Of a stretch of 64,000 nt of DNA, positions 1-64,000 are shown piece by piece. The stretch covers positions 186,001 to 250,000 of the forward strand of contig NZ_CANLYL010000001.1 of the NCBI RefSeq assembly GCF_947495275.1, in the 5' to 3' direction. The notes below the pieces were generated by a model. That model saw only the letters and a list, made by a program, of their open reading frames with translations, did not search any database and had not been told where the DNA came from. This DNA comes from an uncultured Roseobacter sp. Lineage in GTDB: Bacteria; Pseudomonadota; Alphaproteobacteria; Rhodobacterales; Rhodobacteraceae. Every line of letters begins with the position of its first letter. Positions within the stretch are counted from its first letter, which is position 1. The translations under genes and the position numbers were made by a program.

Positions 1-177
1 GAATGCGTCGTACGATCTGGACGTCGCATGTCAAATACCGTAAACGACCCGAACAATTGATCCTCAAAGGACCGAACTCATGGATTTCCCGTCGCCGGCC
101 TAAGTGCCCCAGCATAAATCGAAGCACAGGCTTCGCCGAGCGACTTATACGCCGGGCATCACCCCGGCAGGTGACCC

Positions 178-1509
178 ATGACACATTCATCCCTTATCCA
201 TCAGGCGTCTACGCGCGCCGAATTCTGGCCCCTTATCCGGTTGGCCGTCCCACTCATGGTCGGGTTGGCAGCCGCCCTGTTGATCGGCGTCGTCGACACG
301 GCCATGATCTCCCCTCTTGGGACGGTGCCGCTGGCCGCCGCAGGTGTGACAACGGCGGTGCTGATCATTCTGATTTCAGCACTTTGGGGTGTCATCACCG
401 TTATTTCAGTACAGATCAGCCAGGCGGAAGGTGCTGGTGATCCAGCCCGCGTTGCATTTGCTTTGCGCAGCGGTTTGCTGCTTTGCCTCGTTGGTGGCGT
501 GGGTGCAGCCCTCTTGATGATCGCGCTCTACCCGCTTTTGGGCCCCCTGGGCCAGCCCCAGGAAGTGCTGTCGATCCTCCTGCCCTACTGGATTTCAATG
601 GCAATCTGGATTGTCCCCTTCACACTCTTCTTCGGGCTCAAAGCGCTCTTTGACGCCGTGGACCGCCCATGGACTGCGGTGGGCTTGTCCTATCTGGGCG
701 TCCTTTTCAACGTGCCCGCCAACTACACACTGATCCATATTCTGGAACTCGGGATTCTCGGGGCGGGACTGGCCAGCATCCTGTCACAATGCGTTTCATT
801 GGTCGCAGCCTGGATGGTTCTATCGCAATCGAGCGGGCTCGCAATGTTCCGCCAGAGAGTCAGGGTTGCAGGCAGTGATGTCTGGGCACAATTGAAGGAA
901 GCTCTCCCGCTTTGCCTTGGCTATGCCGGAGAAGGCGGGGCCTACGCCGCCGTCGGGCTGATGATGGGTTGGTTGGGGGCCGAAGCTCTTGCAGCGCACC
1001 AGATTGTCAATGCGATGGCAGGGCTGGCTTACATGATACCCCTCGGGATGGCGGGCGCTGTCTCCATAAGGGTCGGTCAAGCCGTCGGCGCCGGTCGCCA
1101 AGCCCGGCTTCGCCCCATCCTGAAAGCTTCCCTTGCCATGGTCACGCTCTGGCAGGGTCTGGCCGCCGTGTTCTTTATCGCGGCGGGCCGCGCAATGGCC
1201 GAAACCATGTCGACAGATCCCGCTGTAATCGATCTGGCCGTCGCGCTGTTCATCCTGATAGCACTCCTTCAGATCGCAGATGGCGTACAGGGCACAGCAC
1301 TCGGCGCGCTGAGAGGCATGTCTGATATGACCTTGCCCACGGTGATCACACTCGTGGCCTATTGGCCGCTGGCACTCCCGGCGAGCTATCTGTGGGCGTT
1401 TGTATTCGACTTCGGGGCCGTCGGACTTTGGTCAGGGTATACTCTGGGGCTGGTGGTCGCTGCGATTGCCCTGCCCTGGCGTTTCTGGTGGCTGACAACT
1501 GACGACTAA
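178..1509 (+). CDS. MATE family efflux transporter
   Basis: 443-residue, strongly hydrophobic protein of the length usual for multidrug and toxic compound extrusion (MATE) proteins, which export drugs or metabolites across the inner membrane using an H+ or Na+ gradient. About twelve membrane spans are visible as two similar halves. The first span (around residues 20-45) carries the typical VGLAAALLIGVVDTAMIS pattern, and the second half opens near residue 240 with ALPLCLGYAGEGG. A weak AGGTGA-like ribosome site precedes the ATG. No operon partner is visible; the next gene is convergent. The family is clear, the substrate is not. Confidence 0.9.
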   Translation: MTHSSLIHQASTRAEFWPLIRLAVPLMVGLAAALLIGVVDTAMISPLGTVPLAAAGVTTAVLIILISALWGVITVISVQISQAEGAGDPARVAFALRSGLLLCLVGGVGAALLMIALYPLLGPLGQPQEVLSILLPYWISMAIWIVPFTLFFGLKALFDAVDRPWTAVGLSYLGVLFNVPANYTLIHILELGILGAGLASILSQCVSLVAAWMVLSQSSGLAMFRQRVRVAGSDVWAQLKEALPLCLGYAGEGGAYAAVGLMMGWLGAEALAAHQIVNAMAGLAYMIPLGMAGAVSIRVGQAVGAGRQARLRPILKASLAMVTLWQGLAAVFFIAAGRAMAETMSTDPAVIDLAVALFILIALLQIADGVQGTALGALRGMSDMTLPTVITLVAYWPLALPASYLWAFVFDFGAVGLWSGYTLGLVVAAIALPWRFWWLTTDD

Positions 1510-1613
1510 ACCTTTTGCAGTTAACCAAAAGAGAGGACCGGCTTGGAGGCGTTGCGCGGTTTCGCAAACACCCTCTTACACGGTCACCGGTCGAGCAGAT
1601 GTATCAACCACTG

Positions 1614-1647
1614 ATGGCCCTGAAGCGGATGGCCGTTTCAGGGCCAT
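1614..1647. terminator. Perfect 11-bp inverted repeat between convergent genes
   Basis: The arms ATGGCCCTGAA (1614-1624) and TTCAGGGCCAT (1637-1647) flank a 12-base loop. The hairpin lies downstream of both the MATE gene and the convergent VTC-domain gene, so it can end transcripts from either side. No clear U-tract follows on either strand, so it is a likely rather than a canonical terminator. Confidence 0.5.
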
Positions 1648-1687
1648 CCGAAATGTCGCCTGACATCCGCGCTTTGATCCCTCCATA

Positions 1688-2461
1688 CTATCGCGAATTT
1701 GCCAGCTGCAGCTTTCTAAGCGCGGGTAAAAACCCATTGTGGCGCGTTACGGCGCCGGTCGAGGCCATCCCAATGCAGTACTTCGAGCAACGCTTGGTCG
1801 GATGATGGTGAAACCCGCGCAGGATTTTATCGGCAAGACCATTCCCGCGCGCGGATTTCGTTTCCACGATGAACATCTCGGGTTGAACTTTGCGGAATAT
1901 CCCATTGGCTTCGAATTGCAGACCGGTATCGATGGTCATACGCTCACCGCCCGCCTTGGCCACCAGTGTTATGCGCTCGTATTGCATGGCAATGACGGGG
2001 TGCAGCGTCTTGTTGAAACACTCTCCATAGAGACCAAAATACTGATCTTCGATAAAGCTCAACGCGCTTTCGTTGAGGTCATTTGCCCGATTGGCAATCT
2101 TCAGGCGCTTCTTCACCGTGACCTTGCGCTTGTCCTTCAGCTTTACTTCAAGAAAGCTGAAACCGGCATCCACATACTCTCGAATCCGAACCTTGCAACG
2201 TTTGCGGCGACCTTGAAGGTGATCGTAATAGCTGCGTCTGGCCGGATCGTCATAGTATCTGGTGGCGTAGGTAAAGGCCCGCTTGCCCTCAATTTCCAAC
2301 ACTTCGAAGTATTCGGAAAATTGCATCAGGGCAGGCCCCAGGGCGCTGGCCGTGAGAATGTACTTGTTGTCGAGACGTTCCAGCATGGCAGCTTTGCCAT
2401 TGAGATCGTCCAGATTGATAACGTCGAAACCTGCAAGCGTTCGGGCAATTATGCGGTCCAT
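1688..2461 (-). CDS. VTC-domain (polyphosphate polymerase-type) protein
   Basis: 257-residue soluble protein resembling the catalytic tunnel domain of eukaryotic Vtc4, which makes polyphosphate from ATP. Family landmarks visible are DNKYIL (31-36), TRYYDD (67-72), the basic strand KVRIREY (90-96), LEVKLK (104-109), the lysine/arginine-rich KRKVTVKKR (111-119) and IVETK (198-202); these supply the basic tunnel and the metal-binding acids. It follows the DUF4956 gene by 42 bases in the same direction, and this VTC plus DUF4956 pairing is common in bacteria. Polyphosphate synthesis itself is inferred from the family. Some bacterial members have no proven activity. Confidence 0.82.
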   Translation of the reverse strand: MDRIIARTLAGFDVINLDDLNGKAAMLERLDNKYILTASALGPALMQFSEYFEVLEIEGKRAFTYATRYYDDPARRSYYDHLQGRRKRCKVRIREYVDAGFSFLEVKLKDKRKVTVKKRLKIANRANDLNESALSFIEDQYFGLYGECFNKTLHPVIAMQYERITLVAKAGGERMTIDTGLQFEANGIFRKVQPEMFIVETKSARGNGLADKILRGFHHHPTKRCSKYCIGMASTGAVTRHNGFLPALRKLQLANSR

Positions 2462-2503
2462 CGCATTGTCCTCTCAGTGGAGTATCCGTTTATCTCAGGC
2501 GGA

Positions 2504-3076
2504 TCAGTTGCGGTAAAAGACGTTGATGCGCGCCATGTCGTTTATGTAATCAAGCGCGGTGATCTGATAGGACATCACATCGACACCCAGTCTCGAAGAC
2601 AGGTCTTTTCGCATCGCGTCGGGATCGGACAGCGCGTGCGCGTCGATCTTGTCCAATGTAATTTTCACACCATCAGAGGATTGCAGCATCCGAGGGTGAT
2701 CCAACAACCATGCGCCCAAAAGGACGAGCGATACGACAGCGGCCACAAAGGCAAGACCGGTTCCCTGAATGGAACAGATCACGGCAATTGCAATCGAGCC
2801 AAAAAAATAGGTGATTTCGACTTTTGAAATCTGCTCGGATCGCAACGTGAAAAGCGCAAGGATCGCAAAGAGGCCAAAGCCCGCAGCCAGACTGAACTCC
2901 ACCGAGGACAGCACCGTCAGCACACCAAACGCAAAGACATTGAATAGCGAGGCCGCCGTGACGAGTTCCTTGTCGCGGTAACGACGATAAAACAGGCCGA
3001 AAATCAAGCAAACCATGGCACCGATGTTAATTGCAAATCGAATGAAGGTTTCGGGGGCGACAACGTGTTCGGGCAT
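2504..3076 (-). CDS. DUF4956 membrane protein
   Basis: 190 residues: about four membrane helices in residues 10-125 (for example GAMVCLIFGLF, FAFGVLTVLSSVEFSLAAG, FGSIAIAVICSIQG, VVSLVLLGAWLL), then a soluble tail of about 65 residues. This is the DUF4956 arrangement. DUF4956 genes sit next to VTC-domain genes in many bacteria, so the protein probably anchors the polymerase at the membrane or forms a channel with it; that role is inferred. First gene of a two-gene minus-strand operon. The sequence RFAINIGAMVCLIFGLFYRRYRD-like start (positive-inside) suggests the N-terminus faces outward and the first loop the cytoplasm. Confidence 0.75.
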   Translation of the reverse strand: MPEHVVAPETFIRFAINIGAMVCLIFGLFYRRYRDKELVTAASLFNVFAFGVLTVLSSVEFSLAAGFGLFAILALFTLRSEQISKVEITYFFGSIAIAVICSIQGTGLAFVAAVVSLVLLGAWLLDHPRMLQSSDGVKITLDKIDAHALSDPDAMRKDLSSRLGVDVMSYQITALDYINDMARINVFYRN

Positions 3077-3243
3077 TGTATGATCCTTGACAATTGACTG
3101 CCCGTCAGGGGCAACCGGTGGATCAATGATTGCTGAGATGCTGTGAATTCATCCTGATCGGCGAATTAACCGCTCGTAACACTTTTATGAACAATCCATG
3201 ACAGCGGGGAACTCGATTACCCCGAAAAGACGCTTGTGTTTGG

Positions 3244-3333
3244 TGGCGGAGACGAAGGGATTCGAACCCTCGAGACCCTTCCGGGCCTACTCCCTTAGCA
3301 GGGGAGCGCCTTCGACCACTCGGCCACGTCTCC
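3244..3333 (-). tRNA. tRNA-Ser(GCT)
   Basis: Read on the minus strand, the acceptor GGAGACG pairs with CGTCTCC, the anticodon arm is CTCCC-CTGCTAA-GGGAG with anticodon GCT, a long variable arm follows (class II tRNA, typical of serine), and the T-arm holds GGTTCGAATCC. Discriminator G and an encoded CCA end the gene (CCA at 3244-3246). The total length is 90 nt, normal for tRNA-Ser. Confidence 0.96.
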
Positions 3334-3969
3334 GTCGACCGTCCTATCGACACCAATCACAGGAAACAACCCAAAAAAAGCGCAGCCGTACCCTTCTCCG
3401 TCCATTTTTATCTGATCAAAGATCGCTATTTCTGAGGCCGGCCAAGCATAAGCGAAGCACTCACTCCGTTTAGCATACCGACAGTGCTATGAACTTTTAG
3501 AACTTTACGAGGAATATGCGCATTTGAATACTGATGCTGTCTCGAAACAACAAACAAATGACCGGTAGAAACCCAGTCTATTCCGACCCGTTTGTTGCTA
3601 CCAATGGGACCGTTCCAGGCGCTCTCTTACGCAACCAATGATCGTTCTGCCACAAAATAGAACCCAGGATCAGGTGCCTCATTCCTAGTTCGCCATACGC
3701 AATATATTGCAAAATTACTACCTCAGCTCAGCAACCGCTTTGTACGGGCTCTAGTCATATTTCCTGTAGAATGCCTCAAATAAGGGCGATCGTCCGAAAT
3801 ATAGGCGAATTAAGCTCCAAATACCGGTCAAATTGCCTAGTATGGGAGATCACGTAACGTGCGAGCGACCACCTGCCTCTAAGTAATTGGGGATTGCCGT
3901 TCAACACGTATGCGTTGAAACTGGGTTACACAAAACAAACCAACCAACTTGGGAACAAAGGGACAAAAA
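3334..3969. other. Gene-free region upstream of the stress-protein operon
   Basis: About 635 bases with no credible coding frame on either strand. It is more AT-rich than its surroundings and holds several short A/T runs. The right end must carry the promoter of the universal stress protein and symporter operon. I see no tRNA, strong hairpin or recognisable operator. Short ORFs at the left end are antisense translations of the tRNA. Confidence 0.5.
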
Positions 3970-4407
3970 ATGACCACAAAACTGGTGATTGGCACAGACG
4001 GAGAAGGGTCGGGAGACCGTGCTCTGTCATTTGCCACGGATCTGGCGAAGAGGATTGGCGACTGCGAGCTATTGGTCGCCTACGTGATCGAATGGTCACC
4101 GTATTCTTTCCAGACTGCCGAAGAGAATGCACAGCGGCATAAACGCCGTGAAGAAGAGATTTCAACGGCAATGGAGCGGGTCGTAAGCCCGGCCGTTGCC
4201 GCGCTCAAGGAGGCAGGCCTCGCAGCATCCGGCGTGGTGCGCCATGGGGACGTGGCCAACACGCTCAACAACATTTGTGAGACAGAAGGTGGCCATCAGA
4301 TCATCGTTTGCCGATCTTCAGAGGGCGGCATTACGAAACGCATTTTTGGAAGTTCAACGGCGAACCTCGTCATGAGCGCGACGGTGCCAGTGACGGTCAT
4401 TGGATGA
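3970..4407 (+). CDS. Universal stress protein (UspA family)
   Basis: 145-residue single-domain UspA-type protein: N-terminal strand KLVIGTDGEGSGDRAL with the conserved aspartate, then alternating helices and strands ending GSSTANLVMSATVPVTVIG, where GS and VPVTV are family hallmarks. ATP-binding members have a G-x2-G-x9-G-S/T stretch; here it is imperfect (SSEGGITKRIFGSS), so nucleotide binding is uncertain. The ATG at 3970 is preferred over an in-frame TTG at 3949 because a GGGA-rich ribosome site lies just upstream of it. Fourteen bases separate it from the amino-acid symporter gene, so the two are probably cotranscribed and the protein may tune the transporter. Confidence 0.9.
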   Translation: MTTKLVIGTDGEGSGDRALSFATDLAKRIGDCELLVAYVIEWSPYSFQTAEENAQRHKRREEEISTAMERVVSPAVAALKEAGLAASGVVRHGDVANTLNNICETEGGHQIIVCRSSEGGITKRIFGSSTANLVMSATVPVTVIG

Positions 4408-4421
4408 GAAGGACGATAACA

Positions 4422-5972
4422 ATGAAAATTATGAACAGAGCGCTGCTTGCGGCAGCGGCATTGGGTGGGGCATTGCCAGCCCATGCACAGGAAGCGATGT
4501 CACTGGATGAAAAGGTCAACAGTGTTTTCGCGCAATTCACCGGCCCTTTTGTCAGTCTGATTTTTGCCCCCCTGCCCGGAACCAGTTTCCCTTGGATCGT
4601 GTTGTGGCTGGTGGTCGCGGCATCAGTCTTTACCATCTACTTTTCCTTTGTGCAGCTGCGGTACTTTGGCCACTCCATTTCTTTGGTCAAAGGAGATTAT
4701 TCTGATCCCAATGATGCAGGCGAAGTCAGTCACTTTCAGGCTCTCGCGACAGCACTCTCGGGCACCGTGGGTTTGGGTAACATCGCTGGTGTTGCGGTCG
4801 CCGTTGGTATCGGTGGGCCGGGTGCAACCTTCTGGATGATCCTTGCCGGATTGCTGGGCATGGCATCGAAGTTCACCGAATGTACGCTGGGCGTGAAATA
4901 TCGCAATGAATATCCCGATGGCACCGTGTCGGGCGGTCCGATGTACTACATCTCCAAGGGTTTCAAGGAACGCGGTTTGCCAGGTGGCGGTGCCCTTGCC
5001 ATCCTCTTCTCGGTCTTCTGTATCCTGGGTGCCCTAGGTGGCGGTAATATGTTCCAGGCCAATCAGGCACATGCTCAAATTGCCGGCATCGTGGGAGATT
5101 ACCCTGGTTGGATCACGGGCCTTGTCTTTGCAGCCGTTGTGTTTGCAGTGATCGTCGGCGGGATCAAATCCATCGCCAATGTCACAGAAAAAGTTGTGCC
5201 TTTCATGGGTATTCTTTACGTCGGTGCCGCGCTGATCATCCTGATTGTGAACTACGACAAGATCGGGTGGGCCTTTGGCCAGATCTTCGCAGGGGCCTTC
5301 ACGGGACTTGGCGTTGCCGGCGGATTTGTGGGAGCCCTTATCCAGGGTTTCAAGCGCGCCGCCTTCTCCAACGAAGCGGGTGTTGGGTCGGCAGCCATTG
5401 CGCACTCCGCCGTCCGAACCAAAGAGCCAATCACCGAAGGCTTCGTCTCGCTGCTGGAACCGCTCATTGACACGGTGGTCATCTGCACAATGACGGCTCT
5501 CGTCATCACTATTTCTGGGCAATTGATCTTTGATGCAGAAACCGGCCAATACGTGTTGAACGAAGCAGGTAATGCGATTGCAACGGAAGGTGGCGTTGGC
5601 GGTGTTGCGCTGACATCCGCTGCATTTGGCGCCTCGATCAGCTGGTTCCCTTATCTGCTGGCGATTGCGGTGGTACTCTTCGCCTTCTCGACGATGATCT
5701 CATGGTCCTACTACGGCCTGAAAGCCTGGACCTATCTCTTCGGAGAAGGCAAGACAGCAGAGCTGATATTCAAGATCATTTTCTGCGTCTTCATCGTGAT
5801 CGGTGCGGCGGCAAGCCTGGGGCCGGTAATCGACTTCTCGGATGCCGCGATCTTCGCAATGGCGGTGGTCAACATCACGGCGTTGTATTTCCTGATGTCG
5901 ATTGTCCGCGAAGAACTCCGGTCTTACTCAGCTCGGCTGGCCTCCGGTGAAATCCGGAAATTCGCGCATTGA
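4422..5972 (+). CDS. Alanine/glycine:cation symporter (AGCS family)
   Basis: 516 residues. The AGCS family imports alanine or glycine with Na+ or H+. Signatures are TVGLGNIAGVAVAVGIGGPG in the first third, SGGPMYYISKG, and FSNEAGVGSAAIAHSA in the middle, together with about eleven membrane spans. The protein starts with MKIMNRALLAAAALGGALPAHAQ, a cleavable-looking signal peptide, a feature of many alphaproteobacterial AGCS proteins. The open frame extends upstream to 4308, but the ATG at 4422, with a GAAGGA ribosome site and the signal peptide right behind it, is the convincing start. Substrate preference between alanine and glycine cannot be read from sequence. Confidence 0.92.
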   Translation: MKIMNRALLAAAALGGALPAHAQEAMSLDEKVNSVFAQFTGPFVSLIFAPLPGTSFPWIVLWLVVAASVFTIYFSFVQLRYFGHSISLVKGDYSDPNDAGEVSHFQALATALSGTVGLGNIAGVAVAVGIGGPGATFWMILAGLLGMASKFTECTLGVKYRNEYPDGTVSGGPMYYISKGFKERGLPGGGALAILFSVFCILGALGGGNMFQANQAHAQIAGIVGDYPGWITGLVFAAVVFAVIVGGIKSIANVTEKVVPFMGILYVGAALIILIVNYDKIGWAFGQIFAGAFTGLGVAGGFVGALIQGFKRAAFSNEAGVGSAAIAHSAVRTKEPITEGFVSLLEPLIDTVVICTMTALVITISGQLIFDAETGQYVLNEAGNAIATEGGVGGVALTSAAFGASISWFPYLLAIAVVLFAFSTMISWSYYGLKAWTYLFGEGKTAELIFKIIFCVFIVIGAAASLGPVIDFSDAAIFAMAVVNITALYFLMSIVREELRSYSARLASGEIRKFAH

Positions 5973-5973
5973 A

Positions 5974-6032
5974 CCAATTCCCGGGATGGCCTGCGTCATC
6001 CCGGGATACCCTCCTCTCGCCCAAGGAATTGG
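5974..6032. terminator. Nested inverted repeats between convergent genes
   Basis: TCCCGGGATG (5979-5988) and CATCCCGGGA (5997-6006) form a perfect 10-bp hairpin with an 8-base loop. A wider pair, CCAATTCC (5974-5981) and GGAATTGG (6025-6032), encloses it. The structure begins two bases after the symporter stop and precedes the end of the convergent GGDEF/EAL gene. No U-run follows, so it may be a transcript-stabilising or factor-assisted end. Confidence 0.5.
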
Positions 6033-6048
6033 TCTTCCGAATTTGAGA

Positions 6049-8634
6049 CTACCCGAGCTTTCGCTGAGGCTCTTCGGTCGGTGAGAGAAAATTTTTCAAA
6101 TGCTCAAACGACATGGGCTCTGCAAAATGAAATCCTTGCAGTGTCTGACAACCCATTGATTGCATCATTTCAGCATGCATATAGGTTTCCACACCTTCTG
6201 CCGTAACGGAAATCTGCAAGGATTCGGCTATCCCGATGATGGACCGAACCATGTTTTGACAGACCTCTGTTTGTGGCGCACCGTAGACCAGGCGTTGGTC
6301 GATTTTCAGCACATCAGGGCGCACCCGCATCAAGCTGATCATCGATGCATGTCCCGAGCCAAAGTCGTCAATCTCAATCGAAAGCCCCTTTTCCCGCAGC
6401 AGGTCGAGGGTGAAATCGAGGTACTCCGGCTGATCATCCAGAAACACGGATTCCAGAATTTCAAAAGACACTTTTGTATCCTTGAACTCGCGCGCATCTA
6501 TGGCGACCAGAAGCTCAGGGTCGGAAAGCCTGCTGGCTGTGACATTGAATGACACCTTGGGCAGCGCAATCTGCGCCCGCTCCAGTTCGGCCACGTCTTC
6601 AAGCGCCTTGTTCATGACCATGGCATCAAGGGTCGTCAGCATGGACAATTGTTCGGCGACTTCCAAAAACCCGGCCGGAGAGACAACGTTCCCATTTGGC
6701 TGAGCCCAACGGGCCAGCACTTCGACGCCAACCACCTCCAGGGTCTGAGCGTCGATTTGTGGTTGGTAGAAGGGCACGAATTCACCGCGTTGAAGACCAA
6801 GGCGTATCTGTTCTGCGACGTCGCGGACTTCGACCACTTTGTCGTGTTCCGCGGGCCCGTAAGTGATGACCTGGCTGCGTCCGCGCTCCTTTGCGATATA
6901 GAGCGCCGCATCTGCCGCACGAACCAGATCCTCTTTTTCAACGAGCGCGCATTCTTCGGTTGCAACACCAAAACTTGCGCCAACACTTAGTGATTTACCC
7001 TCGTAATCCATGGGCTCCGAAATTCTCGAAAGCATGTTGTTCGCAAGTCTTTGCGCATTCACCAAGGAACCGTCTTTGCCCAACAAAACGATAAACTCAT
7101 CCCCGCCAATACGCACCGGAATGTCGTGTTCCGTGATCTCTTCCCTGAGAATTTGAGCGACACGGCACAAAACCTCGTCTCCGGCCTCATGCCCCATCGT
7201 ATCGTTGACATTCTTGAAATGATCCAAATCAATCCGAATAATCGCGATCGATGCCTCGTCCGATTTTTCGGCGCATAACTTTTCAAACGTGACATTGAAA
7301 CACCTTCGGTTCGGCAATCCCGTCAGTTCGTCATGCAGGGCCTGCCATTCCATGGCTGATGTTGTCGAAATCAGGTTTTTCTCATATTTCTTTTGGTCCG
7401 TAATATCGCTTGAAATAGCCATAAATCCATAAGCCTGACCTTCGTCATCAAACAGAGTGGAAATGCTCAGTCTGATCCAATATTCTTCGCTTCCAAACCG
7501 ATAATTAAGCAGTTCAACCGTGATTGGTTGGCGCGCGTCCAGAGCCTTGCGAATTTCGGCGCGGGTTGCCGGATCGGTTTCCGGACCCTGCAACAAGCTC
7601 GTCGGTTTTTTCCCTATGATATCCTTGGCCTTGTACCCAGATCTTCGTTCAAATGCAGGATTATGCCAGATAATCCGCGTTTCTAGGTCCGTGATCAGGA
7701 TCGCTTCTTCTGCCTTTCGGGCAATTGATGCAAGTTCACTCAACTCCTTTTGCTGCTCTCGAAGCTTATTGCGCGACCTTTCGACTTCCGCATGAGGGCG
7801 CAGAATCGTTTGACGCCCCAGCCAGCCAAAGATGCTGAAGGGCAACAGCAGTGCCGCGGATATTGCAACAATTGCCTTGAGAACCAATTCCTGACCGATG
7901 GTTGCGAATAAAGTTCCCTGAGAGTTCAATACCAGTTGCATCCCGGTTTTCCCGACCGGGACGACAATGGCATCCTGGCGCTCAAGATCAGCTGACCAAG
8001 GATCATCCGCATCCACAATGCGCGCCTGCATGGCGATTTGCCCGGGCCCGACCTCATCCTGGCGTAAATCAACTTCCAAGACAGATGTCAGCACGCCCTC
8101 GACAAAGCCTTGATTCATGATCGGTGCCGCAATCAGTATCTCCTGAAAGCTGGTGTTCACGGCCCGATAGGTATCAACTGTTCTGATCGCAAGGGTCTGT
8201 GTCTCCAGAACCTCCCTGGCCAGTTCACCCGCAGCCGAGGTTGTCTCAAGAGAATGTGACCTTGTCGATACCATGTGAAAACTCAACGCACTTCCCTCAA
8301 AATCGAAGACGAAAAACTCGGAAACGTTTTCGGGGACGACGGTATCTTGCAGACGATCAACAAAGGCGTCGTCGCGTGTGACATCGCCGATGACAAAGGA
8401 CAAAAGCGATGGTTCGGATGCCAGATAAACAGTCAATGATGCACTGGGGTCGAGAACAGAATAGATCCTTGACGCTTCCTGCTTGGCCTGGCTGATCACC
8501 GCACGCTTGTGCGTTTCGGTCAAAAACGGCTTTGCCGTGACCCAGACAGCAACCGCAGCCGTCGCCAAGGCAAAGGCAAAGCTGCACGCCAACAAAATCC
8601 AGAAGACCTTGTTTATGGACACGGCTTTTCGCAT
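6049..8634 (-). CDS. Membrane PAS-GGDEF-EAL cyclic-di-GMP enzyme
   Basis: 861 residues. Order: TM1 (about 10-32), a periplasmic sensor of about 215 residues, TM2 (about 250-272), a PAS domain (about 302-412), GGDEF (about 428-590) and EAL (about 605-850). The cyclase motif GGDEF is intact (510-514). The usual RxxD inhibitory site has Thr in place of Arg (TEHD, 501-504), so product inhibition is probably lost. The EAL signature reads EVL (638-640), but Asn697, Glu725, the DDFGSG loop (756-761), Lys777, Glu813 and Gln833 are present, so phosphodiesterase activity is plausible. Its ATG directly follows the stop of the binding-protein gene, which implies cotranslation. The likely role is to turn a periplasmic ligand signal into c-di-GMP change; net direction unknown. 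Confidence 0.9.
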   Translation of the reverse strand: MRKAVSINKVFWILLACSFAFALATAAVAVWVTAKPFLTETHKRAVISQAKQEASRIYSVLDPSASLTVYLASEPSLLSFVIGDVTRDDAFVDRLQDTVVPENVSEFFVFDFEGSALSFHMVSTRSHSLETTSAAGELAREVLETQTLAIRTVDTYRAVNTSFQEILIAAPIMNQGFVEGVLTSVLEVDLRQDEVGPGQIAMQARIVDADDPWSADLERQDAIVVPVGKTGMQLVLNSQGTLFATIGQELVLKAIVAISAALLLPFSIFGWLGRQTILRPHAEVERSRNKLREQQKELSELASIARKAEEAILITDLETRIIWHNPAFERRSGYKAKDIIGKKPTSLLQGPETDPATRAEIRKALDARQPITVELLNYRFGSEEYWIRLSISTLFDDEGQAYGFMAISSDITDQKKYEKNLISTTSAMEWQALHDELTGLPNRRCFNVTFEKLCAEKSDEASIAIIRIDLDHFKNVNDTMGHEAGDEVLCRVAQILREEITEHDIPVRIGGDEFIVLLGKDGSLVNAQRLANNMLSRISEPMDYEGKSLSVGASFGVATEECALVEKEDLVRAADAALYIAKERGRSQVITYGPAEHDKVVEVRDVAEQIRLGLQRGEFVPFYQPQIDAQTLEVVGVEVLARWAQPNGNVVSPAGFLEVAEQLSMLTTLDAMVMNKALEDVAELERAQIALPKVSFNVTASRLSDPELLVAIDAREFKDTKVSFEILESVFLDDQPEYLDFTLDLLREKGLSIEIDDFGSGHASMISLMRVRPDVLKIDQRLVYGAPQTEVCQNMVRSIIGIAESLQISVTAEGVETYMHAEMMQSMGCQTLQGFHFAEPMSFEHLKNFLSPTEEPQRKLG

Positions 8635-9888
8635 CTATTGATGAGGCTCCACCGTTTCGGACAAAACCAGCTGACCGGACTCGGAGAATGACACCACGCA
8701 AAGATCCTGTAATCCCAGGGCCTCATGTGCATCCTGAGACGCATCGCTATAGGGCGCAAATGGCCTGTTGTAGGTTTTCAATATGCCTTCGACCGGTTCG
8801 GACAGATTTTCCAGAGAGCTGCGAAACAGATTGCGACGATCAACGATTGATCCGTCTGCCCAACCGTCCATTTCCATCGCATTGCTTAGGGCGGCAATGA
8901 GCAGCCTTGTCAGATCGTAACCATGCACGAAGCCAGTGGCCGCAGGAACGTCCGACAAGCGTTTGAAGGGTCGGACTTCGGTACTGGCGTTTTTGAGCGC
9001 TTGAACCAGTTCCGCCCGGCCCTTGCCCTCGACCTCAAGGCCGCAAGTTTGCAGAACTTCGATCTGCAAATCCGAGCGCACGCTGTGGGGCACCTGCGCT
9101 ACGAAATCGCCGGACAATATCCCCCAGTGGCTGATGATCCGGATGTCAGCAGATTGCTGATGAAGCTCATTGACCAGAAGCGCTCCTTCGCGGGCCCTCG
9201 ATAGCATGATCGCGCAATCCGCATTCGTCATTTTGATTTTTTCAGCAATTGTCCGTGCGCTGGCAGGCCCAAGCGAGGAAGAAAACATGAAAACAACCGG
9301 CGCAGGCACACCAGCTGCTTGGAATGCGTCACCCATGGTAACGCGGTTGGCGCGTCCCCATCCGGTGTCAACCAACAGCAAGACGGTTTGCTCACACTCG
9401 ATGTTGTTAAGCGCATGTCCCACAAGGAACGGGCCCGCTTTTGTGTCGTCGACAGACAACCGGAAAATCCAGTTTAGCTGATCGTCGTCCGGTCTGGTGA
9501 TTGGTCCCGCCGCGGACCAGGGCAATAGAAGTGGAATACCGCTTTCATTGATGTCCTGGCGGTGCGTCAGATAGGGAGGCGAATGGACCCCGCCGATCAC
9601 CGCGATCCCGGTTGGGTCCTCCGTAAAGGCCCTCAAATTGGAATAAGATCGCTTTGAATTCGCGCGGTGATCTTTTGGAACGATCTCTATCTCAAAATTG
9701 CCGACCCGGTTTGCCACATCGGACATCGCCGTCCGGACCCCCAATTCGATGGCTTCAGCCGCCGGGCGTGCCATGGAATAATCGGCATCAATGTAGATAC
9801 GCAGCTTCTCACCCGCAACGGACTGCCCCGCAAAACAACAAACCAAAAGAAACCAGATTACACGCATAAGACCAACCATCGCATTCAA
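8635..9888 (-). CDS. Periplasmic ligand-binding protein (type I, Liv/amide-binding fold)
   Basis: 417 residues with an N-terminal signal sequence (VIWFLLVCCFAGQSVAG). The body resembles type I periplasmic binding proteins: AIELGVRTAMSDV, GIAVIGGVHSPPYL and WSAAGPITRPDDDQ recall the branched-chain amino acid/amide binders. No ABC permease or ATPase is next to it. Instead it ends exactly where the GGDEF/EAL gene starts, so it probably serves as the sensing subunit of that c-di-GMP enzyme; this is inferred from gene order. A second in-frame ATG seven codons downstream (MRVIWFLL) could be the true start. The ligand is unknown. Confidence 0.78.
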   Translation of the reverse strand: MNAMVGLMRVIWFLLVCCFAGQSVAGEKLRIYIDADYSMARPAAEAIELGVRTAMSDVANRVGNFEIEIVPKDHRANSKRSYSNLRAFTEDPTGIAVIGGVHSPPYLTHRQDINESGIPLLLPWSAAGPITRPDDDQLNWIFRLSVDDTKAGPFLVGHALNNIECEQTVLLLVDTGWGRANRVTMGDAFQAAGVPAPVVFMFSSSLGPASARTIAEKIKMTNADCAIMLSRAREGALLVNELHQQSADIRIISHWGILSGDFVAQVPHSVRSDLQIEVLQTCGLEVEGKGRAELVQALKNASTEVRPFKRLSDVPAATGFVHGYDLTRLLIAALSNAMEMDGWADGSIVDRRNLFRSSLENLSEPVEGILKTYNRPFAPYSDASQDAHEALGLQDLCVVSFSESGQLVLSETVEPHQ

Positions 9889-9965
9889 AAGATCATCCCG
9901 AACCCCCTCGGAAACATACCCAAGGGACGCTCAGCAAATCGTTAAAACATGGATTGAAACTTTTA

Positions 9966-9986
9966 AGGAGATGGCAAAATTCTCCT
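9966..9986 (-). terminator. Possible weak terminator of the ABC/cNMP gene
   Basis: On the minus strand AGGAGA and TCTCCT form a 6-bp stem with a 9-base loop, followed by TTAAAAGTTT. It lies about 90 bases after the stop of the large minus-strand gene and upstream of the binding-protein gene. The stem is short and the U-tract broken. Confidence 0.3.
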
Positions 9987-10077
9987 GATCGTTTGCTTCA
10001 ATTTTTCGGTGTCTCTGTCCGGATCAGCAGGTTGAAAAGCGCCCGTTCGTAGTACGTCAAGATACAACGACAGCAGT

Positions 10078-13000
10078 TCAGGCGGTGTAACCTGCAACGA
10101 CCTGCAATAGCTTGAAGGACGTCGCGGCATCGTTTTCCACAACTGCGAGGAATTCTTCTGCCCCGAGACGCAAGGCTTCAACGTCGGTTTCGGCGCGCAT
10201 CGTCAATGCACGCGGTACATTCCGGATCAGACCCAGCTCTCCCACAAGCGTCCCCGGTCCCACCATGGCGACATGGGTTTCCCGCGCGCCATTTTCAGGG
10301 TTGAGAAGCTCCGCCGCCCCGGACAGGATCATGTAGGCGCCATCTCGGGGATCGTCGTCCTTGTTGAAGATGACGTCTCCTGCTGCTGCCGTGTACCATT
10401 TCGCGCCGAAAGCGAGCAATCGCAACTGCTTGCGGCTCATTCCGGAAAACAGGGTCGTAGCCTCCAGAGCTCTGACCTTACGCAATAAATCTGCGCCTGC
10501 GGCACCGTCCTCCGTATCCTCATCAACCTGGCTCGCAGACACCATGCGGCCCTGCTTGATTTCAAGGAAAACATCGTATTGATCCGGATCGTCGAAGGCT
10601 TCTCCCAGCAGGATGATGGTGGTGTCTGGCAGCAGCGCGCGCAGCTTCGCAATCACCTCGTCGCGAAGCTTGGTATCATAACCAGACAAGACCTGTTCGA
10701 GCACCAACACATCCGGTCGTTTGACAACAGCGCGGCTGATGGCCAAAGGCTCGACGAAAGCCGTCGGGAGATTTTCGCCGCCAAGAGACAGTTCGAAATC
10801 ATACATCAGCGCCATTACTTCAGCCTTCAACCCTTCAGCCTGCAAAACATCCGACACAATTTTTCTCAGATCATCGGCGCGCGCACCGGCGCTGTCGGAA
10901 ACCTTGCCAAAGATGGCGTTCTCCAAAACGGAAAGACCGGGTGCCACGGTGGCGGCGTTGAGAGGGGCATAGAGATCGCCCAGGCCTTCGCGGATGCTCA
11001 GCCCGTAGTCCGCACGAAGTTCGAGAACCTTCTCTTTCATCGCGTCCGAAAAGGCCGGACCGATCTGCTCCGCCGTGATTTGCGCAAGCACGGACATCAA
11101 CCTGGCCCTTGCGGCGGCATCAATCTCTCCGCTCGGGGTCTGTGCACGTTTTCGCAACGACTGGACCGACTCTTCAAACAGAGCCGGGTCGAGGCCCAAT
11201 TTGCGGAAAAGAGGATGTTCTGTGCCGTCCGTGCCAAAAATCTGGTTCAACAGCTCGACAACATCCGCAGAGAATTCAACCAGCCCCGCTTCGAGCCCCA
11301 GTTTCCGCATCAGATCACGCAGATCGGTCTGGCTGACAAGCTCCTGTTGCGTCACCGGTCGCCGCATGGTCGCAAAGAGGAGGTTGTTGATCACCGGAAG
11401 CGCGGGATTATATGTCGCCGGATCAAAGCGATGCACATGCCGCGCCAGATCGGCCTCGACAATCGCCTCCCAGACCTTCGGACGGACAGCGACAAGCCCG
11501 CGCGCAAGTTCGGTATGTTCCGACAGATCGGTTTTCTGATCCAGTGAACGCCGGAAAAACGCCCCGCCTGAGCCCATGGTATCCAGCAATGTCAGCCACC
11601 AGCTCTGAACCTCGGCCCGGGTCGAGAGATTTGCAAGCGAGGGATCAAGCCATTCCGCCTCCGTCGCGTCAGCGCTGTTACCCGCCGCCTGCGCTTCCAT
11701 TGCAGTCGCATGTGGCACGGTCATGCTGTCCGATTGGGGTTCTTGCTTCAGCGACATCATTGTGTTGTCCCCAAAGGAGCCCCGAAAAAGCACAGGGCGG
11801 GTATTGGCATGCCCTATCCGGTTGGCAATGACGGTCTGATGCAATTGCGTCAAGTCATGCCCCGCCATCACCACCTCGCCTGTTGCAGGCAGCACCTCTC
11901 TGGTCAAAACACCTGCCAACGCCTGACGGTCTTCGTCGCTTGGTGCCTCGATGGCCACCAGGGTCCCTTTTCCAAAGGCAGCGGTGATATGTTCAAGCAC
12001 CGGGTTCCCGTCCATATCCGTGACGGTCACATCCCGAAGCTCGATCGTTCCTGCCAATCCGGGAATGTTCGCTGGCCCACCCTGCATCAGTTTCTCGTCA
12101 ACTACCGTGGCTGGCGAAAATTTTTCGGTGACGGTTTCCCAGCGCAGACCCATATCTTGAGACTGATTGTAATAGGTCAGCAATTCCTTCCACGGCGAAC
12201 TCAAATCCTTGTAGGCCGCCAATGCAGCAACCAGAGCGCCAAGCGACACGGCCCCCTGAATGACAAGATAGCCGCCAACTGAGAAGAAGAAGAAAGGCGT
12301 CAGTTGAGTGATGAAGTTGTTGATGAACTTCATGAAAAACTTCTTCTTGTAGATCTTCAGCCGGATATTGAAAACGATCCCCAGGCGTTCGCTGATCAGG
12401 GCGAGCCGGTATCTCCAACCGCCGTGGATGCGCAGATCGGAGGCACCCTGCGCACTTTCGCCGATCAGAGCCGCAAGTTGCCGGACCTCCTTGATGCGCT
12501 GTTTGTTCATCAGATTGATCTGGCGCTGCAGTTTCGGGATCAGCCAGGCCTGCAGCGGGATCAGGGCAACGGCGGCAAGCCCGAACCAGACGCTTTGCAA
12601 AAACAGGAAGACAAGGATGGTGATCATTTGGCCCGCCTGCAGGACGGGTTGGGTCAACGCGTCCCCCATGAGCCCGCCCATCGGTTCCGTCTCGCCGGTG
12701 ATCATCGCCACAAGTTCACCTTGCGAAGTTCTGCGGAAGTAAGGTTTGGGGAATCGCAGCATCCGCGAGATCAAAGTATAGCGCAGGCGTCGCAACAACC
12801 GTTCGGACAGGATGCCCTTCATGGTGTTAATCCGCATTTTCAACAACCCATGCATCAGCACGGACCCCAGGAATGCGGCACATAGCAGCGCCAGAAATCC
12901 AACCTGGCTGATGACGATGCCGAAGACTTCAATCTGATTGCTCACCGAACCGATCGCATCGTTGATGATGCGCTTGGGCAATTCCAGCGTCAGGTACAAG

Positions 13001-13104
13001 AAAGGAAACAACGCGCAGGTAAAGATCAGCAGGATCAATTGGTCGCGCTTTGAGTGCTTCCAAATAAATTGAAAGATCGACTTTTCGATGTGCCGCACCC
13101 CCAT
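10078..13104 (-). CDS. ABC-exporter-like protein with dead nucleotide-binding domain and C-terminal cNMP-binding domain
   Basis: 1008 residues. Residues 1-320 form a six-helix exporter-type membrane domain. An ABC nucleotide-binding domain follows (about 351-450 and 720-855), split by an insert of about 270 residues. Every catalytic site is altered. The Walker A stretch is APSDEDRQAL (387-396), with no G-x4-GKS/T. The Q-loop glutamine is replaced. The signature is LSLGGENLP (772-780). Walker B ends LEQ (802-804) instead of DE. The H-loop histidine is Glu835. Residues 880-1000 form a cyclic-nucleotide-binding domain with an intact phosphate cassette, GELGLIRNVPRA (955-966; Glu956, Arg965). It is probably a membrane regulator or receptor rather than a pump. 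It stands alone transcriptionally. Function unknown. Confidence 0.85.
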   Translation of the reverse strand: MGVRHIEKSIFQFIWKHSKRDQLILLIFTCALFPFLYLTLELPKRIINDAIGSVSNQIEVFGIVISQVGFLALLCAAFLGSVLMHGLLKMRINTMKGILSERLLRRLRYTLISRMLRFPKPYFRRTSQGELVAMITGETEPMGGLMGDALTQPVLQAGQMITILVFLFLQSVWFGLAAVALIPLQAWLIPKLQRQINLMNKQRIKEVRQLAALIGESAQGASDLRIHGGWRYRLALISERLGIVFNIRLKIYKKKFFMKFINNFITQLTPFFFFSVGGYLVIQGAVSLGALVAALAAYKDLSSPWKELLTYYNQSQDMGLRWETVTEKFSPATVVDEKLMQGGPANIPGLAGTIELRDVTVTDMDGNPVLEHITAAFGKGTLVAIEAPSDEDRQALAGVLTREVLPATGEVVMAGHDLTQLHQTVIANRIGHANTRPVLFRGSFGDNTMMSLKQEPQSDSMTVPHATAMEAQAAGNSADATEAEWLDPSLANLSTRAEVQSWWLTLLDTMGSGGAFFRRSLDQKTDLSEHTELARGLVAVRPKVWEAIVEADLARHVHRFDPATYNPALPVINNLLFATMRRPVTQQELVSQTDLRDLMRKLGLEAGLVEFSADVVELLNQIFGTDGTEHPLFRKLGLDPALFEESVQSLRKRAQTPSGEIDAAARARLMSVLAQITAEQIGPAFSDAMKEKVLELRADYGLSIREGLGDLYAPLNAATVAPGLSVLENAIFGKVSDSAGARADDLRKIVSDVLQAEGLKAEVMALMYDFELSLGGENLPTAFVEPLAISRAVVKRPDVLVLEQVLSGYDTKLRDEVIAKLRALLPDTTIILLGEAFDDPDQYDVFLEIKQGRMVSASQVDEDTEDGAAGADLLRKVRALEATTLFSGMSRKQLRLLAFGAKWYTAAAGDVIFNKDDDPRDGAYMILSGAAELLNPENGARETHVAMVGPGTLVGELGLIRNVPRALTMRAETDVEALRLGAEEFLAVVENDAATSFKLLQVVAGYTA

Positions 13105-13393
13105 GCGAGCCAGCGGATTCTTTGCGTCCGCGCCTTATGAAATTACGGCACCATAACCCAATAAAGATGCATCGGGAAATCCGAACTTTAACCAAATCTT
13201 GTACTTTGGTGCTGCCCATTTGCCTCAGGCCGCGCCCTGACGGGGTACGCTCTACCTTGGGTTACAGATCAGAGCGGGTTTTGGCGCACTTCTCATGGAA
13301 TCGCAATTTGACGTTCTAGCGCCCAGATCCCGCCCAATCGCAGCCGCAGTCACCGTCTAGAAGTGATCCAAAATAACGCTACTGGATGAAATT

Positions 13394-13576
13394 ATGTCCC
13401 AAACTTACGATGATCGTGATCCGCGCCACATGAAATTATTCGAGCTGATCCGGCAAAAAAATCAGGCCGATACTGCGGTCGCACGTCTGAGGGAAACTGA
13501 TTTTAGCGAGATTACAACCGAGCAAGTCGCCCAGCTTCAGCAAGCCGCCACGCGGTCATTGCAGGCGCGGGTCTGA
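13394..13576 (+). CDS. Small hypothetical protein (60 aa)
   Basis: 60 residues, hydrophilic and predicted helical, with no signal peptide or cysteine. It is divergent from the ABC/cNMP gene and convergent with the cache-like gene 20 bases downstream. Codon choice and third-position GC resemble the neighbours, and a short GGATGA stretch precedes the ATG. The amphipathic pattern (MKLFELIRQKNQAD, then TTEQVAQLQQAATRSL) suggests a helical hairpin. I do not recognise a family. It may be a real short protein, but coding status is not certain. Confidence 0.45.
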   Translation: MSQTYDDRDPRHMKLFELIRQKNQADTAVARLRETDFSEITTEQVAQLQQAATRSLQARV

Positions 13577-13596
13577 ACGCGCCTGCCAATAGTATT

Positions 13597-14169
13597 TCAA
13601 AAGAAGGCTTCTGCATTCAGGCCTACGGTCATCGCGCCGATCACATCGCCGCTGTCGGGATCGGTGATCGCGAAGGATACCTGCCCCTGATAAGTCTGTG
13701 AACTTTCGTCGAACTCGACTTCGTCTACAAAGACGGAACCAGCACCCATACCGTAAGTTTTTGCATGTTTGTCCTCATCGCCCTGCCAGTAGTCCGAGGT
13801 GACGCCGCTTGCTGCAACGTTCAATCCCAGGGCGTCCATGATGAAAATTTCGGTGATGCGCCCACCGGAGGCGGCAACACGCTCCCCCAGAGTGACGGAA
13901 AGTTCGCGGCCCATGACTTCGTCAATGAGAGGCTGTTGGTCTTGCCCAACCTGCGCACGCCAGGCTGTGTCCCACTCTTCGATCTGAGTGATCGACGCAC
14001 CATTCGTTTCGATATTCTGCGCGGCAATCGCATCGGTTACCTGAGCAGATTGCGCCCAGTCCATTATGTCGGCTTCAACAAAGGCTTTCATCGCCGGCGG
14101 GGCGTCCACGGCATATGCCAGGCCAGCCGCTGCGACCAGCGGCGCTGAAAGTAAGAATGTGCGGATCAT
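13597..14169 (-). CDS. Secreted single-cache (PDC-like) sensor-type protein
   Basis: 190 residues. Residues 1-20 (MIRTFLLSAPLVAAAGLAYA) are a signal peptide. The mature part resembles the periplasmic PDC/cache fold of chemoreceptors and kinases: a long N-terminal helix, then EIFIMDALGLNVAASGVTSDYWQGDE, and a final VSFAITDPDSGDVIGAMTVGL strand pair, the usual place for ligand contact. No membrane span or signalling domain is attached, so it would be a free periplasmic binding domain. A partner receptor is not visible nearby. The family call rests on pattern recognition and is moderate; the ligand is unknown. Confidence 0.6.
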   Translation of the reverse strand: MIRTFLLSAPLVAAAGLAYAVDAPPAMKAFVEADIMDWAQSAQVTDAIAAQNIETNGASITQIEEWDTAWRAQVGQDQQPLIDEVMGRELSVTLGERVAASGGRITEIFIMDALGLNVAASGVTSDYWQGDEDKHAKTYGMGAGSVFVDEVEFDESSQTYQGQVSFAITDPDSGDVIGAMTVGLNAEAFF

Positions 14170-14272
14170 AGTTCGGGTTCCTTAATAGCGAAGGCTCACC
14201 ACATTGGTGCGGCCAATGCCCATACGCTAAGCAGAACACATTTAACGGCAGGTAAAGGATTGAGAGCGGCGT

Positions 14273-14995
14273 TTACGCTTCGGCCCGAAAGCCTGTCGCC
14301 ACAACGAATTTTTCCGAACTATCCGCACGGGAGGACGGCGGTTTGATATTGGCAACCTTGGAGAATCGCTGCTTCAAGAGCTTCTGCAATTCACCCTCTG
14401 CCCCCCCGGCCAGGACCTTCGCCACGAAGGTGCCGCCTTCATCCAGGACATCAAAAGCGAAATAGGCGGCGGCCTCGCACAAGGCGATGATCCGCAAATG
14501 GTCGGTCTGTTTGTGCCCCGAACTGCTGGCCGCCATGTCCGACATGACGACATCTGCGCGCCCGCCCAGCCACTCCTTGACCTGTAGGTCTGCATCGTCA
14601 GACATGAAATCGAGCTGATAAAGATCGCAGCCCGCAATCGGTTCCATTTCCTGAAGATCAATGCCCAGAATCGTCCCCACGGCCTTGCCGGATTTCTCCC
14701 CCAACGCATTCACGCGTTTGACAGCCACCTGACACCACCCGCCAGGTGCCGCGCCCAGATCGACCACGCGCGCGCCAGGCACCAGAAAGCGATATTTGTC
14801 GTCAAGTTCCATGATCTTGAAGGCTGCCCTGCCCCGGTACCCTTCCGCCTTGGCACGTTTGACATAAGGATCGTTCAATTGCCGTTGTAACCACCGTGTC
14901 GAGCTCAGCTTGCGACCCCGCGCGGATTTCACCTTGACCTTGAGCTCGCGCTGCCCGCGACCGGAGGTGTTTTTGCCACTGGGTGTCTTCGCCAT
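14273..14995 (-). CDS. rlmE: 23S rRNA (uridine-2552-2'-O)-methyltransferase RlmE
   Basis: 240 residues. RlmE/FtsJ adds the 2'-O-methyl group to U2552 in the A-loop of 23S rRNA late in 50S assembly. The SAM site is [10 protein letters not shown] (78-87). The catalytic K-D-K-E set is Lys60 (RAAFK), Asp153 (SDMA), Lys193 (VAKVL) and Glu228 (SSEKF). The basic N-terminal extension of about 30 residues is common in alphaproteobacteria. The open frame reaches 15100, but the ATG at 14995 overlaps the stop of the upstream phosphatase gene by one base (TGATG), which indicates translational coupling and fixes the start. Confidence 0.95.
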
Positions 14996-16110
14996 CAGAA
15001 ATCTCCGTCTTCCAGCACGCCATCCGCACTCATCTGCGCGTATAGCAGGCCCTCGCGCAAACCACGATCCGCAACTGACAGCCTGTCCGTGGGCCAGCAC
15101 CTCATCAGCGCCTGAAGGATCGCAGCCCCCGACATGATCAGGGCCTGTCGGTCCTGACCAATGCGCGGATCAGCACGCCGCCCGGCTGGACCCAGCGCCA
15201 GATACGACCGGATCACACGATCAATCTGCTCGGTTGTCATGTGCAGCCCGTCGACCTTGGTGCGGTCATAGCGCTTGAGGCCCAGATGGCTTGCCGCCAC
15301 GGTCGTGACCGTTCCGGAGGTGCCGACGATCTGGAATTTCTCGTGTGGCTGAGTGTCATGATAGGGGGTGAAATCCGCAAGGTTTTCCTCAAAGAACCAG
15401 CTCATCAGGGCAAACCGCGCCGCATCGTCTTCGACATCGTTGAACTGGTCGCGTAGGGTGGCCACCCCGAGCGGGACTGAGATCCAGTCAACCACACGGG
15501 CGGCCGGCAACTCCGACACGACCTGTTTGAAACCACTGTGCAAACGCATGATCGACTGGGGCCGGTCATTTCTGGGCACATCCGTCAGGTCAATCCAGAC
15601 CAGTTCTGTTGATCCCCCCCCAATATCGACAACCAACAGGTTTTCGGTAGAACGCCCCACAAGTGGCGCGCAGGAGATCACGGCCAGTTGCGCTTCTTCC
15701 TGCGGTTCGATGATATCCAGACGCAGCCCGGTTTCGCGATGCGCCCGTTTGATGAACTCATCGGCATTCAGGGCGCGTCTGCAGGCCTCGGTCGCTACCA
15801 GCCGCATACGCCGCACCTTGTTGCGCCGCAGTTTCTGCTGGCAAATCCGCAAAGCCTGTATGGTACGCGTCATGGAACCGCGCGACAAACGCCCGGTTTT
15901 CTCCAGCCCCGCCCCCAATTGGACGGATTTGGAGAAGCTATCAACCACATGAAAACCATTGCCCTTCGGTTGGGCGATCAACATGCGGCAGCTATTTGTG
16001 CCCAGATCCAGGGCGGCATAAAGCTCTCCTGACCGGGGCGGAACTGGCGCGGGGCTCAGAGCCGTCTTTTGTTCGAGCGCGCCCGCACCTTTGGGACGCT
16101 GTGGCGCCAT
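14995..16110 (-). CDS. Ppx/GppA family phosphatase
   Basis: 371 residues of the exopolyphosphatase/pppGpp phosphohydrolase family (ASKHA fold). Motifs: [14 protein letters not shown] (33-46), [25 protein letters not shown] as the second phosphate loop, and [11 protein letters not shown]. The length is close to the short bacterial form without an HD-type C-terminal domain. First gene of a two-gene unit with rlmE, an arrangement frequent in Rhodobacteraceae. It may degrade polyphosphate or hydrolyse (p)ppGpp; sequence alone does not decide. The VTC-type polyphosphate gene at 1.7 kb makes the polyphosphate role worth considering. Confidence 0.9.
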
Positions 16111-16430
16111 CTTACGCGCCTTTCATTTCGAGTTGGGATCAGGCTAGCGGCTATGGTCTTTGCGCGCAAGTTGTCGTGAGGCATCGCGCGCATTTCCAGT
16201 GCCTGTCAGACCGTTCTCTCGCGTCACGCGCGAATTCAGCGTGTCACTTTGAACACGACCGAACCTCAGCATCATTATCAAGATTTTGAGCATCAGCCGA
16301 TCTCGCGGTTTTCATCGGATTACGATAGACCCTGTCACGTCGCGGAAAGAGGTTGTTCTGTCGAAAACCGGCATTGGTATGGACCTATGTACCATTAGAC
16401 AGGCGAAAAGAGTTCGAGAGGAATCAGCGA
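16111..16430. other. Divergent promoter region, no gene seen
   Basis: 320 bases between the divergent phosphatase and one-carbon operons. No reading frame with convincing codon use. It should hold the promoters for both directions. I cannot identify specific -35/-10 boxes or a riboswitch. A good ribosome site (GAGAGGAA) lies just before the gene starting at 16431. Confidence 0.45.
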
Positions 16431-16727
16431 ATGCCTGACGTCACGATTGTTTATTGGCGCGATATTCCGGCCCAGGTGATTGTGGGTAAAGGGCGTCGCG
16501 GGTCCAAGCGACAACTGCCAGAGCGTTTCGAGCAGGCCATTGACCGTGCGGCCATGAAGGTTGGCGCGGAGGACACGGATGCTTATCTGGCTGAATGGCG
16601 CAAGGCGGCCCCGTTCGAAGTTGCGGGGGATCCTGACGCAGTGGCAGATGCTGAGGCCGCCAGACTGGACGCTGAGTATGACAAGGAGCGCATCAAGGCG
16701 CTGATCAACAACGACGGATGGGCCTGA
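16431..16727 (+). CDS. 'Virulence factor' domain small protein of the one-carbon operon
   Basis: 98 residues: VTIVYWRDIPAQVIVGKG at the N-terminus and KRQLPERFEQAIDRAAM are typical of the small proteins annotated as 'virulence factor' (a Pfam label with no proven virulence role). They recur beside MetF-like and corrinoid methyltransferase genes in Roseobacter-group genomes, so a role in that C1 pathway is more likely. The ATG at 16431 follows GAGAGGAA; the open frame continues upstream without a ribosome site. 47 bases separate it from the MetF-like gene. The biochemical role is unknown. Confidence 0.75.
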   Translation: MPDVTIVYWRDIPAQVIVGKGRRGSKRQLPERFEQAIDRAAMKVGAEDTDAYLAEWRKAAPFEVAGDPDAVADAEAARLDAEYDKERIKALINNDGWA

Positions 16728-16774
16728 CCCTGCCCAGTATCTTCGACACCCTTCTTCCGCGAAAGGAACGCCTG

Positions 16775-17701
16775 ATGGCATTGTTGAACTTCAAAAAGAA
16801 AGAGGCTCCTGTTGGCGACGCTGCCAATCCGCAGGTCGAAGCCTTCTTGCAGGACTATTCCATCGAAGTGATGCCCCGCACCGCCGAGAAAGTGGAAAAC
16901 TTTCGCGACCTTTTGCCCGAAGGAACGCGCGTCTATGTCGCGCATATCGAAGGCACCCCCATCGAGGACATGGTCGCAACCGCCAAACGCCTGAATGCCG
17001 ATGGTTTCCCGGTGATGCCGCATTTCCCCGCACGTATCATCAAAGACAAGGCAACCCTTGCGGATTGGATCGCCCGGTATCAGGGCGAAGCGGATGTCAA
17101 ACAGGCGCTGCTGCTTGCGGGGGGTGTTGCCAGCCCGCACGGCGACTTTGACAGTTCCATGCAATTGATGGAAACCGGCCTCTTTGATGCCGCAGGGTTT
17201 GAGCGGCTGCATGTTGCAGGCCACCCCGAAGGCAACCGTGACATTGATGCGGATGGCTCCATGTCCAATGTGACTGCTGCCCTGAAATGGAAAAACGACT
17301 TCCAGAGCCGCACGGACGCCAAGATGGCGCTGGCCACGCAGTTCGCCTTTGACGCCAAGCCCATCATCAAATGGGCAGATGATCTCGCGGCAGAGGGCAT
17401 CACCCTGCCCGTTCACATCGGTATCGCGGGGCCTGCCAAGCTGCAAACACTGATCAAGTTCGCCATTGCCTGCGGTGTTGGTCCGTCGCTCAAGGTTCTG
17501 CAAAAACGCGCGATGGATGTGACCAAACTGTTGTTGCCCTATGAACCCACAGAGGTGGTCGCTGAACTGGCCGCGCACAAGGCCGCCCACCCGGACTTCA
17601 ACATTTCCAATGTGCACTTCTTCCCCTTGGGCGGCATCAAGACCAACGCCACCTGGGCGATCCAACATGGTGGCGATGCTGCCACCCCTGCAAACGCCTG
17701 A
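16775..17701 (+). CDS. metF: Methylenetetrahydrofolate reductase (MetF-like)
   Basis: 308 residues with the TIM-barrel FAD fold of 5,10-methylenetetrahydrofolate reductase. Near the N-terminus YSIEVMPRT holds the glutamate equivalent to catalytic Glu28 of E. coli MetF; later LLLAGGVASPHGDF and VAGHPEGNRDI mark the flavin/folate site. It is a divergent relative of classical MetF. Beside a methyl-H4folate:corrinoid methyltransferase it may run in the oxidative direction, turning methyl-H4folate from demethylation into methylene-H4folate. The ATG at 16775 has AAAGGAAC upstream; the longer frame from 16718 overlaps the previous gene. 15 bases precede the next gene: one operon. Confidence 0.82.
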   Translation: MALLNFKKKEAPVGDAANPQVEAFLQDYSIEVMPRTAEKVENFRDLLPEGTRVYVAHIEGTPIEDMVATAKRLNADGFPVMPHFPARIIKDKATLADWIARYQGEADVKQALLLAGGVASPHGDFDSSMQLMETGLFDAAGFERLHVAGHPEGNRDIDADGSMSNVTAALKWKNDFQSRTDAKMALATQFAFDAKPIIKWADDLAAEGITLPVHIGIAGPAKLQTLIKFAIACGVGPSLKVLQKRAMDVTKLLLPYEPTEVVAELAAHKAAHPDFNISNVHFFPLGGIKTNATWAIQHGGDAATPANA

Positions 17702-17716
17702 TCCAAGGACAGCTTC

Positions 17717-18799
17717 ATGACCCGCACTATTGTCGAATCCAAAAGCAAGACCGCCATCATCGGCTTTGACCAGCCGTTCTGCGTGATCGGCGAACGGATC
17801 AACCCCACAGGCCGCAAGAAACTGGCACTTGAGCTGGAAGCGGGGGATTTCTCAACCGTCGAGGCCGATGCGATCGCGCAGGTTGCGGCAGGCGCTACGG
17901 TGCTGGATATCAATTCCGGGGCGGTTTTCACCAATAAGATGGCCGAAGATACCCGCTATGCGGACAACAACTTCGTCGAACCGCCCCTGATGAAGGAACT
18001 GGTAGAGCGCGTACAGGCCATTGTGGATGCACCGCTTTGCATCGACAGTTCGGTGCCGGGTGCCTTGGAATCGGGGCTTGAGGCCTGCGAAGGCCGCCCG
18101 CTCCTCAATTCCGTAACCGGTGAAGAAGAACGCCTGGAACTGGTTTTGCCGCTGGTGAAGAAATACAATGTACCGGTTGTGGCGATCTCCAACGACGACA
18201 CCGGTATTTCCGAAGACCCGGATGTGCGTTTCGCCGTCGCCAAGAAAATTGTGGAGCGTGCGGCAGATTTCGGCATTCCTGCGCATGACATCGTTGTTGA
18301 TCCGCTGGTGATGCCCATCGGTGCGATGGCCACGGCGGGTCATCAGGTGTTCACGCTGGTGCGGCGCTTACGCGAGGAGCTTGGCGTCAACACCACATGC
18401 GGGGCGTCCAACATCTCCTTTGGTCTGCCGAATCGTCACGGGATCAACAATGCGTTTTTGCCAATGGCCATGGGTGCGGGGATGACCTCCGCGATCATGA
18501 ACCCGGTTGCCCTGCCCGTTCCGGCTGCGAAAATTGAGGCGAAGAAACTTGAGTTGATCGCGGCCGGCGTGGTTTTCCCTGACGATATGGATCTGGAGCT
18601 TTTTTGCCAGCTCACCGGTCTGGGATCCACCAAACCACGCCCGGGCAAGGAAATGGAAGCCATTCGTGCGGCCAACTTCCTGACCAATAACGACCCGCAC
18701 GGCGGTGCCTGGATTGCCTTCAACAAAGAAGCTCCCAAACCAGGCCAGGAAGGCAGAGGGCGTGCCGGACGCACCGGTGGTCGGCGCCGTCGCGCATAG
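17717..18799 (+). CDS. Methyltetrahydrofolate:corrinoid methyltransferase (pterin-binding)
   Basis: 360 residues with the pterin-binding barrel shared by MtgA, AcsE and the folate part of MetH. Landmarks: VIGERINPTGRKKL, LDINSGA, SVTGEEERLEL, AISNDDTGISEDPDVRF, DPLVMPIGA and GASNISFGLPNRHGINN. It transfers a methyl group between a corrinoid protein and tetrahydrofolate, as in glycine betaine or methoxy-aromatic demethylation. The C-terminal 17 residues are a basic Gly/Arg tail. The corrinoid protein and the substrate methyltransferase (MttB/MtgB type) are absent from the window, so the pair must work with partners encoded elsewhere. A good terminator follows. Confidence 0.88.
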   Translation: MTRTIVESKSKTAIIGFDQPFCVIGERINPTGRKKLALELEAGDFSTVEADAIAQVAAGATVLDINSGAVFTNKMAEDTRYADNNFVEPPLMKELVERVQAIVDAPLCIDSSVPGALESGLEACEGRPLLNSVTGEEERLELVLPLVKKYNVPVVAISNDDTGISEDPDVRFAVAKKIVERAADFGIPAHDIVVDPLVMPIGAMATAGHQVFTLVRRLREELGVNTTCGASNISFGLPNRHGINNAFLPMAMGAGMTSAIMNPVALPVPAAKIEAKKLELIAAGVVFPDDMDLELFCQLTGLGSTKPRPGKEMEAIRAANFLTNNDPHGGAWIAFNKEAPKPGQEGRGRAGRTGGRRRRA

Positions 18800-18822
18800 G
18801 ATCACAGAAATCACACGACAAG

Positions 18823-18860
18823 AAGCTTCGATGAAAATTCATCGGAGCTTTTTTCGTTTT
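18823..18860 (+). terminator. Rho-independent terminator of the one-carbon operon
   Basis: AAGCTTCGATG (18823-18833) pairs with CATCGGAGCTT (18840-18850), one G-U pair, with a 6-base loop, followed by TTTTTTCGTTTTT. Strong stem and U-tract, 24 bases after the methyltransferase stop. Confidence 0.88.
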
Positions 18861-19033
18861 TGATGTCGTTAAGGATCACCCTGACAAGCTGGTTGCCCGA
18901 TTTTCTTGGAAAAGATTTTCGCGGGTAACCGAGTTTTAACGCACTGCCATCTACAACCGCTGACATCCAGTAAAGCAGCCGATGTGGAGAGAGTGATGCA
19001 CCCACAATTTTCTAGCGACTTGGGGAGGACGTC

Positions 19034-19309
19034 ATGAGCACTCCCGTCACTCTACCCGCCCGACTTGATCTATCCGCTGCATCCGCGCTGATGACGACCC
19101 TCAAGGAGCACACGGATGGCGATCTCGTCATGGATCTCTCTGAGGTCAAGCATCTTGGTGCCTTGTGTTTGCAAGTCTTGATCTCCGCGTCTGACAAGGC
19201 TGTAGCGGCTGGGCGCTCTGTCTCGCTCATCAACGCCTCCGACCGCGTTGTTGATCAATTACGTGTCATGGGCATGACACCTGAAATTATCACCCGGGGA
19301 CGCCAATGA
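19034..19309 (+). CDS. STAS-domain protein of the chemotaxis operon
   Basis: 91 residues forming a lone STAS (anti-anti-sigma-like) domain: LPARLDLSAASALMTTL, then DLVMDLSEVKHLGALCLQVL, where the loop after DLS normally carries a phosphorylatable Ser/Thr; here the residues are HLGALC, so regulation by phosphorylation looks unlikely. First gene of the che operon, with a strong GGGGAGGA ribosome site. Its stop overlaps the cheY start by 4 bases. Small STAS proteins head several alphaproteobacterial che clusters; their role is unsettled. Confidence 0.82.
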   Translation: MSTPVTLPARLDLSAASALMTTLKEHTDGDLVMDLSEVKHLGALCLQVLISASDKAVAAGRSVSLINASDRVVDQLRVMGMTPEIITRGRQ

Positions 19310-19671
19310 CCTTAGAAATACTTGCTGTCGATGACAGCCGTACGATGCGCGATATGATCAGGCTGGCCTTACTGCCAGCAGGGTTTAACGTCCATACCGC
19401 TGACGATGGCGTGCACGGGATCGAAGTTCTGGATGGCATAGAGCCCGATGCAATTATCACGGATATCAACATGCCGCGGATGGATGGTTTCGGGTTCATT
19501 GATGCCGTTCGAGGTCAGGACAAGCACCGCGCTACACCCATCCTTGTTCTGACAACCGAAGCAGCACCGGAACTCAAGGCTCGCGCCAGAAGCGCTGGAG
19601 CAACGGGCTGGATCGTCAAACCCTTTGATCCATCAAAGCTTATCAAAGCTCTGCAAATGGTCGCTGGTTAA
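19306..19671 (+). CDS. cheY: CheY-type single-domain response regulator
   Basis: 121 residues, receiver domain only. Acid pocket Asp9-Asp10 (AVDDSRT), phospho-acceptor Asp53 (ITDINMP), switch Thr in LTTEAAPE, and the conserved lysine in IVKPFD. It receives phosphate from CheA and would bind the motor switch or act as a phosphate sink. Lying next to cheA, it is a good candidate for the output or sink CheY; the second CheY at 23.3 kb is distinct in sequence. Confidence 0.92.
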   Translation: MTLEILAVDDSRTMRDMIRLALLPAGFNVHTADDGVHGIEVLDGIEPDAIITDINMPRMDGFGFIDAVRGQDKHRATPILVLTTEAAPELKARARSAGATGWIVKPFDPSKLIKALQMVAG

Positions 19672-19680
19672 GAGGTAGCA

Positions 19681-21951
19681 ATGTCTGATCCAAATGACCC
19701 AATGGCCGAGATTCGAGCGTCATTCTTCATTGAATGCGAAGAGCTGCTGGAGGCCTTGCAAGACGGGCTCCAGTCTCTGGATGACGGCGACGATGATCCC
19801 GAAACAATCAACATCGTCTTTCGGGCTGTTCACTCGATAAAGGGCGGTGCTGGAGCATTTGGGCTCGAAGCGCTCGTCAGATTTGCGCACCGCTTCGAGA
19901 CCGTCCTGGACGAAGTACGCGCCGGTCGCATGACACCCGACGCGGAAGCATTGAAGATTTTTTTCCAATGCGCCGACCATCTTTCTGACCTTGTACGCAT
20001 CAGCCGGGATGATGGCGACCTGCCCGAGGACGAAACCGCCAACTTGCTGACACTCCTCAACGGGCTTCTGGGCGAAGACGGGACACCGGAAGATGAGGAA
20101 GCAGAAGAGGAAGAGATTGACTTCCAACCGGCCGTTTTGTCGCTGGATCTTGATCTGGGTGGAGATGTGGAAGACAGCGACCTGCCTGAATTGCCTCCCC
20201 TCGAAGATCTACCTGCGGCACCTCGCAATAAATATCAGATCAGCTTCCGCCCGGAGAACGAGCTCTTTGAAACGGGTAACGAACCGTTTCACATGTTGCG
20301 TTCATTGGATGAAATGGGCGATTGCATTGTCACTTGCCACACCGACAAGCTGGTCGAATTTGATGCTTTGGTTCCTGAGCAATCCTACCTTTATTGGACC
20401 GTCGAGTTAGAATCTGACGTAGAGGAAGCAGAAATCGACGCCGCTTTCGAATTTGTCGAGGGCCTTTGCGCTTTAGAAATATCTCAAGTGGCCGAAGAAA
20501 CGAATCCAATCGTATTGGAAAGTGACGAGCCAATTGATGACATGCCCGGCGAGCTTGCATTGGAAGGCACAAAAGCAGATGCAACGCCCGCGCCGAGCGC
20601 AGTGTCGCTAAAACCTGTCCCTTCAGCAGAAGTCAGCACCGAAGACTTGCCGCGAACTGTTGAAGTCGAAAAACCCACGCTCCCGGATACCAAACCCGCC
20701 TCGTCGACCACTAAACAGTCGTCACCCGCTGCAGCAGCAAAATCAGTCGTCAGAGTGGATCTTGATCGCATCGAACGCCTCGTAAATCTTGTTGGCGAAT
20801 TGGTAATCAACCAGGCAATGCTGTCACAAAGTCTCGAAAGCTCAGGTCTCTCGCCGCATTCCGACGCAATGAATGGTCTCGAAGAGTTCCAACGTCTGAC
20901 CCGCGACATTCAAGACAGCGTTATGATGATCCGCGCGCAGCCGGTCAAATCGCTTTTCCAGCGAATGTCTCGCATCGTTAGAGAAGCATCAGCGGCGGTC
21001 GGAAAAGACGTCCGGCTGCATACTCAAGGCGAAGGAACGGAAGTCGACAAGACTGTCATCGAACGACTTGCTGACCCATTGACCCACATGATCCGAAATG
21101 CTGTAGATCATGGATTGGAAAGCTCCGAAGATCGCTTGGCCGCGGGCAAATCCGAACAGGGTCGTGTGAATTTGAGCGCCGCCCATCGCTCAGGCCGGGT
21201 TGTCATTGAAGTTTCGGACGATGGTGGGGGCATCAATCGCCCCAAGGTGCTGCAAATCGCAATAGATAAGGGTCTGATACCTGAAGACGCTAATTTGTCC
21301 GATTCAGAAATTGACAACCTTCTATTTTTGCCCGGATTTTCTACCGCAGCAGTTGTTTCAGATCTATCAGGCCGCGGGGTTGGTATGGACGTCGTCCGGA
21401 CATCGATCCAATCATTGGGCGGGCGCATCACGATTACATCTACGCCAGGCGTTGGCACGACCTTCTCTATCTCTCTCCCTTTAACCCTGGCTGTACTGGA
21501 TGGCATGGTGGTTCAAGTGGCCGAGGAAACGCTCGTACTCCCCTTGAATGTGGTTATTGAAACTTTAACCCTGACCAATGACGATGTCGAAATGGTTCGC
21601 CCCGGCGCGCACGTTGTTCGCGTTCGCAGCGGGTTCGTTCCACTGTTCGATCTGGGTAAGGAACTTGGGTATCGCGATCCAATCTCAGATTATGAGGGTT
21701 CTGTAGTGCTACTGATTGCGCATGAAGATGGATCACGTGCAGCACTCATAATTGATAGCATTCAAGATCAACGGCAAGTTGTAATCAAAGGGTTGGACGA
21801 TAGTTTCTATCGGGCACCGGGAATTGCGGCGGCAACAATCCTCGGCGATGGTCAAATCGCCCTTATTCTCGACGCCTCAGATATCATATCCAACGCAATT
21901 TGCGCCACCGGATCACCACCCGCGCAATCACTAACAGGAACGTCAGCATGA
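19681..21951 (+). CDS. cheA: Chemotaxis histidine kinase CheA
   Basis: 756 residues. Order: Hpt domain with phospho-His51 (AVHSIKGGAGAFG), an acidic linker (about 130-180), a poorly conserved middle section that may hold a P2-like domain (about 180-265), a proline/serine-rich linker, dimerisation helices (VDLDRIERLVNLVGELVINQAM, as DRIERLVNLVGELVIN), an HATPase domain with HMIRNAVDHGLE, SDDGGGIN, GFSTA and GRGVGMDVV, and a C-terminal CheW-like domain from about 620. All N, G1 and G2 boxes are intact, so it should be an active kinase. No receptor gene is adjacent. It overlaps cheW by 4 bases. Confidence 0.95.
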   Translation: MSDPNDPMAEIRASFFIECEELLEALQDGLQSLDDGDDDPETINIVFRAVHSIKGGAGAFGLEALVRFAHRFETVLDEVRAGRMTPDAEALKIFFQCADHLSDLVRISRDDGDLPEDETANLLTLLNGLLGEDGTPEDEEAEEEEIDFQPAVLSLDLDLGGDVEDSDLPELPPLEDLPAAPRNKYQISFRPENELFETGNEPFHMLRSLDEMGDCIVTCHTDKLVEFDALVPEQSYLYWTVELESDVEEAEIDAAFEFVEGLCALEISQVAEETNPIVLESDEPIDDMPGELALEGTKADATPAPSAVSLKPVPSAEVSTEDLPRTVEVEKPTLPDTKPASSTTKQSSPAAAAKSVVRVDLDRIERLVNLVGELVINQAMLSQSLESSGLSPHSDAMNGLEEFQRLTRDIQDSVMMIRAQPVKSLFQRMSRIVREASAAVGKDVRLHTQGEGTEVDKTVIERLADPLTHMIRNAVDHGLESSEDRLAAGKSEQGRVNLSAAHRSGRVVIEVSDDGGGINRPKVLQIAIDKGLIPEDANLSDSEIDNLLFLPGFSTAAVVSDLSGRGVGMDVVRTSIQSLGGRITITSTPGVGTTFSISLPLTLAVLDGMVVQVAEETLVLPLNVVIETLTLTNDDVEMVRPGAHVVRVRSGFVPLFDLGKELGYRDPISDYEGSVVLLIAHEDGSRAALIIDSIQDQRQVVIKGLDDSFYRAPGIAAATILGDGQIALILDASDIISNAICATGSPPAQSLTGTSA

Positions 21952-22406
21952 GCGAGAAAGATATGTCAGATTCAATCGAGCTGCTCACTTTTCAATTGGC
22001 AGACCAAGAATATTCCCTCGACATAATGTCCGTGCGAGAAATCCGAGGGTGGACACGTACGACGCCGCTTCCGCACGCTCCAAGTTACATGAAGGGAGTG
22101 ATCAACCTGCGCGGGACTGTCCTTCCGGTCATGGATCTGTCCGAACGACTGGGGCTTAAACCCCAGAAACAAACAGACCGAAACGTGATTATCGTTGTGA
22201 ATCACGAAGATGTAATGACAGGACTGCTTGTAGACGCCGTTTCTGATATCATTGCGTTGACTTCGGAAGATCTCCAACCTCCCCCCGAGATGCAATCGAG
22301 CGGAAGTACAAATGTCGTAAGTGCGCTAACGTTGATCGATGAAAGGATGATCCGGGTTTTGGATTTGAGTTCAATTGTGATGTCAGTTCAAAGCACAGCA
22401 GCCTAA
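21948..22406 (+). CDS. cheW: Chemotaxis adaptor CheW
   Basis: 152 residues from the ATG that overlaps the cheA stop (ATGA). CheW couples receptors to CheA. Family features: LLTFQLADQEYSLDIMSVREI at the start (given here as LTFQLADQEYSLDI), the signature MKGVINLRGTVLPVMDL and LLVDAVSDI. The open frame extends upstream into cheA, but the overlap and spacing favour 21948. It overlaps cheR by one base (TAATG), so cheA-cheW-cheR are translationally linked. Confidence 0.95.
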   Translation: MSEKDMSDSIELLTFQLADQEYSLDIMSVREIRGWTRTTPLPHAPSYMKGVINLRGTVLPVMDLSERLGLKPQKQTDRNVIIVVNHEDVMTGLLVDAVSDIIALTSEDLQPPPEMQSSGSTNVVSALTLIDERMIRVLDLSSIVMSVQSTAA

Positions 22407-23284
22407 TGCACAAGCCATCCTCTGAAACCGTAATTGACACCGATAGTTTCAATGCTCTTGCGGAGCTTACATACCGAGAAAGCGGTTTGCAACTGGCTAT
22501 TGAAAAGACTTCGATGCTGCAGTCGCGCTTGCGCCATCGCTTGAGTGCACTCGGTTTGCAAGATTTCGCGAATTATAGCGCTTTCGTTTGTTCCGAGGAG
22601 GGCAAAACCGAGCGCCGACACATGATTTCTGCCTTGACCACGAATGTTTCGCATTTTTTCAGGGAGAAACACCACTTTGAAATATTAAAAAGGCACATTC
22701 AATCAGAACTACTGCCAAAACTTCGTTCAGGTGGACGCGTTCGCGTTTGGTCCGCCGGTTGCTCAAATGGTCAAGAAGCTCTTTCCATCGCAATGACTTT
22801 CCTAGAGCTTGCCGTAGAAGTTACTGAGCTAGATTTGCGAATTCTGGCAACCGACATTGATCCGTCCGTTATCCAATTCGCAAAGAAAGCCAGCTACCAG
22901 AAGCGCCTGGTTGAAAACATACCGGAAGACTTGCTGCAGAAATACTTTACACGTTCAGAACGTGAAGGTGACAGCTTCTATGTGGCGAGCGAAAAAATAT
23001 TGCAGCTGGTTAGATATAGAGAACTCAACCTCTTGTCAGATTGGCCTATTACGCAAAGAATAGATGTGGTTTTCTGCCGAAACGTCGTGATCTACTTTGA
23101 TGTCCCTACGCAAAACCTTCTTTGGCCGCGCTTCAAAGAGGTTCTCGGACCTGCCGGAATTTTATTTCTTGGACATTCCGAGAGGATTTCAAACCCCGAA
23201 TCTTTTGGCTTTGCTTCAGATGGTCCAACTACATATCGCGCCAGCGTTCTCGGTGCTGGCTCCTCCAACAGTCTAAAGGATTAG
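22406..23284 (+). CDS. cheR: Chemoreceptor glutamate methyltransferase CheR
   Basis: 292 residues: N-terminal helical domain, then an SAM-dependent methyltransferase. VWSAGCSNGQEALSIAM is the SAM-binding loop, ATDIDPSVI the ribose-binding acid, and FCRNVVIYFD the CheR signature. TTNVSHFFRE near residue 75 is the catalytic-side motif (usually TTNETxFFR; here Ser replaces Glu/Thr). It methylates receptor glutamates for adaptation, opposed by the CheB encoded at 25.5 kb. No receptor-tethering tail beyond the domain is evident. Confidence 0.94.
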   Translation: MHKPSSETVIDTDSFNALAELTYRESGLQLAIEKTSMLQSRLRHRLSALGLQDFANYSAFVCSEEGKTERRHMISALTTNVSHFFREKHHFEILKRHIQSELLPKLRSGGRVRVWSAGCSNGQEALSIAMTFLELAVEVTELDLRILATDIDPSVIQFAKKASYQKRLVENIPEDLLQKYFTRSEREGDSFYVASEKILQLVRYRELNLLSDWPITQRIDVVFCRNVVIYFDVPTQNLLWPRFKEVLGPAGILFLGHSERISNPESFGFASDGPTTYRASVLGAGSSNSLKD

Positions 23285-23288
23285 TATC

Positions 23289-23675
23289 ATGTCACTGCGT
23301 GACCAAATAAGAATAATGGTTGTAGATGATATGTCGACAAGCCGCGGTTTAATCACGCAAGCTCTAGACGCATTTGGGATTCGAAATGTTTCGACCGCAG
23401 AAAACGGCGTCGATGCGTTGAAGTCGTTGGCAACACACCCCGTGCATCTTGTGATTTCAGACTACAACATGCCTCAAATGGATGGATTGCAATTGTTGCA
23501 TCAGCTTAGATCTTCTCCAAAAACAAAGGGAGTGGGTTTCATATTAATTACTGGCCGAGCAGAGCAGCAGATTGTTGATCATGGCAAGAAACTAGGAATG
23601 AACAACTATCTAAAAAAACCTTTCGAGCAATCAAACTTGCGAAACTGTATTGAAGCCGTAGTAGGTCGCTTGTAG
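23289..23675 (+). CDS. cheY: CheY-type response regulator (second copy)
   Basis: 128 residues, receiver only. Acid pocket Asp13-Asp14 (VVDDMSTSRG), phospho-acceptor Asp58 (ISDYNMPQMDG), ITGRAEQQ for the switch Thr and LKKPF for the conserved Lys. The DDMSTSR start is close to motor-binding CheY proteins. The gene lies four bases after cheR and ends directly before the small unknown gene. With the CheY at 19.3 kb it makes two receivers for one kinase, as in other alphaproteobacteria, where one often drains phosphate. Confidence 0.92.
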   Translation: MSLRDQIRIMVVDDMSTSRGLITQALDAFGIRNVSTAENGVDALKSLATHPVHLVISDYNMPQMDGLQLLHQLRSSPKTKGVGFILITGRAEQQIVDHGKKLGMNNYLKKPFEQSNLRNCIEAVVGRL

Positions 23676-24050
23676 ATGCATAACGAAACACCCCAAGCGG
23701 ATCACATAAGCTTAATCGTTGGGAGGCTTTCCAGTTACTTGGATAAATTGGCAGGTCAAGTATTTGATATTGAAGAAGCAATTGGGCAAACACTGTCGAA
23801 CAATTCGGTTTCAAACAAAAACGCTATTACAGATTTACAGGCGTTGGACTTTCTAAGGCAATCACTTGAAGATCTCGCCTTGATGACGTTGCTTCTAAGC
23901 GATTGCGGCAAATGTAGCGTTTCGGCAAGTATGCTGGGAGCAATTGGTGACAAACTAAAGCTACGAACAACGCGCCTATTGCTCGATGGTCATGAGCCCA
24001 ATCAGTTCGGTCACGATCAAGAATCTTTGGGTGATTTGGATCTATTCTGA
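23676..24050 (+). CDS. Hypothetical protein, last gene of the che operon
   Basis: 124 residues; the ATG follows the cheY stop with no gap, so it is almost certainly cotranslated. All-helical, acidic, no signal peptide or membrane span: SLIVGRLSSYLDKLAGQVFD then LQALDFLRQSLEDLALMTLL (given up to 20 residues). The helical, Gln/Leu/Asp-rich pattern ending in an acidic tail recalls a short CheZ- or Hpt-like helical bundle, but I see no catalytic QxxD pair of CheZ nor a phospho-His motif, so I assign no function. A terminator-like hairpin overlaps its stop. Confidence 0.7.
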   Translation: MHNETPQADHISLIVGRLSSYLDKLAGQVFDIEEAIGQTLSNNSVSNKNAITDLQALDFLRQSLEDLALMTLLLSDCGKCSVSASMLGAIGDKLKLRTTRLLLDGHEPNQFGHDQESLGDLDLF

Positions 24051-24072
24051 CGTTTGCGTCGTCAGATTCTTT
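24046..24072 (+). terminator. Likely che-operon terminator
   Basis: TCTGACG (24046-24052) and CGTCAGA (24060-24066) make a 7-bp stem with a 7-base loop, followed by TTCTTT. It overlaps the stop codon of the last che gene. Confidence 0.55.
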
Positions 24073-24270
24073 AGAACCCAATGTGGCTTAAGCTAGTAGA
24101 GAATTCGACCCGGCTGGATCATTCTACAATGCAGCGAATTTTCTGTGATCCAAGCTCCGCGCTTCGCCTGTCTTTCGATTGACCCTTTCCGTTAACGCTG
24201 TCTTAGTCCCCTAGCACTCTGCCAAAGTTGATTTGGCTTTCGAGACGAGATTGATGGTCCGGAAATGGTA

Positions 24271-24430
24271 TTCAGGTGAAGATACCAGAAGGACAGTTCG
24301 ATCATCCGGCTGCGGCCGCAACACCCTAACTCCATCTGGAGCATCGACCTTGTTCACGACAAGCTGAGCAACCGACGCGCATACAAAATACCGCCGATGC
24401 TCGGCGAATATACCCAGAAAGCGTTGTGGG
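24271..24430 (+). pseudogene. IS3-type transposase remnant (N-terminal side of the integrase core)
   Basis: In the frame through 24307 the plus strand reads RLRPQHPNSIWSIDLVHDK and then LSNRRAYKIPPMLGEYTQKA. This matches the start of the OrfB integrase core of IS3-family elements, where the pattern is RLRP-x-PNHVWSYDFV(H/E)D...DE(F/Y)TRE. The first catalytic Asp is present (SIDLVHD). A stop codon (TGA) lies just upstream in frame and similarity ends near 24430. There is no start codon or complete frame, so it is a dead fragment. Confidence 0.72.
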
Positions 24431-24539
24431 TCGTGGTCAAAACAGCTTCAACTAGTGCTTCAACGGGGCGCCGCATCGCGAGATACAGAACGCAAAATGC
24501 TTCCACGCGGCAATCCCCTTAATTTTTAAGGAGGTATAT

Positions 24540-24900
24540 TAGTAAAACGCAATCTGCTTTCAACTTCTGCATGGTGTCACGCCATTGATCCTCCTGTTTC
24601 GTCTTTCGTTATTGCAAGCCCAGAGCCATCGCGTAGTGTGATCTTGACCTCCTCGATGCCGTTGAAGTGATTGCCGCCCAAGCCATTCAGCATGACGGTT
24701 CGCTTGTAGCTTCGGCATGTGCTCTCTGCTGCGGTTCACTCAACCGGGCTTAGATCAAACCGACTCCAGCGTTTTCGGCCCAACTCTGGAAACTGCTACC
24801 GACATACTCCAGGCCGTTATCAACAGATATCGCAAGCGGCTCCGGTCAGATAAAGCGCACGACATCTATGAAAACGTCAAACGTTCGCCGGGTCAGTTTC
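24540..24900 (-). pseudogene. IS3-type transposase remnant (C-terminal side), opposite orientation
   Basis: On the minus strand, with stops and a frameshift, the reading is LAISVDNGLEYVGSSFQSWA (positions about 24835 down to 24775) and, in another frame nearer the left end, TRWLWACNNERRNRRINGVT. These match IS3 OrfB SDNGPEFV...WA and the C-terminal WLWTYNNxRPN...GGxTP. The second catalytic Asp (DNG) remains, but at least two stops and a frameshift break the gene. It follows in protein order what the plus-strand piece at 24.3 kb lacks, yet lies in the opposite orientation. Confidence 0.72.
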
Positions 24901-24997
24901 GCGCTTTTGGATTCACAGTTTCGACAAATTGAACGAACCAGAAATACGCATTTTAAATCAGCGGCTTGGGGTGCAACTAGAAAAGACCTTTAAGTTA

Positions 24998-25516
24998 CTA
25001 AAACAGCTCAATTTCATTGCCGATATCTGGCGCAACATCAATCGTTGTCAAAGTCTCTATTGCAGCATCTCCACGAATTTTTTGCATCACCTTCCCGCTA
25101 GACGGCCAGAATTTCAACTGACGGGCGGTCTCCCCGCCCAGTGAGTGGCCCTCGCAAATGATGTTCTCCTGCTCAAGAAAGTGAAGAATAAAGTCACTGT
25201 TTTGTTGACCTATATCGCTCAATCCCGAAACCATTCGAGCGCCACCAAAAGCCTTTGCCCTGAGGCGGTCCCGTTGACCGCCGTATTTCAAAATCCCGTT
25301 AATTAACAATTCCATCGCATTGATGCCGGCGAGGTTGCAAACTCCTGCCTTTGACGTACTCGAAGTCAAGAGCATGTGGTTCATCCCGCCCACCCCGGCT
25401 TGGGGATCCCAAAGGCAACAAGAAACGCAAGACCCCAACAATGTACTAATGACCATATCCGGGTTATTTCCTATCGCCTGCTCGCCTTGCGTTATGTGGA
25501 CATTTTGAAGCGACAT
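24998..25516 (-). CDS. cheD: Chemoreceptor glutamine deamidase CheD
   Basis: 172 residues. CheD deamidates receptor glutamines to glutamates. The catalytic centre is visible as STLLGSCVSCCLWDP (Cys30) and GGMNHMLL (His47), matching the family LGSCVAVCLWDP...GGMNH. AKAFGGARM follows in the middle. The ATG overlaps the cheB stop by one base, so cheB and cheD are coupled on the minus strand and face the other che genes across transposase debris. The usual CheD length is about 160-180 residues, so the gene is intact. Confidence 0.94.
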   Translation of the reverse strand: MSLQNVHITQGEQAIGNNPDMVISTLLGSCVSCCLWDPQAGVGGMNHMLLTSSTSKAGVCNLAGINAMELLINGILKYGGQRDRLRAKAFGGARMVSGLSDIGQQNSDFILHFLEQENIICEGHSLGGETARQLKFWPSSGKVMQKIRGDAAIETLTTIDVAPDIGNEIELF

Positions 25517-26682
25517 TAGCTCAGGGTACTTTGACTTTGTCGGGGCGACCGCCGCTTGGCGGAATGACTTTCGGCAATGGCTTGACCGATTTTGTCCACC
25601 GGCACTTCTTGTTGCACTGCACCGATTGCTTTGGCGGCACGCGGCATTCCGTAGACAACGCAGGTGTCCTCGTCCTGCCCGAATGTTACAGCACCCGCTT
25701 TGGCAAGCTTAAGAAGGCCGTCAGCGCCATCTTTACCAAGCCCCGTCAGAAGCGCCGCAGAAACATGCTTCGCCTCGGTTTCAGCGGAAGCAAACAGAAC
25801 GTCAACAGACGGACAGTGTAGCGCTGGCGGATCATTAGGAACATGAAAGCAATGCCAACTGCCATTTACCCTTCGTATCTCCGTATGCTGACCGTTTCCC
25901 GGAGCCAGCACAATGTCCCCGCGTTGCAGGGCGACATTCTCCCGGGCGAGAAAAACATTCTGCGGAAGATGCCTGTTCAAGCGCTCAGAAAAGCTTTGAA
26001 GAAAATTACCCGGCATATGCTGAACCACGACGACCGGGGGACCATTTGCAGCCAGGTTGGGTAATACGGTCTCAAGCGCAGCAACCCCGCCGGTCGAAGC
26101 ACCAATAAGAATAATGGCGCCTCGCCTACAGGGAGGATTTGAACTTCTCGCAAGGTTTTTTTGATCGATATCCTGCGCCGTGCGCGCAGAAGAAGCGCGG
26201 CTCGATAGCTGCCCTGGCCGCGTGCAGGCCGCGTGATATACACGTTCACAAATGTCCTGAGTCAATTCTTCGCCAAAACGTTTGGAGGGTTTGACCATGC
26301 AATCGATCGCGCCGCGAGAAAGAGCCTGAATAGCGGCCTCACTGCCGGCTGCGGTCAGGCTGGACATCATGACAACCGGCATCGGCCGCGCCCGCATCAG
26401 CCTGGTCAGGAATTCCAGCCCGCTCATGCCGGGCATTTCTATGTCCAAAGTCAGGACGTCCGCGCTATTCGAACGCAAAAAATCGCGCGCTTCGACGGCA
26501 TTGGCGGCTTCGGCGACAACCTCAAGTCTCGCATCAGACGCGAGCACCGTCCGCAGCCACGCCCGCATCACGCGAGAATCGTCAACTATCAGTACTTTTT
26601 TCGGCGCTGCCGTGCCAAACAAAGCAGTTTCTGTGTGGAGCCCTGTCACGTCAAAATCCTGTGCCAAGCAAAAGCGGGTCAC
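25516..26682 (-). CDS. cheB: Chemotaxis protein-glutamate methylesterase CheB
   Basis: 388 residues: receiver domain (about 27-145) with Asp34-Asp35 ([10 protein letters not shown]), phospho-Asp80 ([12 protein letters not shown]) and a conserved KPS lysine; a linker of about 45 residues; then the methylesterase domain with Ser in [11 protein letters not shown], His in [11 protein letters not shown] and Asp in [12 protein letters not shown], the catalytic triad. It removes receptor methyl groups for adaptation and may also deamidate. The N-terminal 25 residues before the receiver are unusual, so the true start may be a later codon. First gene of the minus-strand cheB-cheD pair. Confidence 0.94.
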
Positions 26683-26793
26683 CCCGCTTGAAACTCAGGT
26701 ATGGCAAAGACTCATGAAGCGAAAATTAATACGCGAAGAGTTTCACGCGATGAGGCCGCAACCATCAATTGGATCGTGCAGCATAGCAAAGAT

Positions 26794-27942
26794 TTAAGCG
26801 GCATGCTCTGCGATCAACTGGCGCGACACGATCAACCGCATGATTTCATTGGTCCCTTCAAGGATTTGGTGAACGCGCAGGTCACGCACGATTTTTTCGA
26901 CGCCATAGTCCGCAAGATAACCGTAACCGCCATGTATCTGCAGCGCGTCATTGGCGACGTCAAAGGCGACATCTGTGACAAATACCTTGGCCATTGCACA
27001 AAATTTCGTCGCATCCACCGCCTGGCTGTCGAGCTTCCAGGCCGCTTGTCGCAAGAAGATACGGGCAGCCTGCAATTTGACCTCCATATCCGCCAGTTTG
27101 AACTGCAACGCCTGAAACTGATCGATGGACTTGCCGAAGGCCTTGCGTTCAGCTGCATATGCAAGGGCCGCATTCAACGCCGATTGCGCGCCGCCCAAAG
27201 CAGAAGCCGCAATATTGAGGCGACCACCGTCGAGCCCGGCCATTGCATAGGAAAACCCGCGACCTTCGTCGCCGATAAGGTTTTCTGCAGGCACCGCGCA
27301 ATCATCGAACTGAACCTGTGCCGTGGGTTGCGCGCGCCAGCCCATCTTGCTTTCCAGCCCGCCGTAGGACAACCCGTCACTGCCGGCTTCAACGACGATG
27401 GCCGAAATGCCTTTGGGCCCATCCTCTCCGGTTCGCACCATGCTCAGATAAGCATCGGAATATCCACCGCCCGAGATGAAGGCCTTCGATCCGTTGAGCA
27501 CGTATCCTTCATTGGTGCGGGCTGCACGGGTTCTCAACGCCGCCGCATCAGACCCGGAGCCCGGTTCGGTCAGGCAGTAGGAAAAGATCGTGTCCATCCG
27601 GCACATTCCGGGCAGCCATTTTTCCTTGCTTTCCTCCGAGCCAAATTTGTCGATCATGCCCCCGCACATATTGTGTATCGACAAAAAAGACGCCACGGCC
27701 GGGCAAGACATCGACAGCGCCTCGAACACGAGCGTAGCGTCCAGCCGGCTCAATCCCGAACCACCGTAGGCGTCCGACACGTAGATGCCGCCAAGCCCAA
27801 GCTGGGCCACCAGTGGCCAAAGCTCTTTGGGTATTGTGCCCAGGGCTTCCCACTCACGCGCAAACGGAGCGATATGTTCTTGCCCAAATGCAAAGGCCAT
27901 ATCAAAAATTGCGGTTTGTTCCTCTGATGCGGCAAAATCCAA
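26794..27942 (-). CDS. Acyl-CoA dehydrogenase, isobutyryl-CoA dehydrogenase-like
   Basis: 382 residues, normal for an FAD-dependent acyl-CoA dehydrogenase. Landmarks: SYCLTEPGSGSDAAAL (substrate/FAD binding), GSKAFISGGG, the helical C-terminal part with ERKAFGKSIDQFQALQFKLA, and HQILEGTNEIMRLIVSRQL with the glutamate position typical of short-branched acyl-CoA dehydrogenases. The sequence resembles human ACAD8-type isobutyryl-CoA dehydrogenase (valine breakdown), oxidising isobutyryl-CoA to methacrylyl-CoA and passing electrons to ETF. No other valine-pathway gene is adjacent, so the exact substrate is inferred. Confidence 0.85.
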   Translation of the reverse strand: MDFAASEEQTAIFDMAFAFGQEHIAPFAREWEALGTIPKELWPLVAQLGLGGIYVSDAYGGSGLSRLDATLVFEALSMSCPAVASFLSIHNMCGGMIDKFGSEESKEKWLPGMCRMDTIFSYCLTEPGSGSDAAALRTRAARTNEGYVLNGSKAFISGGGYSDAYLSMVRTGEDGPKGISAIVVEAGSDGLSYGGLESKMGWRAQPTAQVQFDDCAVPAENLIGDEGRGFSYAMAGLDGGRLNIAASALGGAQSALNAALAYAAERKAFGKSIDQFQALQFKLADMEVKLQAARIFLRQAAWKLDSQAVDATKFCAMAKVFVTDVAFDVANDALQIHGGYGYLADYGVEKIVRDLRVHQILEGTNEIMRLIVSRQLIAEHAA

Positions 27943-28037
27943 GAGACCGCCCCTCCCCTTGCTATGGCACCGGCCAGGCGCACTGATCGGTTTGTCGGTT
28001 TTGAGATACCATCAAACGGCAGCGCTGCAACAGGGTT

Positions 28038-30278
28038 TCAAACGAAGTCGATGTGTCTGTAAAACGGCATTTCACGCAAACGCACGCCCGTTGCCGCAAA
28101 GATCGCATTGGCGAGCGCCGGTGCGGCAGGCGGCACTGGTGGTTCACCGATGCCCCGGATTTTTGTCGCATTTTCCAACCCGACCACCTTGATGTCCGGG
28201 GTCTGGTGAAATCGCATACCTTCTGCGTCATAATAATTGGCCTGTGTCACCCGGCCCTCAGAGAAAGTGATCTCAGAGTTGATGGCATGGCCCAAAGCCC
28301 AGACCACGCCCCCCTGAACCTGGTTTTCGAAATTCACCGGGTCCACCACACGCCCAACATCGGCAGACACAAAAACCTCGTCTATCCGGATGCCCTCCGG
28401 GGTCTGCGTGACATCAATGACCTCGGCCACCGGCACACCAAAGGAATTCACAAAGGCAACGCCCCGACCGCTGCCTTCAGGGACTGGCCTTCCCCAGTCT
28501 GACATCTCCGCCACGGCCTCGATCACGGCCCGTGCCACGGGATCAGTGACCAGCCGCAAGCGTTCGGCAATCGGATCGGCCCCTGCTGCCACAATCAATT
28601 CATCAAAGGCCGATTCTGCGAAAAACCCCGCCGTAGACGCCCCCACCGATCGCCAGGAGCTTGTCGGCGCAAGTTCCGGTGCCGCGAAGGCCGCAACCCG
28701 AAAATTTGGAATTTCATAGGGGGCATTCCATGCGCCAGCCGCGATTTGCGTGTCGGGGCCCGGCACCGGCATTCCGACGCGGCCCATTTGACTACGTACG
28801 GCAGAGGGCGTCGCAATTTCCAGATTGAGGGCCGTAACCTGACCATTGTGAACCTTGCCCCGGGCGCGGGCCATTCCAATCTGACGCGGATAATCCTGCG
28901 CGAAATCCTCTTCGCGGCTGAAGGTCAGCTTGACTGGCGTACCTTTGATTTGCAGGGCGATCTCCGTTGCCCGGTCTATGCTGTCGAATTCCAGTCGATG
29001 ACCGAAACTGCCGCCTGCAAATTGGTTATGAAAGAAAACCTGATCCGGGCTGAGCCCCGTTTGGTCGGCAACGCGCTTCTGCACAAAACGCGGCATTTGA
29101 TGAGAGGCCCAGACATCGGCGCGCTGGTCTGTGACGCGGACAATCGCATTCAGGGGCTCCAGCGGCTGATGCGCGACATAGGGGGCTCTATATTCAACCG
29201 CCACATCCGGTTCGGTGCCGATGACAGCGTCGACGTCACCCTCTTTGCGCCAGGTCTTGTCGAGATACTCGGGCGAAAAAGCCCCCTCCACAGCGGCCCA
29301 GTGGTCTTCCTGCTCCGCAGGATAGGGGGCTGGCTTCCAGTCGTACTCAATGGCATCAAGCGCCTGCATGGCGTACCAGGTGTTCTCTGCAACGACGGCA
29401 ACGCCACCTGTCACGGGAAGAATGCGCTGCACCCCGCGCATGGTTTCGGCGGCACTGGCGTCAAAACCCGCCAGCCCTCCGCCCTTGTTCGGGTTGCATT
29501 TCACGGATGCCAACACCATCCCTTCGACCTGCAAATCAATGCCGTAGCGCTGCCCGCCCGTCGATTTTGCGAGGATGTCGGTCCTTTGCATTGGTTTCCC
29601 GGTGAACCGCCATGCTTCAGGGGGCCGCAGGGTCACCTCCGTGACAGGTTGTATTTGCGCAGCATTCGACGCCAAAGCGGAATATGGGATTTCCCCGCCA
29701 TCCGGCAGAATGACCACGCCGCGCGCCGTTTTCAGCTCTGTTGCGGCAAAACCGGTTTGCGTCGCCGCAGCGGCCTTGAGGGTCTCGCGGGCAACCGCGC
29801 CTGCCATGCGCAGCTTGTCGAAACTGTCAGGCACGGTTGTGGAGCCACCCGTCACCTGCACGCCTGCGAGTTTGATCAGCGCACCCATGACGTCGCGCAT
29901 GGTCTCAGCACCCCAGCTTGTGTCAGTCGACATAAACGGAACCGCCTCATCAGCCATGGCGGTATTGTAATACGCAGGATTCGGTTGCGCCTGTTCGATA
30001 TCATATTGGCCGGGTTCAAGATCAAGCTCTTCGGCAATGAGCATGGCTTGCAGGGATGACGCCCCCTGCCCCAGATCCACATGCGGCAGGATCAGGGTCA
30101 CGCCACGCGAGGTGACCCGCACAAAGGCGTTGAAACTGGCGTCACCCGGGCCCAGCCCCGCCGTCAGGGGGTTCGCATGCGGGCGCATCACGCGATAGGT
30201 GCCAAAGGCGACGCCGCCTGCAACGGCCACCGCGCCCATGATCAATCCACGGCGGGTCAGCGTGCCAATCCGAGACAT
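28038..30278 (-). CDS. Molybdopterin-binding hydroxylase large subunit (IorB-like), Tat-exported
   Basis: 746 residues of the xanthine dehydrogenase/aldehyde oxidase family, closest in layout to isoquinoline 1-oxidoreductase beta subunit (IorB). A twin-arginine signal (LTRRGLIMGAVAVAGG) opens the protein. Molybdopterin-binding segments include DLGQGASSLQAMLIAEE and QGGVVWALGHAI; the catalytic-Glu loop reads IRGIGEPPVPPAAPALANAI. The ATG at 30278 has GGGAGGA at the right distance; the frame extends to 30359 without one. The usual 2Fe-2S small subunit and a chaperone are not in the window, so the electron path and substrate are unknown. Confidence 0.85.
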   Translation of the reverse strand: MSRIGTLTRRGLIMGAVAVAGGVAFGTYRVMRPHANPLTAGLGPGDASFNAFVRVTSRGVTLILPHVDLGQGASSLQAMLIAEELDLEPGQYDIEQAQPNPAYYNTAMADEAVPFMSTDTSWGAETMRDVMGALIKLAGVQVTGGSTTVPDSFDKLRMAGAVARETLKAAAATQTGFAATELKTARGVVILPDGGEIPYSALASNAAQIQPVTEVTLRPPEAWRFTGKPMQRTDILAKSTGGQRYGIDLQVEGMVLASVKCNPNKGGGLAGFDASAAETMRGVQRILPVTGGVAVVAENTWYAMQALDAIEYDWKPAPYPAEQEDHWAAVEGAFSPEYLDKTWRKEGDVDAVIGTEPDVAVEYRAPYVAHQPLEPLNAIVRVTDQRADVWASHQMPRFVQKRVADQTGLSPDQVFFHNQFAGGSFGHRLEFDSIDRATEIALQIKGTPVKLTFSREEDFAQDYPRQIGMARARGKVHNGQVTALNLEIATPSAVRSQMGRVGMPVPGPDTQIAAGAWNAPYEIPNFRVAAFAAPELAPTSSWRSVGASTAGFFAESAFDELIVAAGADPIAERLRLVTDPVARAVIEAVAEMSDWGRPVPEGSGRGVAFVNSFGVPVAEVIDVTQTPEGIRIDEVFVSADVGRVVDPVNFENQVQGGVVWALGHAINSEITFSEGRVTQANYYDAEGMRFHQTPDIKVVGLENATKIRGIGEPPVPPAAPALANAIFAATGVRLREMPFYRHIDFV

Positions 30279-30381
30279 CGGGCTCCTCCCATGCATAGGT
30301 CGCCTCAGACTAACTTGCCGGGCCCGAGGCGAAAACCCCGCCCAAGCACCGGCCGACAAGAACCTCGCGTCACCTGAAGGG

Positions 30382-31431
30382 TCAGTAACCGGTCATTTCC
30401 AGGTAGCCGCGCCCAGCGTGACTGCCACGGATGGTGACGGGCCCTTCCCAATAAGGGATCGACGTGGCCATCCAGGCATCAGCGTTCAGCGCTTCGACCG
30501 TGACATCCACGCCTTTTTCCGGTAGCTGCGCCCGCCAAAGGGTCGGGATTTGCCGCCCTGCGACCGTGCTGGTCGCCAAGGGCTCCGCCCTGAAGGCACC
30601 ATCGGCAAATGCTGTGGCGCCTCCTTCCGTATCAATCCAGGTCGCGGCCGTATACGCGCCGCCTTCCGTGTCACGCAGGGTGAAACCCATCAACCGGTCC
30701 CCGCCGTCAAAGGCCATGGAGAACCAATCCCAGCTGACCTGAGACGCCCCCAGGGGCTGTGATGCCCATTCCCTGTCCATCCAGGCGTGACCGGTGACGG
30801 CAATATCCCCCTGCGGTAGGGTCAAGGTCCCGGCTATATCGAAAAATGGCTGCGAATAGTAATAGCTGGCGCGTCCGGATGCCGATTTCTGAGAATACCC
30901 ACCGTCCCCATGCAGGACCAGCGGACCTTTGGCCTCAAGCTGCATCTGATAGGAAAAATCGGTCCCGCTAGCGCGCAATGCCAGCTTATCGAGACTTGGC
31001 CCCTGCATATGCCAATCGTCTATCCAGGCTTCAAAAGGTGCGGCCTTTACACCTGCTTGCCCAATCCCCCCGCGGGCGCGCCGTTCTGCAACATGATGAC
31101 CTGTCGGTGTTGTAACAGCCGCATGCGCCAGCCAAAGCTGCGGACTGTCCCAACCGGGCCTTTCCACGGGCTCCAGCGCGCTGCGAAACAGGGTCCATTG
31201 CAGCCCGTAGGCCACGCCGTCAGCGTCGCGGAGATTTGCGGTCAGATACCACCATTCGATCCGAAATTCCGGGTGCGGGCCATGATCGGCGGGGAAATCA
31301 AAGACATACCCGCGCTGTGGTAAGGCAAATCCCTCCGCATCGCCGCCCAATCCGGCAAAACCCTGCGCCATTGCCGCCGCACCCAACCAAATATTGACAA
31401 AACACAATGATATAAATGGTTTAACGTTCAT
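30382..31431 (-). CDS. AttH-type lipocalin-like secreted protein
   Basis: 349 residues with a signal peptide ending AAAMAQ. AttH family proteins (CrtC/lipocalin-like hydratase fold) contain RIEWWYLTANL near residue 57 and SWDWFSMAFDGGDRLMGF in the second half; both are here, as is HAWMDREWASQPLG. Its start overlaps the permease stop by 11 bases. Together with the ATPase and FtsX permease it forms an attEFGH-like exporter unit. AttH is thought to act on the exported lipid-like or hydrophobic cargo, but no substrate is proven. Confidence 0.85.
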   Translation of the reverse strand: MNVKPFISLCFVNIWLGAAAMAQGFAGLGGDAEGFALPQRGYVFDFPADHGPHPEFRIEWWYLTANLRDADGVAYGLQWTLFRSALEPVERPGWDSPQLWLAHAAVTTPTGHHVAERRARGGIGQAGVKAAPFEAWIDDWHMQGPSLDKLALRASGTDFSYQMQLEAKGPLVLHGDGGYSQKSASGRASYYYSQPFFDIAGTLTLPQGDIAVTGHAWMDREWASQPLGASQVSWDWFSMAFDGGDRLMGFTLRDTEGGAYTAATWIDTEGGATAFADGAFRAEPLATSTVAGRQIPTLWRAQLPEKGVDVTVEALNADAWMATSIPYWEGPVTIRGSHAGRGYLEMTGY

Positions 31432-33781
31432 TGCTAAACACCCTAAGCAGTTTGTCAGGGGGCGTCCGGGCCAATCGGATGGCGGGCCAGACTGCCGCCA
31501 ACAAGGCCGCGAGAAGCGTCAACGCCCCAAGCTGGAGATATTCTGCCGGAAACAGGAACATCGGCAGTTGCCAGCCAAATGCCTCAACATTGACGACCGC
31601 TAAAAGCACCCAGGCTAGTGCCAGGCCCAGTGGTATGGCAAATATCCCAGTGACAAGTGCCAGACACAATGCGCGCAGCACCTCAAGAAAAGCCAGATGT
31701 CGGCGCGTGAGCCCCAAGGCCCAAACCGGTGCCAGTTGCGGCAGGCGAAGCGTCGCGAGCGTCAGCAGGCTGATCAGGATCGCCAGACCTGCGACCGAGA
31801 GGGTCAAGAGATTTAGCGCGGAGGTCACCGAAAACGTCCGTTCGAATACGGACAGAGAAAAGGCCTTGAGTTGTTTCTGATCAATCAACGCCTCGCCAGT
31901 CAGACCATACCTGGCCCTCAAATCAGCCGCCAAGCCAACCGGGTCATTGGTCCGCAAGCCGAAATGCGTCGCCTGTTTTTGCGGGTAACGTTGCGAAAAT
32001 GCGGCCTCGGCAATGATCACCTGCCCCTCGGAGTTGCCGTAATCACTGTAGACGCCCAGAATCCGGTCACCTGTTGCAAGCATATCCCCGGGATGCAAAT
32101 CATTGCGCCGCGCCAGTTGCTCGTTGATCAGGGCCCCTTCGCCCGCCGCCAGCCTGTCCCAAACGTCCGGCACAGAATGCAAGACAGGCCAATTCTCACG
32201 GTAGGTCGCATCATCCCGCAAGCCGTAGATTTCGGCAGGAAGCCCGGCGATGCGGGCATCAACCGACATGATGGGCAAAACGGTGACCCCTCGCGCCGCA
32301 AGATCAGCAACAATGACATTGGCCTCCTGTGGTGTCGCCAACCTGAGATAAAGCTCAGAAGACAAGCGCTGATCGAGATAGCCGGTAAAGGTCAATCTGA
32401 AACTCGACACCATCGTCGAGACGCCGATATTCGCGGCCATGGCCAGAAGCAGTGCCATCAGGGCCATGGAAAGCCCCGGCAACTGCTGCCTGCTGTCGGC
32501 CCAGAACCATTGCGCCAAAACGCCTTTGCTAAGCCGTCCGGCGCCTTCGAGCGTCAGTGCCAGAAACAACGGCAGGCAAAAGGCAGCCCCCAGAAGCAGG
32601 CAAGCGAGCAATGAGAACCCCGCGATCAACCCTTGCCCCCAGATGCTCATGACCACGCCCGCCGCCAGAAGCAGCATCGCCACGCCCGCCAGCCAGCGTC
32701 CGGAGGCCAGCGCATGCATGCTCATTGCGCGGGGGTGGTTGAAGGACAAGAGGGGCATACGTGCAAGCTTGATCAAAGCGGCCACAGCCGCCACGCCGGT
32801 GCCCGCGAGCGCCATTCCCAGACCTGAAAGCCACCAGGATGGGCGCAGCCGGAGATGTCCGGAAATATCCGCGCCATAAAGACCGCGCAGTGTCGCCGCC
32901 ACATCCGGTAACAAGGCCGCTGCAATGAAATAGCCCAGCGCCACACCCAACCCGCCCGCGACAAGCGCAAACACGCCAAGCTCCAATGCCAGAAGGATCA
33001 TCAGCTGTCGCAGCGGCATGCCCATGGCGCGCAAGGTCCTGAAAACACCCCGACGCTGTTCAAACGCGAGGCCCACCGCGCCGTAAACGATGAAGAGGCC
33101 AACCGCAAAAGACAAAAGGCCGAATGCCGTGAGGTTCAGATGAAAGCTCCGGGTCAGCCGTGCAACGTCATTCTGGCCAGTTCTGCCTTCTACGACATAT
33201 TGATCCGGAAGCGGCGGCAGACCGACGGGCTGAATAGGATCGACAATCAGACGGGTAATCTGGTCGGGCGCTTCTAAAACCTGCTGAACAGTCGAGATGT
33301 CCCCAAGGGCCGTTCCCGGGGACCGACCCGCATCCCCCTGAACTTCCACATCAATATTGGCAAAGATCGCGAGGTCATCGGGATGCACCCGCAAGCGCGA
33401 TGCGTCTTCGATTGTGTTTTCCGTGTTCTCGAAACCGACGGGGCGCGGCATGGTCATGGGCTCAATCCCAATCATCCGCACTGTCTGACCGCCGACAGTG
33501 AAGTTGCCCTCCAGCACCGGACTGACCTGCCAGCCCATACGCCTGAGGGACACATATTCGTCTGTGCTGATCGTGGTGCCATCGCGTTTGCGCATCTGCT
33601 CCAGATCGCCAGACGCCAAAATATCAGATGCGCGTTGATAGCTGGCGCGCGCTTCGGCATTGATCGCCTGGACACCGCACCACAAAGCTGTCGCCAATGC
33701 GAGCCCGGCAATCAATGTCGCCAATTGCCAGGGGTTTCGCCGCCAGTGCGACATCAAGGCCATCAGCCCCGGTCGCGTCAT
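31421..33781 (-). CDS. FtsX-like ABC transporter permease
   Basis: 786 residues. Two FtsX/MacB-type halves: N-terminal span (QLATLIAGLALATALWCGV), a periplasmic domain of about 190 residues, a group of spans near 240-340 (AVGLAFEQRRGVFRTLRAMG), a second periplasmic domain, and C-terminal spans (about 650-780) with LATLRLPQLAPVWALGLTRR. Such permeases move lipoproteins or hydrophobic molecules from the outer leaflet using an ATPase. The start codon overlaps the ATPase gene's stop (ATGA), and it ends within the AttH gene. The three genes are clearly one unit. Confidence 0.88.
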   Translation of the reverse strand: MTRPGLMALMSHWRRNPWQLATLIAGLALATALWCGVQAINAEARASYQRASDILASGDLEQMRKRDGTTISTDEYVSLRRMGWQVSPVLEGNFTVGGQTVRMIGIEPMTMPRPVGFENTENTIEDASRLRVHPDDLAIFANIDVEVQGDAGRSPGTALGDISTVQQVLEAPDQITRLIVDPIQPVGLPPLPDQYVVEGRTGQNDVARLTRSFHLNLTAFGLLSFAVGLFIVYGAVGLAFEQRRGVFRTLRAMGMPLRQLMILLALELGVFALVAGGLGVALGYFIAAALLPDVAATLRGLYGADISGHLRLRPSWWLSGLGMALAGTGVAAVAALIKLARMPLLSFNHPRAMSMHALASGRWLAGVAMLLLAAGVVMSIWGQGLIAGFSLLACLLLGAAFCLPLFLALTLEGAGRLSKGVLAQWFWADSRQQLPGLSMALMALLLAMAANIGVSTMVSSFRLTFTGYLDQRLSSELYLRLATPQEANVIVADLAARGVTVLPIMSVDARIAGLPAEIYGLRDDATYRENWPVLHSVPDVWDRLAAGEGALINEQLARRNDLHPGDMLATGDRILGVYSDYGNSEGQVIIAEAAFSQRYPQKQATHFGLRTNDPVGLAADLRARYGLTGEALIDQKQLKAFSLSVFERTFSVTSALNLLTLSVAGLAILISLLTLATLRLPQLAPVWALGLTRRHLAFLEVLRALCLALVTGIFAIPLGLALAWVLLAVVNVEAFGWQLPMFLFPAEYLQLGALTLLAALLAAVWPAIRLARTPPDKLLRVFSNER

Positions 33782-34458
33782 GATACCGCCGCCTGTGCGG
33801 GCACGCCTTGAACCCGACCGCGCGACAGGGTCAACCGGCGCTGCATCCGGGCCGCCTGACGGGTCGAATGGGTCACCATGAGAATGGCGGTTCCTGCTTC
33901 TGTCGCACTTTCCAGCATGAGCCCCAGAACCTGATCGGCTGTAGCCTCATCCAGATTTCCGGTGGGCTCGTCCGCCAGTAACAATCGCGGACGGGCCGCT
34001 AGGGAACGCGCGATCGCGACACGTTGCTGCTGGCCCCCGGAAATGGCCTCTGGGTATTTGTCCAGATGTTCGTGCAAGCCAATCTTTTCAGCGAGATAGG
34101 CCGACCACTCGGGGTCATGCCGCCCCGACAACCGCGCATGAAAGGCGATATTGCTTGCGACGGTCAGGCTGGGGATCAGGTTGAATTGCTGAAAGATCAG
34201 CCCGATGGTCTCGCGCCGTAATTGAGCCGTCTTGTGATCAGGCAGGTCGGTGATGTCGGTGCCATCCACAACGATGCGGCCACCGCTTACCTGATCAAGC
34301 CCCCCGACCAGATGCAAAAGTGTGCTCTTGCCACTGCCTGATTCACCTTCCAGTGCAAGCGTTTCACCCGCAGCCATTTCGAATGAAACATCGGTCAAGA
34401 CCTCAACCGGTTCGGCACCGGTGACATAGCGTTTCGACAGATGGTCGATCTTCAGCAT
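33778..34458 (-). CDS. ABC transporter ATPase (LolD/MacB type)
   Basis: 226 residues. Walker [15 protein letters not shown]-loop in IFQQFNLIP, signature [15 protein letters not shown], Walker [14 protein letters not shown] and switch His in [10 protein letters not shown] are all intact. LolD-like ATPases energise FtsX-type permeases. First gene of the ATPase-permease-AttH operon. Confidence 0.92.
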
Positions 34459-34555
34459 CCCAGGACGCCTTTGTATTTGCTCTCACTCAAGACATGGCGC
34501 ATTTGCCGGAATGCGCAAGCCCGTCTGCGCCGACCTGTCGCAGCAGAAATCGCGA

Positions 34556-35446
34556 TTACCACCGCCCGGCATAGCAATCGACCAGGTGATCGATCAGCGC
34601 CCGCACTCTGGCGGTCAGGTGACGGTTTGGCGGGTAGAGCGCGTAAAGTCCCATGTCTGCGGTCTTGTAGTCTTCAAAAAGCCGTTCCAATCGGCCCTCG
34701 TTCAGCGCGGTTTCAACGGCGTAATAGGGGCTCATGGCGATGCCCCCGCCCGCGATGGCGATCCCGGCAATGGCGGCAGGTGCATTCGCGTGAAAGGCGC
34801 CTGATACATGCACAGAATGGCTGGTACCGTTCTTGGAAAAGGGCCAGTTTTGCGGTGCGTCACGGCCATCGTTAATCAGGCAGTTATGGGTCGAAAGCGC
34901 TGCCGGGTGATCCGGTTTGCCATGCAAAGCCAGATACTCCGGTGCCGCACAGACAATGAGCGGCATGTCCGAAAGCTTGCGTGCCACCAGCGTTGAATCA
35001 GGCAAGGCACCGATGCGAATACCCAGATCGAGCCCCTCTTCGACCAGTGCCACACGTGTATCTGTCAGGCGCAGATCAAGCGTTACATCCGGATGGCGCG
35101 CCATGAATTCCTGCAACGGCGGTATGAGTTTGGTGCTGCCAAATCCGGTCGGCGCGGTCAGCCGGATGGGACCGGATAGCGCCGTCTGGTGGTCCTGAAC
35201 AAGCGCTTCAAGCTCATCAAACTGATCCAGCAAAGGGGTGCATCGCTCCAGATATGCGCGACCGGAGGCTGTCAATGCCACGCTTCGCGTTGTACGGTTA
35301 AAGAGCTGCACCGCCAGCCGGTTCTCCAACTGCGCCACATATTTGCTGACAATCTTGGTGCTGACGCCCAGTCTCTTTCCCGCGCCGGTAAAAGACCCTT
35401 CCCGTGCCACCGCCACAAAGGCACGCATCGTTTCGATTTTATCCAT
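34556..35446 (-). CDS. LysR-family transcriptional regulator
   Basis: 296 residues: winged helix at residues 1-65 (KIETMRAFVAVAREGSFTGAG, shown shortened; VSTKIVSKYVAQLENRLAVQ as recognition region), then a two-lobed LysR substrate-binding domain (PIRLTAPTGFGSTKLIPPL). It resembles the CrgA/DmlR-type subgroup. It is divergent from the GST gene with 144 bases between them, the standard LysR layout, so it probably controls that gene and itself. Effector unknown. Confidence 0.9.
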   Translation of the reverse strand: MDKIETMRAFVAVAREGSFTGAGKRLGVSTKIVSKYVAQLENRLAVQLFNRTTRSVALTASGRAYLERCTPLLDQFDELEALVQDHQTALSGPIRLTAPTGFGSTKLIPPLQEFMARHPDVTLDLRLTDTRVALVEEGLDLGIRIGALPDSTLVARKLSDMPLIVCAAPEYLALHGKPDHPAALSTHNCLINDGRDAPQNWPFSKNGTSHSVHVSGAFHANAPAAIAGIAIAGGGIAMSPYYAVETALNEGRLERLFEDYKTADMGLYALYPPNRHLTARVRALIDHLVDCYAGRW

Positions 35447-35590
35447 CAGATTTACAGCTTCGCATAATTATCCTCATTTTGTTCATAAAATTTCTATATT
35501 TTAGATCATTATATTCATTTAATACATATCGTAAATCCCTGTCATGGTCAGGAATTCACCTGACCACCAGATATGACGAGGACCCGCTTA
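35447..35590. promoter_or_regulatory. AT-rich divergent promoter, LysR/GST
   Basis: 144 bases, markedly AT-rich around 35464-35530, which fits overlapping promoters and LysR-binding T-N11-A sites. I cannot pick one site with confidence. A GAGGA ribosome site sits at about 35578, seven to ten bases before the GST start at 35591. Confidence 0.45.
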
Positions 35591-36211
35591 ATGCCTTCTC
35601 CCATTCGCATTCATCGCTTTGCAAAATCCGGTCACAGCCACCGTGTCGAATTATTTGCCAGTCTGATCGGCATTGATCATGAGTTGATCGATGTTGATCT
35701 TGCAAACGGCGCGCAGAAATCCGAAGCCTTCTTGTCACTGAACCCTGCCGGGCAGGTCCCGGTGATCGAGGATGGCCAGAGCGTCATTTCGGATTCCAAC
35801 GCGATCCTTGTCTATCTGGCGCGCAAATTTGCTCCCGACTGGTTGCCCGGTGATCCTCTGAACGAAGCGCAGGTGCAGCGGTTCTTGTCCCTCGCCGCCG
35901 GTGAGATCGCCAATGGTCCTGCCGCGGCGCGGTTGATCACCGTCTTTGGTGCACCTTTGGACGCCGACCGCTGCCAGACGATTGCGAGCATTGCTTTGGG
36001 GCGTCTTGAACAGCATCTTGAGGGCCGCGAATGGCTGGTCGGCACCCGTCCCAGCATCGCGGACATCGCAATCTACAGCTACACCGCGCATGCGCCTGAG
36101 GGAAATGTCTCTCTTGATCCCTACCCCAAGGTACGCGCCCTGTTGGCCCGCATCGAAGCACTGCCCGGTTTCGTTCCGATGCCGGCAACCAACGCGGGCC
36201 TTGTTGCCTGA
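35591..36211 (+). CDS. Glutathione S-transferase family protein
   Basis: 206 residues: thioredoxin-like N-terminal domain with SGHSHRVELFASLIGIDHEL, LNPAGQVPVIEDG (cis-Pro of the GST fold) and ISDSNAILVYLARKF (glutathione gamma-glutamyl contact S-N), then an alpha-helical C-terminal domain with RPSIADIAIYSY (the N-capping box region). The ATG at 35591 has GAGGA upstream; an ATG 18 bases earlier has no ribosome site. Divergent LysR regulator and a PPOX-like gene 55 bases downstream suggest a small detoxification unit. Confidence 0.9.
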   Translation: MPSPIRIHRFAKSGHSHRVELFASLIGIDHELIDVDLANGAQKSEAFLSLNPAGQVPVIEDGQSVISDSNAILVYLARKFAPDWLPGDPLNEAQVQRFLSLAAGEIANGPAAARLITVFGAPLDADRCQTIASIALGRLEQHLEGREWLVGTRPSIADIAIYSYTAHAPEGNVSLDPYPKVRALLARIEALPGFVPMPATNAGLVA

Positions 36212-36266
36212 AAAACGCCGCGCGCGGCGATCTGTCACCGCGTGCCCCCTTCCAGGGAGTGTCCCA

Positions 36267-37247
36267 ATGACCCAGAATACCGGCTGGCAAGAAGCGACGT
36301 CACCGTTTCACAAAGGCGAACGCGCAGCACAGGAAATAGTTGGCGTTCGTGAAAGAGTAGAGATGATTGGGCGTCGCGGCGTACGGGATTTCATGCCCGA
36401 TCAGCACCGCGCATTTTACGAAAGCCTTCCGATGATCTTTGCCGGTCATGTAGACGCGGCAGGCTGGCCCTGGGCATCGGTCTTGTATGGCGGGCAAGGT
36501 TTCATCAGATCGCCGGATACCCGCAAATTAACGATCAAGGCGCGTCCCTTTGCTGGGGATCCGCTGGCCGCTTCGCTTCGCGTCGGCAGTGCTATGGGGT
36601 TTTTGGGTATGGGCCTCAACAACCGGCGTCGCAACCGGGTCAATGGCCGGGTCAGCCGTGTTGCGGAGGGAGAATTCGATCTGATGGTCGACCAATCCTT
36701 TGGCAATTGTCCCCAATATATCAAAACCCGTGACGTTTCCGAGGTGCAGCAACCGACATCGGCACGCCCCCACGAGACGCTGACCGCCCTGGATGCAGAG
36801 GCCCGCAAGCTCATCACAGGCGCGGAAACCTTCTTTGTCGCGACGGCCAATCTCTCCGAAACGGCGGAGACGGTCGCCCACGGCGCGGACATGTCGCACC
36901 GAGGAGGCAAACCCGGTTTCGTGAAGGTTGAGGGCGACACCCTCACCATCCCGGATTTTTCCGGCAACAATTTCTTCAACACGCTTGGAAATATGATCGA
37001 AACCCCACGCGCGGGTCTTCTGTTCATCGACTACACCAATGGTGATCTGCTGATGATCAGTGGCACAACCTCCATTGTCTGGGATGCGCGCGAAGTAGCA
37101 GATTTTGACGGCGCAGAGCGCTTTTGGCGCCTTAAGGTGCGTAAGATGCACCGGTTGCGCGTGGCCCTGCCGGTCAGCTGGACAGAGCAGGAGGCAGCAC
37201 CAAATCTGAAAAATACTGGGTCATGGCATGATGGTTCGAAACCCTGA
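36267..37247 (+). CDS. Pyridoxamine 5'-phosphate oxidase-like FMN-binding protein
   Basis: 326 residues. Contains a flavin split-barrel related to pyridoxamine 5'-phosphate oxidase: SLPMIFAGHVDAAGWPWASV, SPDTRKLTI, then in the second half ETFFVATANL, HRGGKPGFV, and FNTLGNMIETPRAGLLFIDY. Two tandem split-barrel-like segments fit the larger PPOX-family proteins often encoded beside GST or ferredoxin genes in proteobacteria. The ATG at 36267 follows CAGGGAG. It probably uses FMN or F420-like cofactor to reduce or oxidise an unknown substrate; a true PdxH function is unlikely. Confidence 0.82.
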   Translation: MTQNTGWQEATSPFHKGERAAQEIVGVRERVEMIGRRGVRDFMPDQHRAFYESLPMIFAGHVDAAGWPWASVLYGGQGFIRSPDTRKLTIKARPFAGDPLAASLRVGSAMGFLGMGLNNRRRNRVNGRVSRVAEGEFDLMVDQSFGNCPQYIKTRDVSEVQQPTSARPHETLTALDAEARKLITGAETFFVATANLSETAETVAHGADMSHRGGKPGFVKVEGDTLTIPDFSGNNFFNTLGNMIETPRAGLLFIDYTNGDLLMISGTTSIVWDAREVADFDGAERFWRLKVRKMHRLRVALPVSWTEQEAAPNLKNTGSWHDGSKP

Positions 37248-37322
37248 CATGAACAGACCGTGCATCAGGCGGGACCAGACAAATTTGTACCTGTTGTCGT
37301 CATGGGGTGCATTTGGTAGCCG

Positions 37323-38006
37323 ATGGAGATGGATTTCCTGTCACGTTTCGCCCCGCACGAAAATATCGCCAGCCAATTGTTGCCATTCGTTTCTGAGGCA
37401 ACCGATGACGGATCACATGACCTGTCGCATATCTTGCGTGTATGGCAAAATGTTCGAGCCCTGAGTGCCCTTGAGGGCGGGGACATGGTCATTCTGACGG
37501 CCGCGACCCTGCTCCACGATTGCGTCGAGGTGCCCAAAAACGCGCCGTTGCGATCTTCGGCCTCTCGCATGGCGGCCGAGAGGGCATCTCAATTGTTGAG
37601 CGATCTTGGCTGGGATCAGGACGCTATCAACAACGTCGCCCATGCCATCGAGGCACATAGCTTTTCTGCCAATGTCGCCCCGACCACAGTGGAGGCCAGA
37701 ATTCTACAGGATGCCGATCGCCTTGACGCGATTGGGCACATTGGCATTGCGCGATGCTTTTACGTTTCGGGACGGCTCAACCGGTCCATCTATGATCCTG
37801 CGGACCCCGATGCCTCAAGGCGCGCGCTGGACGACAGCACATATGCGATTGATCACTTCCGCACCAAGCTGCTGCATCTCGCCGGGTCCTTCAAGACAGA
37901 GACCGGTGCCCGTATGGCAAAGGACCGGCACGCGGTCATTCAAAAGTTTCTGGACGGATTGCTCAGAGAAATCTCCGCCGACCCAGCCGAGGCTGATAAA
38001 AGCTGA
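37323..38006 (+). CDS. HD-domain phosphohydrolase-type protein
   Basis: 227 residues. Metal-binding HD pattern: His in SHDLSHILRVW (about 34-40), the HD pair in ATLLHDCVEVPK (about 64), and an Asp in LQDADRLDAIG (about 135). This matches the YedJ-like group of HD phosphohydrolases. The N-terminus (MEMDFLSRF) lacks a signal. It is 75 bases after the PPOX-like gene and may be cotranscribed. The substrate is unknown. It is distinct from the HD oxygenase TmpB at 47.2 kb, as it lacks the Y-x-x-E segment. Confidence 0.85.
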   Translation: MEMDFLSRFAPHENIASQLLPFVSEATDDGSHDLSHILRVWQNVRALSALEGGDMVILTAATLLHDCVEVPKNAPLRSSASRMAAERASQLLSDLGWDQDAINNVAHAIEAHSFSANVAPTTVEARILQDADRLDAIGHIGIARCFYVSGRLNRSIYDPADPDASRRALDDSTYAIDHFRTKLLHLAGSFKTETGARMAKDRHAVIQKFLDGLLREISADPAEADKS

Positions 38007-38043
38007 CCGGCCAAGGCAGGCACCTCCCTCCGCGACTTGCAGA

Positions 38044-39021
38044 TCAATAGAGTCCGGCGGTTCGGGCACGAAGCTGAACCAGCGCCAGAACCGTATCGAT
38101 GGTCGGCGTCGGTGTCTGTGTGATGCGGCCCAGCTCCTGAACGGACCCGACCAGCGCGTCGATTTCCATTGGGCGGTCTGCATCCAGATCCTGCAGCATC
38201 GACGTGCGATGTGCACCCACCGCTGCACCGCCATCGATGCGACGCTCGACGTCGATCGGGAACCTGACACCCAGCTTTTCGGCGATGGTCTGCGCCTCAA
38301 CCATCATCCCGCGCGCAACATTCCGCGTGCCGGTATCTGTGCACAATACATCCAGGGTCGCATGGGTCAGCGCTGAAATCGGATTGAACGACAGGTTGCC
38401 CCAGAGCTTCACCCAGATTTCATCGCGCAATCGCGGCCGTACAGGCGCCTTCAGACCGGCGGCCATCAGAGCCTTGGAAAGTGCGACGGCGCGGTCAGAT
38501 TTTGCGCCATCCGGCTCTCCCAGAGAAAACCGGTTGCCTTCGATGTGCCGGACCGTGCCGGGTTCAGTCACCTCCGCCGCGGGGTAGACCACACAGCCCA
38601 GTACACGGTCAGGGCCAAACCCATTCCATTGCGCATCACCGGGATCAACGGATTGCAAGCGCGTGCCCTCAAGGGGGCCTCCGATCTTGTGAAAATACCA
38701 CCATGGCACGCCGTTCACGCCACTGACAATCGTGGTGTTTTCACCGATCAGGGGCCGCATTTTAGGCACCACCGGCGGCACCGAATGGGCTTTTAGCGTG
38801 ACAATCACGTAATCCTGCGGCCCCAGATCCTCAGGATCCGCACTTGCCTGGACTTGAACGCGGCTTTCGACCCCATTCTCTTCGAGCAGGGTCAGACCTC
38901 TGCTTTTCATCGCTTCAAGATGTGGTCCACGTGCAACCAGGCTGACATCGGCACCGACCTGCGCCAGTTTGACCCCCATGTAGCCGCCAATCGCACCGGC
39001 ACCGAAAATACAGATTTTCAT
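38044..39021 (-). CDS. 2-dehydropantoate 2-reductase family protein (PanE/ApbA-like)
   Basis: 325 residues. N-terminal NADP-binding loop FGAGAIGGYMG, then LKAHSVPP with the catalytic-type Lys, and the C-terminal helical domain with EIWVKLWGNLSFNPISALT (Lys and Asn of the ketopantoate site). The start at 39021 lies one base after the stop of the ligase gene; the upstream frame overlaps that gene. Family members reduce ketopantoate or other 2-oxo acids; linked to a CoA ligase here, a role in an organic-acid pathway rather than pantothenate synthesis is possible. Confidence 0.85.
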   Translation of the reverse strand: MKICIFGAGAIGGYMGVKLAQVGADVSLVARGPHLEAMKSRGLTLLEENGVESRVQVQASADPEDLGPQDYVIVTLKAHSVPPVVPKMRPLIGENTTIVSGVNGVPWWYFHKIGGPLEGTRLQSVDPGDAQWNGFGPDRVLGCVVYPAAEVTEPGTVRHIEGNRFSLGEPDGAKSDRAVALSKALMAAGLKAPVRPRLRDEIWVKLWGNLSFNPISALTHATLDVLCTDTGTRNVARGMMVEAQTIAEKLGVRFPIDVERRIDGGAAVGAHRTSMLQDLDADRPMEIDALVGSVQELGRITQTPTPTIDTVLALVQLRARTAGLY

Positions 39022-39022
39022 C

Positions 39023-40552
39023 TTACGCCTGCGCCACCAATCCCAGTTTTTCCGCAAGACCGATACGTTGCATCTTGCCGGTCGCCCCTTTTGGAATTTC
39101 CTCCATGACAATCACCTTTCGGGGAACCTTGAAATCCGCGATACGTTTTGCCGCAAAATTGCGGATGTCCTGTTCGCTGGCTGTCTGTCCTTCGTGCAGA
39201 ACGACGGCCGCCGCGACATCTTCCCCCAGTTTCGGATGGGGCAATGCAAAGGTGACCACCTGTGCAATGGCTGGATGATCCAACAACACACCGTCCACTT
39301 CCAGCGGGCTGATCTTTTCGCCGCCCCGATTGATGATCTCCTTCAGGCGACCGGTCAAAACGAGATATCCATCCTCGTCAAAAGCCCCCTGGTCGCCGGT
39401 GCGAAACCACCGATGTCCTTCAGCTTGAAAGAAGCTCTTTTCATTGGCTTCGGGGTTGCCTTCGTAACCGGGTGTGACATTGGGGCCGGAAATGACCACC
39501 TCACCCGTGCCGTCGATTAAATGGTTTTCCACCTCATGAGCGATGCGCACCATAGGTCCCGCCTCAACACCAACCGCCCCGGGTTTTTGGGCACCCGGGT
39601 CCAGCGGGTTGGAGGCCATCTGGTGGGCGGCTTCGGTCATGCCATAGCCTTCGATGACCGGCGCATTGAAAGTTTCATTGAGCGCCAGCATGACCTGTGC
39701 TGGCAAGGAGGCTGACGAGGATCGCAGAAACCGCAAGCTTGTCTGCCTGATCACATCTTCATTCCGACCGGCGCGCGCAAGGATTGCCTGATGCATCGTG
39801 GGCACGGCGGTATACCAGGTTGGTTGCGCCGATTTCATCCAACCGAAAAATCGCAACGCATCGAAGCCCGGTGCGCACCAGACCGAGGCGCCCGCCGCAA
39901 GCGAGGCCAATACCGCCGCGATCAGTCCATGAATATGGAACAAGGGCATCACATTCAGGCAGCGATCCGTCGCCGCGAGGTTAAGCGACATCCGGACATG
40001 ATCCGCAGAGGCGGCAACATTGGCTTGCAACAACGGCACGATCTTGGGCCGCGAGGTTGTCCCGGACGTGTGCAAGATCAACGCCACATCATCGTGCTGG
40101 ATTTCTTTTTTCTCTGCTATTCCAGCGCTTTCAGAGCTCAGATTGAAGTATCCAGCCGGAGCGCCAACAGGTACCCGCAAGCGGATGATGATCATGCCCA
40201 GTTTCTGTGCAACAACCAATGCCGCACCGGAATACTCCTCTGTTACGATGATGGCTTTTGCGCCTAGATCACCGAGATAGAATTCATACTCTTCTTCTCT
40301 GTAGGCCGGGTTCAACGGCGCGGTTGTCGCAACCTGAGCGACGGTGACAAAAGCGGCGGCCATCTCCGGGCCATTGGGCAGCACGATGGCGACACGGTCC
40401 GCCTTAGCAATCCCCATCCCGTTGAGCGATGTTGCCACTTCCGACGACAGATCGCGCAGGCAACCATAGGTCATCCAGGCGCGATCCGGCGCCCCGATGG
40501 CCAACCTGGTCCTGTCGTGATCAGAAATCAATGAGTGCACCGTCTTGCGCAT
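39023..40552 (-). CDS. Acyl-CoA synthetase, oxalyl-CoA synthetase (AAE3/Pcs60)-like
   Basis: 509 residues of the ANL ligase family. AMP-binding motifs: LHTSGTTSRPKIVPL, the core YGMTEAAHQMASNPL, GDQGAFDEDGYL, INRGGEKISPLEVD hinge, and the final ATGKMQR with the adenylation Lys. The pattern of PLFHIHGL, TWYTAVPTMHQ, EGYGMTEAAHQMASNPL and GEKISP is close to plant AAE3/yeast Pcs60 oxalate-CoA ligases, which activate oxalate. Oxalate specificity is inferred from this similarity. The start at 40552 has GAGGGGAAGGG upstream. It is followed by the PanE-like gene. Confidence 0.82.
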   Translation of the reverse strand: MRKTVHSLISDHDRTRLAIGAPDRAWMTYGCLRDLSSEVATSLNGMGIAKADRVAIVLPNGPEMAAAFVTVAQVATTAPLNPAYREEEYEFYLGDLGAKAIIVTEEYSGAALVVAQKLGMIIIRLRVPVGAPAGYFNLSSESAGIAEKKEIQHDDVALILHTSGTTSRPKIVPLLQANVAASADHVRMSLNLAATDRCLNVMPLFHIHGLIAAVLASLAAGASVWCAPGFDALRFFGWMKSAQPTWYTAVPTMHQAILARAGRNEDVIRQTSLRFLRSSSASLPAQVMLALNETFNAPVIEGYGMTEAAHQMASNPLDPGAQKPGAVGVEAGPMVRIAHEVENHLIDGTGEVVISGPNVTPGYEGNPEANEKSFFQAEGHRWFRTGDQGAFDEDGYLVLTGRLKEIINRGGEKISPLEVDGVLLDHPAIAQVVTFALPHPKLGEDVAAAVVLHEGQTASEQDIRNFAAKRIADFKVPRKVIVMEEIPKGATGKMQRIGLAEKLGLVAQA

Positions 40553-40934
40553 GACCCTTCCCCTCTTGAATTTTCCAGCAACCGAGCCAGGTGCAACCCG
40601 CAATCTGGTTCATCTGAATGCTGATGCCACGAAACGCTTGATCCGGTGGGGCAGAAACTGCCGGGCAGCACCGGTTTTGGATTTGTCGTGCATGGCGGCA
40701 TGAACTCTCAAGTGCTCGGTGCTGTCAATCAACTAATTGATCACAAGCTCTTGTTTGAAGGCAATTTAAGCAGCTTGGCGTATCAGCCTTTCAGACTGCA
40801 ACGCAATTTGTCCGCCCTCGCAAAAGGACTGCACCCTCCAAACCCCGGTACCAACGCTGAAGAGAGTCAGACCATTGCGGTTGAATGGCAAAGCGCTATG
40901 GTCCTGACGAAACGCCAGTTCCTCGGGGAGACAC
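40553..40934. other. Divergent intergenic region, no convincing gene
   Basis: 382 bases between the divergent ligase and FAH-family genes. A 102-codon frame (40646-40954, GTG start) resembles nothing I know and overlaps the FAH gene start, so I leave it out. A short dyad TCAAT-N6-ATTGA at 40726-40741 overlaps a minus-strand TTGACA, and could be an operator/-35 box for the ligase operon. Confidence 0.4.
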
Positions 40935-41621
40935 ATGCTAGATTTCGTGATTGAAACGCCACCGGTTGTCGCTTTGCCCGTGGTCGGATCGGAGGCGCGT
41001 TTCCCGGTGCGCAGAGTTTACTGTATCGGTCGAAATTATGCCGCACATGCGATCGAAATGGGGCATGACCCGGATCGTGAAGCACCGTTTTTCTTTCAGA
41101 AAAACCCTGACAACCTCGATACAAGCGGCATTTTTCCTTACCCGCCTCACTCAGCCGACGTCCATCACGAAGCTGAACTCGCAATCATGTTGGCATCCGG
41201 CGGTGCCAATATTCCCGTAGAGTCGGCGCTCGACCACGTATTCGGGTATGCGGTCGCTTTGGATATGACGCGCCGCGATCTTCAGGCAGAGATGAAAAAA
41301 GCCGGGCGTCCCTGGGAGATTGGCAAGGCGTTCGAACGATCCGCCCCCGTTGGCCAGGTGCATCCCGTTTCGCAAACCGGGCATTTGGATCATGGGGCAA
41401 TCACCCTGACCGTGAATGGCGAATCCCGCCAGGAAGGCGATCTGAACCAGATGATCTGGAAGACCGCCGAAATGATTGCCTATCTCTCACAATATTTCGA
41501 GCTCGCAGCAGGAGATGTGATCCTCTCCGGCACACCCGCAGGCGTCGGCCCTGTCGTTAAAGGAGAAACCATGGAGGTTTTCATCGAAGGTCTGGGCAGC
41601 ATCTCTGTGGCTGTTGTTTAA
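40935..41621 (+). CDS. Fumarylacetoacetate hydrolase family protein
   Basis: 228 residues, the short FAH domain length of fumarylpyruvate hydrolases and oxaloacetate decarboxylases (FAHD1-like). YCIGRNYAAHAIEMGHDP opens the domain; metal ligands are in HHEAELAIML (Glu pair) and the catalytic GYAVALDMTRRD. ILSGTPAGVGPV near the C-terminus is a family hallmark. TCGGGGAGAC precedes the ATG. It would cleave a C-C bond of a diketo or 2-oxo acid, using Mg2+. Divergent from the ligase, it may belong to the same carboxylic-acid pathway. Confidence 0.88.
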   Translation: MLDFVIETPPVVALPVVGSEARFPVRRVYCIGRNYAAHAIEMGHDPDREAPFFFQKNPDNLDTSGIFPYPPHSADVHHEAELAIMLASGGANIPVESALDHVFGYAVALDMTRRDLQAEMKKAGRPWEIGKAFERSAPVGQVHPVSQTGHLDHGAITLTVNGESRQEGDLNQMIWKTAEMIAYLSQYFELAAGDVILSGTPAGVGPVVKGETMEVFIEGLGSISVAVV

Positions 41622-41715
41622 CCGCTCTGGGGGCCTCGCCCCCGGTCGACGCCCCATCCAATGATAGGCCCGGTGCCATGACTAAATACTCCCACATCCC
41701 GCAGCGAACCGTCCT

Positions 41716-42477
41716 ATGATCGCGGAGGTGTTAAACGCAGGTCTCGGTTGGCCCGTCGCCCTGGCTCTGATGGGAATGAGCTTTCTCGCATCGTTGATCA
41801 CTGCCGGCTTCGGGATCGGTGGGGGCGTGTTGATGCTGGCAATGCTGGCTTCCCTACTACCAGCGGCGGCCGTCATACCCGTTCATGGGTTGGTGCAGGT
41901 GGGATCCAACGCCGGGCGCTGTTTCCTCTTTCGGCGCGAAATCTACACCGCCGTGATGATGCCCTTTGTTGTCGGATCCTTGATCGGGATCGTTCTGGGG
42001 GGCCTCTTTGTCGTGCAACTCGATGCGGGCGTTCTGCAAATCGCCGTTGGTCTCTTTATTCTCTGGTCCGTTCTCTTCAAGCCCCCTGCGCTGATGCGCA
42101 AATCAGCTGGCATCACCGGTGTGATCTCCAGCTTTCTGACAATGTTCTTTGGAGCAACCGGGCCTTTCGTGGCCGCCTATGTAAAATCATTGGAATTGAA
42201 CCGGGTCAGCCATGTCGCAACTCAGGCCACGTTCATGACCATTCAACATCTGCTGAAAACCTTCACCTTCGGACTGCTTGGATTTGCCTTTTCTCAATGG
42301 GCGGGGCTGATTACCCTCCTCATCCTCTGCGGGTTTCTGGGCGCCATGGCGGGGCGGCTTGTACTGCTGCGCAGCAATGAAGTTGTTTTCAAACGGATAT
42401 TGAGCATCATCCTGACGGTTCTCGCCCTTCGTCTGATCTATGGGGGGGCAAGCAGCCTCTTCGCATCGGGTTCCTGA
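41716..42477 (+). CDS. Sulfite exporter TauE/SafE family protein
   Basis: 253 residues with about eight membrane spans. TauE/SafE hallmarks: FLASLITAGFGIGGGVLMLAM (in two-part ISLL-type repeat; shown trimmed to 20), LVQVGSNAGRCFLFRREI, FFGATGPFVAAYV. Family members export sulfite, sulfoacetate or other organic anions. Downstream of the FAH gene by 94 bases in the same direction; the link to any sulfonate pathway is not visible here, so the substrate is open. Confidence 0.88.
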   Translation: MIAEVLNAGLGWPVALALMGMSFLASLITAGFGIGGGVLMLAMLASLLPAAAVIPVHGLVQVGSNAGRCFLFRREIYTAVMMPFVVGSLIGIVLGGLFVVQLDAGVLQIAVGLFILWSVLFKPPALMRKSAGITGVISSFLTMFFGATGPFVAAYVKSLELNRVSHVATQATFMTIQHLLKTFTFGLLGFAFSQWAGLITLLILCGFLGAMAGRLVLLRSNEVVFKRILSIILTVLALRLIYGGASSLFASGS

Positions 42478-42579
42478 AAAACACATGACGCGGATCGGCG
42501 CAGCGTTTAGGGTCAGTCCAGACGGCATTCATAACTTGCCAGCCACGACACGTATCAAAACCGGGCAGCCCCTGTAATC

Positions 42580-44409
42580 ATGACCGTACTGCAAGCCTAT
42601 CAAGACACCTGGGCCCGTCGCGGGATTGTCGTTCCTATTTTCATCGCCGTACGCCTACTGAGCATTGCGGTGATGCTGCCTCTGACCACCCTGATCGTCA
42701 CTCTGGCAATCTCCATATCGGGTCAGGCTGCTCTCACAGATCAGGCCATCGCCCAGTTCTTCTTTTCGCCCATGGGGTTTCCGATCTTCCTCGGGATTTC
42801 GGCGATCATTCTGCTGGCGTCGATCATCGGCCTCGCGGCGATGACGGTTTCATTCCAAAGTCAAAGCCAAAATAGCTTCGAAGCCTTGCACGCAACAATG
42901 ATGCTGCTGGGCGAGCGGTTCTACCTACTTGCAAATTTTGCCGTCCGTTTTGTTTTGCGCATCTTGCTGATCACGGCGCCTTTTGCGCTGGCGGCTGCGT
43001 TTATCGCCGGGCGCTACTTCGGTGATTACGACATCAACTACTATCTGACCGCCCGGCCGCCGGAATTTTTGAGCGGGTTGGCGATGATCGCAGTGCTTAT
43101 GGGCGTGATGCTGGTGATTCTGTTGCAACGCCTGCTGCTCTGGGCTGTGGCGCTTCATCTGGTGCTCTTTGACGACATCCACCCACGCGACTGCTTTGCG
43201 CGGAGCGCCGAGACCATGGCGGGTCAACGCTGGCGTCTTCTGCGCGGCCTGTTGATCTGGTTGGGCATCCGCACCGTCTTGGCCTTTGTTCTGGCATTGG
43301 TTTTCGGGTGGCTGATCCGTCATGCGGCAGATGGGTTCGGCGCGGCCTTGCGCACCAAACTGACCTTTGCCATGTGCCTTGCTGCGGCCTGGACGGTCTG
43401 CGGTATGATCCTGAGCGCCATCGCATTGGGTGCTTTGGCCCGACTGCTCTACAGGCTTCATGACGATGACCACCCGGTCAAACCACTGGATGTACCCGCC
43501 GCAGCCAGTTTTTTGAGACCGCGGTGGATGCTCTTGGGCGCCATCGCCCTCGCACTATTTGGGATCGTGGGCGGTGGTGTGCTCATCAACCGCGTGCAAA
43601 GTGCGGAAACCATAGAAATCATCGCCCATCGGGGGGCTGCGGGTGTGCGCCCTGAAAACACGCTCGCCTCGATCCGCAAAGCCGTCGAGGACGGGGCCGA
43701 TTGGGTAGAAATTGATGTCCAGGAAACGGCGGAGGGTGAGGTCGTTGTCATGCACGACAGCGATTTCATGAAACTGTCCGGGGTTGATCTGAAAATCTGG
43801 GAGGCCACTGCAAAGGATCTGGCCGATCTCGATATCGGCAGCTGGTTTGATCCGACCTATGCGTCCGAGCGCATCCCGTCACTTGCCGAGGTGCTGGAGA
43901 TTACACGCGACAAATCGAAGCTGCTGATCGAGCTGAAGTACTACGGCCATGACGAAGACCTGGAAGCCCGCACCGCAGCAATTGTCGAAGCGGCAGGCAT
44001 GTCGGATCAGGTGGCAACCATGTCCCTCAAATACCCCGCCGTACAAAAAATGAAGGCGTTGCGCCCGGAGTGGTCTGCCGGTGTTCTGGCCGCGACGGCG
44101 CTTGGAAATCTGGCTGCTCTGGACGCGGATTTCATCGCCGTCAGCACCTCCATGGCCGGCCCTCATCTGGTCCGCAGCGCCCGTAATCAGGGAAAGAAGC
44201 TGTACGTCTGGACCGTGAATGAGCCGTTGACCATGTCCGCCCTAATGTCGATGGGCGTGGACGGCATCATCACCGATGAACCGGCCCTGGCAAGGCAGGT
44301 GATGGAGGCAAGATCCGACCTGACGACATCCGAGCGCTTGTTCATCCTGTTCGCGGACCGTTTCGGGTTGACCTTCGATGAAGACGAGGCGGCAAATGAT
44401 CGGCCGTAA
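42580..44409 (+). CDS. Membrane-anchored glycerophosphodiester phosphodiesterase
   Basis: 609 residues: an N-terminal membrane domain (about 1-345, six or more spans, PF10110-like), then a GDPD catalytic domain (about 345-590). Catalytic features: IIAHRGAAGVRPENTLASI with the two metal/acid residues of HRG and ENT, WVEIDVQ and VVMHDSDF. The enzyme hydrolyses glycerophosphodiesters to glycerol 3-phosphate and an alcohol. Such GDPDs are common in Rhodobacterales. The gene overlaps the PLA2-like gene by 14 bases, so both are expressed together: one deacylates phospholipid, the other cleaves the resulting glycerophosphodiester (inferred). Confidence 0.9.
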   Translation: MTVLQAYQDTWARRGIVVPIFIAVRLLSIAVMLPLTTLIVTLAISISGQAALTDQAIAQFFFSPMGFPIFLGISAIILLASIIGLAAMTVSFQSQSQNSFEALHATMMLLGERFYLLANFAVRFVLRILLITAPFALAAAFIAGRYFGDYDINYYLTARPPEFLSGLAMIAVLMGVMLVILLQRLLLWAVALHLVLFDDIHPRDCFARSAETMAGQRWRLLRGLLIWLGIRTVLAFVLALVFGWLIRHAADGFGAALRTKLTFAMCLAAAWTVCGMILSAIALGALARLLYRLHDDDHPVKPLDVPAAASFLRPRWMLLGAIALALFGIVGGGVLINRVQSAETIEIIAHRGAAGVRPENTLASIRKAVEDGADWVEIDVQETAEGEVVVMHDSDFMKLSGVDLKIWEATAKDLADLDIGSWFDPTYASERIPSLAEVLEITRDKSKLLIELKYYGHDEDLEARTAAIVEAAGMSDQVATMSLKYPAVQKMKALRPEWSAGVLAATALGNLAALDADFIAVSTSMAGPHLVRSARNQGKKLYVWTVNEPLTMSALMSMGVDGIITDEPALARQVMEARSDLTTSERLFILFADRFGLTFDEDEAANDRP

Positions 44410-44995
44410 AGCGTTTTTTGCCATTGCGATCCTTTTGATCGCCGGTCCGGTTCACGCTCAGGAAGTGACCGGTTTCGGCCGGTTCACCGAACTGCCTGCT
44501 CACAGGGCACTGGTGGCGCAAAGCATCGAGGCGAAAGTGACGGGTTTTACCACCGATGGCTGCAGCGGTGGCATGTCGGACATCTGGCGCGCAGCTTCCC
44601 GGCAGTTCCCGGAACTGGCAAATACCTACGGATCAAAACCCCCGTGGGAAGCCTGCTGTGTCACCCATGATCGTCGCTATCATAACGCAGGCGGCGCCCG
44701 AAATGCGGTGAAGAGCTACCAAGCCCGATTGCGCGCAGACAAGGCATTGAAAGCCTGCGTTCTGGCGCGGGGCAAACGTGCGGTCAAGGCCCAGCAAGAG
44801 CTTGAAGACGGTAGCCCCGAGACCGTGCGACTGGCCTATACCAGCATCGCCGAAGCCATGTATTACGCTGTGCGCGCGGGCGGCGGTCCCTGTTCGGGCT
44901 TGAGTTGGCGTTGGGGCTATGGCTACCCCAACTGTTCGGTGTTGCGCGGTACCGGTGCTGATGGGCTGGCGCGTGGCAATCCTACGTCGAATTAG
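44396..44995 (+). CDS. Secreted phospholipase A2-like protein
   Basis: 199 residues; signal peptide about 1-22 (FFAIAILLIAGPVHAQ). The mature part has DGCSGG (54-59), similar to the Ca2+-binding side of PLA2, and CCVTHDRRYHNAGG (87-100) with the His91-Asp92 catalytic pair of the CCxxHDxxY PLA2 motif. Eight-cysteine disulphide framework partly visible (C56, C87, C88, and later Cys near 117, 167, 176). It would release fatty acids from membrane phospholipids in the periplasm or outside. The ATG at 44396 sits inside the GDPD gene. Enzyme activity is inferred from motif only. Confidence 0.75.
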   Translation: MIGRKAFFAIAILLIAGPVHAQEVTGFGRFTELPAHRALVAQSIEAKVTGFTTDGCSGGMSDIWRAASRQFPELANTYGSKPPWEACCVTHDRRYHNAGGARNAVKSYQARLRADKALKACVLARGKRAVKAQQELEDGSPETVRLAYTSIAEAMYYAVRAGGGPCSGLSWRWGYGYPNCSVLRGTGADGLARGNPTSN

Positions 44996-45052
44996 CAAAA
45001 CGTCACCTTGGCGGCTTGCGGTTGCAAGCCTTGGCACAGGTCGTCGCTCTGT

Positions 45053-45925
45053 TCAGGTTGGCGAAGGTGCACCTGTGAACTGCGCATGCATGCGACGCCA
45101 GGCGGAAGGCGTGATCTGGTCAGTATCTGCGATCATCCAATAGGTCTCCGGCGTCTCCAACTGCGCCTTGGACAAGCGCACCAACTCTCCCGCGCCCAGC
45201 GGCCCGGTACAAAGCGGCAGCGATGCCAACAAAACCCCCTGCCCCGCCAGCGCAGCCGCAAGCGCTGCTGCAAAGCTGTCAAACCGCATCCTTGGCACCG
45301 GCGTTGTCGGATCTCCCGCAAACCGCGCCCATTCCTGCCATCCGGCGCGAGGGCCCGACACTGCGATGCGCGGCAGGCTGCGCCAATCACGGGCTTGCGC
45401 AATCAGTTTTGGCGCAGCAACCGGGCTGAGCCGCTCTGCAAATAGCTTTTCCTTGCGACCCGCGGCCCAATCGCCGGTCCCGTATTCAACCCGGATCATC
45501 GCATCGAGCTGCTGTGGCTGCGGTTGCAGAACCCGCGTGGAAAAAACGATCTGCGCCCTGTCACCTCCGAGTATGTTGCGCAATCGCGGCGCGAGCCATA
45601 GTTCGATGACCGACGCGCTTGCCGAGATCGTCAATTTCTCGCGTTGGCTGCCAAAAATCTCTTCGAAGCTCTCGTTGAGATTACGCATGGCCGCCGAGAC
45701 ATAGGGCAGCCAGGCCTCACCATCCACAGTCAGCGTGATGCCGCGCGCGCCGCGCAAGAACAACGGCCGACCAATGCGTCCTTCAAGGTTCGTGATGCGC
45801 TGGCTAACCGCAGCTTGGGTCACCTTCAGCTCCGAGGCTGCGGCTGTGAAACTGCCCAAACGACCGGCTGCTTCAAAACCGCGTATCCACTCCAAGGGTA
45901 CTGAATTCAGAGCAAACTCACTCAT
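45053..45925 (-). CDS. LysR-family regulator, likely controlling tmpAB
   Basis: 290 residues of the LysR family, GcvA-like group: VPLEWIRGFEAAGRLGSFTA (HTH, residues 8-27), ELKVTQAAVSQRITNLEGRI (recognition helix), then an effector-binding domain. It is divergent from tmpA with 102 bases between, the classic LysR arrangement, so it should sense a phosphonate or betaine-related effector (inferred). The 3' end is convergent with the PLA2-like gene, 57 bases apart. Confidence 0.9.
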   Translation of the reverse strand: MSEFALNSVPLEWIRGFEAAGRLGSFTAAASELKVTQAAVSQRITNLEGRIGRPLFLRGARGITLTVDGEAWLPYVSAAMRNLNESFEEIFGSQREKLTISASASVIELWLAPRLRNILGGDRAQIVFSTRVLQPQPQQLDAMIRVEYGTGDWAAGRKEKLFAERLSPVAAPKLIAQARDWRSLPRIAVSGPRAGWQEWARFAGDPTTPVPRMRFDSFAAALAAALAGQGVLLASLPLCTGPLGAGELVRLSKAQLETPETYWMIADTDQITPSAWRRMHAQFTGAPSPT

Positions 45926-47763
<1,838 letters not shown>

Positions 47764-47865
47764 GGGGAGTTCTTAGACCGACCCAATCCATCATCACCCG
47801 GCATTGTACCTGACGCCCCGGAATGTCATCCTGCGCCGATGCCCCCGCACACCAGGAACGGAGAG

Positions 47866-49416
47866 ATGATGAACGGTGCCAACTCCCTTGTGAAAACGCT
47901 GCTGAAGAACGGCGTGGACACGGTTTTTGCCAATCCCGGCACCTCCGAGATGCATTTCGTTGCCGCACTGGACACTCACCCTGAAATGAACTGCGTGTTG
48001 TGCCTCTTTGAAGGGGGCACCACCGGTGCCGCTGATGGCTATTTCCGTATGAAACGCGACGTGGCCGGAACGTTACTTCATCTTGCGCCCGGTTTTGGGA
48101 ATGCTTTCGCCAATCTGCACAACGCCCGCAAGGCCAGCACGGGTGTCCTCAATATCGTTGGGGATCACGCTACGCATCACCTGCGCTTTGAGAGCCCGCT
48201 TAAGGGCGACATCGTTGGGATCAGTCAGACGGTCAGCCATTGGACAAGGGTTTCACAGGACGCAGCAAGCGTGGCCTCCGACGGGGCAGACGCCATTCAG
48301 GCCGCACGGGCGTGTAACGGGCAGATCGCCACACTGATCCTGCCTGCTGATACGGCGTGGAACGCAGCCTCGGGCACCGCAGACAGCCGCGCGCCGGCCC
48401 CGCTGCCTGCCCCCGGCACCGCTGAGATTGAAGCCGCCGCCGCGCAGTTGCGAAACAAGGGTGCCGCGTTGATGATAGGTGGCAGCGCGCTCTTTGGGGA
48501 ATTGCGTCAGCTCGCCGGGAAAATTGCCGCAAGAACCGGGTGCCGGCTGATGGTCGATACCTTGATCCCCCGGATATCGAAAGGTGCTGGCACCGCACGG
48601 ATTGATCAGTTGGTCTATCCCGTTGATCCAAAAATCGCGCAGCTGACCGAGACGACGTCAATTACTCTCGTTGGCACAGATCGCCCCGTGGCCTTTTTCG
48701 CCTATCCGGGCAAGCCCAGCGTGCCCGAACCGCCAGGTTGCAGCGTTACAGAGCTTTGCACGCCGGTCATGGATATTGCCGCGACCTTGGAAGCCCTTGC
48801 AGATGCGGTTGGCGTGACGACCGGGACGCAGCCCGAAACCGTCGCGCTCGATTTGCCGGATAAACCCTCAGGTGCGCTGACCTTGCAGAAAGTTGGTCAG
48901 GCGCTTGCCGCGCTGATGCCGGAAAACGCCATTATCTGCAACGAATCCGTGACGTCTGGCTTTCATGTCATGCCGCCCACGGCGACCGCGCGACCCCATG
49001 ACGTGCTGAGTGGCACCGGTGGCGCCATCGGGCTTTGTTTGCCCTGTGCCGCGGGTGCTGCGATTGCCTGCCCCGATCGCAAGGTGATCGCTCTTACGGG
49101 GGACGGCTCGGCCATGTATACGCTGCAATCCTTGTGGACGATGGCGCGCGAAGGTCTTGATGTGACCGTTATCGTCTTTGCGAACCGTGGGTATCAGATT
49201 CTGCGCGACGAATTGATCAATGTCGGTGTCGATTCTTATGGCCAGAATGCGCAGGCAATGTTTGATGTCGAAAATCCAACGCTGGATTGGGTGTCCCTTG
49301 CCGAAGGTCATGGCGTTCCCGCCATCCGCACTCGTGAGATGGAGGGGTTCATCCGCGCATTGCAAGCAGGTCTGGAAAGCGACGGCCCCTCACTGATCGA
49401 GGTGGTGTGCCCCTGA
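47866..49416 (+). CDS. ThDP-dependent enzyme (acetolactate synthase/benzoylformate decarboxylase-like)
   Basis: 516 residues. N-terminal PYR domain with VFANPGTSEMHF and LCLFEGGTTGAADGYFRM (catalytic Glu), central domain, and PP domain with the ThDP motif GDGSAMYTLQSLW...ANRGYQ (GDG to N about 30 residues). The family is annotated as acetolactate synthase large subunit; biosynthetic IlvB has FAD-binding and a small subunit, neither evident here, so decarboxylase or lyase activity on a 2-oxo acid is more likely. The two ATGs at 47866 and 47869 are both possible. It follows tmpB by 102 bases and may be cotranscribed. Confidence 0.8.
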   Translation: MMNGANSLVKTLLKNGVDTVFANPGTSEMHFVAALDTHPEMNCVLCLFEGGTTGAADGYFRMKRDVAGTLLHLAPGFGNAFANLHNARKASTGVLNIVGDHATHHLRFESPLKGDIVGISQTVSHWTRVSQDAASVASDGADAIQAARACNGQIATLILPADTAWNAASGTADSRAPAPLPAPGTAEIEAAAAQLRNKGAALMIGGSALFGELRQLAGKIAARTGCRLMVDTLIPRISKGAGTARIDQLVYPVDPKIAQLTETTSITLVGTDRPVAFFAYPGKPSVPEPPGCSVTELCTPVMDIAATLEALADAVGVTTGTQPETVALDLPDKPSGALTLQKVGQALAALMPENAIICNESVTSGFHVMPPTATARPHDVLSGTGGAIGLCLPCAAGAAIACPDRKVIALTGDGSAMYTLQSLWTMAREGLDVTVIVFANRGYQILRDELINVGVDSYGQNAQAMFDVENPTLDWVSLAEGHGVPAIRTREMEGFIRALQAGLESDGPSLIEVVCP

Positions 49417-49441
49417 CGGACCAACGGCGGCGGTCAGCGCA

Positions 49442-49765
49442 TTAGATTGATCGCGCCGCTTCTGGTGAAGGTTCCGCCAGTTCGCTAAACCGGCCGTCTT
49501 CGAATTCCGACTTGGGACGCACCCAGATCGTGCCTTCGACATCATCGTAGATGACGACCTCACTGCGGTCCGCCTCTAGGATGCCATGTGCCAGCACCCG
49601 GTAAAGCCCGCCCTTGCGGTGCAGATGCGTTGCGACCCAGACCGCCCGCTCACCACCCGAACCCGTGGCAAAGGGCGTCTTTCCGATGGCCGATCCAGCC
49701 GACCAGAAAGACGACAACAAACGGCGCGCTCCCCACATTCCAGAACTCCCCCAGCTTTTGATCAT
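49442..49765 (-). CDS. DUF1653-like small protein, coupled to the RNR
   Basis: 107 residues. The core THLHRKGGLYRVLAHGI, then SEVVIYDDVEGTIWVRPKSE (20 residues), matches the DUF1653 beta-barrel pattern YxHYKGGxYxVL...VVYxx...WVRPxxMF. The N-terminal 35 residues are basic/glycine-serine-rich and not part of the domain. The start overlaps the RNR stop by 4 bases, so the two are translated together. Function unknown; DUF1653 proteins have no proven enzymatic role. Confidence 0.75.
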   Translation of the reverse strand: MIKSWGSSGMWGARRLLSSFWSAGSAIGKTPFATGSGGERAVWVATHLHRKGGLYRVLAHGILEADRSEVVIYDDVEGTIWVRPKSEFEDGRFSELAEPSPEAARSI

Positions 49766-51489
49766 GCGGCCAAAATCGAGCCCGTAACCGCGTTGGGCCT
49801 ATAGGTCGTGCAGCCCTTGCATCCCGACCTGTAGGCCTCCAGATAGACATCCTCGAATTTCTCGAAGGCAATGTCTTCCGGGCAATTCACGGTTTTTGAA
49901 ATCCCACTGTCAACCCATCTTTGGGCCGCCGCCTGCATGCGCACGTGATCACTCGGATGCAATTCCAGTGCCGTGACAAAGGCCTCACTCAATGCAGCGT
50001 CCGGTCCATGGAGTTGCCGATAGAGCCAGGCCGCGTAGTCCACCACCTCCTCTTGCGACTTTGTGCCGTCCGGGCCGGTCACCATACGTTTGTAAGAGGT
50101 CGCAAACATCGGTTCGATGCCGGAGGAAACATTCCCGGCAAACATGGAAATGGTGCCGGTTGGCGCGATGGTCGTCAGGACGCCGTTGCGCAGGCCATAT
50201 TTGCCGATTTCATGCTGCACATCCGCATCAAGCCGCAAACATGCGGGTTGCTTGAGGTGTTTGGTCGCGTCGTAAAGCGGAAACGCCCCGCGTTCTTTCG
50301 CCAGATGGGCGGAAGCCAGATAGGCCGCGTTCTGGATCGTACGCATCCAGTTGTCCAGGAGCTCAACCGCCTTTTGGGAGCCATAGCGCGCGCCGGTCAT
50401 GACCAGAGCATCTCCAACGCCAGTCACCCCCAGCCCGATGCGGCGTTTTTCGCGGGCCTCGCACAGCTGGGCGGGTGTTGCATAGCGTGACACATCGATG
50501 ACGTTGTCGAGCATGCGCACAGCAACACCCGCCAGTCGGCGCAATTCATTCAGATTCAGTTCGGCGCCAGCCTCAAAGGGGTTCTCAACAAGGCGCGCGA
50601 GATTGATGGATGCCAGAGGGCACGTCCCATTGGGCGGCAAAGGCTGTTCGGCGCAGGAATTTGTCGCTGAAAGCACCTCGGCATAGTTCAGGGGGTTTTC
50701 GGTGTTTATCTTGTCAATGAACAGCACACCGGGCTCCGCCGCGGCATAGGTCTGCCGCATGATCGCCTGCCAGAGCCCGCGCGCGGAAAGCCGCCGCGTG
50801 ACGGCACCGTCCCAGATCAGATCCCAGCTGCCATTCGCCTCGACAGCCTTCATGAAATCATCGGTGATCATCACGGACATGTTGAAATTACGCAGTCGCT
50901 CAGGCGCTGACTTCGCCTCAATAAAGGCCTCGATATCCGGATGATCACAGCGCAATGTCGCCATCATGGCGCCACGTCCCATGCCGGTCACGAGCATCTT
51001 GCAAACCGCATCGCAGATATCCATCGCAGCCAACGGTCCCGCAGCTGGACAATCCAGCCCGCGAACCAAGGTCCCCTTTGGCCGAATTGTCGAGAAATCG
51101 AAACCAATGCCGCCGCCCATCTGCATGGTCAAGGCTGCCTCTTTGACCGTGTCCATGATCCCCGAAACGGAATCCGGCAGGGTTCGCATGACAAAGGTAT
51201 TTGACAGCGTCACGTTTCGGGCGGTGCCGCAGCCGGACAGAATGCGCCCCGCAGGCAAGAGTTTGAACTCCTTCATGGCTTCAAAAAAGCCGCGGGCCAC
51301 CTCTTCTTGGCGCGCCGGGTCTTCAAGCTTTGCCAAACCGCGTGCGACACGCCGCCAGGTATCATGCACGGAGAAGTCAACATCGCCCGAGGCAGTTTTG
51401 TATTGGTACTTCGTCCGCCAAATCTGCTCTGCGATTGGCTGGCCGAAATCCACATCGACAATTTCAGTTATGGAGTAGTCAAACATCAC
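49762..51489 (-). CDS. nrdJ: Adenosylcobalamin-dependent (class II) ribonucleotide reductase, short form
   Basis: 575 residues. Makes deoxyribonucleotides using B12 radical chemistry without oxygen. Visible: SNTFVMRT, GGGIGFDFSTIRPKGTLVRG (20), NSCAEQPLPPNGTCPLAS (the NxCxE glutamate/cysteine active site), PTGTISMFAGNVSSGIEPMF, and the terminal GCKGCTTYRPNAVTGS. No N-terminal ATP cone. The chain ends just after that last motif, whereas full-length class II enzymes have a further 150 or more residues with the redox CxxC. So it may be re-reduced differently, need another protein, or be a paralogue. Identity as class II RNR is firm; function as the main RNR is not. Confidence 0.88.
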   Translation of the reverse strand: MMFDYSITEIVDVDFGQPIAEQIWRTKYQYKTASGDVDFSVHDTWRRVARGLAKLEDPARQEEVARGFFEAMKEFKLLPAGRILSGCGTARNVTLSNTFVMRTLPDSVSGIMDTVKEAALTMQMGGGIGFDFSTIRPKGTLVRGLDCPAAGPLAAMDICDAVCKMLVTGMGRGAMMATLRCDHPDIEAFIEAKSAPERLRNFNMSVMITDDFMKAVEANGSWDLIWDGAVTRRLSARGLWQAIMRQTYAAAEPGVLFIDKINTENPLNYAEVLSATNSCAEQPLPPNGTCPLASINLARLVENPFEAGAELNLNELRRLAGVAVRMLDNVIDVSRYATPAQLCEAREKRRIGLGVTGVGDALVMTGARYGSQKAVELLDNWMRTIQNAAYLASAHLAKERGAFPLYDATKHLKQPACLRLDADVQHEIGKYGLRNGVLTTIAPTGTISMFAGNVSSGIEPMFATSYKRMVTGPDGTKSQEEVVDYAAWLYRQLHGPDAALSEAFVTALELHPSDHVRMQAAAQRWVDSGISKTVNCPEDIAFEKFEDVYLEAYRSGCKGCTTYRPNAVTGSILAA

Positions 51490-52059
51490 CTCACCCGAAT
51501 TTTACGAAAAATTTTCCTTAATTTAGTATTAATGGGACGTTGAAAATGAGGCAAACTGAAGCGGGAAGTATGGTTACCAACATACGGAAAATTAACACTT
51601 TTTCAGTATTTTGGGTTAATTTTTGTTAACTTTTCAACTAATGATTGAATCGCTTGAAGCCCTATTTTTCAAGAAAATAGGGCACGTAGCGGACAAGCCG
51701 AAGGATCAACTCGGCCGTTTTGTTTAGAAATTAATTTTAGGGTATCGGGCGAAAAAGTGGCGACGAAATGACTTGCAATTCGCCCTCGCGGTTCCTGCTT
51801 TCAGCGCTCCAGACGGTTTGACGCATCAAAATACCGGAAGATCGAGGTATTTTTTCGAGGCACGAAGGAACCAGCGTATCCAGGATTCAGGCCGCGCCGT
51901 CACTTACCACAACCAATACGCGACAGTACGGATCAATCGCCAATCTGATCAGGTGAACGGGCAAATATCCAGGCCGCTTTTTGCCAGCATCGAAAGCGCC
52001 GCTTGCGTTTGTTTCTCATCGATCCGGCTGCAAACAAGATCGGCCGTCACAGGAAAGCT
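51490..52059. other. Gene-free, AT-rich region upstream of the RNR
   Basis: 570 bases between the RNR gene (start 51489) and the GS-like gene (end 52060). 51490-51730 is very AT-rich and holds a strong hairpin and a terminator-like structure (see 51659). A TTAA-N6-TTAAC pair at 51616-51630 resembles a CtrA half-site pair but with 6 instead of 7 bases between. The right part (51730-52059) has ordinary base content but no open frame with family similarity. No B12-riboswitch core seen. Confidence 0.45.
51659..51725 (+). ncRNA. Candidate small-RNA 3' end or structured element
   Basis: GCCCTATTTT (51659-51668) and AAAATAGGGC (51674-51683) form a perfect 10-bp hairpin with a 5-base loop. GCCGA (51697-51701) and TCGGC (51711-51715) make a second stem followed by CGTTTTGTTT. 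Two stems with a U-rich end on the plus strand look like a small RNA with a terminator. No protein frame is upstream on this strand. Start unknown; could also be a leader in the RNR transcript. Confidence 0.35.
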
Positions 52060-53367
52060 TTAGTAGGTTTGCTCATATGCCGCACATTTGGCCGCAATGT
52101 TGTCCTCACTCAAATAGTCGATTTCTGCCTGTTTATGCGCGCGGTAGACCGGCAGAAACGCCTTCGGAAACCAGCGGGCGACCGTTTTATCTCCACACAG
52201 GACATCGAGTGCTGCTGACAGCGTCTCCGGCAAACGGACGAACCCCCGTTCCGCAAGAACTGCAGGCGACAATAGCGACAGATCCTCCTCGGTCGGTTCC
52301 GGGGCGCTCAACCCCTCCTCGACCCCCTGCACACCGGCATGAACGATTGCCGCAAGCGCCAGATGCGGACAGGCAGCATCGGCCGCCCGGTATTCGATGT
52401 TAAACTGGCGCGCGATGGATGCCGGATCCTTCGCTGTCACCGGACAGACCCGCAGGCTTGCTTCGCGATCTCGAAACCCAAGATTGTTGTAGGCTGCCGA
52501 CCAGCGGTGCGGCGTCAGGCGTTCATAAGAAATTACCGAGGGGGCCGTCATCGCGATAATGCGATCCAGGTATTTCAACACACCAGCGGCAAAAGCACTT
52601 GTCAGCTCCGACATGCCGCAAGGGCCCGTCGGGTCATAGGTCATGGGCTGACCGTCGGCACCCTCAAAACTCATATGCACATGAACGCCGTTCCCGACGC
52701 TTGCGACATCCCGGATCGGCGTAAAGGTTGCTTCTTCGCCCAAGGACCGCGCAGCAGACCGGGTCAATTCCCGCACGATCACGGCAGCGTCTGCCGCACG
52801 CACCCCCACTTCGGGCCCGATGACCACCTCGTATTGCGCAGGCCCATATTCTTTCATGATGCTGTCAGGCGACAGCCCGACCTCCGCCAGGGCCGCCATC
52901 AGTATTTCGCAGAGCTGGCGTTGCACCTCGAATCCCTCCCGACCGTAGGCCTGGTTGGGAACCGATGCCGCGCCTTTCAGTTGGAATTCGTGCTCGAAAG
53001 CGGCAATGAGCCGGACACCCGCCACCCGCTCCAGTCTTTGCAACGCGGATTTCAACAAGGATCGCGTGCAAAAATCCCATGGGGCGCCATCCAGGTCGGT
53101 GATATCGCCCAGAATGAAATGCTGCTGAACGCCCTCGTCAAATGAAACCCTGGCCTCGGCGGCAGCATCCGGGATCAAAAGCAAATCCCCCAAAGCGCCG
53201 AACGGGCTTTCGGCGATCGTGTCAAAGCAGGTGATCTGGACATTGGTAGGCGTCCATCCCACGCCGCGGATCAGGCGTTTTTCCAGCTGATCGCTCGGAA
53301 AGGCTTTGCCGCGCACCTTTCCGGCCAGATCACAGGTTGCGGCAAAGATAAGCGGCATTGGCATCAT
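52060..53367 (-). CDS. Glutamine synthetase-family ligase (gamma-glutamylamide type)
   Basis: 435 residues of the GlnA family, class III/PuuA-like length. Catalytic landmarks: AAFEHEFQL (metal Glu), MKEYGPAQYEVVIGPEV (second acid), NGVHVHMSFEG (metal His), SYERLTPHRWSAAYNNLGFR, with ATP/glutamate Arg, and NIEYRAADAACPH (Glu and Arg). Such proteins ligate glutamate to amines (polyamines, ethanolamine, methylamine). The ATG at 53367 overlaps the regulator stop. In this N-compound island it is a candidate for gamma-glutamylation of the imported amine. True ammonium-assimilating GS is less likely: it diverges from GlnA signature sequences. Confidence 0.85.
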   Translation of the reverse strand: MMPMPLIFAATCDLAGKVRGKAFPSDQLEKRLIRGVGWTPTNVQITCFDTIAESPFGALGDLLLIPDAAAEARVSFDEGVQQHFILGDITDLDGAPWDFCTRSLLKSALQRLERVAGVRLIAAFEHEFQLKGAASVPNQAYGREGFEVQRQLCEILMAALAEVGLSPDSIMKEYGPAQYEVVIGPEVGVRAADAAVIVRELTRSAARSLGEEATFTPIRDVASVGNGVHVHMSFEGADGQPMTYDPTGPCGMSELTSAFAAGVLKYLDRIIAMTAPSVISYERLTPHRWSAAYNNLGFRDREASLRVCPVTAKDPASIARQFNIEYRAADAACPHLALAAIVHAGVQGVEEGLSAPEPTEEDLSLLSPAVLAERGFVRLPETLSAALDVLCGDKTVARWFPKAFLPVYRAHKQAEIDYLSEDNIAAKCAAYEQTY

Positions 53368-54212
53368 TTGATCATGTCCTGTTGCGGGAGACGCAAAGCA
53401 TCCCAGGCCTTTATGCGGTCGCGGGTTTCGTCCCAATTATCCTCGGCAATGCGGGTCACCAGGGCCTCCGTGACTGCCAAAGCGGGTGAATAGGTATCCC
53501 AAAGCGTCCCACTTTCGATCGGTACCGGCAGGATTTCGGATGCGTGTTTGGCAATGGGTGACAGCCAGCGGTCAGTCATCAGGATGATGCGCGCGCCCAC
53601 CGTCGCCGAAGCGGTTTCAGCCAACACCGCCAGATTGGCCTGATACCTACGGAAATCGACCATGAACAGAATATCGCCCTGCTTCATTCTGAGCAGATAT
53701 TCGGGCCAGACCTCGGTGCTGTCGGGAATATGAAAAACGCCGGTTCTGGCCTGTCGCAAGTGAAAGGAGAGGTGTTTTGCAATGGTGTCACTGATGCGCC
53801 CGCCGATCACAAAAATCTTGCGCTTCGGTTCTGACAGAAGGCGGCAGATACGGTCGAATTGCGCTTGCGTGATCGCGTCTCCGGCAACCTGCATCTGATC
53901 CGCCGCGCGGGCAATGAAATCATTCAGATACCCCCCGTTTACAGCCCGGTCAGCGCGGTGCACTTCGACCGGAGATTGTTGACCTTCCTTGAGCTCGGCA
54001 ATCAGGTCACGCTGGAATTCCTGATATCCGCCCAATCCGATCTTGGCCACAAATCGAGAGATAGAAGGGGCCGAAACCTCTGCCTTGCGCCCCAGATCCT
54101 GGATCGACGCAAGACCGGCAAAAGGGTAATCCGCCAAGAGCGTTGCTGCCAGCTTGCGCTCGCTCGCCGTCATATCCGAGGCGGCCGCTTCTATCCTTTT
54201 CCTGACCTGCAA
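53364..54212 (-). CDS. MurR/RpiR family transcriptional regulator
   Basis: 282 residues: N-terminal HTH_6 domain (ASERKLAATLLADYPFAGLASIQDLG, as MTASERKLAATLLADYPFAG) and a C-terminal SIS sugar-phosphate-type effector domain (FVIGGRISDTIAKHLSFHLR, 20). Divergent from the catabolic genes starting at 54336, and cotranscribed with the GS-like gene (4-base overlap). It most likely represses or activates this cluster in response to an intermediate; the SIS domain usually binds a phosphosugar, but a different ligand is plausible here. Confidence 0.9.
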   Translation of the reverse strand: MQVRKRIEAAASDMTASERKLAATLLADYPFAGLASIQDLGRKAEVSAPSISRFVAKIGLGGYQEFQRDLIAELKEGQQSPVEVHRADRAVNGGYLNDFIARAADQMQVAGDAITQAQFDRICRLLSEPKRKIFVIGGRISDTIAKHLSFHLRQARTGVFHIPDSTEVWPEYLLRMKQGDILFMVDFRRYQANLAVLAETASATVGARIILMTDRWLSPIAKHASEILPVPIESGTLWDTYSPALAVTEALVTRIAEDNWDETRDRIKAWDALRLPQQDMIK

Positions 54213-54335
54213 TGACAGATTCCACTTTCTCAGTCGGGTTCAGAGTTTATGAAAAATATTTTTCAGTCAAGATACGAATGTTGACTTTGAAAATTTTCAT
54301 CCCTTTACTTGAAGCTGGGGAGTCGCTGCCGAGTG

Positions 54336-55100
54336 ATGAAAACAGAATTGCGCCAGAAGAAGTTGCTGGGAGATCAGGACCCGGAACCGGTCACCTTTGT
54401 GAACGCATCCAGCAGATCGCCGCTCTTTCTGGTCTGCGAGCATGCCGGGTCGGCCATTCCTCATGATCTGGGAGATCTGGGGTTGACCGGTACCGCGATG
54501 GAACCCCACCGGTACACCGATATCGGAGCAGAACCGCTGGCACATGCGATTGCAGAGCACTTGAAAGCCCCTCTGGTATTGCAGCGCTACAGCCGTCTGG
54601 TGATCGACTGCAATCGCCCGCCACAGTCATCCGAAGCAGTTCCCGCTCAACAGGACGGCATCGTCATTCCGGGCAACCTGGGCCTGCCCGACGACACCCG
54701 CATCACGGAAATATTCACCCCATTTGACACGGCCATCGAACAAGGATTGACCCGCTCGCCCCGAAAGCTGGCCATTTCAGTTCATTCCTTCACGCCGCGT
54801 TTGGTGGGTGGGCCGCCACGACCGTGGCATTGCGGTTTTCTGTCCCGACGCGACACCACCACAGCGCAGCGTCTGATGCAGGCGGTCGCAGATCAGGATG
54901 CGGCACTGGTTCTCGCAGTGAATGAACCTTACCAGATAGACGATGAGACCGATTGGTTTATCCCCGCCCACGCGGAACCGATGGGTCTGGCACATACGCT
55001 GATCGAAGTTCGCAATGACCTGCTGGCGACCCCGTCGGATGTGGCACATTGGGCCGGTATTTTATCCCGCGCCATTCTCAAACTGCCGGAGCTCCAGTGA
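54336..55100 (+). CDS. N-formylglutamate amidohydrolase family protein
   Basis: 254 residues of the N-formylglutamate amidohydrolase (HutG-like, M14-like fold) family: LFLVCEHAGSAIP, RYTDIGAEPLAHAIAEHL (zinc-like acid/His region), DCNRPPQSSEAVP, and SVHSFTPRL. It would deformylate or deamidate an N-acyl amino acid. The ATG at 54336 is chosen because the TTG at 54309 lacks a ribosome site; GCCGAGTG is weak. Not next to other histidine genes, so the N-formylglutamate substrate is not assured. It overlaps the next gene by one base (TGATG). Confidence 0.82.
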   Translation: MKTELRQKKLLGDQDPEPVTFVNASSRSPLFLVCEHAGSAIPHDLGDLGLTGTAMEPHRYTDIGAEPLAHAIAEHLKAPLVLQRYSRLVIDCNRPPQSSEAVPAQQDGIVIPGNLGLPDDTRITEIFTPFDTAIEQGLTRSPRKLAISVHSFTPRLVGGPPRPWHCGFLSRRDTTTAQRLMQAVADQDAALVLAVNEPYQIDDETDWFIPAHAEPMGLAHTLIEVRNDLLATPSDVAHWAGILSRAILKLPELQ

Positions 55101-55750
55101 TGACCCTGACCCGCGATGTCCCCCTTGTTGCTGACCAGAGCGCCCTGCTCTTCATTGATGTCCAGAATTTCTCGGCCCATCCGGGGGGCGCGGAATTCAA
55201 GGGACTTTCCAAAGCTGAATTCGACACAAAATACGGGTGGTTCTTCTCGGAGCTGGAAACCCGTGTCATTCCGAACATGCAGGTGATTCAGACCGCGTGC
55301 CGAACTGCGGGCATCGAGGTGATTTATACCACCATCGAAAGCCTGACACTCGACGGGCGTGACCGCTCGCTCGACTACAAGATCACCGGCTTCAATGTGC
55401 CCAAGGGCTCCTGGGACGGTAAGGTTATTGACCAGATCGCCCCGCAGGGAGATGAGATTGTCCTGCCAAAATCCTCCTCATCGGTTTTTGTCTCCACCCA
55501 TATTGACTACATCCTGCGCAATCTTGGGGTGAAACAGGTGGTGATGTCGGGGCTCCTGACGGACCAATGTGTGGAAAGCGCGGTCCGGGATGCCTGTGAT
55601 CTGGGCTATCTTGTTACCGAGGTGACGGATGCCTGTCTCACCTACAGCCAGGAACGTCATGACAATTCCTTGCGCACTATCAAGGGGTATTGCCGACAGG
55701 TCACAACGGCAAAGCTGCTCGCCGAAATCGGTGGAAATACAAATGCTTGA
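55100..55750 (+). CDS. Isochorismatase-like cysteine hydrolase
   Basis: 216 residues; catalytic triad Asp20 (LFIDVQN), Lys124 (VLPKSSSS) and Cys157 (TDQCVES), the isochorismatase/nicotinamidase/N-carbamoylsarcosine amidase set. The cis-peptide GLLTDQC loop is present. It hydrolyses amide or carbamoyl bonds. Position between the formylglutamate hydrolase gene and the Liv importer suggests amide breakdown. The start overlaps the upstream stop; the 3' end runs 8 bases into livG. Confidence 0.88.
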   Translation: MTLTRDVPLVADQSALLFIDVQNFSAHPGGAEFKGLSKAEFDTKYGWFFSELETRVIPNMQVIQTACRTAGIEVIYTTIESLTLDGRDRSLDYKITGFNVPKGSWDGKVIDQIAPQGDEIVLPKSSSSVFVSTHIDYILRNLGVKQVVMSGLLTDQCVESAVRDACDLGYLVTEVTDACLTYSQERHDNSLRTIKGYCRQVTTAKLLAEIGGNTNA

Positions 55751-56468
55751 GTTAAAGGGGCTCTCCAAAACCTTTGGCGGTGTGCAGGCCGTGCGGGACG
55801 TGAGCCTGCACATGGCAGCGCGCGAAGTACGAGGCTTGATCGGACCGAACGGCGCTGGCAAGACTACCTTGATCAACTTGATTTCCGGGATATTGGCCCA
55901 CAATTCTGGCAGCCTTTCTTTGGACGGCAGGTCCCTTGACGGCAAGAAGGCAGATCAACGCGCCGGGTTGGGTATTTCGCGCACTTTCCAGAACCTGCGG
56001 GTGTTTCCAAACCTATCTGTTGCGCAAAATATTGATGTTGGTCGCTATACAGCCGCGCGCGCGGGGCGCGATACGCGCGCCTTGGTTGAGGCTGCAATTT
56101 CCGAATTTGATCTGACCGAGCGCCTGGTTGAGCCTGCGCAATCGCTGTCTTACGGACACCAGCGGCGGCTGGAGATCGTACGGGCACTGGCAACCGGACC
56201 AAAGCTTCTCATGCTGGATGAACCTGCCGCGGGCATGAACGAAAAAGAGACCGAAGCCCTGGGCAGATCTCTCGCCTGGGTACGCGGTCAATCCGATACG
56301 GCCATCATGGTGATCGATCATGATCTGAAATTCATCATGTCGCTCTGCGATGAGGTCACCGTGATGAACATGGGTGCCGTCATCGCAGACGGCAGCCCGG
56401 ACGAAATTACCAAAAACCCTCAGGTGATCGACGCATATCTGGGGGAAGACCATGAAGATGCTGCATAG
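55743..56468 (+). CDS. Liv-type ABC importer ATPase (LivG-like)
   Basis: 241 residues. Walker A GPNGAGKTTLINL, signature LSYGHQRRLEIVRAL (modified from LSGGQ), Walker B LLMLDEPAAGMNEKE, and DHDLKFIM switch His. LivG-type ATPases of hydrophobic amino acid transporters (HAAT). The ATG at 55743 lies inside the previous gene; the frame extends to 55629 but overlaps it too much. The family for HAAT includes leucine, amide and urea importers. Confidence 0.9.
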   Translation: MLELKGLSKTFGGVQAVRDVSLHMAAREVRGLIGPNGAGKTTLINLISGILAHNSGSLSLDGRSLDGKKADQRAGLGISRTFQNLRVFPNLSVAQNIDVGRYTAARAGRDTRALVEAAISEFDLTERLVEPAQSLSYGHQRRLEIVRALATGPKLLMLDEPAAGMNEKETEALGRSLAWVRGQSDTAIMVIDHDLKFIMSLCDEVTVMNMGAVIADGSPDEITKNPQVIDAYLGEDHEDAA

Positions 56469-56494
56469 CGCAGCGAACCCAACAGGAGATTGAA

Positions 56495-57646
56495 ATGAAA
56501 TATACATTAGCAGCCCTGGGATGTCTGGCACTGGCAGCACCAGCCCTTGCAGAAGACACCATCAAGATCGGCCTTGGCGTTCCGATGACGGGCGACTACG
56601 CGCCATATTCCGAATGGCAGGGCGCGCGCTGCATGGCCGAAATGATCAACGCCGATGGCGGTGTGAATGGCCAGAAGATCGAAGTTCTGACACAAGATAG
56701 CGGCGCGGACACACAGACCGCCGTTTCCCTTGCGCAGAAATTTCTCGATGAAGGGGCCGTGATGCTCGGCACGATCCCCTTTTCGGATACGATGATCCCT
56801 GTGGCACAGGTCGCGCAAGGCTATGGTGTCTCGATTTTCCAACCACAATCGACGCAAGTGGAGATGCACGCGGGCATCGTGGACAACTTCTTTACCGGCG
56901 TTTCACCCGATCCGTTTACGGCCACGGCAGCCGCCAACCATGCTTTGGCGCAGGGAGTTAAGAATGTCGTTCTTTTCACCTCTGACGAAGGTGGGTCTTG
57001 GTCGGCGCGCACTCCTCTGTGGTTCGGTGACGTCATCGAAGCCGGTGGCGGTAAGGTGTTGAGCAAGCTGAACTTCAGCTTCGGCACATCCGACTGGTCG
57101 CCTCAGATTGCCGAAATCAAGGCGTTGGGAGAGTCGGTCGATGCGGTCTATATTTCCTCCATCATGCCCGACATCGGCGTGTTGGTCCGCCAACTGCGCA
57201 GCGCCGGTATCGACGCCTGGGTGGTGGGATCGGACGGTTTTGATGACCCCTCGCTGGATTCGATCGGCAGTGACGATCCGAGTCTTCTGGACAAGGTATT
57301 CTTTGCCACCTTGGCGCCCAGTCACGCAGATAGTGCCGTCGTGCAGTTCATGGCAGACTGCAAAGCCCTTGGCATTGACGTACCCGGCCTCTTCCCTGCC
57401 ACCGGCGCGGACACGGTGAAAGCCGTTGCCTGGGCGGTTGAGCAGACCGGAAGCGCAGACCCGGAAGCGATTGCGGAAGCCATCCGCAACGCCGACAGCA
57501 TCCCCGTTCTGACCGTCGACAGCATCTCCTTCAAGGACACCAAAACCTATGCGCAGCGGACGATTCCCGTCATCGGCTACGAGGGTGGCAAACGGGTGCT
57601 GATCTCCAACGAGATACCAGAAGGCGTGCCTTCCGACTGGAACTGA
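56495..57646 (+). CDS. Periplasmic substrate-binding protein of the Liv-type importer
   Basis: 383 residues with signal peptide (KYTLAALGCLALAAPALAED). Type I binding protein: IKIGLGVPMTGDYAPYSEWQ, MAEMINADGGVNGQKIEVL and VSLAQKFLDEGAVMLGTIPF. It has the two-lobed fold that reads the substrate and passes it to LivHM. The spacing of about 26 bases after livG and before livF fits one operon. The ligand is not known but surrounding hydrolases point to an amide or N-acyl compound rather than leucine. Confidence 0.9.
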   Translation: MKYTLAALGCLALAAPALAEDTIKIGLGVPMTGDYAPYSEWQGARCMAEMINADGGVNGQKIEVLTQDSGADTQTAVSLAQKFLDEGAVMLGTIPFSDTMIPVAQVAQGYGVSIFQPQSTQVEMHAGIVDNFFTGVSPDPFTATAAANHALAQGVKNVVLFTSDEGGSWSARTPLWFGDVIEAGGGKVLSKLNFSFGTSDWSPQIAEIKALGESVDAVYISSIMPDIGVLVRQLRSAGIDAWVVGSDGFDDPSLDSIGSDDPSLLDKVFFATLAPSHADSAVVQFMADCKALGIDVPGLFPATGADTVKAVAWAVEQTGSADPEAIAEAIRNADSIPVLTVDSISFKDTKTYAQRTIPVIGYEGGKRVLISNEIPEGVPSDWN

Positions 57647-57703
57647 TCTGACTATCAAACGGTGGGGCCACCTGATGGCCCCGCTGTCCTTTCCGAGGCA
57701 AAC

Positions 57704-58408
57704 ATGCTGGCAGTAGATAACCTGAAGGTCTTTCACGGGCCCATCGAAGCGGTGCACGGCATCAGCTTCAACGTTCCGCAGGGCAAATGCATCTCGTTAC
57801 TGGGACCCAATGGCGCGGGCAAAACCTCGACGATTTCTGCCATCACCGGCGTCGCCAGATCATCCGGGATCGTGCGTTTTGATGACCTCGACATCACCGC
57901 CCTGCCAGTAGAAGCCCGCATTCGCGCAGGCATTTCCGTATCGCCCGAAGGACGCCGCGTGTTTGCCAACCTCTCGGTGGAGGAAAATCTGCGGCTGGGT
58001 GGGGCGATGCAACCCGATCTGGGGGAGAAGACGCGCGATATCGCACATTGGCTGGAAACCTTCCCGATTCTGGGCGAACGGCGCACGCAGAATGCAGGCA
58101 CGCTTTCGGGCGGAGAACAGCAAATGCTGGCGATTGCACGCGCGCTCATGGCGCGCCCGCGCATCCTGCTGCTCGACGAACCCAGCCTGGGCCTGGCGCC
58201 CAGGATCGTGGCGCAGATTTTTCGGATGATCGCTGAATTGAAGGCGCAGGGCATGACCATCCTGCTGGTTGAACAAAACGCGACCCAGGCCCTACGCCTC
58301 GCCGATTATGCCTATCTGATGAATAACGGTCTGATCGCAACCGAAGGCACGGCGGAAACGCTGGGAGCCAACAGCGCGCTGATGGCCGAACTGACAGGGA
58401 TGGGCTGA
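57704..58408 (+). CDS. Liv-type ABC importer ATPase (LivF-like)
   Basis: 234 residues. Walker A LGPNGAGKTSTISAITG (LGPNGAGKTST), signature LSGGEQQMLAIARALM, Walker B ILLLDEPSLGLAP and H-loop LLVEQNAT are intact (LivF ATPases use Q rather than H in the switch; here VEQN). SPEGRRVFANLSVEENL is typical LivF. Second ATPase of the operon. The ATG at 57704 fits the homologous length; the frame continues upstream without need. Confidence 0.92.
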   Translation: MLAVDNLKVFHGPIEAVHGISFNVPQGKCISLLGPNGAGKTSTISAITGVARSSGIVRFDDLDITALPVEARIRAGISVSPEGRRVFANLSVEENLRLGGAMQPDLGEKTRDIAHWLETFPILGERRTQNAGTLSGGEQQMLAIARALMARPRILLLDEPSLGLAPRIVAQIFRMIAELKAQGMTILLVEQNATQALRLADYAYLMNNGLIATEGTAETLGANSALMAELTGMG

Positions 58409-58411
58409 GCC

Positions 58412-59308
58412 ATGGAATATGTTGCACAGCAGATCATGAACGCGCTCAGTTTTGGGGCCGAATATGCGCTGATCGCCCTTGGCCTCGCGATCGTTTTCTC
58501 GATCATGGGGTTGGTAAACTTTGCGCATGGCGAGTTGATCGCCGTTGGTGGATATACCATGGTCGCCTTCGGAGCGCTGGCCATCGGCAATCCGCTGATC
58601 GTGATAATAGGGGCCATTCTGGCGGCCGCGCTGGTCTCTGTCACGCTCGAACGCGTGGCTTTCCGGCCTGTGCGTTATGCCGATCCCACAACCGGGCTGC
58701 TGACGGCCTTTGGCGTGTCGATGATCTTGCAAAATATCTTTCTGCTCGCGGTTTCTCCGCGCCCGGTCGCCGTGACATCGCTCTATTTTCTGGATTGGCC
58801 GGTCGAGGTGGCGGGTCTGCGTCTGTCGTCTCTGCAACTCTTCGAGGCCGCCACCACAGTGATTGTCATCATCGCCTTGACCCTGTTTCTGCGGCGCTCG
58901 ACGCTGGGGCTGGCGATGCGGGCGGCGTCACTTGACTTTGAGATGGTGCGCCTGACGGGCATCCGCGCCAACCGCGTCTTTGCCATGGCCTTTCTGGTCT
59001 CCGGTGTCCTCGCCGGTCTTGCCTGCATCTTCATTCTGGCACGCCGTGGCTCGGTTGACCCTCACTTAGGTTTCAATCCGGTGCTCAAGGCTTTTGTGGC
59101 CTGTGTTGTGGGTGGTTTCGGCAGTCTCCCCGGGGCCGTTCTCGGGGGCTTTCTTCTGGGCGCGCTTGAGGTCGCCATGCTGGTGCTTCTGCCTCAGGAA
59201 TACGGCGGCATGAAGGATGCGTTGGTCTTCGGGGTGATCGCGATGGTGCTGATCTGGCGCCCCGACGGCATTCTCAGCCCGCCCGTCGAAAAGGGAGACA
59301 AGCTATGA
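58412..59308 (+). CDS. Liv-type ABC importer permease (LivH-like)
   Basis: 298 residues, about eight spans: NALSFGAEYALIALGLAIVF, SIMGLVNFAHGELIAVGGYT (20), FRPVRYADPTTGLLTAFGVS and ACVVGGFGSLPGAVLGGFLL are hallmarks of LivH. The permease pairs with LivM. It starts three bases after the livF stop and overlaps livM by 4 bases, so the operon is tight. Confidence 0.92.
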   Translation: MEYVAQQIMNALSFGAEYALIALGLAIVFSIMGLVNFAHGELIAVGGYTMVAFGALAIGNPLIVIIGAILAAALVSVTLERVAFRPVRYADPTTGLLTAFGVSMILQNIFLLAVSPRPVAVTSLYFLDWPVEVAGLRLSSLQLFEAATTVIVIIALTLFLRRSTLGLAMRAASLDFEMVRLTGIRANRVFAMAFLVSGVLAGLACIFILARRGSVDPHLGFNPVLKAFVACVVGGFGSLPGAVLGGFLLGALEVAMLVLLPQEYGGMKDALVFGVIAMVLIWRPDGILSPPVEKGDKL

Positions 59309-60333
59309 TGCGCCTGTCCTCCAGTCAAAAACGGGGCTTGATGGGGGCCGCAGCACTGGCCCTGATCCTGATCGCGGTTGGATTGTCCACGCTCTGGTTC
59401 GGCTCTCGCTATCAGGTGCGGCTGGTCTACAGCGCCTACGTGAACCTGCTGGTGGTTCTGGGCCTTCAGGTCTTCATGGGCAATGCACGGATCACCAACC
59501 TCAGCCACAGCGCCTTCATGGGGATCGGCGCCTATGCTGCGGCCATCTGTGTGACTCCAACGAACATCAAGGCGATCTCACTGCCTGATGCACCCTGGGG
59601 TCTGAGTGCCTTTACCCTTGATCCCATCACCTCTGCGCTCATCGCCCTTCTTATTACCGGTATCATCGCCTTCCTGATCGGTCTCTTTATCGTACGGATG
59701 ACCGGCATCGGTGCCACCATTCTGTCACTTGCCGTCCTAGTCATCGTGCACTCGATATTCCTGTACCGAACCGACATCTTTAAGGGAAATCAGGCCTTTT
59801 TCGGCATTCCACAAATCTTCTCGCTGACGTCCATCCTCATCGTATCGGTTCTGGTCGTGTTCATCGCACGCGGGTTTCGGGAAAGCCGCTGGGGCATTCA
59901 GCTACGCGCCAGTGCCGATGACGAAGTCGGTGCCGTGGCCATGGGTGTCAACATCTACCGCCTGCGCCTGATCGCCTGGGTCTTGAGTGGCGTACTTCTG
60001 GCGGTCGCTGGTATTTCTTATGCGTATTTTCTGGGCACAATCAGCGCACGCCCCTTCTATTTCAACCATGTCTTCCTGACCCTCGCCATGTTGATCTTGG
60101 GCGGCATGCGTTCTGTCACCGGGGCGGTTCTGGGCACCTTCGTAATTTCATTCGGGTTGGAATGGGTGCGCTGGCTGGAAACCGGGCCGGAGGTCCTTGG
60201 GATCGACCTGCCCGAAGTTCTGGGCCTCTCCGGCATTGCCCTGGGATCGGTCATCGTGTTGACAATGACCCTACGTCCGGGCGGGATTATGGGGAACCGA
60301 GAAATCGAAGACCTGTTTTTGAAACGCGGATAA
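59305..60333 (+). CDS. Liv-type ABC importer permease (LivM-like)
   Basis: 342 residues. Long N-terminal hydrophobic segment, then ARITNLSHSAFMGIGAYAAA, IAFLIGLFIVRMTGIGATIL, a family signature NIYRLRLIAWVLSGVLLAVA, and GGMRSVTGAVLGTFVISFGL at the C-terminal side. With LivH it forms the channel. Fourteen bases separate its stop from the formamidase gene, which suggests cotranscription of the enzyme and importer. Confidence 0.92.
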   Translation: MMRLSSSQKRGLMGAAALALILIAVGLSTLWFGSRYQVRLVYSAYVNLLVVLGLQVFMGNARITNLSHSAFMGIGAYAAAICVTPTNIKAISLPDAPWGLSAFTLDPITSALIALLITGIIAFLIGLFIVRMTGIGATILSLAVLVIVHSIFLYRTDIFKGNQAFFGIPQIFSLTSILIVSVLVVFIARGFRESRWGIQLRASADDEVGAVAMGVNIYRLRLIAWVLSGVLLAVAGISYAYFLGTISARPFYFNHVFLTLAMLILGGMRSVTGAVLGTFVISFGLEWVRWLETGPEVLGIDLPEVLGLSGIALGSVIVLTMTLRPGGIMGNREIEDLFLKRG

Positions 60334-60346
60334 CCGGGAGAACGCC

Positions 60347-61285
60347 ATGGCTTGCAACCACACCATTCACAAACACGCCCACCATTTCGGCTGGGACAAT
60401 GCCATCGAGCCTGTTTTGTCGGTAACGCCCGGGCAGACCATCGAGGTCGAAACCATCGACAGCTCGGGCGGGCAGCTCGGCCCTGCCTCCACCATGGATG
60501 ATCTGATGTCGCTGAGCTTTGACAAGGTAAACCCGGTGACGGGACCCATCTACATCGAAGGCGCCGAACCCGGTGATGCCGTTGCGGTGACCTTTCGGAA
60601 ATTTGCCCCCTCGGGTTGGGGCTGGACGGCCAATATCCCCGGGTTTGGCCTTCTGACCGACCAATTCCCCGATCCTGCGCTGCATATCTGGAAATATGAC
60701 GCGTCCAGATTGACACCGGCGCTCTATGGGCCCGGTGGGGCAGTTCCCCTCAAACCCTTTGTCGGGACAATCGGGCTGGCGTTGGCCGAAGCTGGAAACC
60801 ATTCTGTTGTCCCGCCCCGGCGCGTCGGGGGTAACCTCGACATCCGCGATACATCGGTTGGGACCACGCTATATCTTCCGGTAGAGGTTGACGGCGGGCT
60901 CCTGTCACTTGGCGATACGCATGCCGCGCAAGGTGACGGCGAAATCTGTGGCACCGCGATCGAAAGTCCCATGGATGTCGCCATCAAGGTGGAGCTGATC
61001 AAGGATGCACAATTTGCCTTCCCGCGGTTTGAGACAGATGGCCCGGTGACGCGCCATTTTGATACCAAGGGATATCAGGCAACGACGGGGATCGGCGAAG
61101 ACCTCATGCAAGCTGCCCGAGACGCCGTGACGGGCATGATTGATTGGCTCACCAAGGAGACCGGTATGGGTGCAACAGAAGCCTACATGCTGTGTTCGGT
61201 TTGCGGTGACCTGAGGATCAGCGAGATCGTCGATATGCCGAACTGGACGGTTTCATTCTACTTCCCCAAGGTCGTGTTGAATTAA
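60347..61285 (+). CDS. Acetamidase/formamidase family protein
   Basis: 312 residues (FmdA/AmdA family): HAHHFGWDNAIEPVLSVTPG, DDLMSLSFDKVNPVTGPIYI, GDAVAVTFRKFAPSGWGWTA and LSLGDTHAAQGDGEICGTAI (20 each) carry the conserved aspartate/histidine metal-site residues of the fold. Members release ammonia and formate or acetate from short-chain amides. Immediately downstream of the Liv operon it likely acts on the imported amide, giving ammonia for assimilation. GGGAGAAC is the ribosome site. Confidence 0.88.
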   Translation: MACNHTIHKHAHHFGWDNAIEPVLSVTPGQTIEVETIDSSGGQLGPASTMDDLMSLSFDKVNPVTGPIYIEGAEPGDAVAVTFRKFAPSGWGWTANIPGFGLLTDQFPDPALHIWKYDASRLTPALYGPGGAVPLKPFVGTIGLALAEAGNHSVVPPRRVGGNLDIRDTSVGTTLYLPVEVDGGLLSLGDTHAAQGDGEICGTAIESPMDVAIKVELIKDAQFAFPRFETDGPVTRHFDTKGYQATTGIGEDLMQAARDAVTGMIDWLTKETGMGATEAYMLCSVCGDLRISEIVDMPNWTVSFYFPKVVLN

Positions 61286-61323
61286 ACTCTGTCCCTACAG
61301 CTCTGATTCGAATTAGAAATACA

Positions 61324-61770
61324 TCATTCGTTGGCTTCTGGTGGGAGGAAATCCACCTCATGAGCGGCGGAAATCTTGACGACCTCCTCGACGTCGGACA
61401 GATCATGCAGCGCCTCGAAAAGGTCTTTCAACTTGCCCATGGGTGAAACCCAGAACAACGCGCGGCAAGGCTTGTCCGACTTGTTGAAATACCCGTGCGG
61501 GACCCCACGTGGCATACGCACGATGTCGCCCGCCTTTGCCTTGCTCCAGACACCATCCAGTTTCAAATCCAATTCGCCCTCTTGAACCAGAATGAATTCA
61601 TCTTGTGTTGGATGAATGTGGACCGGCACAAAATCGCCGGGATTGGAATTCGTTTCAAAAGCAAATGTTGTGTCGCAAACCGCCTTTGGGAAGTAGGTTT
61701 GCCCGAGAATGTTCCAGGTTGTCTCGTTAAATCCCACACCGTTTTCAGTAATGCCTTTTTCCAGATCCAT
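61324..61770 (-). CDS. Cupin-domain protein
   Basis: 148 residues. Single cupin barrel: PVHIHPTQDEFILVQEGELD gives motif 1 (HxHxxxxEFILVxEG), and VRMPRGVPHGYFNKSDKPCR motif 2 (PxGxxH). It probably binds one divalent metal through the His and Glu residues. Convergent with the formamidase gene. No known enzyme class is evident; many such cupins are regulators or dioxygenase-like proteins. Confidence 0.82.
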   Translation of the reverse strand: MDLEKGITENGVGFNETTWNILGQTYFPKAVCDTTFAFETNSNPGDFVPVHIHPTQDEFILVQEGELDLKLDGVWSKAKAGDIVRMPRGVPHGYFNKSDKPCRALFWVSPMGKLKDLFEALHDLSDVEEVVKISAAHEVDFLPPEANE

Positions 61771-62129
61771 CGTGTTTCTCTCCCAACCAAATTGATGCGC
61801 GTATCCGTTTTCGCAAGATTGATGTCGTGATTGCGCTGATCAGCATCTTGGCACGAATACGTCATAATCCACCAGTCCTTGTGTCAGCTTGCCCGTCTCA
61901 CCGATTGGTTTCAATGCATCCGTCCTGATAACGGATGCGCGGGAATACGCGCAATATCGCTCCAATTCCGAATAGTTAATTTAAAGTTTCGTCGAATGGT
62001 TCTATTTATCTTTCGTCCAAACTGACCGAAACGTAACAATCTTCTGTTGATAACCACATTGCTGACACTTCAAAGCCCGATTCTGTTGAGATGCTCTGTC
62101 GGGGGAACGCTATCTTCGGAGATTCACAA
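61771..62129. other. Divergent intergenic region, no gene seen
   Basis: 359 bases between the cupin and protease genes, AT-rich in the middle (61975-62060), with several TTGA/TAAT-like stretches typical of promoters. No open frame above 40 codons with family similarity. Both genes should start transcription here. Confidence 0.4.
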
Positions 62130-62858
62130 GTGGCCATTATAGAAAAGCGCACTGAACCTTTGGTTCAATCGGACCAACCCTGCAAGACGCAGGATGGCTA
62201 CACCCTATATCGCCGAGCTAGTCGTTGGCCGAGCGGCGCGAAGGGTGGTAAATTTGCCAGCGGCATACTGGCTCTGGCAATGGCGACCATGCTGACAGGT
62301 CTGACCGCGAGCCACGCCGAGGCATCTTCCAGTAGCAAATTCCTCGTTCCGCAAAAGTCGATCAATGCACCAGCGGGTTTCACCGGAATCTGCGCGAAAT
62401 ACAATTGGGTGTGTGCACAATCGGCGAGCAGCAATTTGAGCGCGAACGAAACATTGCGCCTGGCAAAAGCGATCAATCGGCAGGTAAACCGTCAGGTACG
62501 TCAGATAGACGATCAGGCCCAATACGGTCGCGAAGAACTTTGGACGTTGCCGACAGCGCGAGGTGGCGATTGCGAAGACCTCGTGCTTCTGAAAAAGAAA
62601 ATGCTGCTGGAACGCGGGGTACCATCCGAGGACCTTCTGATAGCAACAGTTCTGGACCACAAGCTCAGAAGTCATGCGGTACTGGTGCTTCGGACCGCAA
62701 GCGGCGATCTGGTTTTGGACAGTCTCAAGAACAAGATCGTACCCTGGAAGCAAACCGGCTACACTTTCCTGAAACTCCAAAATCCCAATTCGCTGAACCA
62801 ATGGCAGGCAGTGCTGGCTGGCGGCGTGATCAAGGATCGCCCAACCGCTTCGCGCTAG
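62130..62858 (+). CDS. Transglutaminase-like cysteine protease (BTLCP/LapG-like)
   Basis: 242 residues from a GTG at 62130 with CGGAG eight bases upstream; an ATG at 62091 gives a longer form with no good ribosome site. A membrane/signal segment (FASGILALAMATMLTGLTAS) follows an N-terminal cytoplasmic part, so it may be a periplasmic enzyme. Catalytic triad of the family: Cys in GGDCEDLVLLK, His in RSHAVLVLRT, Asp in DLVLDSLKN. BTLCP proteins include LapG, which cleaves surface adhesins under c-di-GMP control. No LapD-like gene adjoins it here. The substrate is unknown. Confidence 0.85.
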   Translation: MAIIEKRTEPLVQSDQPCKTQDGYTLYRRASRWPSGAKGGKFASGILALAMATMLTGLTASHAEASSSSKFLVPQKSINAPAGFTGICAKYNWVCAQSASSNLSANETLRLAKAINRQVNRQVRQIDDQAQYGREELWTLPTARGGDCEDLVLLKKKMLLERGVPSEDLLIATVLDHKLRSHAVLVLRTASGDLVLDSLKNKIVPWKQTGYTFLKLQNPNSLNQWQAVLAGGVIKDRPTASR

Positions 62859-62926
62859 TCTTGAGTAATGATCAGTTCCAACGAGCAAAATTTGTCGCGC
62901 AAAAAGAACTGGGAGGCGTAAACCAA

Positions 62927-62955
62927 AAAAGGACCTTCAAGGGAAGGTCCTTTTG
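62927..62955. terminator. Bidirectional terminator
   Basis: AAAAGGACCTTC (62927-62938) and GAAGGTCCTTTT (62943-62954) form a 12-bp stem with a 4-base loop. On the minus strand it is followed by TTGG after a run of T, and on the plus strand by TTTTGAG. It separates the convergent protease and acidic-repeat genes. Confidence 0.85.
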
Positions 62956-63010
62956 AGTGCCTCGAAGGCTGGTTCATCGAAGCAACAATTGGTTGCCGGC
63001 GGTCCCGGGT

Positions 63011-63439
63011 TTATCCGAGAAAATCACCGGGGCCATCATCGCCGGGGCCGTCATCGCCCGGACCATCATCACCAGGCCCATCATCGCCCGGCCCGTCATC
63101 GCCGGGGCCGTCATCGCCCGGACCATCATCACCGGGAGGGTTGCCGCCACCTGGTCCGTTGTCGTCACCGCGGTCAACTTCGTTATCATTGTCGTCGTCA
63201 ATAGCAGCGGTCGCTGCCTCGACCAAAGCCAATGCCGCATCAGGGCAGGAATCAAACATCCGTTCCAGAATTTCAGCGTAGTCAGCGCGGCGGGTGATCC
63301 GCGTTCGAATGTACTCAGGAACAGTTTCCAACTGACATACGTCAAATTCTTTTGCTACTGAAATAGTTGGTAGGGTTGAACCAAAGGCAGAAAAAGCTGC
63401 CAGTGCGAGAGTCATTTTGATCGATGCAGAGTATTTCAT
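63011..63439 (-). CDS. Secreted acidic protein with GDDGP repeats
   Basis: 142 residues: signal peptide about 1-29 (LALAAFSAFGSTLPTISVAKE-like), a conserved-looking domain (DVCQLETVPEYIRTRITRRA, with two Cys and FDSCPDAALALVEAA), then a low-complexity tail rich in Gly, Asp and Pro, with seven GDDGP units before GDFLG. Isoelectric point is very low. The repeat may bind Ca2+ or act as a flexible acidic brush. It follows (same strand, about 210 bases) the VPLPA-anchored protein gene. No family recognised for the first half. Confidence 0.75.
   Translation of the reverse strand: MKYSASIKMTLALAAFSAFGSTLPTISVAKEFDVCQLETVPEYIRTRITRRADYAEILERMFDSCPDAALALVEAATAAIDDDNDNEVDRGDDNGPGGGNPPGDDGPGDDGPGDDGPGDDGPGDDGPGDDGPGDDGPGDFLG
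63026..63130 (-). repeat. 15-bp tandem repeat encoding GDDGP
   Basis: Seven contiguous 15-base units, in the consensus (read on the plus strand) rccsggvccrtcatc with third-base variation. A stretch of units is repeated exactly 60 bases apart (63041 and 63101), which points to slippage or unequal exchange. It is inside the acidic-protein gene. Confidence 0.9.
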
Positions 63440-63553
63440 GTCAACTCCTAGTGTTTAAATAAATCGTTACATCAAAAGGCCATAGGGCCTATCGTTACAT
63501 CCTGATGCTTGCGACCGTCAGCAAACAGTTTGCTGAGGCTTATCAGGAAACTC

Positions 63554-63586
63554 GCCCGCGCCGTTCCAGAAATTGGAAGCGCGGGC
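63554..63586 (-). terminator. Terminator of the VPLPA-CTERM gene
   Basis: GCCCGCGC (63554-63561) pairs with GCGCGGGC (63579-63586), with an inner TTCCA/TGGAA stem. On the minus strand the hairpin lies about 60 bases after the stop of the VPLPA protein gene; the following GAGTTTCC is a weak U-tract. Confidence 0.55.
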
Positions 63587-63648
63587 CTTACAGGTGCTTG
63601 CCTGCCATGCTCGACATCCGGAGACCGAATGCCAACATGGCACGAAAT

Positions 63649-64000
63649 TCAAGCGGCCTGCTTTTCCCGGCGGCGCATAACAATAAGGCCACCAAGACCA
63701 CTGATCAGCAGCCACGCGCCCGCAGGCAACGGAACTTCTGAAATACTACCATATACGGCGATTGTGGATGTCCCACCTTCGCGGTTTGTCCAAAAACCGT
63801 TTTCAGAATTGTAGGCGCTGGCGGCACCAGCGTCAAACAAGCTGAAATAGACCGAATCCAGGATGAGGTCTCCGCCAAGATCAACCGGCGCGTCGAACGC
63901 CGATGCGCCCAGAACAAAACCACTGATCTCATCCGGGAATGTCCCGAGCAGCTCGGCCTGTTCTGCGGTCGGTTGACCGTCAGGCGTGTTAGAGATGCTG
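63649..64000 (-). CDS. VPLPA-CTERM sorting-domain protein (5'-truncated by window edge)
   Basis: Only the C-terminal 116 or so residues are in view; the frame runs off the right edge with no start seen. Near the end comes EVPLPAGAWLLISGLGGLIV followed by MRRREKQAA. The VPLPAG signal, a single span and a basic tail form the VPLPA-CTERM sorting signal, which resembles PEP-CTERM and is handled by an exosortase/rhombosortase-type system. The upstream part (SNTPDGQPTAEQAELLGTFP, then DLGGDLILDSVYFSLFDAGA) looks like a secreted beta-rich region. Function unknown. Confidence 0.85.
   Translation of the reverse strand, partial: SISNTPDGQPTAEQAELLGTFPDEISGFVLGASAFDAPVDLGGDLILDSVYFSLFDAGAASAYNSENGFWTNREGGTSTIAVYGSISEVPLPAGAWLLISGLGGLIVMRRREKQAA

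Follow-up and report, generated by a model that had tools for sequence, protein, structure and literature searches.

ABC exporters are textbook ATP machines. Type IV exporters, such as MsbA, TmrAB, PCAT1 and P-glycoprotein, combine a membrane domain with a nucleotide-binding domain (NBD). The exporter fold can be reused for gating or regulation, as in CFTR and SUR, ABC proteins that have turned channel or regulator while ATP binding is kept. Natural loss of catalytic residues is described for exporters with one degenerate site, in which one composite site apparently stays canonical, in a paper that also treats CFTR/ABCC7 (PMC7756269). An exporter joined to a cyclic-nucleotide-binding domain (CNBD) is exemplified by HetC of Nostoc PCC 7120, which also bears a C39 peptidase and depends on an ATPase residue; its CNBD lies at the N terminus, is able to bind ppGpp in vitro and is required in vivo (PMC10986499).

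Here, we describe a pseudo-ABC exporter gene in a 64,000-nucleotide stretch of DNA from an uncultured Roseobacter sp. (the window). The protein shares the membrane domain and NBD fold of type IV exporters and adds to this plan a repeat-bearing insert of ~260 residues and a C-terminal CNBD, and all 120 aligned rows of its family differ from those exporters in lacking a full catalytic set. It resembles HetC in joining an ABC exporter to a CNBD; however, the CNBD of this family is C-terminal or separate, the ATPase is degenerate, and no C39 peptidase was matched in the window protein (Pfam, E<=1). Natural loss of catalytic residues is shared with the degenerate-site exporters, but if the window protein is homodimeric, both of its sites would be dead. 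Unlike CFTR and SUR, the family has no conserved ATP site. Literature searches, limited to open-licence papers, gave no title or abstract opening that describes the family.

Architecture and constraint of the window gene

The gene is a single uninterrupted open reading frame of 1008 codons, with the frame and coordinates that an earlier note on this DNA had assigned (Table 1). Pfam (E up to 1) found ABC_membrane (residues 59-295, E 1e-18), cNMP_binding (907-992, E 2.8e-16) and no other domain; ABC_tran went undetected, unlike in both less degraded homologues scanned. The exporter membrane domain proposed in the earlier note, of the six-helix kind, is supported by Pfam, AlphaFold2 (AF2) and Foldseek, and the structure prediction suggested there gave an exporter-like fold (49 rows; mean pLDDT 83.5, pTM 0.71). 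Values lie mostly at 75-96 across the NBD and insert and below 50 at residues 166-179 and 300-302 of the membrane domain and at 857-867. The NBD fold is recognized in the model and by profile matches flanking the insert on both sides. The 50 Foldseek matches listed are type IV exporters and their relatives, e.g., P-glycoprotein, TmrAB (TM 0.61 by target), PCAT1 and CFTR.

Table 1. Features of the pseudo-ABC gene, in window positions and protein residues
Feature	Residues	Position	Strand	Basis
Whole gene, pseudo-ABC exporter with fused CNBD	1008 aa	10078..13104	-	AlphaFold2, Pfam, ortholog
Exporter-type transmembrane domain (TMD)	10-330	12115..13077	-	Pfam ABC_membrane, AF2, Foldseek to type IV exporters
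Former Walker A, APSDEDRQA	387-395	11920..11946	-	Alignment with same-genome P-loop exporters
Former Q-loop, IGHANTRPVLF; start of repeat unit 1	430-440	11785..11817	-	Exporter alignment
Insert, helical, ~258 aa	about 453-710	10975..11748	-	AF2
Repeat unit 2 core, holds FDPATYNPALPVINNLLFA	557-580	11365..11436	-	hhalign
Repeat unit 3 core, leads to former signature	712-735	10900..10971	-	AF2, hhalign
Former signature LSGGQ, now LPTAF	779-783	10756..10770	-	Exporter alignment
Former Walker B and D-loop, VLVLEQVLSGYD	799-810	10675..10710	-	Exporter alignment
Former H-loop His, now Glu	835	10600..10602	-	Exporter alignment
CNBD	868-1007	10084..10503	-	Pfam cNMP_binding; PDB best matches include PKA regulatory subunits
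Phosphate-binding cassette GELGLIRNVPRALTMRA	955-971	10192..10242	-	Gly, Glu, Arg present

Since every NBD motif is lost, a decaying pseudogene might be considered. This explanation is very improbable, because the frame is intact, dN/dS is low and orthologues occur genus-wide. Nei-Gojobori dN/dS for the whole gene against four relatives is 0.09, 0.08, 0.15 and 0.18, values that are rough because dS is near saturation. Against the ortholog in Roseobacter insulae (L033), which is 80% identical to the window protein, dN/dS is 0.05 for the TMD, 0.03 for the CNBD and 0.09-0.13 for the NBD and insert; one NBD piece reaches 0.33 against L056. Of 19 genomes in the genus, 18 have full-length copies of 65-100% identity.

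Conservation is highest in the membrane domain in 6/6 comparisons: identity to six relatives is 81-91% in the TMD, 59-73% in the NBD and 73-89% in the CNBD. A canonical exporter from the same six genomes gave 64-96% in the TMD and 66-92% in the NBD, the two lying within 4 points of each other in each pair. Constraint in the family is inverted relative to the canonical exporter, with the TMD above the NBD.

Loss of the catalytic motifs across the family

The motifs were read by aligning the window protein with three exporters that this genome also encodes. All three have a P-loop and score 7/7 features; this control holds partly by construction, because the P-loop was the ground on which they were picked. 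The window protein retains 0/7. In its Walker A the P-loop glycines are gone, with K->R and S/T->Q; the Q-loop Gln is Thr435; the Walker B Asp is Glu803 and the catalytic Glu is Gln804. The D-loop Asp (810) is retained. The altered Walker A, Q-loop, signature, Walker B and H-loop reported by the earlier note are thus all confirmed. A fourth same-genome candidate (L004) failed the P-loop pattern; it too is an exporter, and its motifs have degenerated in a different way. Dead NBDs are therefore found outside this family as well.

The alignment of homologues proposed in the earlier note found the full seven-feature set in 0/120 family rows (0/89 at <80% identity), the best-retaining rows keeping four; these counts omit L132 and L133, poorly aligned NBD-like remnants of one family, and include L130 (shortened) and L172, which are one gene. 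By group, the 33 Rhodobacterales rows keep 0-2 features, the 7 Azospirillum rows none, the 5 Oceanospirillaceae rows one each and the 75 remaining rows 0-4. Neither outcome that the earlier note had named as counter-evidence was seen: no row has the full set, and the window copy is under purifying selection. Loss of the catalytic motifs is a property of the family and not a peculiarity of the window copy.

Among the 89 members, the Walker A Lys is retained in 36, the H-loop His in 21 and the catalytic Glu in 35, and the f156 forms (L127, L172) have both GKS and DE; ATP binding or slow hydrolysis may be possible in some members. In one alternative, ATP is still used in a non-canonical way, by binding without hydrolysis or by catalysis with shifted Mg ligands, where an acidic residue (Glu/Asp) stands at the Walker A Ser/Thr place and the Walker B Asp has given way to Asn/Ser. 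Glu or Asp occupies that place in 53/89 members (after a Lys in 28 of the 53), and the Walker B Asp has become Asn/Ser in 39 of these 53 (Asp kept in 7) vs 11 of the other 36 (Asp kept in 18), as if the acid had moved. We consider this reading unlikely: the window protein has none of the seven features, and the catalytic residues changed many times on a 91-row TMD tree, with minima of 16 changes for the Walker A Lys, 13 for the Walker B Asp, 15 for the Glu and 18 for the H-loop His (31 family rows and all controls left out). Rooting with the genome's own exporters was rejected in a tree from which one empty control and 30 family rows, odd or nearly duplicated, had been removed; because its outgroup branches were saturated (length 10), no order of motif loss is inferred.

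The insert and the cyclic-nucleotide-binding domain

The insert of ~270 residues (450-720) claimed earlier is present, at slightly narrower limits, and residues 448-714 modelled on their own reach pLDDT 88.5. The HMM search proposed for it gave no known domain: Pfam has none there, the single PDB profile match (E 0.15) is a designed protein, and Foldseek against the PDB gave no match at E<=0.001. Within the insert lie elements that, at the level of sequence, resemble the NBD's own Q-loop/ENLLFG region, and the insert does not look like an unrelated domain. Unit 2 matches unit 3 in hhalign (prob 98.4, E 5.5e-15) against E>=0.037 in controls, which covered units 2 and 3, not unit 1; the test used 116 rows and left out L127, L128, L130, L132, L133 and L172. 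The repeat tails t1 and t2 match each other (E 2.1e-8). Copying of the signature helix into the repeats is not claimed, because against the true signature region both tails fail to match (E 0.075 and 0.21).

The phosphate-binding cassette of CNBDs follows the pattern GE[L/I]...R. Its Gly, Glu and Arg are all in place in the window protein, so the intact cassette described earlier is confirmed, and the picture of a pseudo-ABC protein that bears a plausible ligand-binding domain gains support. In 89 CNBDs taken (42 separate and 47 fused; all were selected by profile score, a choice that may enrich for conserved domains), Gly is present in 89, Glu in 83 and Arg in 89. In the second paralogue and its close relatives, GDL replaces GEL. 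The genome has seven class III cyclase matches, five at E<1e-7. The CNBD may bind cAMP or cGMP, as the earlier note held, but the corresponding domain of the exporter HetC is a ppGpp binder in vitro (PMC10986499).

In the history outlined by the earlier note, a ligand domain was gained as the ATPase was lost. This history is wrong: the CNBD was not simply added, because 62 of 119 members carry it in a gene of its own, downstream and on the same strand (the gap has a median of about 28 bp and reaches 616 bp at most), with 46 fused and 11 in which none was seen. The 11 include L127, L128 and L130, which end inside the gene, and L043, with 267 bp downstream; four Oceanospirillaceae members and L175, L184 and L186 have room downstream, yet no CNBD. 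At least two changes between the fused and separate states are needed on the 91-row tree, and a single fused clade is compatible with the data (AU p 0.25).

A glycosyltransferase operon and the proposed role

The family, matched in 132/385 alphaproteobacterial genomes (about a third; some matches partial), is read here as an old and widespread, mostly alphaproteobacterial group of pseudo-ABC exporters. The conserved operon associated with it encodes four glycosyltransferases, a histidine phosphatase and a deacetylase-like protein, and often also a PF12692 methyltransferase. Family and enzyme (glycosyltransferase) occur together in 125 of the 385 genomes, the family only in 7, the enzyme only in 2 and neither in 251, as raw counts uncorrected for shared ancestry. 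The distance is no more than 2 kb for 88 of the 118 positions entered; 9 others are on the same contig but farther away, and 21 fall on other contigs, where contig breaks may hide adjacency. Among 59 near relatives, which overlap the larger set, the enzyme is in 27 genomes, 26 of them with the family (E<=1e-30), and the family is alone in none. Two of the 26 (G021 and G022) have a membrane-domain-only member with most or all operon genes and no family CNBD; G058 has operon genes and a CNBD without the ABC gene. In the window's own genome, the operon is on a different contig (G000:C2) and the pseudo-ABC gene exists as two paralogues, one of them the window copy. The tie of this copy to the glycosyltransferases runs through family and genome, not adjacency. 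A glycosyltransferase of this genome seems broken (1 TGA), with the same sign in most genus members; most simply, the TGA is the gene's own stop, overrun by the match. No named function was found for the operon.

With the ATPase set lost and a sensor domain and sugar-attaching enzymes travelling together, a pump has probably turned into a signal-controlled surface-sugar device. Our main reading, to which we give a probability of about one half, is an ATPase-independent, CNBD-gated membrane device for surface-glycan assembly or translocation. The protein would act as a homodimer. Ligand binding at the CNBD, in place of ATP hydrolysis, would set its conformation, the signal passing through the pseudo-NBD into the membrane domain. 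As to a partner half-transporter that would complete one canonical site, the 25 largest neighbour clusters (75 loci; linked genes only) hold no exporter half-transporter besides the family itself, and an importer-type ATPase recurs in 5 of the 75; clusters 5, 7, 9, 15 and 16, which look like antisense ORFs, were ignored. The membrane domain might pass a lipid-linked glycan made by the operon, or might instead anchor the enzymes that build it.

A pure scaffold or receptor would anchor soluble glycosyltransferases at the membrane and relay nucleotide signals while moving no substrate. It agrees with the lack of a full catalytic set in all 120 rows and with the operon proteins, in which Pfam finds glycosyltransferase, phosphatase, methyltransferase and weak DUF2334 matches only, and no membrane domain. 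Nevertheless, we regard it as doubtful: conservation peaks in the membrane domain, and a scaffold acting through its cytosolic parts would be odd because the two relatives above retain the membrane domain only. The earlier verdict of "not a transporter" is not established, since the membrane domain is the best-conserved part and ATPase loss is compatible with ATP-independent translocation.

The window gene's own neighbours are a periplasmic binding protein and a PAS-GGDEF-EAL protein, and this paralogue could have left the glycan system to act with them in c-di-GMP signalling. L033 and L201 share the order pseudo-ABC, binding protein, GGDEF-EAL, and the binding protein is downstream in 5 of 17 genus loci with 1.5 kb flanks. 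However, it is absent within 1.5 kb in the other 12, neither neighbour occurs at 11 other group loci (10 genes) examined, and ~190 bp separate the genes; we find this reading improbable.

More tentatively, the glycan device may have arisen as a cyclic-nucleotide-gated, ATP-independent flippase or scramblase of lipid-linked glycans, built on an exporter fold whose ATPase was lost across much of a bacterial class, with the pseudo-NBD, enlarged by copying of its own Q-loop element, as the lever between sensor and membrane, dropped together with the sensor in some lineages to leave a bare membrane domain. With its conserved membrane domain and unconserved ATPase, the family suits asking what the exporter fold does without ATP hydrolysis. 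It would also give a pathway context for PF12692 and the glycosyltransferase operon, and may tie nucleotide signalling to surface-glycan assembly.

Loss of the catalytic motifs

Pfam detects an exporter membrane domain and a cyclic-nucleotide-binding domain (CNBD) in the window protein and gives no match to ABC_tran. Aligned with three P-loop-bearing exporters of the same genome, the protein lacks the P-loop, the Q-loop Gln, the signature, the Walker B Asp, the catalytic Glu and the H-loop His and retains the D-loop Asp, which bears out the earlier note's claim that the motifs of the nucleotide-binding domain (NBD) are altered. The note had also proposed a structure prediction, and the AlphaFold2 model (49 aligned rows; pLDDT 83.5, pTM 0.71) groups with type IV exporters in Foldseek.

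Motif loss is a family property as far as examined, as had been supposed: GxxGxGK[ST] and LSGGQ are each present in 0/120 family rows, and no row has all seven features together (Walker A Lys and Ser/Thr, Q-loop Gln, LSGGQ, Walker B Asp, catalytic Glu and H-loop His), the maximum being four. The loss is graded, with 0-2 features kept in 33 Rhodobacterales rows, none in 7 Azospirillum rows, one in 5 Oceanospirillaceae rows and 0-4 in the other 75, 19 of which keep none. Among the 64 non-redundant rows outside these three groups, Glu or Asp takes the Walker A Ser/Thr place in 53, the Walker A Lys is kept in 36, and the Walker B Asp is replaced by Asn or Ser in 45. When the family tree was computed from the columns of the membrane domain only, at least 13 to 18 changes fell on the catalytic residues; this speaks for their freedom to vary. 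It is possible that the least degraded members bind ATP; judged from their motifs, the best candidates for residual binding would be members with longer inserts (group f156: L172, L127, L128 and L130), in which GKS and DE are kept and the signature and H-loop are lost. Another exporter of the window's genome (L004) is degenerate in a different way (Walker A GEEDLGKQ; no LSGGQ, Walker B Asp or H-loop His), so a decayed NBD is not in itself peculiar to the family.

At E<=1e-60 the family, some matches being partial, occurs in 132 of 385 alphaproteobacterial genomes and in 32 of 398 genomes of the phylum sample. Outside the Alphaproteobacteria, but within the phylum, there are one membrane-domain-only match (G524, phylum sample) and five Marinobacterium/Oceanospirillaceae loci. 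Exporters that carry a CNBD are already known, and so are those in which one site is dead; in this family no member examined has an intact catalytic set. A literature search, largely of titles and the opening lines of abstracts, found no description of a family that combines this absence with Q-loop-like repeats in the insert and a near-constant CNBD partner.

Constraint, insert and CNBD

Decay of this copy alone, the alternative raised by the earlier note, is made very unlikely by full-length window-type copies (65-100% identity) in 18 of 19 genus genomes searched and by a whole-gene dN/dS of 0.08-0.18 against four relatives (rough figures, dS being near saturation). A second paralogue, 51% identical to the window protein, lies elsewhere in the window's genome, and its type (49-51% identity) is found in 19/19 genus genomes. 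Against six relatives, identity reaches 81-91% in the membrane domain and 73-89% in the CNBD but only 59-73% in the NBD, whereas one ordinary exporter of the same six genomes has nearly equal identity in membrane domain and NBD; constraint has thus shifted from the ATPase to the membrane domain and the sensor. Against the 80%-identical Roseobacter insulae ortholog, rough dN/dS is 0.05 for the membrane domain and 0.03 for the CNBD.

The insert contains repeats, as seen when profiles of family columns (116 rows) were compared. Residues 551-710 and 706-800 (units 2 and 3) have an element in common (probability 98.4, E 5.5e-15), ordered as a strand, 'YN...eNLLFG', a helix and '..vL...GL...'. Both units are also matched, at lower significance, by the true Q-loop region (probability 85 and 87, E 5.9e-6 and 3.9e-6). 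In control comparisons, where units 2 and 3 were set against eight further windows of the family and unit 2 against ten column-shuffled versions of unit 3, no E was better than 0.037. From these profiles we infer that the insert may have grown through copying of a Q-loop/helical element, the tie to the Q-loop itself being the weaker part. Modelled alone, the insert reaches pLDDT 88.5, and Foldseek found no solved fold for it at E<=0.001.

Besides the window protein, 119 members were surveyed for a CNBD: it is fused in 46, encoded by a separate downstream gene on the same strand in 62, and not seen in 11. Of these 11 loci, three end early and one lacks the room for such a gene; another four, which do have room, belong to Oceanospirillaceae, and the last three to other groups. 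Genome G026 has the two arrangements side by side, fused on contig C106 and as separate ABC and CNBD genes on contig C61. In the phosphate-binding cassette of the 89 CNBDs taken, Gly and Arg are each invariant (89/89), and Glu is found in 83 and Asp in 6, including the second paralogue of the window's genome. Among the nearest solved structures are PKA regulatory subunits and 5d1i, whose 131-residue chain bears the name cyclic nucleotide-binding protein. Class III cyclases have seven matches in the window's genome, five of them at E<1e-7. HetC is described as an ABC exporter whose CNBD binds ppGpp in vitro (PMC10986499), so the ligand of the present domain need not be cAMP or cGMP.

A glycosyltransferase operon and membrane-domain-only relatives

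Coordinates of the window gene, its neighbours and related loci
Feature	Position	Strand	Remark
Pseudo-ABC ORF, 1008 residues	10078-13104	(-)	
Insert of window protein	residues about 453-710		
Periplasmic binding protein and PAS-GGDEF-EAL protein	6049-9888	same as window gene	downstream of window gene
Glycosyltransferase operon of window's genome	L198:3302-9736 (G000:C2)		PF12692 methyltransferase and deacetylase-like gene at end
Degenerate exporter, same genome	L004:1063-2805	(-)	
Membrane-domain-only homologue	L191:5728-6954		
Membrane-domain-only homologue	L192:5923-7164		
Membrane-domain-only homologue	L193:1547-2785		

Across 75 loci of relatives (about 6 kb flanks), the recurrent neighbours are GT4-type enzymes (40), MurG-like enzymes (33, a count including a deacetylase-like protein that clustered with them), a histidine phosphatase (18) and a small methyltransferase (13). 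Pfam assigns Glycos_transf_1, Glyco_tran_28_C, His_Phos_1 and Methyltransf_17 (PF12692) to these neighbours; the deacetylase-like protein, so named from reading its sequence, has a weak DUF2334 match alone. The sugar genes of L144 diverge from its ABC gene; those of L030, all six, lie upstream of the fused gene and share its strand.

Family and MurG-like enzyme co-occur: among the 385 alphaproteobacterial genomes, drawn evenly, 125 have both, 7 the family alone, 2 the enzyme alone and 251 neither (Fisher p 8e-90, which ignores shared ancestry). For the 118 positions entered from the 125 genomes, ABC gene and enzyme lie within 2 kb in 88, farther apart on one contig in 9, and on different contigs in 21, some perhaps because of assembly breaks. 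Of 59 near relatives, which overlap this sample, 26 have both, one the enzyme alone (G058) and none the family alone. PF12692 occurs in 25 of the 59, all within the 27 enzyme-bearing genomes, and in 0/14 control genomes, a distribution suggesting that it acts in the pathway of the glycosyltransferase.

Contig C76 of G058 (L227) carries genes for glycosyltransferase, CNBD and methyltransferase, and an ABC gene is missing from between the first two. Near the operon of the window's genome there is a further copy of PF12692. A peptide-importer-like ABC gene set (named from reading; neighbour clusters 10, 13 and 22, with 17 in two loci) lies within about 10 kb of operon genes in L198, L204 and L224. 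Of the window gene's own neighbours, the periplasmic binding protein recurs in 5 of 17 loci of the genus; it and the GGDEF-EAL protein are the neighbours kept in close relatives.

In two other Rhodobacteraceae genomes, G021 and G022 (loci L074, L073 and L224-L226), the family is matched at E<=1e-30 by a membrane domain alone, and its CNBD was not found at E<=1e-12. The operon genes of G021 are split into two blocks; G022 has five of the six sugar genes, and neither the deacetylase-like gene nor PF12692 was found there. These membrane-only relatives favour a function residing in the membrane domain itself. Three further membrane-domain-only homologues (L191-L193; ~410 aa, with an extra N-terminal stretch and no NBD) adjoin copper or metal resistance-type genes, among them, as named by reading, those for a multicopper oxidase, cupredoxin-like proteins and MerR regulators.

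We propose that ATP hydrolysis has been lost and that the ligand of the CNBD would set the state of what would be a homodimer; this pseudo-ABC device would serve the glycan of the operon, either letting it pass or anchoring the enzymes that make it.
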